Shown: in pieces, positions 1 through 24,229 of the stretch
Position numbering within the stretch: the first letter of the stretch is position 1
Layout: every line of letters begins with the position of its first letter
DNA from: a virus
Direction: 5' to 3' (one strand)
DNA length: 24,229 nt
IMG/VR virus record: IMGVR_UViG_3300032298_000290
Location: 1 to 24,229 of that record
The notes under the pieces: generated by a model
The model's input: only the letters and a program-made list of their open reading frames with translations
The model's database searches: none
What the model was told of the DNA's origin: nothing
Made by a program: the position numbers and the translations under genes

Positions 1-64
1 CATCAATCGTTGACGGCGGTACTCCCGCGCTACCTAATAGCGCAACCATTTCTTCTTTTTTCAT
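1..64 (-). CDS. Unknown small protein, 5' end only
   Basis: Only the first 21 codons lie in the window; the gene runs off the left edge. The reading starts MKKEEMVALLGSAGVPPSTI. The ATG sits 5 nt after an AGAGG ribosome-binding site. The start codon overlaps the stop of the preceding micro-gene (ATGA), which supports it being the next cistron of the same leftward transcript. No family can be recognised from this fragment. Confidence 0.6.
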   Translation of the reverse strand, partial: MKKEEMVALLGSAGVPPSTID

Positions 65-165
65 ATGTCCTCTCTACTAATCATTACGATAGCAACGCCG
101 ATGATCACAACGGCTGCCGCACCAAAACACAGTAAGAGAACTATCCACGCGATTGTTTCAAGCAT
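61..165 (-). CDS. 34-aa single-pass membrane micro-protein
   Basis: A 34-residue reading frame, MLETIAW at the start and SREDI at the end. Residues about 5-29 are almost entirely Ile, Val, Leu, Ala and Gly, a clear transmembrane helix with a short charged tail. An AGGAGA ribosome-binding site lies 6 nt before the ATG. It overlaps the upstream gene by 8 nt (ATGCTTGA) and the downstream gene by 4 nt (ATGA), as expected for translationally coupled cistrons. The function is unknown. Small phage membrane proteins of this kind can be lysis or superinfection factors, but nothing here proves that. Confidence 0.65.
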   Translation of the reverse strand: MLETIAWIVLLLCFGAAAVVIIGVAIVMISREDI

Positions 166-373
166 CTTTGTCTCCTATCTCTAAAAGTTTTTCTTGAAGC
201 CTACGAATGCGTTGGCGGTTGTAATCCACCACGCTCGTTGCATACTCAAGCGACTTCTCCGCTTGCATCTTTGATAGAAGCGCGTCACGCATCTCTATGT
301 CAATAATTTCTTTTAGTGTTCTCGGTCGCAACATATCTTTGATAAAGGCCACTATTGTTTCTCGTTTGGTCAT
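158..373 (-). CDS. 71-aa helical protein of unknown function
   Basis: The chosen start (MTKRETIVAF) has an AAGGA ribosome-binding site 7 nt upstream; the frame is open for another 16 codons upstream but without a better site. The product is predicted helical and charged, with a heptad-like stretch around RDALLSKMQAEKSLEY and a basic RQRIRRLQEKL segment near the end, so a short coiled coil is likely. The first 74 nt overlap the 3' end of the sigma-like gene in another frame, which is unusually long for this phage. Its stop overlaps the start of the 34-aa membrane protein. No homologous family is recognised. Confidence 0.6.
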   Translation of the reverse strand: MTKRETIVAFIKDMLRPRTLKEIIDIEMRDALLSKMQAEKSLEYATSVVDYNRQRIRRLQEKLLEIGDKDA

Positions 374-821
374 GTGTTTTCCTTCTGTTAGTTGGTTCAT
401 AATAATCTTCGGGTGCAACAACTTCTCTGAGTTTAAAGTCGGGGTGCAGTAGTCTACGCAACGCTTTCATCTCAATCTGTCGAATACGCTCCGTTGTTAG
501 GTCATACATCCCTGCTATTTCATAAAGTGTATAGTCGCATTCAAGTCCAATACCAAACCTAAAACGCAGTATTTTTGCTTGTCTAGGTGTTAGCACATCG
601 AGTATTTCTTGTACAAATGCTGAGACTTCTTTCCTGTACAACTCTTCTTCGGGACACTCACACTCTGTAAGTTGTGATGGTGGGCATGGCAACTCAGGAA
701 ACGACTCATCGTTTTTATACCCACTGTAGTAATACGCTTGATTCAGTTCATAGCTGGCGTTTACCATCGTGCCATAGGGTATGGTCTGCCCCTTGTTTAT
801 TTTTCCGTAAGGTCTAGGCAT
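300..821 (-). CDS. Sigma-70 region 4-like transcription factor
   Basis: A 173-aa protein whose residues about 75-135 closely resemble region 4 of the housekeeping sigma-70. The segment begins LTPRQAKILRFRFGIGL, continues with DYTLYEIAGMYDLT, and ends with the recognition helix ERIRQIEMKALRRLLHP. Region 4.2 binds the -35 element and the RNA polymerase beta flap. The first 75 residues show no region 2, so the -10 binding and core-binding parts are missing. It may redirect host polymerase or act as a co-activator or decoy (inference). The ATG overlaps the upstream stop by 8 nt and has no strong ribosome-binding site, so translation is probably coupled. The last 25 residues or so are low in predicted structure and overlap the next gene. 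Confidence 0.75.
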   Translation of the reverse strand: MPRPYGKINKGQTIPYGTMVNASYELNQAYYYSGYKNDESFPELPCPPSQLTECECPEEELYRKEVSAFVQEILDVLTPRQAKILRFRFGIGLECDYTLYEIAGMYDLTTERIRQIEMKALRRLLHPDFKLREVVAPEDYYEPTNRRKTHDQTRNNSGLYQRYVATENTKRNY

Positions 822-1089
822 TTTTTTGTGGGGGTAAGTGTTCAAGATGGTTCTGTGTCTTCCAACCCATTGCATCGGCGTAGCCTTTTTGGTACGCCGC
901 ATCGACTGCTGGCTTGAGCATATCTACCGCCGTCTCAGTCAGTTTGGTTTGGACTTCCAACATCTCTGTCAATTTAGCAATTTGTTCCGGTTCAAAATAA
1001 AACCTAACATGATGCCCTTCTTTGTGCGGGTCACTTACTTCAACAAAGTGTTCTGTCCACCTAGCGTCTGTGTATAAAAAGTCAGTCAT
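814..1089 (-). CDS. 91-aa unknown protein
   Basis: Starts MTDFLYTDARW with an AAGGAGAA ribosome-binding site 7 nt before the ATG, and overlaps the upstream stop by 4 nt (ATGA). Residues about 20-38 look like a beta hairpin (HHVRFYFEPEQIAKL), followed by a helical segment and an Ala/Tyr-rich DAAYQKGYADAMGW stretch. No catalytic motif or known family is recognised. It lies directly before the sigma-like gene with an 8-nt overlap, so the two proteins are made from the same message. Confidence 0.65.
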   Translation of the reverse strand: MTDFLYTDARWTEHFVEVSDPHKEGHHVRFYFEPEQIAKLTEMLEVQTKLTETAVDMLKPAVDAAYQKGYADAMGWKTQNHLEHLPPQKNA

Positions 1090-1325
1090 GTGTTCTTCTC
1101 CTTGTAAAAGACGCACCCGCACTTTGGATATGGATAGGCGGTTGCACTACATACGGGGCAAGTTGCTGGCTCGTTGCCCCTCTCCAACTCCGCAACTCTG
1201 TCAGACAAGACACGCACCAACTCAGTTAGCACAGCGACCTCTGCCATTAGTTGTTCTCTTGATGGGTGTTGTGGCATACGCTCAAACAGCTCTCGCTCTT
1301 CGGGAGATTCTTTCTCTATGTTCAT
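1086..1325 (-). CDS. 79-aa coiled-coil and zinc-ribbon-like protein
   Basis: The chosen start (MNIEKESPEE) carries GGAGA 5 nt upstream and overlaps the upstream stop as ATGA; a longer frame beginning MDKDLPAARK exists but has a weak ribosome-binding site and a 67-nt overlap. The middle (MAEVAVLTELVRVLSDRVAE) has heptad spacing of Leu and Val typical of a short coiled coil. The C-terminus carries CPVC and then KCGC about 12 residues later, four cysteines that could bind one zinc ion. This layout suits a small dimeric nucleic-acid or protein-binding factor, but no named family is recognised. Confidence 0.65.
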   Translation of the reverse strand: MNIEKESPEERELFERMPQHPSREQLMAEVAVLTELVRVLSDRVAELERGNEPATCPVCSATAYPYPKCGCVFYKEKNT

Positions 1326-1615
1326 ATCTCTCCAATCATCCGTTTTGTTTTGAATAAGTTTGCGTGCTGCGGGTAAGTCTTTATCCATAACCTAGCATAG
1401 AAAGCTATGCAATCATTAGAGATTTTGAAGTCCTTACCCGTAGTAACTATATAGACTTCCCAACGAATTCGGTTGATGATCAGCCAGTGGCTAATCCTTC
1501 GTTTCCCATGAGCAATCGCCTGTAATGAAAATTGCTCAAAGTGTTTCCAAATCATTGGGTTGTCCGCGTGCCACTGATCAAACTTAGCTTGTCTTATGTG
1601 GAACGGTAGTGCCAT
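1322..1615 (-). CDS. 97-aa conserved phage protein (FDQWHADNP family)
   Basis: Starts MALPFHIRQAKFDQWHADNP, with a GGGG ribosome-binding site just before the ATG and only 2 nt after the upstream stop. The pattern of aromatic residues (FDQWH, IWKHFEQFSLQAI, RIRWEVYIVTTG, FYARLWIKTYP) resembles a small protein seen in many phage and prophage genomes, which I recall but cannot name. Its function is unknown. It is compact, mixed alpha/beta and lacks signal peptide or cysteine motifs. The 3' end overlaps the next gene by 4 nt. Confidence 0.7.
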   Translation of the reverse strand: MALPFHIRQAKFDQWHADNPMIWKHFEQFSLQAIAHGKRRISHWLIINRIRWEVYIVTTGKDFKISNDCIAFYARLWIKTYPQHANLFKTKRMIGEI

Positions 1616-1617
1616 AG

Positions 1618-2163
1618 TTACCCCAGCTTTTCAATCGCTCTAGCCAAATACCACTGCGCTTTCTTCAAGTCCTCCAACTTGTTGCCTTTGTGATCAGCAC
1701 GGCTTACATACTTCACTACGTTACCTAAGTGATAGCCCAACTCTTTGGCTTCAATGAAGTCGATAGTCTCGATACCGCCCGCTTTGTAGTGCGGTGGGTG
1801 GTTGACCATGTCGGTGTGATGCTGAGCAACAATGTCTTTGCGTATTGCATTCGCTTTGGCTATCTCCTCATCAGTAGGAATAGTTGGTGCGAGGCGGTCT
1901 ACCGCGCTCTGCATCCGCGCCTTGAACGACAGACCTTTTTGTTTAGCGTAGGCTTCTATGGGTACGCCCAGCGATTTAGCGATCTTTACATCATTGACAG
2001 TGAGATGCACCTTCAGAGGCTTCATCTTATGCAACACCTGATAGACGTACTGCGGTTTTAACTTCAACGCCTCCGCAATATCTTTTGCTTTCGCATCTTT
2101 GTGCTTGGCAACATACTCGCGAATCTTCTGCGCGTTACTAATCCATTTTAATTTTTTGACCAT
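1618..2163 (-). CDS. HTH protein with C-terminal DUF3310 domain
   Basis: A 181-aa, three-part protein. Residues 11-50 look like a winged helix-turn-helix (KAKDIAEALKLKPQYVYQVL). Residues 57-80 hold a short module ending LGVPIEAYAKQK, which recurs at the C-terminus of the scaffold-like protein of this phage. Residues 119-180 match DUF3310, a phage domain once labelled nucleotide kinase: VNHPPHYKAGGIETIDF, then YHLGNVVKYVSRADHKG and the KAQWYLARAIEKL helix. The ATG overlaps the upstream stop as TAATG and has an AGGAG site. Its position after the polymerase and nuclease genes suggests a role in replication or its regulation (inference). Confidence 0.8.
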   Translation of the reverse strand: MVKKLKWISNAQKIREYVAKHKDAKAKDIAEALKLKPQYVYQVLHKMKPLKVHLTVNDVKIAKSLGVPIEAYAKQKGLSFKARMQSAVDRLAPTIPTDEEIAKANAIRKDIVAQHHTDMVNHPPHYKAGGIETIDFIEAKELGYHLGNVVKYVSRADHKGNKLEDLKKAQWYLARAIEKLG

Positions 2164-2831
2164 TACTTAGCTCCTTGATTGTGATCACATGAATGAACAG
2201 GGCACCAGCCCCGACAGGTAAAGTTGGGTTTAGCGTTCCACACGTCGTTGATGACGGAGGTCTCTAATTGCCCAACATCTGATACCCAGTCGGTCCACAA
2301 CGTAGATTGCGCATCGGCTGAGTAAACAGTCTTGATGAAGTCATCGGCAAACAAGAACAGCAGTCCTGCCTTGACGCGTTTGACTTGGGGGTAATGCTTG
2401 AACAACGCCAACGCAAGAATCTCAAGTTGCTTGAGGTCTGCGTACTGGCTCTTCTTGCCCGTCTTGTAGTCAACAGTAAGAATCGTGTCGCCCTGCAATA
2501 TGATGATGTCAGCAACGCCACGCCACCATACTTTCTTATCGAAGAACCCGCATGGCTCGAAGTCAATGGTCAAACCTAACTTGTTCTCGCATAGCTTCTC
2601 GCCCTCCATATCTTTCAGTGCTTTGAGTGCTGGCTCAATGCCTCTGTATTTCTCTGGAATAGGTTTGTCCTTGGCTACATACTCCTCAGCAATCTTGTGA
2701 ATCTCATTGCCAAAAATGATAGCCTCACCCAGTTCTTCTTTAATATCCTTCGCTACTTTTAAGTGATAGTACTTTTTCGGACACTGCTGATACAGCGCCA
2801 GACTACTATATGACCACGTTATAGGTTTCAT
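2163..2831 (-). CDS. Cas4/RecB-like PD-(D/E)XK nuclease with Fe-S cysteines
   Basis: A 222-aa protein with the order of motifs of the RecB/Cas4 nuclease family: SYSSLALYQQCPKKYY at the N-terminus, His45 in GNEIHKIAEEY, Asp108 in GVADIIILQ, Asp121-Tyr-Lys123 in LTVDYKTGK, and Gln135 in KQLEILALA. Cys17 together with Cys206, Cys210 and Cys215 matches the one-plus-three cysteine pattern that holds a 4Fe-4S cluster in Cas4, AddB and Dna2. It probably trims DNA ends during replication or recombination. The ATG overlaps the polymerase stop (TAATG); GGAG lies 9 nt upstream. There is no CRISPR array or cas operon nearby, so it is best read as a phage recombination nuclease. Confidence 0.85.
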   Translation of the reverse strand: MKPITWSYSSLALYQQCPKKYYHLKVAKDIKEELGEAIIFGNEIHKIAEEYVAKDKPIPEKYRGIEPALKALKDMEGEKLCENKLGLTIDFEPCGFFDKKVWWRGVADIIILQGDTILTVDYKTGKKSQYADLKQLEILALALFKHYPQVKRVKAGLLFLFADDFIKTVYSADAQSTLWTDWVSDVGQLETSVINDVWNAKPNFTCRGWCPVHSCDHNQGAK

Positions 2832-4657
2832 TAACAATCTCCATAGTTTTGAGCCATTCCTGACTCACAGTTAAGGGGTAGTCCAACGGCCCACTTTGGG
2901 GGTGTGCGCATACATTCTTCAATGTACGCACGAGCTTCGTCTGCCTCGTCTACTGGTACTACGCAAGCTATGGCATCGTGGACGGTGAGCACGACCCTAT
3001 AACGCTTCTCAATGTTGATCATCTGTTCTCCGATGATGCAACGAGCAACCGCCTGACACAAATTCTCGGCAACCTTCCCGCCGTATATCTTGTTACGCCC
3101 CGCCCGTGTTTGGTACGAGAACTCACCATTACTTGTACGGGTGAGGTCGGGATAGTTGAGGAACAACCCATTAGGCAAACTAACGCCTGTGAATGGTGTT
3201 GTCTGCATGAGTCCAGCTCTGTCCACGTAATGTTCTTTACCTGAGATAAGGGCTACCAACACGGTATTGAGATGATTCCACCACCCCGCAATATGCGGGT
3301 TACTAGAGCGGTACGCCTTGATGATGTGCTTACACATATCTAAGTCGACGTCCTTACCCATGTTGGCAAGTTGCGCTTGGAACTTCACACCACCCATGCC
3401 GTAGCCCGCACCGAGCACTGTGGTCTTACCGATGAATCGTTCTTCGGGCGTAACAGCCCCGAGCCCCTTACCATATATGAGAGCCGCCATGTACTTGTAT
3501 ACGTCTGCTCCCTCGGCAAATAACGTAAGCAACATCTCTTCGCCCGCCAGCCACGCCAATACACGGGCTTCGATCTGTGACGAGTCGCAGTCGATGATGA
3601 CATGCCCGCGAGGTGCAACGATGCACCGCTTGAGTTTGCCACCCTCAGCGCCACGGCTAGGTAAGTTCTGCAGGTTGACTTTGTCCGAGCCACCCCACCG
3701 CCCTGTGTGGGCGGCGTAATACTTCAGAGGGATAGGCATCCTCTTGATCGAACCTAGTATCGGTCCGCGCTTCGCTATCTCTATGAAGCGTTCTGTCCTT
3801 GTCTCCTCCAACGTCGACTTCGCACCGAGACGAGCCGCGACTATGGCTTGCACGTCGGGGTTCGGATGATTCAGTAACTCGGTGAACTCCTGATCACTCT
3901 TTGCGAACGCATAGGTCTCTTTGCCCGTCGTGGGGCTTATCTTTCTTGGGGGAAATACTTTGTGCTGTATCAATAGGTCAGCGAACTTGGCTGAACTGTT
4001 GAGCACTTCCTTGGTGATGCCTGATTCGGTGAATAGCTTTTCCTTGCGTGCCTGTACTTCAGCAAGGTGAGTCTGCAGTTTGTCCGCATCCAACTCCAAC
4101 AACGGGTCGCTGAACATACGGATGGTTATGTCTATGAGGCGCTTCTCCTTGACGGGGAACGAGGCGTCGAGTTCCTTAAATAGCTTATAGGTTAACTCCA
4201 CGTCGTTGACGCAGTAGCCACCATACGCTGTCAAGTCTTCAGTAGAAAAATCTTCTAGTCGTTTACCCTTAGCATCGTTGACCTCAAGTCCTTTCGCACC
4301 CAACCCAAACTCTTCAACCAACGCACCTAGACCCACTTTGGCGTTCGGTCCAAGCGTGGCACGAGCCATAGATAGCGTATCCAGCCATGCCTTCGGTCTG
4401 TGCCCAAACACCCAAGTCAGTATTGCGGCATCAAAGATAGCGTTATGGGCTAACACGAAGTGGTTGTGCCAATCGAAGCCCGCGAGCCACTCAGCCGTTT
4501 CTTCGTGCGACCCGCTGAACCATTCGGCGGGGGCGTCGTTCACCTTGACCGCTACCCCGATCACTTGGAACAAGTCACTGCGCACATACTCCTCCGTTGT
4601 GACTTTCGTGAGGGAAAAGTCAACCGAGTAGTAAGTCTCAAAGTCGATGGTGATCAC
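2831..4657 (-). CDS. Family A DNA polymerase with 3'-5' exonuclease
   Basis: A 608-aa replicative polymerase with no 5' nuclease domain. The exonuclease is intact: ExoI Asp5-Phe-Glu7, ExoII Asn72 and Asp76 (LAHNAIFD), ExoIII Tyr148 and Asp152. The polymerase part has motif A with Asp358 (DSSQIEAR), motif B Arg407 and Lys411 (RFIGKTTVLGAGYG), and motif C His560-Asp561 (VLTVHDAI). The residue equivalent to E. coli Phe762 is Leu415; in viral PolA proteins this site varies between Phe, Tyr and Leu and has been linked to replication style. The start is GTG, overlapping the upstream stop as GTGA, with only a weak ribosome-binding site. It is flanked by two nuclease genes in one operon. Confidence 0.95.
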   Translation of the reverse strand: MITIDFETYYSVDFSLTKVTTEEYVRSDLFQVIGVAVKVNDAPAEWFSGSHEETAEWLAGFDWHNHFVLAHNAIFDAAILTWVFGHRPKAWLDTLSMARATLGPNAKVGLGALVEEFGLGAKGLEVNDAKGKRLEDFSTEDLTAYGGYCVNDVELTYKLFKELDASFPVKEKRLIDITIRMFSDPLLELDADKLQTHLAEVQARKEKLFTESGITKEVLNSSAKFADLLIQHKVFPPRKISPTTGKETYAFAKSDQEFTELLNHPNPDVQAIVAARLGAKSTLEETRTERFIEIAKRGPILGSIKRMPIPLKYYAAHTGRWGGSDKVNLQNLPSRGAEGGKLKRCIVAPRGHVIIDCDSSQIEARVLAWLAGEEMLLTLFAEGADVYKYMAALIYGKGLGAVTPEERFIGKTTVLGAGYGMGGVKFQAQLANMGKDVDLDMCKHIIKAYRSSNPHIAGWWNHLNTVLVALISGKEHYVDRAGLMQTTPFTGVSLPNGLFLNYPDLTRTSNGEFSYQTRAGRNKIYGGKVAENLCQAVARCIIGEQMINIEKRYRVVLTVHDAIACVVPVDEADEARAYIEECMRTPPKWAVGLPLNCESGMAQNYGDC

Positions 4658-4923
4658 TTAACGACCCGTGTGATCTTAACTTGTTTTCTAGCTGGAGAGT
4701 CAATAACAATCTCCATGATCATATTTAACGCAATGGCTCGCTCGTAGCGAAATACAACACGCCGTAGCATGGCGCGTTCAAACCAAGTCAGCCCGCGTCG
4801 GTCTAAGACTTCCCAAACGGTTCTTAGGTGACTGGCATCGGAGGTTTGTTCGACCGATTCGATCTTCTCAATTAAAGCAATGAGTTGCTCAGGGAGTCTC
4901 GCCCGTAGGAATTGCTCTAGCAT
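4654..4923 (-). CDS. 89-aa helical protein of unknown function
   Basis: Starts MLEQFLRARLPEQLIALIEK. The protein is predicted almost entirely helical, with a basic central part (RRGLTWFERAMLRRVVFRYERA) and a basic C-terminus. The start lies inside the 3' end of the VRR-NUC gene (35-nt overlap) with a modest AGAGAA ribosome-binding site, and the stop overlaps the polymerase GTG. The position between a nuclease and the DNA polymerase suggests a replication accessory role, but no motif supports a specific activity. Confidence 0.6.
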   Translation of the reverse strand: MLEQFLRARLPEQLIALIEKIESVEQTSDASHLRTVWEVLDRRGLTWFERAMLRRVVFRYERAIALNMIMEIVIDSPARKQVKITRVVK

Positions 4924-5227
4924 GTTTGTTCTCTTTCTCGATAGTGTTTAAAATCTTCTCTACCAAATCTATGTTGGTTTCGTTTATAACGACGGCTACA
5001 CCGTTCGCTTTTCTTATCGCTGCGAGTTCTCTTTCTTGTAACGCAGTAGTTCTACCTTTGCCCGCTTTGCACTCGACGGCTACGAATAGCCCGCGATGAC
5101 ATATGATAATATCGGGTACACCTGCGCGACCCATACCATAGGTGGCAGGAAAGAAGTAGTATGCACCATGTTGCTTGAGCAAAGCAACTACTTTATCTTT
5201 TACTTTCTTCTCTGGTGTAGATGCCAC
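4889..5227 (-). CDS. VRR-NUC domain nuclease
   Basis: A 112-aa stand-alone VRR-NUC nuclease, a PD-(D/E)XK family that includes phage Holliday-junction resolvase-like enzymes and the FAN1 C-terminal domain. Key residues are visible: Gly36-Val-Pro-Asp39 (GVPDIII), Glu52-Cys-Lys54 (VAVECKAG), and the following TALQERELAAIRKANG helix with the conserved Gln. The length is typical of phage members. The start is GTG with a strong GGGGAGAG ribosome-binding site. This is the first gene behind promoter P1, so it leads the replication operon (VRR-NUC, unknown, polymerase, Cas4-like nuclease, DUF3310). Confidence 0.85.
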   Translation of the reverse strand: MASTPEKKVKDKVVALLKQHGAYYFFPATYGMGRAGVPDIIICHRGLFVAVECKAGKGRTTALQERELAAIRKANGVAVVINETNIDLVEKILNTIEKENKHARAIPTGETP

Positions 5228-5248
5228 TTCTCTCCCCTTTGAGATACT

Positions 5249-5277
5249 AATGTAGTGGCAATATTAGACAAAGTCAA
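5249..5277 (-). promoter_or_regulatory. Sigma-70 promoter P1 of the replication operon
   Basis: On the minus strand: -35 TTGACT (5277-5272), 17-nt spacer, -10 TACATT (5254-5249). It lies about 20-50 nt upstream of the VRR-NUC start, downstream of terminator T1 and repeat R1. The spacer shares GTCTAATAT with promoter P2, so it may be a diverged member of the same promoter family. Confidence 0.7.
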
Positions 5278-5311
5278 GTATTATTTTATTAGGGGAAACA
5301 CTTACTGTTTA

Positions 5312-5340
5312 GAACATATCGAATTAGTTTCGATTTGTTC
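5312..5340. repeat. 29-bp inverted repeat R1
   Basis: Left arm GAACATATCGAA, 5-nt spacer, right arm TTCGATTTGTTC, followed by G. It lies in the gap between terminator T1 and promoter P1, 84 nt upstream of the VRR-NUC start. Confidence 0.85.
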
Positions 5341-5346
5341 GTAGAC

Positions 5347-5372
5347 AAAAAAAGACCCGCACTTGGCGGGTC
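5347..5372 (-). terminator. Intrinsic terminator T1
   Basis: Read on the minus strand: stem GACCCGC, loop CAAGT, stem GCGGGTC, then seven T. It lies 25 nt beyond the stop of the 289-aa gene, closing the long leftward module and separating it from promoter P1. Confidence 0.9.
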
Positions 5373-5396
5373 GTGAATAGATACTATAAGTTGTTA

Positions 5397-6266
5397 TTAG
5401 ATAATTAAGAACACACCAGCTTTTGCTCGGAAGCCTACATTCCTAACCATCTCGTTATCCTGCATAAGTTGTAGGACTGCGATCTTGTCCTGCATGATCT
5501 GCGGTAACTCTTCGTACTCCTTGGTTACCAGTTGAACATCGGACTCCCCCTCGAGCATAGTCCTGTATGCGAACCTACCGCCTACATCAATCACAGCCAT
5601 TTTGTCAGCGCGTGATATTTCCATAGCCAGTAAGTATTTGTCCACGGCTTCGCCATACTCTTGAGACTTGAGTTTGCCGTGCGTATCAATCAACTCTTTG
5701 TTATCAAATGGTAGATTGTTAGCCATGCAGTACGCTACTAGCTGAACACTTGTGCTGTTGCGTAGTAGTTGCGAGCCGGAGATAGGGCTAGTTAGATCAC
5801 GAGCCGCGCGGTTAACCGCGAGGATTGCATCGTCATGCCCTTTGTCAAACAACTCTAGTATGTTGCGCTTCTTGAATGTTTTCTTACACTCGCGTATTGC
5901 TACATTTATCTTCTTAGTTGTAGTCGTGTTGCGTCGCCCGCGAGCCTTATCTATCCGCCAGTTTGACACGGTGTAGATAAACCCTTCGTCACCCCTACTG
6001 TCTTGGTCTACGCCGACAACACCGACCTTCTCGTTGTCTTCGTATACCGACATAGTGCGGATGTATTTGCAATCATCGGGGGCTTTGTACTTCTCTTTGG
6101 CTTTAGAGAAGTTAAAAGACACGTCGTACTCGAACTCACTAACCTGCTTCGGTTGAACGAATACAAGTTTCGGGTTAAGCATTACTAGCTTATCGATTAG
6201 CGCCTTGAGGCGTGGGTCAACCAACACTTTCGGGTCGGTCATACGAATGTTTACAAATGCAGTCAT
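5397..6266 (-). CDS. 289-aa unknown phage protein
   Basis: Starts MTAFVNIRMTDPKVLVDPRL with AAGGAAG before the ATG, overlapping the upstream stop as ATGA. The first 130 residues alternate beta-like stretches (EFEYDVSFNF, EKVGVVGVDQ, EGFIYTVSNWRI) with a basic segment (KARGRRNTTTTKKINVAIRECKKTFKKR). The second half is helical and includes KLKSQEYGEAVDKYLLAMEI. No catalytic motif, signal peptide or known family is recognised. It is the last gene before terminator T1, at the end of the unit that also carries the AAA+ and VWA genes, so a role alongside that module is possible but unproven. Confidence 0.75.
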   Translation of the reverse strand: MTAFVNIRMTDPKVLVDPRLKALIDKLVMLNPKLVFVQPKQVSEFEYDVSFNFSKAKEKYKAPDDCKYIRTMSVYEDNEKVGVVGVDQDSRGDEGFIYTVSNWRIDKARGRRNTTTTKKINVAIRECKKTFKKRNILELFDKGHDDAILAVNRAARDLTSPISGSQLLRNSTSVQLVAYCMANNLPFDNKELIDTHGKLKSQEYGEAVDKYLLAMEISRADKMAVIDVGGRFAYRTMLEGESDVQLVTKEYEELPQIMQDKIAVLQLMQDNEMVRNVGFRAKAGVFLII

Positions 6267-6436
6267 GCTTCTTCCTTTACTTCTTTTAGGTCATACACCT
6301 CCATCTCACCACTTGCGCTATCCCCCATAGGGTTAGCCTCGGCATACATCAACAGTTCGGCTTCCTGTTCTGTGTCAGCCAGCACCGTGATTTCTTCTTG
6401 GTATGTAGTTACTACTACGCCTTTCCATGTTTTCAT
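6263..6436 (-). CDS. 57-aa unknown protein
   Basis: A short frame starting MKTWKGVVVTTYQEEITVLA and ending LKEVKEEA. AAGGA lies 7 nt before the ATG, and the stop overlaps the next start as ATGA, which makes it a credible coupled cistron. It looks like a beta strand pair followed by an acidic helix (DTEQEAELLMYAEANP); the TEQEAE pattern recurs as TQAEAE in the 57-aa protein at 13260-13433, which has a similar fold order. Function unknown. Confidence 0.75.
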   Translation of the reverse strand: MKTWKGVVVTTYQEEITVLADTEQEAELLMYAEANPMGDSASGEMEVYDLKEVKEEA

Positions 6437-6445
6437 ATAGATTCC

Positions 6446-7321
6446 TTACCAATTAAATTTACTAATGATCTCGTCCACGCTAGACTTCAACTCTTGACGA
6501 GCACTCGGTATCTTGCGTAGGTCTTCGGGGTCGATGCCCAACACCGTATGCTCTAGCATACGTCTCGCTTTCTCCAGCTCTGGGTCCTTGGTTACATTCA
6601 AACGCGTAAGTAGGTCGCACAAGCCTACGGCGTTGTTGACGATAGAGTCGCGGAAGATTTTGCGCTTGCCATCTGGCGAGTCCGTCAATGTATCGCTCAT
6701 CTTTGTGAGTAACTCATGCAGTCTCTCCCACGGGTCACGCATCGCTTCGGCTAACTTGTCGTTGTACATCTTCTCGTACTGATCGGCTAGGTCTTGGCGT
6801 ACGCGGTCCTCGCATTGCAAGCGGAAGTCCCCTTTCTCTGGAACAGGGAGAAAGTTAGCGACAAACTTGAAACGGCGTGGCAGAGACTCCGCAGTTGGAA
6901 ACTCTGACGCATCGAAATACTTACCTAGTTTGAACGCTTGTGCGTTGACTAGCGTAGGGTAAGCCGTGATGAATTCATCGACTAACTTGTAGAAGTTGTT
7001 CTCCATCGTACCCAGTTGCTCACGATATGAGAAGAAGTTCTCCATCGGTAGCAAGCCAACGCCTTTCATCCAAGGCAAAGTCTGTGTGCCATTCCATGCA
7101 CGGCATTTGGCGGCGTACTTCTCGATCTTGTCGAGGTGATCACTGCCCGCCATGAGGTACTTGTAGACAGAGCTCGCGTCTTGCGACGCTTCCTTCGCTG
7201 TATTCAGATCAGCAGTTGTCTCCTTGTCACGCTTACGCGCAGTCCAAGTGCTGATGCGTAGTTCAACTAGCATAGCCATTGACGATAATGAAACCGGTGG
7301 TGCAATCATAATATTAGACAT
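6446..7321 (-). CDS. DUF3150-like phage protein
   Basis: A 291-aa protein starting MSNIMIAPPVSLSSMAMLVEL; the start has GGAGA 7 nt upstream, while an in-frame TTG four codons earlier has none. The segments LRISTWTARKRDKE, TLPWMKGVGLLPMENFF, PTLVNAQAFKLGKYFDASEFP and KIFRDSIVNNAVGLCDLL resemble, from memory, a conserved phage family usually labelled DUF3150. Proteins of this type are found beside MoxR/CobS-like ATPases and VWA proteins in other phages, and both are present here 2-5 kb upstream. It is mostly helical and probably cytoplasmic. The activity is unknown; it may be a substrate or adaptor of the AAA+ and VWA pair (inference). Confidence 0.7.
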   Translation of the reverse strand: MSNIMIAPPVSLSSMAMLVELRISTWTARKRDKETTADLNTAKEASQDASSVYKYLMAGSDHLDKIEKYAAKCRAWNGTQTLPWMKGVGLLPMENFFSYREQLGTMENNFYKLVDEFITAYPTLVNAQAFKLGKYFDASEFPTAESLPRRFKFVANFLPVPEKGDFRLQCEDRVRQDLADQYEKMYNDKLAEAMRDPWERLHELLTKMSDTLTDSPDGKRKIFRDSIVNNAVGLCDLLTRLNVTKDPELEKARRMLEHTVLGIDPEDLRKIPSARQELKSSVDEIISKFNW

Positions 7322-7343
7322 ATATTTCTCCAAGATAGGTTGG

Positions 7344-8402
7344 TTATGAACTTATCGAATTTGATTCGCTTTGTTCGCTTAGGGCAGGCTCCGTTACATA
7401 GTGCCTGTTGCTCTTAGATGGGACAACTCCCTCCTCTAGTTGCTCTTCGATGAATACCTCATCCGCATACACGACGCAGATCAGTTCTTCAATATAGTTA
7501 GTCAAGTCATCGCCCTTGAACGATAGTGTGTAGATGGGTGACATGTTGTGTCGGTACTCGTGCTGTTGTGTGCCACCCTGTCTGAGTAACACATACAAAG
7601 CCCACGACCAATCCTCGGTTGGCTCAGTCCCCGAAATCCATTCAAGTAATCGTTCCGCGCTTTGCTTGTGGCTCCAATGCTTACCGTACCTATGCTTGCG
7701 AGGCAGGGGTAGTTCGTCAAGTGTGCACATGTCGTAGTTGAACTCTTTACGAAACGGGTCGTCGTAACTAAGGTTGCTGTAATGTTTACGATACTGCTCG
7801 TCGTACCAAGCCGATGGTCTGTATCCGCACGCCACACGCAATCTGTTGTGAGCAGACTCAGTCTCATCCTTGAACTCACTCTGTTTGTTATCAATAGACA
7901 TGACTAAGGCTACCCAATCTATGAATGGTTGATACTTCGCCATGATCTTCTTCGTGATTCTGGGACGCTTACGATAGTTGTATTCTTTAGGATAGGATTC
8001 CAAGTCGTACCCTGTTGTCCTCATGACGAACTTCAACGACCCGCGTTTCTCTAAGACAATACTCTTACCAACATCGCTCAGTCTCACAATCAAACGCCCT
8101 TTGTTCCACTGAAAGAACAGAGGGTTAGGCAGGTAGTTGTGTAGCGTGTGCACAGTAAACCCCGAGTAGTGGTGCGGGGCGTTCAGCGTGAACCCACCTA
8201 TCGCGTGCCACACCACGAGAGGTTGTCCGAGATAGTTGAGTTGCACATCACCTGTCGTCCCATCGTATGAGATAGAAGCAGATGGGTGATGACGGCGTAT
8301 ACCGAGTGGGCGCACAGTCTTACCGCGTATTGGTGCTACGCTGTTGTGGTGTGCTAACGCTTCGTCATAGTTAGCAAGTGGTTGTATTCCAAATGTATTC
8401 AT
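7344..8402 (-). CDS. 352-aa unknown phage protein
   Basis: The start MNTFGIQPLANYDEAL has AGGAA 9 nt upstream and resembles the N-terminus of a phage family I recall but cannot name. A second possible start at 8435 (MFDITSKEFYY) has a better-spaced AGGAA and lies inside inverted repeat R3, so the start is uncertain by 11 codons. The first third looks beta-rich (ASISYDGTTGDVQLNYLG, GRLIVRLSDVGKSIVLEKRG); the rest is rich in Tyr, Arg and His. No catalytic motif was found. The last ten residues (EQSESNSISS) are encoded by inverted repeat R2, an unusual case of a repeated DNA element forming a protein end. Confidence 0.75.
   Translation of the reverse strand: MNTFGIQPLANYDEALAHHNSVAPIRGKTVRPLGIRRHHPSASISYDGTTGDVQLNYLGQPLVVWHAIGGFTLNAPHHYSGFTVHTLHNYLPNPLFFQWNKGRLIVRLSDVGKSIVLEKRGSLKFVMRTTGYDLESYPKEYNYRKRPRITKKIMAKYQPFIDWVALVMSIDNKQSEFKDETESAHNRLRVACGYRPSAWYDEQYRKHYSNLSYDDPFRKEFNYDMCTLDELPLPRKHRYGKHWSHKQSAERLLEWISGTEPTEDWSWALYVLLRQGGTQQHEYRHNMSPIYTLSFKGDDLTNYIEELICVVYADEVFIEEQLEEGVVPSKSNRHYVTEPALSEQSESNSISS
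7348..7376. repeat. 29-bp inverted repeat R2
   Basis: Left arm GAACTTATCGAA, 5-nt spacer, right arm TTCGCTTTGTTC, followed by G. It encodes the last residues of the 352-aa protein and ends 26 nt upstream of the DUF3150-like start codon. Confidence 0.85.
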
Positions 8403-8429
8403 ATAATAAAATTCCTTACTGGTTATGTC

Positions 8430-8458
8430 GAACATATCGAATTCCTTTCGTTTAGTTC
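8430..8458. repeat. 29-bp inverted repeat R3
   Basis: Left arm GAACATATCGAA, 5-nt spacer, right arm TTCGTTTAGTTC, followed by G. It covers the stop codon of the 53-aa ribbon-helix-helix-like gene and lies 27 nt upstream of the chosen start of the 352-aa gene. On the minus strand its spacer supplies an AGGAA ribosome-binding site. Confidence 0.85.
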
Positions 8459-8613
8459 GTTTCGTTGAAGAAGACTGCGATCAGGTGGCGCACCACTTGT
8501 CCGTTAGTCGGCTCGAACCCTAGCCTGTCGACGAGGGCAGTCTTGACCTCTTGAAGCAGGTCATATGTTTCTTTGTTAAGGGCTACTGAGTAGCCTTGCG
8601 TTGGCTTCATCAT
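8452..8613 (-). CDS. 53-aa ribbon-helix-helix-like DNA-binding candidate
   Basis: Starts MMKPTQGYSVALNKETYDLL with AGGAG 8 nt upstream; the ATG overlaps the upstream stop (ATGA). The order is one beta strand (GYSVALN), a helix (KETYDLLQEVKTALVDRLG), a turn with Asn and Gly (PTNG), and a second helix (QVVRHLIAVFFNET). This length and order match the Arc/CopG/MetJ ribbon-helix-helix fold, whose dimers bind palindromic operators through the strand. Its stop codon lies within inverted repeat R3, so it could bind the repeat family and regulate itself (inference). Similarity is structural; no close named homologue is recognised. Confidence 0.65.
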   Translation of the reverse strand: MMKPTQGYSVALNKETYDLLQEVKTALVDRLGFEPTNGQVVRHLIAVFFNETN

Positions 8614-8855
8614 TTCTTAGTCTCCTTCTCAATAGCTTTTTCATTTGCATCAAGCTCCATGCGAAAGATGCCTGTCATTGGCGTGATGAAACACGACTCA
8701 TTGTTTGGCTTCTCCACGCAAGTAACCGACCCATCCCTGAGCCACTTACTACCGATGCGTTGACACGAGTTAAGAACCTTGGCTATCTCCATAGCCTCGG
8801 ACACGCTGAGTAGAAACTTATTGCTACCCACATTCAAGATTACTTCTTCATCCAT
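8610..8855 (-). CDS. 81-aa unknown protein
   Basis: Starts MDEEVILNVGSNKFLLSVSE with AGGAGAAAG before the ATG and overlaps the upstream gene by 8 nt. A beta pair (VILNVGSNKFLLSV) leads to a helix (SEAMEIAKVLNSC) and further short strands (GSVTCVEKP, SCFITPMTGIFRMEL), then a charged Lys/Glu-rich end. The helix after the strand pair resembles small phage proteins of unknown role. No motif gives a function. Confidence 0.7.
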   Translation of the reverse strand: MDEEVILNVGSNKFLLSVSEAMEIAKVLNSCQRIGSKWLRDGSVTCVEKPNNESCFITPMTGIFRMELDANEKAIEKETKK

Positions 8856-9258
8856 TTCTTTCTCCTAATACAAGGAACCACCCGACTAACGGGCTGTCGT
8901 TACTACAATAGACTTCGTATGGGAAGCCGTGAAAAATAAAACTACCAATCGTTGACCCCACACGGAAGCCGTCGTTGCCCTCAGCTTGGGCTACGCCCGC
9001 GCAGTAATCCCACAACTTCTGAAAGCCCTCGACCGTGTCGAACTTAGGTAAACCAAGATCGAACCGCGCTTTGGCAATCACATGGAAGTGGTCATACATG
9101 TTGTGTGTATAAGCCGTTGGGTCTAACTCCTTGATAAGCGCCATGCCCGCAGGGTTCAAGCGCATCGCAAAGTTAGTCTGCCCCACCGTGCAAAGAGTAT
9201 TTGCATGATGAATGCGTTCAACCATTGGGTCGCTATCGGATAACAAGTTTCTGTCCAT
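8848..9258 (-). CDS. 136-aa unknown protein
   Basis: The start MDRNLLSDSDPMVERIHHAN has GAGG 6 nt upstream and overlaps the end of the VWA gene by 26 nt. A longer frame further upstream lies entirely over the VWA coding sequence and is rejected. The protein is mixed alpha/beta with aromatic-rich motifs (YTHNMYDHFHVIAKARFDLGL, STIGSFIFHGFPYEVY, SPLVGWFLVLGE). No family or active site is recognised. It lies directly downstream of the VWA protein and is probably co-translated with it. Confidence 0.7.
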   Translation of the reverse strand: MDRNLLSDSDPMVERIHHANTLCTVGQTNFAMRLNPAGMALIKELDPTAYTHNMYDHFHVIAKARFDLGLPKFDTVEGFQKLWDYCAGVAQAEGNDGFRVGSTIGSFIFHGFPYEVYCSNDSPLVGWFLVLGERNG

Positions 9259-10510
9259 TGGGGACCTCGTACTTGTCATTACCGAGAATGCACCACAGGG
9301 TAGGCGCTTTGATAGCCGCCCACTTCTGCTTGTTGGTGTGCATATGCCCATCCGACAGCATGATGAGTGCATCGGGGGTCATGCGTTTCTCTTGCATGAA
9401 GTCCACCACTACATCGGGGTCAGTACCACCGCCACCCTTGGGGTTAGTCTGATGCACAATGTTTTTGGTGTTACCTTTGTATGTCTCATGTCCGGCTACC
9501 TCGGCGTCCCAGTAGATAACATCGACACGATCGGCGCCCACGCTTGCCAGACAACCATTCATCTCTGATAGGAAGTCGGTCAAGAGCTGCCCCTGAATCG
9601 AACCTGATGTGTCCATACCGATGACAAGCCACTTCATGCGCTTACCCAATATGCTTGGGAGAATCACGTCCTGCCATAAGAAGTTCTTATGCGCCTTACG
9701 CCATGATGCGGAGTCCCGATCTTTGAGTGAAGTACGCACGAACCGTTGCAAGACTGCACGCCAATCAATCTTTGGCTTGAGCAGTTCACCGATCTCGCGT
9801 GACATAGTCCCGCCGACCTTGCCCGCGTAGATACCACCTTGGCGTAATACTTGGTCAATATCACGCTCGAGTTGTTTCTTCTCATCCTCGGACATACCGC
9901 TCTTGGCATCTTCCCATTCGTGCTCGTCGAGAGTCGGGAACTTTCCGAAACCTTTTCGTTTTGTTCCGTTGCCACCCTCGTCGCTGTCCTTGTCACCGCT
10001 CGGACCGTCACCCTCGTCACCATCCTCGCCCTCGTCGCCACCCTCCTCCATGAGAATGTCGAACACCTGCTTCGCGTCCATGCCACGGAAGCGCTCATCA
10101 AAGCAACCGATGCGATCGCCCGACTTCTTGTCGCGGGGAAACGCAAGACAAGTCTCGTCAGGGTCCATGTCATGTAGTTGTATGTTGATAACAAAGTCAC
10201 ACGCGTTGTTAGCTATGCCCGCGTTGACTTCCCACAACTTACGCCATGTAGTCAGGTGACGATAGCACTTGTGCATGTTCTCGTGCATGATGAGGAAAGC
10301 CAATTCTTTATCTGTGAGAGAGTCCACAAAGGTGCGACCATACTTAGCGTCGCGCCCGTTGGTGCTCGCTGTGTAATGTTCACTCTCTACGATAGTGATC
10401 TTGCCTACCATGAATAGACCAGCGAACAACGCGAACTTGGGGTCACGCATCAAACTCACATGGACTACCTCTATCCGCTTCTCAGCGGGAAGTCTTGCTT
10501 TAACTAGCAT
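9233..10510 (-). CDS. VWA protein with metallopeptidase-like N-terminus (DUF2201/CobT-like)
   Basis: A 425-aa protein with two recognisable parts. The N-terminal part has a zinc-binding HENMH motif at residues 76-80 (LIMHENMHKCYRH), as in DUF2201 putative metallopeptidases. A very acidic Gly/Asp/Glu linker covers about residues 155-183. The C-terminal VWA domain has a MIDAS site: Asp300-Thr-Ser302-Gly-Ser304, Thr363 in GGGGTDPD, and Asp387 in IMLSDGH. VWA proteins of this kind work with MoxR/CobS AAA+ ATPases, and one is encoded at 11082-12158. A perfect AAGGAGGT site precedes the ATG. Inverted repeat R4 encodes residues about 182-191, just after the linker. Confidence 0.88.
   Translation of the reverse strand: MLVKARLPAEKRIEVVHVSLMRDPKFALFAGLFMVGKITIVESEHYTASTNGRDAKYGRTFVDSLTDKELAFLIMHENMHKCYRHLTTWRKLWEVNAGIANNACDFVINIQLHDMDPDETCLAFPRDKKSGDRIGCFDERFRGMDAKQVFDILMEEGGDEGEDGDEGDGPSGDKDSDEGGNGTKRKGFGKFPTLDEHEWEDAKSGMSEDEKKQLERDIDQVLRQGGIYAGKVGGTMSREIGELLKPKIDWRAVLQRFVRTSLKDRDSASWRKAHKNFLWQDVILPSILGKRMKWLVIGMDTSGSIQGQLLTDFLSEMNGCLASVGADRVDVIYWDAEVAGHETYKGNTKNIVHQTNPKGGGGTDPDVVVDFMQEKRMTPDALIMLSDGHMHTNKQKWAAIKAPTLWCILGNDKYEVPNGQKLVIR
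9938..9966. repeat. 29-bp inverted repeat R4 (degenerate, intragenic)
   Basis: Left arm GAACTTTCCGAA, 5-nt spacer, right arm TTCGTTTTGTTC, followed by C rather than G. It keeps the spacing and both CGAA/TTCG cores but has the weakest left arm. It lies inside the VWA coding sequence, in a different reading phase from R2 and R5. Confidence 0.6.
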
Positions 10511-10682
10511 TTTGTACCTCCTTGTACTCTGTGATTAACCTATTACGCAACTCTTCGTCTTCAAGTAACGCTTGAACAAAGCGTCTACCCATCTGCGAAT
10601 CATGCTTGAATCTAAGAGCGTAGCCCGTGGCTATGATCGCCCACGCGAACAACGCTATCTCTGTTATAGATACTTCAATCAT
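10500..10682 (-). CDS. 60-aa membrane-anchored micro-protein
   Basis: The second of two adjacent ATGs (MIEVSITEIALFAW) is 5 nt after GGAGA and overlaps the upstream stop as TGATG. Residues 4-22 form a hydrophobic helix (ITEIALFAWAIIATGYAL), followed by a positively charged RFKHDSQMGRRF segment and a charged helix (LLEDEELRNRLITEYKEVQ). This is the layout of a single-pass protein with a cytoplasmic tail. It overlaps the VWA start by 11 nt. A role in tethering the AAA+ and VWA machinery to the membrane is possible but only inferred from the neighbourhood. Confidence 0.7.
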   Translation of the reverse strand: MIEVSITEIALFAWAIIATGYALRFKHDSQMGRRFVQALLEDEELRNRLITEYKEVQNAS

Positions 10683-10777
10683 CATGGTCTCCAAATAGTT
10701 ATATCTAACACCAATACGATGAACCCTAAGACTAGGGCGATCGCAACTATCCAACTAATGTCATAGTTCTTCTTCAT
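10682..10777 (-). CDS. 31-aa single-pass membrane micro-protein
   Basis: A 31-residue frame, MKKNYDISWIVAIALVLGFI at the start and TIWRP at the end. Almost all of residues 8-27 are hydrophobic, a transmembrane helix with a positive N-terminus. AGGG lies 7 nt before the ATG; the start overlaps the upstream stop (ATGA) and the stop overlaps the next start (TGATG), so it sits in a tight translational chain. It and the 60-aa neighbour form a tandem pair of membrane micro-proteins between the ATPase and VWA genes. Confidence 0.65.
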   Translation of the reverse strand: MKKNYDISWIVAIALVLGFIVLVLDITIWRP

Positions 10778-11079
10778 GGTCTTACCCTTCCTCTAGTAAG
10801 GCGTAGCGCAAACACCTCCATGTCATGCGCCTCATCGTTCATATCAATCATGCGTAGGTTGTCAGCCAAGCGCATACTGTGGTGATAGATGCGTTCACGA
10901 ATGTCAGCATCCATTTCGATCTCGGAATTTATCGAATCCAATTCGATTTGTTCGTCCTCGTCCTCTTCGGTAGGTTCGTCTACCTCGATGTTAAGAATGC
11001 GAGCGCCCTCGAATATCTCGACGACTTCGTACTCCGCACCGATGCGATCTAATACATCGTATAGTTCGTTAGGTGTCAT
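10774..11079 (-). CDS. 101-aa acidic protein of unknown function
   Basis: Starts MTPNELYDVLDRIGAEYEVV with AAGG 8 nt upstream, 2 nt after the ATPase stop. The N-terminal half looks alpha/beta (YEVVEIFEGARILNIEVDEP); the middle is a strongly acidic stretch (EEDEDEQIELDS) encoded in part by inverted repeat R5; the C-terminal half is helical (MRLADNLRMIDMNDEAHDME). No family is recognised. The acidic middle between two folded parts may mark a tolerated insertion of the repeat. Confidence 0.65.
   Translation of the reverse strand: MTPNELYDVLDRIGAEYEVVEIFEGARILNIEVDEPTEEDEDEQIELDSINSEIEMDADIRERIYHHSMRLADNLRMIDMNDEAHDMEVFALRLTRGRVRP
10925..10953. repeat. 29-bp inverted repeat R5 (intragenic)
   Basis: Left arm GAATTTATCGAA, 5-nt spacer, right arm TTCGATTTGTTC, followed by G. 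It lies inside the 101-aa gene and encodes EQIELDSINS, in the same reading phase as R2 (EQSESNSISS). Confidence 0.8.
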
Positions 11080-11081
11080 GA

Positions 11082-12158
11082 TTAGCCTTTCAATCCTGCG
11101 AACATGTACTGGTTCTCGCGAGCCCATGTCACGAACGACGGATGCGCCATAGCCCACTGCTTCTTAGCGCTGATCTCTAAGAGAGAATTGATAAACACGG
11201 CTTGCGTTTCTTTAGGCATACGCTTGATGTAGCGCAACCAAGTAGCGAAAGACTCGCGGGTACACACCATCACACCCTTGAAAGCAAGAATACAAAGAGC
11301 CGCAGGGCTAGTTGGTATCGGTGCTGTATCAGGCGATGACTCGATGGACTCACGCGTTGGGAGCTGGTCCGACAACGAGATGTATGCTTGCAAATCACGA
11401 GACGCAGATATGCCAATGGTGCCGTCCAGCGCACAGATCAACGAGTTCTCTGATATGTTGTGACGCACATTGACCCAATGCGATGCCTTGAACGCAGAGC
11501 GAGGCGAGAAGAACGCAGTCTGACTCGCGTCCGTTGGGTTGAAGATGTACGGATTCTCTTTCTGCCCACCGTCCATGTACGACGCCATGCTGTGCGGATA
11601 CTCCTTGACCCACGCTTGAATCTCAGGTGCCACGCCCGCGTTGCCCGCCCACACTAGCCACTCGTCGGCAGTTGGCTTCATGTAAGTCATCCATGTCTGA
11701 CGATTACGAGTATGCGCCTTCGCGGAATCACCGACACCATCGGCATCGTTGTTACCAGTAGTGAAGACAATCGACTCAGGGTGCAGTCGGAACTCACCAA
11801 GCCTACGCTCGTGTAGCAATGGGTGTAGCGTATTGCGTACATAGTCATCGGTCTTAGTCCACTCGTCGATCATGATTACGCATGGCTCGTTGGTGTGCAG
11901 ACGATACGCGTTGGCAGGGTAGAAGTCCAAGGTGCGCGTCGTATGATTGGGAATAGGCATACCCGCTTGACCCACATCGGTGTTAGGTCCGTCGATATAC
12001 ACCTTGTGAAACCCAGTCTTCGCTACGATCACATCTTGGATCGCGGTTTTACCAACACCCGGTTCTCCAGTAAGGTGTATTGAGTTATGCCCGCTGTTGA
12101 TAAGCAAGTCCACCGCTTCGTGGAAGTTGATACGGCGGTTAAAAGATAATTCTGACAT
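11082..12158 (-). CDS. MoxR/CobS-like AAA+ ATPase
   Basis: A 358-aa AAA+ ATPase. Walker A is GEPGVGKT at residues 31-38, Walker B is VIMIDE at 94-99, a sensor-1 Asn lies in VFTTGNND (about 131-138), and an arginine pair in HTRNR (149-153) suits the arginine finger. The single AAA+ core followed by a C-terminal helical part matches the MoxR/CobS group, which remodels partner proteins with the help of a VWA subunit. That partner is probably the VWA protein at 9233-10510. The start has AGGAA 8 nt upstream, and repeat R6 lies 32 nt upstream of it. Annotated CobS-like genes are known in many phages; their role there is not established. Confidence 0.88.
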   Translation of the reverse strand: MSELSFNRRINFHEAVDLLINSGHNSIHLTGEPGVGKTAIQDVIVAKTGFHKVYIDGPNTDVGQAGMPIPNHTTRTLDFYPANAYRLHTNEPCVIMIDEWTKTDDYVRNTLHPLLHERRLGEFRLHPESIVFTTGNNDADGVGDSAKAHTRNRQTWMTYMKPTADEWLVWAGNAGVAPEIQAWVKEYPHSMASYMDGGQKENPYIFNPTDASQTAFFSPRSAFKASHWVNVRHNISENSLICALDGTIGISASRDLQAYISLSDQLPTRESIESSPDTAPIPTSPAALCILAFKGVMVCTRESFATWLRYIKRMPKETQAVFINSLLEISAKKQWAMAHPSFVTWARENQYMFAGLKG

Positions 12159-12190
12159 TTGGTTTTTCCTAGATAAGTGAGGATGAAAAA

Positions 12191-12219
12191 GAACAAAACG
12201 AATTGAATTCGATTAGTTC
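12191..12219. repeat. 29-bp inverted repeat R6
   Basis: Left arm GAACAAAACGAA, 5-nt spacer, right arm TTCGATTAGTTC, followed by G. It overlaps the stop codon of the CxxC protein and lies 32 nt upstream of the AAA+ ATPase start. Confidence 0.85.
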
Positions 12220-12497
12220 GAACGGGTGTTTTTCTGATTCGTGTCGAGCAAAGTCTGTGGTGCAGACTCCACCGTTACGAGCATATACGGACCCTTGCCG
12301 TATGGTTGCACCACGCACCAAGAGGCACGCTCGGCAAGTGCGGAATCTTCCCCGCACATCATGCAGAGTTTGAAACCTAAGTTCCAACGCTCCACGCGTA
12401 CATCGTCACCGCAGTGAACACACGCACGCCAGTCGAAATTAGTTGAGGGCGCTGCGCCTACAACATCATCGTATTCTTGTACTTTCTGAGTAAACAT
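12213..12497 (-). CDS. 94-aa zinc-ribbon-like phage protein (two CxxC pairs)
   Basis: Starts MFTQKVQEYDDVVGAAPSTN with an ideal AAGGAGGT site. Two cysteine pairs, CVHCGDD and CMMCGED about 17 residues later, with a basic RVERWNLGF loop between, form a classic four-cysteine zinc ribbon. The C-terminal half (YMLVTVESAPQTLL) looks beta-rich. Proteins of this type recur in phages (recalled, not checked), with no known role. It is the first gene behind promoter P2 and repeat R7, and its last codons lie in repeat R6. Confidence 0.75.
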   Translation of the reverse strand: MFTQKVQEYDDVVGAAPSTNFDWRACVHCGDDVRVERWNLGFKLCMMCGEDSALAERASWCVVQPYGKGPYMLVTVESAPQTLLDTNQKNTRSN

Positions 12498-12514
12498 AAT
12501 CTACCTCCTTGATT

Positions 12515-12543
12515 GAACAAATCGAACTGGATTCGATAAGTTC
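12515..12543. repeat. 29-bp inverted repeat R7
   Basis: Left arm GAACAAATCGAA, 5-nt spacer, right arm TTCGATAAGTTC, followed by G. It lies in the leader between promoter P2 and the CxxC gene, 17 nt upstream of the start. It matches R8 at 27 of 29 positions. Confidence 0.9.
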
Positions 12544-12566
12544 GGTTAACTATCGTTGTCATTTAA

Positions 12567-12584
12567 AATCTACTAAAGTAGATT
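12567..12584. promoter_or_regulatory. Operator-like palindrome O2 on promoter P2
   Basis: Perfect inverted repeat, minus strand AATCTACT-TT-AGTAGATT. It overlaps the last bases of the P2 -10 box and covers the expected transcription start, a classic place for a repressor to block polymerase. The identical sequence lies on promoter P3. Confidence 0.75.
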
Positions 12585-12610
12585 ATAGCATACATATTAG
12601 ACTTTGTCAA
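12582..12610 (-). promoter_or_regulatory. Consensus sigma-70 promoter P2
   Basis: On the minus strand: -35 TTGACA (12610-12605), 17-nt spacer, -10 TATAAT (12587-12582), a perfect consensus. It overlaps the end of the 104-aa gene and reads toward the CxxC gene and the AAA+/VWA module. Confidence 0.9.
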
Positions 12611-12911
12611 GTCCTTGTTCGCGTTTTGCCCGCTGTGTTCGCGTATTCAAAACTTTGATCATGGCTTCCTGCACATCCTTCGGCGCCCGCTCTGCAAACT
12701 CGTCGAATATGTCCAACTTTGGTGTGTAGGAATGATCTTTAACCCGATATGCAACGATTAGCCCGCCATTGGCACGGCTGGCTCTGCTTAACATAGATGT
12801 ATACATAAGCACCATGTCATCGGCTTGCTCTTTGGTATCGCAGATAGACTGCGGTTCCCAACGGCTAGGCACGGTCTTGAATTTGATAAGGCGTTCTACT
12901 GTGTAACTCAT
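12597..12911 (-). CDS. 104-aa unknown protein
   Basis: The start MSYTVERLIKFKTVPSRWEP has AAGGA 7 nt upstream and overlaps the upstream stop as ATGA. The N-terminal half looks like a small alpha/beta domain (IKFKTVPSRW, DTKEQADDMVLMYTSML, GLIVAYRVKDH); the C-terminal part is helical and basic (NTRTQRAKREQGLDKV). Those last codons overlap promoter P2, and a related sequence in a different frame lies over promoter P3, showing that the promoter and this gene end were copied together. Function unknown. Confidence 0.7.
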   Translation of the reverse strand: MSYTVERLIKFKTVPSRWEPQSICDTKEQADDMVLMYTSMLSRASRANGGLIVAYRVKDHSYTPKLDIFDEFAERAPKDVQEAMIKVLNTRTQRAKREQGLDKV

Positions 12912-13144
12912 ACTTGTTCCTTCCATGCGCTCATCCATTGCTCGAGCGTTGGTTTCTGTGGGGTGTTGGTGAAATGAGCCTCGGCTTTGGCTATGTCTTG
13001 GCAAAATACGACGTACTTCTTACGCAAAGCAACTAACTGCCTTGTGGTCAATGTCTCGTCGAGCATCCTGCTGAGTATGAGCGCGTCTCCCTTTTGCTTG
13101 GCGTTGTATAAAGCAAGCAATGCTTGTTGATTGTCTTGTGTCAT
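12908..13144 (-). CDS. 78-aa helical protein of unknown function
   Basis: Starts MTQDNQQALLALYNAKQKGD with AAAGGA before the ATG and overlaps the upstream stop as ATGA. It is predicted all-helical, with Leu-rich helices (ALLALYNAKQ, ALILSRMLDETLTTRQLVALRKKY) and an aromatic end (QWMSAWKEQV). No family is recognised. It is part of the chain of micro-genes behind promoter P3, all joined by 4-nt overlaps. Confidence 0.7.
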   Translation of the reverse strand: MTQDNQQALLALYNAKQKGDALILSRMLDETLTTRQLVALRKKYVVFCQDIAKAEAHFTNTPQKPTLEQWMSAWKEQV

Positions 13145-13263
13145 GTGCGTTCCTTTCGCTGTTGTTTAAGAATACGAACCCAGTCAATCCGTGATAAGAA
13201 CCAACGGTAGAGTGGGGTTGAGCAGTCTTGGCAGAGCAAGACTTCGTTGTCACCTTTCTTCAT
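13141..13263 (-). CDS. 40-aa micro-protein with CxxC
   Basis: Starts MKKGDNEVLLCQDCSTPLYR and ends RKERT. An AAGGAGA ribosome-binding site precedes the ATG and both ends overlap neighbouring genes by 4 nt (ATGA), strong signs of a real cistron. A single CQDC motif is followed by a basic, aromatic helix (YRWFLSRIDWVRILKQQ). One CxxC alone could bind a metal only in a dimer. Function unknown. Confidence 0.7.
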   Translation of the reverse strand: MKKGDNEVLLCQDCSTPLYRWFLSRIDWVRILKQQRKERT

Positions 13264-13433
13264 GCTGTCTCCTTAGTTTGTATAACTTGCCAATCACCCT
13301 GCCGGATAGCCTTGGATAAATCACCCCCAAATCTCGGGTGTGCATCAACAAAGTGTTCTGCCTCTGCCTGAGTATCAAACTCATACACCTTGCGCCAATC
13401 ACCGTGTTGAAAAACAATAAGTGTGAACTTCAT
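13260..13433 (-). CDS. 57-aa alpha/beta unknown protein
   Basis: The start MKFTLIVFQHGDWRKVYEFD has AGGGG upstream. The order is strand (KFTLIVF), strand (WRKVYEF), helix (TQAEAEHFVDAHP), then strand (WQVIQT), a small ferredoxin-like half. The helix pattern is close to that of the 57-aa protein at 6263-6436. The stop overlaps the next start as ATGA. Function unknown. Confidence 0.7.
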   Translation of the reverse strand: MKFTLIVFQHGDWRKVYEFDTQAEAEHFVDAHPRFGGDLSKAIRQGDWQVIQTKETA

Positions 13434-13443
13434 GTGCATCCCC

Positions 13444-13611
13444 TTAGTGCAACTCGAAGGCTGAGTCGTCGCCGTCATAGAACCAGTCGGTGTAGGAATA
13501 GATACTTCCCGAGACTGAGGTGTGCGAGCCGTGCATCTGCTCGGATTCTTCTTCATACTCCGCTTCCTCCAATGAAACAAAGCGGGCGGTGTTACTCATA
13601 TCAACTCTCAT
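13444..13611 (-). CDS. 55-aa acidic Tyr/Ser-rich protein
   Basis: The start MRVDMSNTARFVSLEEAEYE has GGAGA about 5 nt upstream. An upstream in-frame extension exists but reads through inverted repeat R8 and has no ribosome-binding site, so it is rejected. The product is very acidic (EEAEYEEESEQ) with a Ser/Tyr-rich second half (SVSGSIYSYTDWFYDGDDS), likely poorly ordered. Small acidic early phage proteins can mimic DNA or bind host enzymes, but nothing proves that here. It is the first gene behind promoter P3. Confidence 0.6.
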   Translation of the reverse strand: MRVDMSNTARFVSLEEAEYEEESEQMHGSHTSVSGSIYSYTDWFYDGDDSAFELH

Positions 13612-13642
13612 AATGATCTCCAATATAGGATTTAAGGTTACC

Positions 13643-13671
13643 GAACAAATCGAAATGAATTCGATAAGTTC
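13643..13671. repeat. 29-bp inverted repeat R8
   Basis: Left arm GAACAAATCGAA, 5-nt spacer, right arm TTCGATAAGTTC, followed by G. It lies between promoter P3 and the first gene of its operon, 31 nt upstream of the start codon. Confidence 0.9.
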
Positions 13672-13715
13672 GGCGGACATAGTAGTTAGTTAGTATTGCT
13701 TCGCTCTACCATCCA

Positions 13716-13733
13716 ATCTACTAAAGTAGATTA
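13716..13733. promoter_or_regulatory. Operator-like palindrome O3 on promoter P3
   Basis: Same perfect 18-bp inverted repeat as at promoter P2 (AATCTACT-TT-AGTAGATT on the minus strand), again overlapping the -10 box and the expected start site. Confidence 0.75.
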
Positions 13734-13759
13734 TAGCATACTAATTAGACTTTGTCAAT
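13731..13759 (-). promoter_or_regulatory. Consensus sigma-70 promoter P3
   Basis: On the minus strand: -35 TTGACA (13759-13754), 17-nt spacer, -10 TATAAT (13736-13731). Over the -35, spacer, -10 and operator it matches P2 at 42 of 44 positions. It drives the micro-gene chain from 13611 down. Confidence 0.9.
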
Positions 13760-13772
13760 AGCGTGTTCGCGT

Positions 13773-14450
13773 TTACGGGGCTGTGTTCGAGCTTTTGGAT
13801 TTACCTATTGCATCAAAGAGTTTGCTAGTAAATACGTCAAAGTCCTCATCCTCCACCACGGGTTTGCTCGCTTCTTCCGCTTCGCGCTTCTGTTTCTCCA
13901 CCAATGAGCGCATCACGAGCACGGGCTTGGAGTTCTCCTCTGTGCGTGGCACCTCTTCACCCTTGTGATGTATATGGGAGAGCCCGACAAACCTACGATT
14001 CTTGAGCCCCATGCAGTCATAGCCCGCTTCGCCCGCTGACTGAGCAAGCAGATCAGTAAACACGGGGTTCTTGGGTTTCAGCGCATGGAGTGTTGCTTCG
14101 TCCGGCGCAATCAAATGCCTGTGGGAATCTTGCTCGGGCAGATCATCGAATGGCAGAACTTGCTTGCGTCGCTTCTCCATGAATGGTTTGGCTTCGCGAT
14201 GATGCCACGGGTTGACGCAGAACTCAGTTGTGCACCAGCGGGTAATGCGTGATGAAGCGGGCGGGAATTTGATAATGGTGAATAGGATGCGAGCGATTGA
14301 GGTTGTCGCGAATTGCTTCGCCAGCGGTGAGTTGGCGGTAAGTATTGGGGCTAACGAGTTGGATGTGTTGGGCCAAACGAAACAGTAACCTCGGATTGAA
14401 CAGTTCTCAAGAAGGGTATCAGCATCACGGTATTTGACGGGGCGGGACAT
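13773..14450 (-). CDS. 225-aa phage protein with CVNPxH (HNH-like) motif
   Basis: Starts MSRPVKYRDADTLLENCSIR; AAGG lies 9 nt upstream, in the leader of promoter P4. The region RITRWCTTEFCVNPWHHRE (residues 68-86) holds Cys73, Cys78 and His83-His84, which resembles the zinc-binding C-x4-CxNPxH segment of some HNH nucleases. The N-terminal part (GYCFVWPNTSNSLAPIL) and SIARILFTIIKF suit a DNA-binding fold. Residues 165-225 are charged and probably disordered. I recall similar unnamed proteins from phages of Burkholderiales. It may be a regulator or an HNH-derived protein; activity is uncertain because a full HNH set of residues is not evident. Confidence 0.75.
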   Translation of the reverse strand: MSRPVKYRDADTLLENCSIRGYCFVWPNTSNSLAPILTANSPLAKQFATTSIARILFTIIKFPPASSRITRWCTTEFCVNPWHHREAKPFMEKRRKQVLPFDDLPEQDSHRHLIAPDEATLHALKPKNPVFTDLLAQSAGEAGYDCMGLKNRRFVGLSHIHHKGEEVPRTEENSKPVLVMRSLVEKQKREAEEASKPVVEDEDFDVFTSKLFDAIGKSKSSNTAP

Positions 14451-14511
14451 GGTTTGTAGCCTTTCTATAATAGATAAAAAACAGTCAAAATTTATATAAC
14501 TGGGTGTTAAC

Positions 14512-14539
14512 ATTATAGAATAAAAGCGGGCTTTGTCAA
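14512..14539 (-). promoter_or_regulatory. Sigma-70 promoter P4
   Basis: On the minus strand: -35 TTGACA (14539-14534), 16-nt spacer, -10 TATAAT (14517-14512). It shares GCTATTGACAAAG with the P3 region but lacks the 18-bp operator. It drives the CVNPxH gene about 60 nt downstream. Confidence 0.85.
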
Positions 14540-14908
14540 TAGCCATGCGGGTTTGAGGGTAATTATATATTCTATGTTCTATATACTCGTGCAAACGAAG
14601 TATTGTGAGAGAGGGAGAAATAAAGTTGGGGAAGTTGGGTGAAGCCTTGCCCGCCTGATCTCTCTAAACCAAAAAAATTTGGGGTTCCTTCTCTCTCTCT
14701 CTCAATCACAAATATATTATATATATATTATAAAATAGAAAAGAAGAAAGAAGAAAAGCCAATGCTGGCGCGGGTTTAGGTCTTTTGGCAGTGCCTTTAT
14801 TCTATAAGATTAGGTATGAGTTATATATTTTCACCCTCCGATTTTGCGGACCTGCTATATAACTCGGTGCTTCCCCACTCTGTGGGGTATGCCTATTATA
14901 TAACAAGT

Positions 14909-14930
14909 AGCGTTTTAACAACGCTTTTTT
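14909..14930 (+). terminator. Rightward intrinsic terminator without an upstream gene
   Basis: Plus strand stem AGCGTT, loop TTAAC, stem AACGCT, then five or six T. No rightward gene lies upstream, so it may end a small non-coding RNA. Confidence 0.6.
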
Positions 14931-14995
14931 AGACTATCTTCGCACTTGGCGAGGCGGGCGAGGCGTCTGCCGCCTCCAAAAAGTAATACTAAATA

Positions 14996-15024
14996 GAACA
15001 AATCGAATAAGTTTCGCTTTGTTC
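14996..15024. repeat. 29-bp inverted repeat R9
   Basis: Left arm GAACAAATCGAA, 5-nt spacer, right arm TTCGCTTTGTTC, followed by G. It lies in the gene-poor region, between terminator T2 and promoter P4, and is the only copy far (about 550 nt) from the next start. Confidence 0.9.
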
Positions 15025-15215
15025 GCTTTGCCAGCCATGCCGGGGCATCGTTAAGCCTAGCCCGTTTCTACAGAATTGGGAGATTAGCCCGCCACGCGAA
15101 CACAGACTAGCCCGTTACGAACTACGCCGTTGCGGGAACTGGTTTCGCTCACTTGTCGTTCGCTCAGAATACGGAAACCAATACGGGAACTGGCATCGCG
15201 CGGGCGGCGCGAGCC

Positions 15216-15250
15216 AAAAAAACCGCCCGCCACGCTTTCGCGTGGCGGGC
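15216..15250 (-). terminator. Intrinsic terminator T2
   Basis: Read on the minus strand: perfect 11-bp stem GCCCGCCACGC, loop GAAA, GCGTGGCGGGC, then GG and seven T. It follows the 105-aa gene by 13 nt. A GAAA tetraloop on an 11-bp GC-rich stem makes it very strong. Confidence 0.95.
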
Positions 15251-15263
15251 AGAGCGGGCAGAG

Positions 15264-15581
15264 TTAATCCGCACGCGTACCAACATAGGCTTTGATGCCG
15301 TGTGAATTCAGGACATCCGCGTAAGCGCGAGCGCCCGCTTCTTTCAAGTCCATGCTTTGCGTATGCGAGCCCGCAGGATTCCACAACTGCAGACCGCTCG
15401 CGCCATACATCGGGCTAAACCCAACTTTTTTCATGTCGCGCCCCAATTTGGTGTTGCCGGACACGACCGCACGAACCCACGCGAACCCGCAGAACATGGG
15501 CTCGCCATGCTTAGCAAGAAACGCGGCTTCCGCAGATTTCGCGGCTTGTAATGCTTCAAGGTGAATTGCAAAAATATCCAT
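15264..15581 (-). CDS. 105-aa conserved phage protein of unknown function
   Basis: Starts MDIFAIHLEALQAAKSAEAA with AGGAAA before the ATG. The segments KHGEPMFCGFAWVRAVVSGN, KLGRDMKKVGFSPMYG, GLQLWNPAGSHTQSMDLKEA and ARAYADVLNSHGIKAYVGTRAD resemble a compact alpha/beta family I recall from many phages of Proteobacteria, always without known function. It stands alone between terminators T3 and T2, with repeat R10 62 nt upstream, so it forms its own transcription unit or is fed by read-through. Confidence 0.75.
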   Translation of the reverse strand: MDIFAIHLEALQAAKSAEAAFLAKHGEPMFCGFAWVRAVVSGNTKLGRDMKKVGFSPMYGASGLQLWNPAGSHTQSMDLKEAGARAYADVLNSHGIKAYVGTRAD

Positions 15582-15611
15582 GATGATTTTCCTAATAGAA
15601 AGAAAAGAAAG

Positions 15612-15641
15612 AAAAACCCGCCATGCTCATAACATGGCGGG
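15612..15641 (-). terminator. Intrinsic terminator T3
   Basis: Read on the minus strand: stem CCCGCCATG, 7-nt loop, stem CATGGCGGG, then five T. It lies 24 nt beyond the stop of the 242-aa gene and directly after repeat R10. Confidence 0.9.
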
Positions 15642-15643
15642 CA

Positions 15644-15672
15644 GAACAAAACGAATTGAATTCGTTTATTTC
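15644..15672. repeat. 29-bp inverted repeat R10
   Basis: Left arm GAACAAAACGAA, 5-nt spacer, right arm TTCGTTTATTTC, followed by G. It covers the stop codon of the 242-aa gene and lies next to terminator T3. Its outer right base pair departs from consensus. Confidence 0.8.
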
Positions 15673-16394
15673 GTCATCGCAAGTAAACCCGCGATCAGCA
15701 ACTCGTCAGCGTCAGCAGTGCCAGCCTTGCACAACTCGCGGGCGCGGGCAACGATCGCGTCACGCGTAACCGCGCGGGCTTTTTGTGCTTCATCCTCTGC
15801 GGGCTTTTCGCGACGCTTGACTTCGTCGTTAATCTCTTTTACGAGACTCAGCGACTTATTGTCACCCTTCGCAAGTAACTCGGCTTTTTTCTCGACCAAC
15901 GCACCGGTGGACTCAGGCGCGTATTTCTCGACCAACTTAGCCCGCTTTTCAGCCATGCGCTTCGCGTCTTTATCGTCAGACTTCGGGCGCGTGTAGCCCG
16001 CTTCAGTAGCCAACTCTTTGATCGCATCCTCCCAGACTTTTTCAGCCGCAGGAATTGAGACTGCGCCCGCGTCATATGCCGCACCCACATAGAACCCGCG
16101 AATGATTTTAAAATCGTCATACTTGATTGGTATGATTTTCTTAGGGGTTAACTCATGATCTTCAGGGAAACGCATGACTTTGCCCTCAGCGTCTAATTGT
16201 GCGATCCAACCAAGAAGGTTAGCATTCAAACGCTCTAACTCGCCTTTGGACTTGACGATCTTTGCCGTCTCTTTTTGTGACGCGAAACCGATTTCTTTGA
16301 TCGTCGCTTCCACAGTAGCGATCGCAACACCATTGATTGATTCAACAGCGGGCAGGGTTTCCGCAATAGCGGAATTGATTTCAGTTTTTTGCAT
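15666..16394 (-). CDS. 242-aa helical protein of unknown function
   Basis: The start MQKTEINSAIAETLPAVESI has GGAGA 8 nt upstream; a longer frame runs back through repeat R11 but has no ribosome-binding site. The protein is mostly helical: an N-terminal Ala-rich part (residues 1-60), a short beta part (PKKIIPIKYDDFKIIRGFYV), and a long charged Lys/Glu/Ala-rich coiled-coil-like second half (DDKDAKRMAEKRAKLVEKY, KRREKPAEDEAQKARA). It is the first leftward gene after the divergent control region, so it is probably expressed very early. No family is recognised. Confidence 0.75.
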   Translation of the reverse strand: MQKTEINSAIAETLPAVESINGVAIATVEATIKEIGFASQKETAKIVKSKGELERLNANLLGWIAQLDAEGKVMRFPEDHELTPKKIIPIKYDDFKIIRGFYVGAAYDAGAVSIPAAEKVWEDAIKELATEAGYTRPKSDDKDAKRMAEKRAKLVEKYAPESTGALVEKKAELLAKGDNKSLSLVKEINDEVKRREKPAEDEAQKARAVTRDAIVARARELCKAGTADADELLIAGLLAMTK

Positions 16395-16438
16395 TTGATG
16401 TTCTCCAAATAAATGTAGAAATTGGCAATAGCGCCACC

Positions 16439-16467
16439 GAACAAACCGAACTGATTTCGATTTGTTC
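16439..16467. repeat. 29-bp inverted repeat R11
   Basis: Left arm GAACAAACCGAA, 5-nt spacer, right arm TTCGATTTGTTC, followed by G. It lies 44 nt upstream of the start of the first leftward gene and is the rightmost copy in the window. Confidence 0.9.
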
Positions 16468-16786
16468 GCGTCGCGGGCAGAGTTTGCATCTCCGCTTCCC
16501 CGATGAATACAGTATGACAGAACCAGTAGATTTGTGGGCATTCGGAACAGCGCCCGCACAGCGTCAACCAATGCTATCTAATGCAAAAAAAATTTCGACC
16601 TTTCTCCGACTACATGGTAGTAACTCGAAAAAAAATCTTCTCCGGCTACACCCATGCGAGAAAAAAAACTTCGCTCCGGAGAGACCCCCATAGCCCCATT
16701 TCGCGTCGGAGAGGACCCGCACACCATACACAGTGTTTTGCACACCCGGTTAGTAAAATTTAAAAGTGGGGGGAGGGGGGTATATT

Positions 16787-16822
16787 TTTTAAGTATCAAG
16801 TCGTGCGTTTTAAGTATCTAGT
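16787..16822. repeat. Two-copy 15-bp direct repeat, 21-bp period
   Basis: TTTTAAGTATCAAGT at 16787-16801 and TTTTAAGTATCTAGT at 16808-16822, one mismatch. The 21-bp period equals two helical turns, so both face the same side of the DNA, as expected for a pair of activator or repressor sites about 95-130 bp upstream of the small terminase gene. Confidence 0.7.
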
Positions 16823-16916
16823 ACTCCCCCCGTCACTTTTATTTTTCTGCACCCCCCGGGGGGTATATAAATTTTGTGATACATTTGCGCAAACAACGGA
16901 GTGCCCCCTTTCCTCC

Positions 16917-17633
16917 ATGACGCTACAACTTAATCCTGATAAGACGGTTCCTTACCCCACAAGTCTGGAACCCGAAGTCGCTTCTACTTTGCACGAGAAC
17001 ATGCAGATAGCGGCGAACACGGCGGCTCTTCTCAAAGGATTAGGTGCACACGTAGACGATGACCCCGAAGCTGAAGCAAAAGCGGGCGAGGTTTTCAAAA
17101 CATTCAATGAGTTGATCGTCGACCAATACGAGAAGGCTATGACTGCCGACGCCCCGCAAAAGCGAGGACGTGGCAGGCCGCGCAAAGAAGTAACCCCCCA
17201 AGACAAAAACCCGCAGACTCTGTACTCCCTGCCCGTCGCGGACCGCATAGGCAACATGCTGCGCGAGTACGACAATGAGTTTGTGGCTGATGCTTCTCAA
17301 CTCAGGTTAGTGGTCACTAACAAGCTCCTTGACCTTGCGTCGTGCGGCGACCCCAAGATAGAAATAAAAGCAACAGAAATGTTAGGAAAGATCAGCGACG
17401 TCGGGCTGTTCTCTGAGAAGACCGAGATTACCGTTACGTATAACAACGTCGGCGATTTAGATCAGGCTATTAAAGATAAGGTGCGTAAGATGTTGCTGGG
17501 GCAGGGCGTTACTGACATCACCCCTATAGATATAGACCTCGATGCAGAGTTCGGCCCAACAGTTGGGCTAGAGATGGTCGAGGAAGTTCAGCCCGCCGAG
17601 CCAGACTTGCCCGCTGAGGACACCGATGCGTGA
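16917..17633 (+). CDS. terS: Terminase small subunit candidate with AT-hook
   Basis: A 238-aa protein directly upstream of the large terminase, overlapping it by 8 nt. Residues 82-90 (KRGRGRPRK) form a canonical AT-hook, which binds the minor groove of AT-rich DNA. Residues 130-175 (NKLLDLASCGDPKIEIKATE, then MLGKISDVGLFSEKTEITVTY) resemble the C-terminal part of several phage small terminases. The start MTLQLNPDKTVPYP lacks a close ribosome-binding site; GGAG lies 15 nt away, and a start at MQIAANT (17000) is an alternative. An extension further upstream has no ribosome-binding site. The role would be to recognise the packaging site and load TerL. Confidence 0.7.
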   Translation: MTLQLNPDKTVPYPTSLEPEVASTLHENMQIAANTAALLKGLGAHVDDDPEAEAKAGEVFKTFNELIVDQYEKAMTADAPQKRGRGRPRKEVTPQDKNPQTLYSLPVADRIGNMLREYDNEFVADASQLRLVVTNKLLDLASCGDPKIEIKATEMLGKISDVGLFSEKTEITVTYNNVGDLDQAIKDKVRKMLLGQGVTDITPIDIDLDAEFGPTVGLEMVEEVQPAEPDLPAEDTDA

Positions 17634-19167
17634 CGTAACGGTCTCCGCACCAATGGATGCAGAGCTCAAAGCTCTGCTGGCGAATCTGGGAAAGCTGACT
17701 CCAGCGCAAAAAGCTGCTGTATTAGATGATCTGAACAAGCGCGATGAGATGTTTGAGCGGCAACAGGCCCGCGATACATTCATGGGGTTCGTTGATAAGG
17801 TCTGGCCTGAGTTTATCGGGGGTAGACACCACAAGATAATGGCGAAAGCGTTCGAGAAAGCCGTGACGGGCGGGTCGAAACGGTTGATTATCAACATGCC
17901 ACCCCGCCATACCAAGTCAGAATTCGCTAGTTATCTACTTCCAGCGTGGTTTTTGGGTAAATTTCCGCATAAAAAGGTGATTCAGTGCTCGAATACTGCT
18001 GAATTAGCGGTAGGTTTTGGTAGGAAAGTAAGAAATTTGGTGGATTCGGAGGAATACAAGGAGTTATTCCCCGGTTTGGAGCTAAGAGCTGACTCAAAAG
18101 CTGCCGGAAGGTGGAATACGAGTAAGAATGGTGACTATTTTGCGATTGGTGTAGGCGGAACGGTTACAGGTAAGGGCGCTGACCTGCTTATTATTGACGA
18201 TCCGCACTCAGAACAGGAAGCCGCACTTGCTGCGACCAACCCGGATGTCTTTGATAAGGTCACGGAGTGGTATACGTCTGGACCACGCCAGCGTCTCCAG
18301 CCGGGTGGCGTGATTATTGTCGTTATGACGCGTTGGGCCATGCGAGATTTGACCGGTCAGGTGCTCAAAGCCGCCGCTGCCCGTGGTGGAGACAAGTGGG
18401 ACGTGATTGAGTTCCCTGCGATCATGCCTAGTGGTAAACCCTTATGGCCTGAGTTCTGGTCATTGGCAGAACTAGAGGCGCTTCGCGAAGAACTTCCTAA
18501 TGCGAAGTGGCAAGCTCAGTATCAGCAGAACCCTGTAGGTAATGAGAGTGCGATTATTAAGAGAGATTGGTGGAAATGGTGGGAAGCAGACCAACCTCCG
18601 CAGTGTGAGTACATACTTCAGACTTGGGATACGGCGTTTGAGAAGAATAATCGGGCTGACTATTCCGCTGGCACGACGTGGGGGGTCTTCACTAATGATG
18701 AGGACAACGGGTCTAAGAATCTCATACTGTTGAACACATACCGCAAACGCGTTGAGTATCCGGAGTTAAAGAAAGATGTACTACAGGAGTACAGGGACTA
18801 CGAGCCGGATGGGGTTCTGATTGAGAAGAAGGCGACGGGCGCTCCGCTTATCTATGAGTTGAGAGCGATGGGTATACCTGTACAGGAGTTCACTCCTAGT
18901 AAGGGACAAGATAAAATTTCCCGTTTAAACTCCGTATCAGACATAATTGCGTCCGGTAAGGTCTGGGTGCCGCGTACTCGTTGGGCTGAAGAGCTGGTCG
19001 ACGAGGTTGCTGCGTTCCCCTCTGGCGAGCATGACGACTTGGTCGACGCGACAACATTAGCACTAATGAGATTTAGAGCAGGTGGGTTCTTGCGCTTACC
19101 GAGCGATGAGCCCGAAGAGATTCAATGGTTCCGCAGCCGCAGTAAAGAGCGGTACTACACAGTATAA
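17626..19167 (+). CDS. terL: Terminase large subunit
   Basis: A 513-aa packaging motor. The ATPase domain has Walker A in MPPRHTKS (residues 91-98), an adenine-binding-type segment upstream, Walker B LLIIDD (187-192), and a coupling motif near VVMTRWAMRDLTG. The QQNP segment (300-303) marks the domain boundary. The RNase H-like nuclease domain has Asp335 (QTWDTAFE), Glu400 (LIEKKATG) and Asp470/471 with Asp474 (GEHDDLVDATT). The start has GAGG 6 nt upstream and overlaps terS by 8 nt. The protein cuts concatemeric DNA and pumps it into the prohead through the portal encoded next. Confidence 0.95.
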   Translation: MRDVTVSAPMDAELKALLANLGKLTPAQKAAVLDDLNKRDEMFERQQARDTFMGFVDKVWPEFIGGRHHKIMAKAFEKAVTGGSKRLIINMPPRHTKSEFASYLLPAWFLGKFPHKKVIQCSNTAELAVGFGRKVRNLVDSEEYKELFPGLELRADSKAAGRWNTSKNGDYFAIGVGGTVTGKGADLLIIDDPHSEQEAALAATNPDVFDKVTEWYTSGPRQRLQPGGVIIVVMTRWAMRDLTGQVLKAAAARGGDKWDVIEFPAIMPSGKPLWPEFWSLAELEALREELPNAKWQAQYQQNPVGNESAIIKRDWWKWWEADQPPQCEYILQTWDTAFEKNNRADYSAGTTWGVFTNDEDNGSKNLILLNTYRKRVEYPELKKDVLQEYRDYEPDGVLIEKKATGAPLIYELRAMGIPVQEFTPSKGQDKISRLNSVSDIIASGKVWVPRTRWAEELVDEVAAFPSGEHDDLVDATTLALMRFRAGGFLRLPSDEPEEIQWFRSRSKERYYTV

Positions 19168-19176
19168 GGACACAAT

Positions 19177-21684
19177 ATGGCAACAGGGATGATGGACAAA
19201 GGTTTATACCAAACGCCTATGGGTTTAGATCAGGAAGCTGAGATGCAGCCCGGTGGTATAGAAATCGAGATAGAAGACCCAGAAGAAGTAAATATCGGAC
19301 TGGGTGATATAGAAATCCAACTCAAACCTGAGAAAGAAACAGCAGATACTTTCGATGCCAACCTTGCTGAGTACATGGACGACAGTGTGATGTCTGGGCT
19401 GGCGAATGAGTTAATAGAAGATTTTGATAAAGACCAGATGGACCGCAGAGACTGGGTGAAGACCTATGTTGATGGTCTGAAACTGTTGGGTCTGCAGTAC
19501 GAAGATAGAACTGAGCCTTGGCAAGGCGCTTGCGGTGTGTTCCACCCCATGCTCACTGAGTCTGTTGTTAGGTTCCAGTCAGAGGCGATGATGGAGACCT
19601 TTCCCGCTATGGGTCCTGTGAAGACACAGATCATCGGCGCTATTGACTTGTTGAGAGAAGAAGCCGCTGCCCGCGTGCGCGAGGACATGAACCACCAGCT
19701 CACAGATGTGATGACTGAGTACAGACCTGAACATGAGAAGATGTTGTGGTCGTTACCCATTACTGGCTCGGCGTTCAAGAAGGTGTACTTCGACCCTAGT
19801 AAGGGCCGTCAAGTTGCCATCTTCATTCCAGCAGAAGATATTGTTGTGCCCTACGGCGCGTCTTCCATAGAAGATGCTGAGCGTGTTACTCATGTGATGC
19901 GCAAGACAGAGAATGAAGTTATTAAGTTACAAGATGCTGGGTTCTATGCTGATGTAGATATTGGTGAACCCGGTTATGAGTTAGACGACATTGAGAAGCA
20001 GAAGGCCGAAGAGCAAGGCATGAATGCGACTCAGGATGATCGCTACCGCATCCTAGAGATTCATGTGAACTTGGACTTGAAAGGGTTTGAGCACACTGAT
20101 AAGAAGGGGCGTGAGACAGGTATTGCGTTACCATACGTTGTGACTCTTGAGAAAGGGTCCCGCACTATTCTTGCTATTAGAAGGAATTGGTATGAAGACG
20201 ACGTCCTCCACACTAAACGACAACACTTCGTCCACTACCAATACATCCCCGGTTTTGGCTTCTATGGTTTCGGTCTTATCCACCTCATCGGAGGCTATGC
20301 GAAATCAGCAACGATGCTTATCCGCCAACTTGTTGACGCGGGCACTCTATCTAATCTCCCCGGAGGACTTAAATCGCGAGGACTTCGGATTAAAGGTGAC
20401 GACACCCCCATCCAGCCCGGAGAGTTCCGCGACGTAGATGTACCAAGTGGCAGTATCAGGGACAACATTCTCCCTCTGCCATACAAGGAGCCTTCACAGG
20501 TTCTGATGAGTTTGTTCCAACAGATCGTGCAGGAAGGCCGTGCCTTTGCGTCGAGCGGGGACATGAACGTCAGCGACATGAGCACAAACGCTCCTGTTGG
20601 CACAACACTAGCTCTGCTTGAGAGAACCCTGAAGGTGATGACCGCTGTTCAAGCGCGTCTGCACTATGCCATGAAGCAGGAGTTCAAATTACTCAAGGTG
20701 ATCATTGCTGACTACACACCAGATGAGTATGACTACGAGCCAGAAGATGCAGGTCGCAAGGCTAAGAAGTCTGACTATGACTCTACGGATGTGATTCCTG
20801 TTAGCGATCCAAACGCCGCGACTATGGCGCAGAAGATCGTGCAGTATCAAGCTGTACTACAGTTAGCACAAAGCGCACCGCAGTTGTACAACTTGCCGCT
20901 TCTACACCGTCAGATGATTGAGGTGTTGGGTATTAAGAATGCTAACAAATTGGTCCCTGTTGAAGATGACCAAGTACCTACTGATCCAGTACAAGAGAAT
21001 CAGAACTTGTTGACTGGCAAACCGGTCAAAGCGTTCGTTGAGCAGAACCACGAGGCTCATATTCAGACGCATATGTCTGCGATACAGAATCCAAAGATTC
21101 AGCAGTTGATGCAGATGAACCCACAGGCTCAAGCGATCATGGCAGCAGCTATGGCGCACATCAACGAGCACATTGCCTTCGAGTACCGCAAACAAGTTGA
21201 GATGACTATCGGCGCACCGCTTCCCGGCGAAGAGCAGAACAAGCATATGGCTCCAGAGATGGCGGACCAGATTGCGATGGCTACAGCCAAGGCGTCACAA
21301 CAGTTGATGCAGCAAGCTCAACAACAAGCGGCTCAACAACAAGCCCAACAACAGATGCAGGACCCAGTCGTACAAATGCAGATGCAAGAACTCCAACTCA
21401 AACAACAAGACTTACAACTCAAGGCACAGAAACAGCAGATTGATGCCGCAGCTAAGGCTGATCAGTTGGAGATCGAGAAGTCACGCATTGAGGCACAGAT
21501 GCAGATCGCAGCTATGCAGGTCAGTGCCACAGCAGCCGCCAAACGTGACCAAATGGAGCGGCAACAGCAGACCGATGGCGTGCGTATGGGGATTGATGCC
21601 GCCAAACATAAAGCTCAGATGGCAGTGCAGATGGCGCAGCGCCAATCACAAAACAAACAGTCTCCTAAGAAGGGAGATAAATGA
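19177..21684 (+). CDS. Portal protein with Gln-rich C-terminus
   Basis: An 835-aa portal, placed directly after terL with AAGGA before the ATG. Large size and motifs such as DWVKTYVDGLKLLGL, EPWQGACGVFHPML, GSAFKKVYFDPSKGR and PGFGFYGFGLIHLIGG suit the large portals of podovirus-like phages (P22-type and relatives). Residues about 705-830 are dominated by Gln, Ala and Met with long helical character (QQAQQQAAQQQAQQQMQ), like the C-terminal barrel of P22-type portals. Twelve copies would form the ring at the head vertex. The region 55-95 is acidic and helical. The stop overlaps the next start by 4 nt. Confidence 0.9.
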   Translation: MATGMMDKGLYQTPMGLDQEAEMQPGGIEIEIEDPEEVNIGLGDIEIQLKPEKETADTFDANLAEYMDDSVMSGLANELIEDFDKDQMDRRDWVKTYVDGLKLLGLQYEDRTEPWQGACGVFHPMLTESVVRFQSEAMMETFPAMGPVKTQIIGAIDLLREEAAARVREDMNHQLTDVMTEYRPEHEKMLWSLPITGSAFKKVYFDPSKGRQVAIFIPAEDIVVPYGASSIEDAERVTHVMRKTENEVIKLQDAGFYADVDIGEPGYELDDIEKQKAEEQGMNATQDDRYRILEIHVNLDLKGFEHTDKKGRETGIALPYVVTLEKGSRTILAIRRNWYEDDVLHTKRQHFVHYQYIPGFGFYGFGLIHLIGGYAKSATMLIRQLVDAGTLSNLPGGLKSRGLRIKGDDTPIQPGEFRDVDVPSGSIRDNILPLPYKEPSQVLMSLFQQIVQEGRAFASSGDMNVSDMSTNAPVGTTLALLERTLKVMTAVQARLHYAMKQEFKLLKVIIADYTPDEYDYEPEDAGRKAKKSDYDSTDVIPVSDPNAATMAQKIVQYQAVLQLAQSAPQLYNLPLLHRQMIEVLGIKNANKLVPVEDDQVPTDPVQENQNLLTGKPVKAFVEQNHEAHIQTHMSAIQNPKIQQLMQMNPQAQAIMAAAMAHINEHIAFEYRKQVEMTIGAPLPGEEQNKHMAPEMADQIAMATAKASQQLMQQAQQQAAQQQAQQQMQDPVVQMQMQELQLKQQDLQLKAQKQQIDAAAKADQLEIEKSRIEAQMQIAAMQVSATAAAKRDQMERQQQTDGVRMGIDAAKHKAQMAVQMAQRQSQNKQSPKKGDK

Positions 21685-21875
21685 GTAACCAAGCGTTTCA
21701 ATACTTAGCCAAGGAGATTGACAAGCTCCGTGGCGATCAAGTTTCCTTCCTCGCTGGAGGAGGTGCAAAAGACTTTGCCGAGTATCGGCATGTCTGCGGG
21801 GTCATCCGGGGTCTGACTCATGCAGAACAACTTGTCAAAGACCTCGTGCAGAAAATGGAGTATTCCGATGAGTGA
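21681..21875 (+). CDS. 64-aa unknown head-operon protein
   Basis: Starts MSNQAFQYLAKEIDKLRGDQ with GGGAG before the ATG, overlapping the portal stop as ATGA. It is predicted as two helices joined by a Gly-rich turn (SFLAGGGAKDFAEY), with the second helix HAEQLVKDLVQKMEYSDE. Small proteins of this form are common between portal and scaffold genes in related phages. No function is known. Confidence 0.75.
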   Translation: MSNQAFQYLAKEIDKLRGDQVSFLAGGGAKDFAEYRHVCGVIRGLTHAEQLVKDLVQKMEYSDE

Positions 21876-22278
21876 GTTTGATGTTTCCGCTGTAGACCTG
21901 TCTGGCATTCTCAATACGAGTAATGAAGACAAAGCCAAGCAGTTGCCCGATCCATCCACCTATTACATGCTGACTGTCGTCCCCGAGGCGATGGAAGAGT
22001 ATTCAGATAGTGAAGTTGGGTTGATCAAAGACAGCAAGACCATGTACTACGAAGAAGTGCTGACCCCAGTACTGTTTGTAGTGAAGATGGGACCAGATTG
22101 CTATTCAGACACTACCCGCTTTCCAAGCGGAGCTAGTTGCAAAGTTGGCGACTTCGTTGTCGTCCGCCCCAATTCAGGCACCCGCCTGAAGATTCATGGT
22201 CGCGAGTTCCGCATCATTGCGGACACCTCAGTCGAGGCCATTGTTGAAGACCCGCGTGGAATTACCCGCGCTGCATAG
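21868..22278 (+). CDS. GroES-like co-chaperonin domain protein
   Basis: A 136-aa protein whose residues 30-130 can be laid along GroES. YYMLTVVPEAMEEY matches the first strand; the span about 45-62 (SDSEVGLIKDSKTMYY) sits where the GroEL-binding mobile loop lies; VLFVVKMGP matches the VLAVG strand; CKVGDFVVVRPNSGTRLKIH and GREFRIIADTSVEAIVED match the VKVGDIV...EEVLIMSESDILAIVE end of GroES. Phage co-chaperonins such as T4 gp31 replace GroES so that GroEL can fold the capsid protein. The gene lies just before the scaffold and structural genes, which fits. The start has GGAG 7 nt upstream. The assignment rests on motif order, not on a search. Confidence 0.7.
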   Translation: MSEFDVSAVDLSGILNTSNEDKAKQLPDPSTYYMLTVVPEAMEEYSDSEVGLIKDSKTMYYEEVLTPVLFVVKMGPDCYSDTTRFPSGASCKVGDFVVVRPNSGTRLKIHGREFRIIADTSVEAIVEDPRGITRAA

Positions 22279-22287
22279 GAGTAAAAC

Positions 22288-23265
22288 ATGCCATTACCAG
22301 AGTTTGAACTACCCGATCCTGATAAGGATACTGCTACTGAAGACGAAAAGTTCGAAGTAGAAATCGAAGACGATACCCCACCGGAAGACCGACGTCGCAA
22401 GCCGATGAAGGAGCCGGTCGAAGACCCAACGGAAGACGAGTTATCCTCGTACGACGAGAAGGTTCAGGCGCGTATCAAGAAGTTTACTCGTGGTTATCAC
22501 GATGAACGCCGAGCAAAAGAAGAAGCCTTTCGTGAACGCGAAGCGGCAGAATCCTTTGCCAAACAGGTGTTTGAAGAAAACAAACGTCTTCAACAGCAGC
22601 TATCAACTGGTAGTAAAGCATTCATTGAGCAATCTCAGACTTCTGCGGACTTAGAACTAGCAAACGCTAAGAAAAAGTACAAAGAAGCTCACGAGATGGG
22701 TGATGTAGATGCTCTTGCTGACGCTCAAGCAGATATTTCTAGAGCTACTTTGAAATTAGACAAAGCCCAAGGGTTGAAGCCAATTGAAGTAGAAGAGAAG
22801 GAATATACCCCAGCAAAACCAGAAGGCCCAACAGTCAGTCCCCGCACCCAAAAGTGGGTTCAATCCAACAGTGATTGGTGGGGAGTAGACGAAGAAATGA
22901 CTATGGCAGCTATGGGGCTTGACAAGAAGTTAGCTAAAGAGTATGGTTCAGACTATGTTGGTACTGAAGAGTACTTCAAAACCATAGATAAAACTATGCG
23001 CAAGAGATTCCCTGAGCATTTTGAAGATGCTGAGAGCTATGAGGAAGATACACCGCCTCCAAAGAAAAGAGTATCAGAACCGGTTGATGAGGATGATGAA
23101 CCCCCACGCCGTGCACAAAAAATCACTACAGTTGTAGGCTCTGCCTCACGTAGTACTCCGCCGAATCGCATAAAGTTAAAAGCATCAGAAGCCGCCATTG
23201 CGCGTCGTCTTGGGGTGCCGATAGAAGAATATGCGAAGCAGGTTGCACAACTTAAAAGAGGTTAA
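22288..23265 (+). CDS. Scaffold-like capsid assembly protein
   Basis: A 325-aa, highly charged protein with AGGAG before the ATG. The N-terminus (residues 1-55) is acidic and Pro-rich; residues about 57-165 are a long charged helix or coiled coil (RRAKEEAFREREAAESFAKQ, AFIEQSQTSADLELANAKKK); 170-290 is mixed and low in complexity; the C-terminus ends with a basic helical module, IARRLGVPIEEYAKQVAQLK. This architecture and the position between portal and structural genes are typical of internal scaffold proteins, whose basic C-terminal helix binds the coat. The C-terminal module recurs in the DUF3310 protein at 1618-2163. Confidence 0.75.
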   Translation: MPLPEFELPDPDKDTATEDEKFEVEIEDDTPPEDRRRKPMKEPVEDPTEDELSSYDEKVQARIKKFTRGYHDERRAKEEAFREREAAESFAKQVFEENKRLQQQLSTGSKAFIEQSQTSADLELANAKKKYKEAHEMGDVDALADAQADISRATLKLDKAQGLKPIEVEEKEYTPAKPEGPTVSPRTQKWVQSNSDWWGVDEEMTMAAMGLDKKLAKEYGSDYVGTEEYFKTIDKTMRKRFPEHFEDAESYEEDTPPPKKRVSEPVDEDDEPPRRAQKITTVVGSASRSTPPNRIKLKASEAAIARRLGVPIEEYAKQVAQLKRG

Positions 23266-23267
23266 AT

Positions 23268-23738
23268 ATGGAACAGGTAAAAGCTGAAAAGCAAAATCGT
23301 TTGGCTCGTGAGTTAGACACACCAGTAACACGCGCACCGCGTCAAACTTCGTGGCAAGCTCCCGAAACCCTACCGTCGCCTAATCCACGTCCGGGAATTT
23401 CTCACCGCTGGGTAAGAACCAGTATGTTGGGAGTCCCGGATGTACAAAACATCTCTGGCAAGTTTAAAGAAGGATACGAACCCGTGAAAGCGGAGGAATA
23501 TCCTGAACTTTCTATGCACGCTGCTACCGAGGGTCGCTTTGCTGGAGGCATTGAGGCGCCCGGTTTGGTTCTCTGCAGTATTCCGACGGAGTTTTTGAAA
23601 CAACGAGAGGCTCACTTCTCGAAGATCAACAAAGACACGATGGAATCTGTAGATAACAACTTCATGAGAGACAGTGATCCACGGATGTCGAAGTTCTCTG
23701 AGAAATCGACAAAAGTGACATTTGGTTCTGGTACTTAA
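23268..23738 (+). CDS. 156-aa conserved head-operon protein
   Basis: Starts MEQVKAEKQNRLARELDTPV with AGAGG 6 nt upstream, 2 nt after the scaffold-like gene. The N-terminal 50 residues are Pro-rich and probably flexible (PRQTSWQAPETLPSPNPRPG). Then come WVRTSMLGVPDVQNISGKFK, GYEPVKAEEYPELSM and TEGRFAGGIEAPGLVLCSIP, a set I recall from many uncultured marine and freshwater phages, always next to scaffold and capsid genes. It may be a minor head or internal protein. No motif gives an activity. Confidence 0.8.
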   Translation: MEQVKAEKQNRLARELDTPVTRAPRQTSWQAPETLPSPNPRPGISHRWVRTSMLGVPDVQNISGKFKEGYEPVKAEEYPELSMHAATEGRFAGGIEAPGLVLCSIPTEFLKQREAHFSKINKDTMESVDNNFMRDSDPRMSKFSEKSTKVTFGSGT

Positions 23739-23759
23739 ATTTTTTTAAAGGAGTCTTAA

Positions 23760-24229
23760 ATGGCTTACCCCGTTGTTAACGCCCCATATGGGCTAAAGCC
23801 GATCAATTTGATCGGTGGTCAGGTATTTGCAGGTTCTACCCGCGAATATCCGATCCCATACGGATACGCGACTAGCATTTTCTACGGTGACCTCGTTGGT
23901 CTAAGCCGTGGTAATGTACAGCGCTTGTCTGTTTCCACTGGTACTCTTGGTACTGTTACAGGTGTCTTCTTGGGTTGTTCTTACACAAACCCAACCACCA
24001 AACAAAAGCAATTTGCTCAATACTGGCCCGCTTCAACAACGGCTGGCGATGCAGTTGCTATTGTTTGTGATGACCCTGACACAGTGTTCAAGGCTGTCGT
24101 TTGTAATACCGGTACTACTGTTGCTTCTGGCGCTCGCGCCATGATCGGTCAAAACTTGGCTATGATCAACAACACAGGTAACGTGAATACTGGCGACTCT
24201 GCTAACGCTTTGTTGGCTCCTAGCGATAC
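23760..24229 (+). CDS. Virion structural protein, capsid-related, 3' end missing
   Basis: A 156-codon fragment that runs off the right edge; AAAGGAG lies 6 nt before the ATG. It begins MAYPVVNAPYGLKPINLIGG and continues with QVFAGSTREYPIPYGYATSI, GVFLGCSYTNPTTKQ and QYWPASTTAGDAVAIVCDDP. This resembles an abundant structural protein of uncultured Caudoviricetes that follows the scaffold gene. It is Gly, Thr, Ser and Val rich and beta-like. Codon use shifts toward GGT, GCT, ACT and GTT, as in highly expressed genes. It could be the major coat or a decoration protein; the window does not decide. Confidence 0.8.
   Translation, partial: MAYPVVNAPYGLKPINLIGGQVFAGSTREYPIPYGYATSIFYGDLVGLSRGNVQRLSVSTGTLGTVTGVFLGCSYTNPTTKQKQFAQYWPASTTAGDAVAIVCDDPDTVFKAVVCNTGTTVASGARAMIGQNLAMINNTGNVNTGDSANALLAPSD

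Follow-up and report, generated by a model that had tools for sequence, protein, structure and literature searches.

A duplicated and probably doubly controlled early promoter in a group of uncultured bacterial viruses

Gene layout and two near-identical promoters

IMGVR_UViG_3300032298_000290, a complete IMG/VR record with a length of 24,229 bases that is classed as linear and probably a fragment, was analysed in full here (the window, also G000; G001 to G015 are further viral contigs compared). The early genes, among them those for a DNA polymerase, a VWA protein and a MoxR-like ATPase, run leftward, and from 16803 onward the late genes (terminase, portal) point rightward. A near-identity search of 50,697 phage records returned no near match for the window, and the best cultured relatives of the MoxR-like ATPase, many of them N4-like, are less than 26% identical. 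The virus is one of a poorly known group of uncultured viruses of bacteria that lacks a close cultured member. Outside the region of interest, a sigma-70 region 4 protein is encoded at 300-902 on the minus strand (Pfam E 1.2e-14); in the close relatives G001 and G004 only short end pieces match there, which suggests that the gene was inserted or lost in particular lineages.

The genes considered here all lie on the minus strand. A gene for a 225-aa protein (13773..14450) stands just upstream of promoter P3, with its TAA stop inside the promoter cassette, and a 54-aa gene (13444..13608) lies downstream of P3. A 104-aa open reading frame (12597..12911; 113 aa from an earlier ATG) has its last codons over the half-sites, -35 box and spacer of promoter P2, downstream of which is a 94-aa zinc-ribbon-like gene (12213..12497).

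P2 (12567..12610, minus strand) consists of a TTGACA -35 box at 12610-12605, a 17-nt spacer and a TATAAT -10 box at 12587-12582, the last overlapped by the palindromic operator AATCTACTTTAGTAGATT at 12584-12567. P3 (13715..13758, minus strand) is built in the same way, with TTGACA at 13758-13753, a 17-nt spacer, TATAAT at 13735-13730 and the operator AATCTACTTTAGTAGATT at 13732-13715. The original prediction had called the two near-identical, and we found that they indeed match at 42 of 44 bases from the -35 box through the operator, against 24 of 44 for the next best 44-mer of the minus strand. A longer ungapped match covers 75 nt at 85% identity, at a spacing of 1,148 bp. P1 (14511..14539, minus strand), the sigma70-like promoter of the 225-aa gene, provides an internal contrast: its -35 and -10 boxes are similar to those of P2 and P3, but it has neither the operator palindrome nor the pair of half-sites. 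The other promoters of these phages likewise have neither element, among them one additional TTGACAAAGTCTAA promoter in each of G001 and G004, and a scan of the window, the contigs and the relatives yielded no third complete cassette.

For the comparison, seven more viral contigs were retrieved with a pattern for the -10 box plus operator, further contigs (including L092, L104, L107 and L118) with a pattern for the -35 box plus spacer, and loci L146-L167 by a protein search with the 225-aa family. The other matches to the -35/spacer pattern (L093-L121 except L104, L107 and L118) were mostly unrelated promoters without half-sites or operator and were set aside. With the near-duplicates G006 (of G007) and G013 (of G012) dropped from the counts, the set comprises 29 cassettes in 22 non-redundant viral contigs, seven of which carry two. 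G004 shows P2 only, as this contig begins between the P3 and P2 sites. Nearly all of the L146-L167 loci have one cassette, directly behind the 225-aa gene (the L167 stretch stops short of the site).

In all cassettes the operator palindrome keeps a constant offset from the -35 box and sits over the predicted start site. Its sequence varies (among others AATCTACTTTAGTAGATT, AATCTACCTTGGTAGATT, AATGTACCTTGGTACATT, AATATACCTTGGTATATT and AATGTACGAAGTACATT) and its symmetry is retained, as the arms change together: CTACT..AGTAG, CTACC..GGTAG, GTACC..GGTAC, ATACC..GGTAT and ATGTAC..GTACAT all occur. Such paired change is what would be expected from selection for a symmetric protein site. The promoter-operator pattern was found in four bacterial genome records from unrelated phyla, about as often as by chance, which gives no sign of a host operator.

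Upstream half-sites and dispersed dyads

The similarity between P2 and P3 continues upstream of the -35 box. It was originally read as the end of a coding region that had travelled with the promoter or, failing this, as a frameshift by which the gene over P3 had lost a longer ending. The peptides behind this reading are there: RTQRAKREQGLDKV over P2 and RTQPRKREHAIDKV over P3, each followed by a stop, so that RTQ..KRE..(L/I)DKV can be read over both copies, and the C-terminal peptides of the P2 upstream frames in G000, G001, G003 and G004 are closely similar. Across the 29 cassettes, however, what is conserved upstream is a layout of GAAC, 16 bases, GAAC, 6 bases and the -35 box. At P2 (12617..12640, minus strand) the half-sites lie at 12640-12637 and 12620-12617, 20 bp start to start, and the geometry is the same at P3 (13765..13788, minus strand; 13788-13785 and 13768-13765). 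The 20-bp spacing is constant, apart from 21 bp in G002, and the second half-site starts 10 bp before the -35 box. Only the cassette of L160 lacks clean half-sites: they are degenerate there, with the operator kept. Information content reaches 1.4-2 bits per half-site position and is mostly low in between, with no codon rhythm.

Genes with unrelated ends cross this conserved DNA in different frames, and the half-sites are kept beside them. The frame crossing P2 stops at GTCTAA in G000, G001, G003 and G004, at the TGA within TTGACA in G002, G005 and G010, and upstream of these places in G006/G007; in G000-G004, open reading frames that are partly unrelated share a short C-terminal tail that is mostly translated cassette. 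In G003 P3, G012 and G010 P2 the LDKV frame is closed or missing. As for the 225-aa gene, its relatives have their own stop, in frame, at or near the same place (NTAP followed by TAA in the nearest), 17 bases before the -35 box (-17) in most A/B contigs and at -14 to -43 in others. Because the frames differ, the LDKV frame is interrupted and the 225-aa gene has its own stop, we conclude that no coding end moved and that no frameshift occurred at P3, and we regard both forms of the coding explanation as highly improbable. The upstream similarity of P2 and P3 is, as judged from these alignments, a cis element of two half-sites. A conserved "C-terminal peptide" over a promoter may thus be merely a translated regulatory site, a caution that applies to similar cases.

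Each promoter is followed by a 29-bp dyad: R7, GAACAAATCGAACTGGATTCGATAAGTTC (12515..12543), between P2 and the 94-aa gene, and R8, GAACAAATCGAAATGAATTCGATAAGTTC (13643..13671), between P3 and the 54-aa gene. The reported likeness of the two (27 of 29 identical) and their order behind the promoters hold, with the dyads slightly closer than the stated 45-60 nt: operator and dyad are separated by 23 nt at P2 and by 43 nt at P3, and the likely start lies roughly 33 and 52 nt from the dyad, respectively. R7 and R8 are two of 11 symmetric 29-bp dyads in the window, a family that spans 5312..16467 with members beginning at 5312, 7348, 8430, 9938, 10925, 12191, 12515, 13643, 14996, 15644 and 16439. 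All are in the early half, over about 11 kb, and none is in the late plus-strand genes; when the window and each of nine relatives were shuffled 60 times under a first-order Markov model, the pattern never appeared. The dyads at 9938-9966 and 10925-10953 are within coding sequence, and several relatives have dyads at the same place of the VWA gene. After the first dyad comes a sigma70-like promoter, at about 5277 on the minus strand, without operator or half-sites and with a conserved GTGTTTCCCCTAATAAAATA upstream in G001/G004.

The dyads come in dialects, with outer/inner arms of GAAC/CGAA, GAAC/CGAC, GGAC/CGAC, and GGAA or GGAG/CGAC, and the three outer-arm states (GAAC, GGAC, GGAA/GGAG) occur in both half-sites and dyads. 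Half-sites agree with the outer-arm consensus of the dyads of their own contig at 91% of letters, compared with 75% when contigs are shuffled; none of 20,000 shuffles reached 91%, a figure that shared ancestry inflates and that is therefore descriptive. At the variable second base, 55 of 58 half-sites carry the letter of the dyad outer arm. This covariation suggests that one regulator may read half-sites and dyads alike.

Many dyads stand just 5′ of ribosome-binding sites, where palindrome and dyads could act as RNA hairpins in 5′ leaders, affecting stability, processing or translation. We consider this quite unlikely, since the palindrome straddles the start site and is half untranscribed, other dyads are inside genes or upstream of another promoter, and positions 5-6 of the dyad arms are often unpaired. 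Furthermore, the matching half-sites are upstream of the -35 box and so outside the transcript, which, together with the intragenic dyads, makes binding to DNA likelier than RNA structure.

Ancestral and derived copies of the cassette

Behind the 225-aa gene, at the P3 site, a cassette is found in nearly all relatives. P2 has orthologues in G001-G007 and G010. The outgroups G011, G012 and L146-L166 have no cassette in front of the 94-aa gene, and no dyad at the P2 site either. In nine outgroups the gene preceding the 94-aa gene overlaps its start by 4 nt (ATGA), and this preceding gene is homologous (E down to 6e-8) to the gene before P2 in G005, G007 and G010, where it has an extra tail, partly encoded by the cassette, and is followed by cassette and dyad. 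From the absence in outgroups, the overlapping junction and the homologue with its cassette-encoded tail, P3 is, on this comparison, the ancestral site and P2 a derived insertion. The ancestor of G000-G010 gained a second cassette, accompanied by its own dyad, between the 94-aa gene and the gene upstream of it, and the overlapping stop-start junction of most outgroups gave way to a separate, predicted transcription start. The gene before P2 was later replaced in G000-G004. As the leaders between operator and dyad are dissimilar at P2 and P3, the dyad may have arrived separately from the promoter.

The presence of orthologues at both sites in several contigs bears out the central claim, that of a true duplication of a promoter-operator cassette, with a dyad of its own at the P2 copy. 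Relatives in which the two promoter regions are unrelated were looked for and none was found. A consensus of -35 and -10 boxes does recur in unrelated phages, so that P2 and P3 might have converged independently on strong sigma70 promoters; yet the match extends to spacer, operator and upstream elements, shared non-consensus positions included, several contigs have orthologues of both copies, and comparison with the outgroups shows P2 to be an insertion. We give convergence next to no credence, and P2 and P3 are, on the strength of these alignments, quite likely paralogues derived from a single early-promoter cassette. This unit, about 75 bp long, has two direct half-sites upstream, a near-consensus sigma70 promoter and a palindromic operator centred on the predicted start site.

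Across the seven contigs, the likeness of P2 and P3 is somewhat greater within a genome than under random pairing (p = 0.04 for the core, p = 0.003 upstream), which suggests occasional gene conversion between the two. Close relatives differ strongly in the genes that separate P3 from P2 and in the bodies of the open reading frames before P2. One example of this mosaic gene content is a SEADWILEDL..RWAMFYAEHGHE protein (L124, L126), which lies within the P2 upstream frame in G001 and is a separate open reading frame in G002.

A similar organisation is known from the PeSLs, reportedly described by Arbiol et al. in 2010 as mobile regulatory cassettes of T4-type phages. A PeSL is a small early-promoter unit associated with a stem-loop, several copies of which bound variable gene modules. 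The likeness of P2 and P3 might accordingly be kept mainly as homology for gene shuffling, as with the PeSLs, with regulation secondary. Both the variable genes and the same-genome likeness would fit this explanation, but the compensated operator changes and the covariation of half-sites with dyads indicate sequence-specific selection beyond plain homology; we hold a mainly recombinational role to be possible though rather unlikely, and the two roles are mutually compatible. The cassettes resemble PeSLs as an early-promoter unit in more than one copy with variable open reading frames in between. They differ in having a palindromic operator that straddles the start site, with no separate stem-loop belonging to the cassette, in half-sites that covary with dispersed dyads, and in numbering only two per genome; moreover, the window has no near match among the 50,697 phage records, and the best cultured relatives of its MoxR-like ATPase are distant and in many cases N4-like.

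Candidate regulators and a proposed mechanism

Dispersed binding sites for one regulator have been described in other phages. The stoperators of Cluster A mycobacteriophages are asymmetric, 13 bp long and aligned with the direction of transcription, and a monomeric repressor binds them and halts elongating RNA polymerase; they are numerous, lie in promoters and between genes, and exist in genome-specific variants (PMC9283540, PMC6550527). The dyads (11 in 11 kb) also have genome-specific variants and may, with the promoter half-sites, be dispersed sites for one regulator, but they are 29 bp long and symmetric, and no prophage relative was found. In the temperate Bacillus phage SPbeta, the 15-bp SPBRE motif recurs in several promoter regions and is bound by MrpR, a phage repressor with a tyrosine-recombinase fold that descends from a DNA-processing enzyme (PMC10516654). 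Recurrence in several promoter regions is shared with our element; sequence, motif length, symmetry, architecture and regulator are not. By analogy, the cassette appears to act like a copied promoter unit (PeSL) combined with dispersed operators (stoperators, SPBRE); because defining features of PeSLs and stoperators failed where tested, we do not file it as a member of either. In more distant phages (L004, L020 and L045; L011 and L030), other short dyads (CTAACAwwTGTTAG; TTTCGTACnGTACGAAA) lie in early-gene leaders and near-identical promoters are repeated, a layout like that of P2/P3 in other sequences.

For the operator, HTH81, a Cro-like 81-aa protein encoded in G001, G004, G007, G010 and G012 (outside the window), is perhaps the repressor: its recognition-helix region is conserved and fits the conserved TAC..GTA core. 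We treat it as a lead only.

The 225-aa protein has a CxxxxCVNPxHH motif, with invariant Cys and His around CVNPxHH, and is weakly HNH-endonuclease-like. In PHROG, endonuclease/HNH was the commonest match in four of nine family members, at a weak E of about 1e-3, and nothing credible was found among Pfam and PDB sequences. Residues 10-145 are predicted confidently and include a beta-beta-alpha unit; the predicted fold has no match in PDB (best E 2.2). No match was found by tblastn in the phage collection. The family is also absent from the bacterial genomes of the species collection, which gives no hint of a prophage state. The residue before C73, which may correspond to the catalytic first-motif His of HNH enzymes, is W, M, C or R in 22 of 22 sequences and never H.

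Two candidates for the factor that sets dyad specificity were rejected. The tree of the 225-aa protein mixes dialects (G000 pairs with G003 at 66%, and G002 is at only 46%). The product of the first early gene (242 aa; 15666-16394) differs between dialects in its N-terminal third, but G007 does not fit.

An HNH-like protein as regulator has a precedent in T4, where the GIY-YIG homing endonuclease I-TevI represses its own gene by binding one operator over the promoter (PMC2988022); DNA binding by the 225-aa protein is hypothetical. That this protein has lost nuclease activity and reads half-sites and dyads as a regulator is a tentative and, in our judgement, unlikely idea. If true, these phages would carry a symmetric, stoperator-like shut-off network whose regulator is a dead nuclease, with its gene next to its own duplicated promoter.

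Our preferred reading is that P2 and P3 are probably two copies of a sigma70-type early promoter under double control, within a regulon of dispersed operators. From the palindrome over the start site and the analogy with stoperators and SPBRE, we infer the following logic. Host RNA polymerase would fire P2 and P3 early, and a dimeric repressor, perhaps HTH81, would shut them by binding the operator. Half-sites and dyads would be bound by another protein of the phage, which would join both promoters in one regulon and would probably slow or stop transcription of the early block, shut-off being the simplest form.

These viruses offer a natural series: a promoter cassette was copied, the copy entered a gene junction and has been retained, and binding sites of two kinds vary in sequence together. 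The specificity of phage regulators may thus be read from sequence alone, and the series provides concrete, testable operators in a group without a close cultured member.
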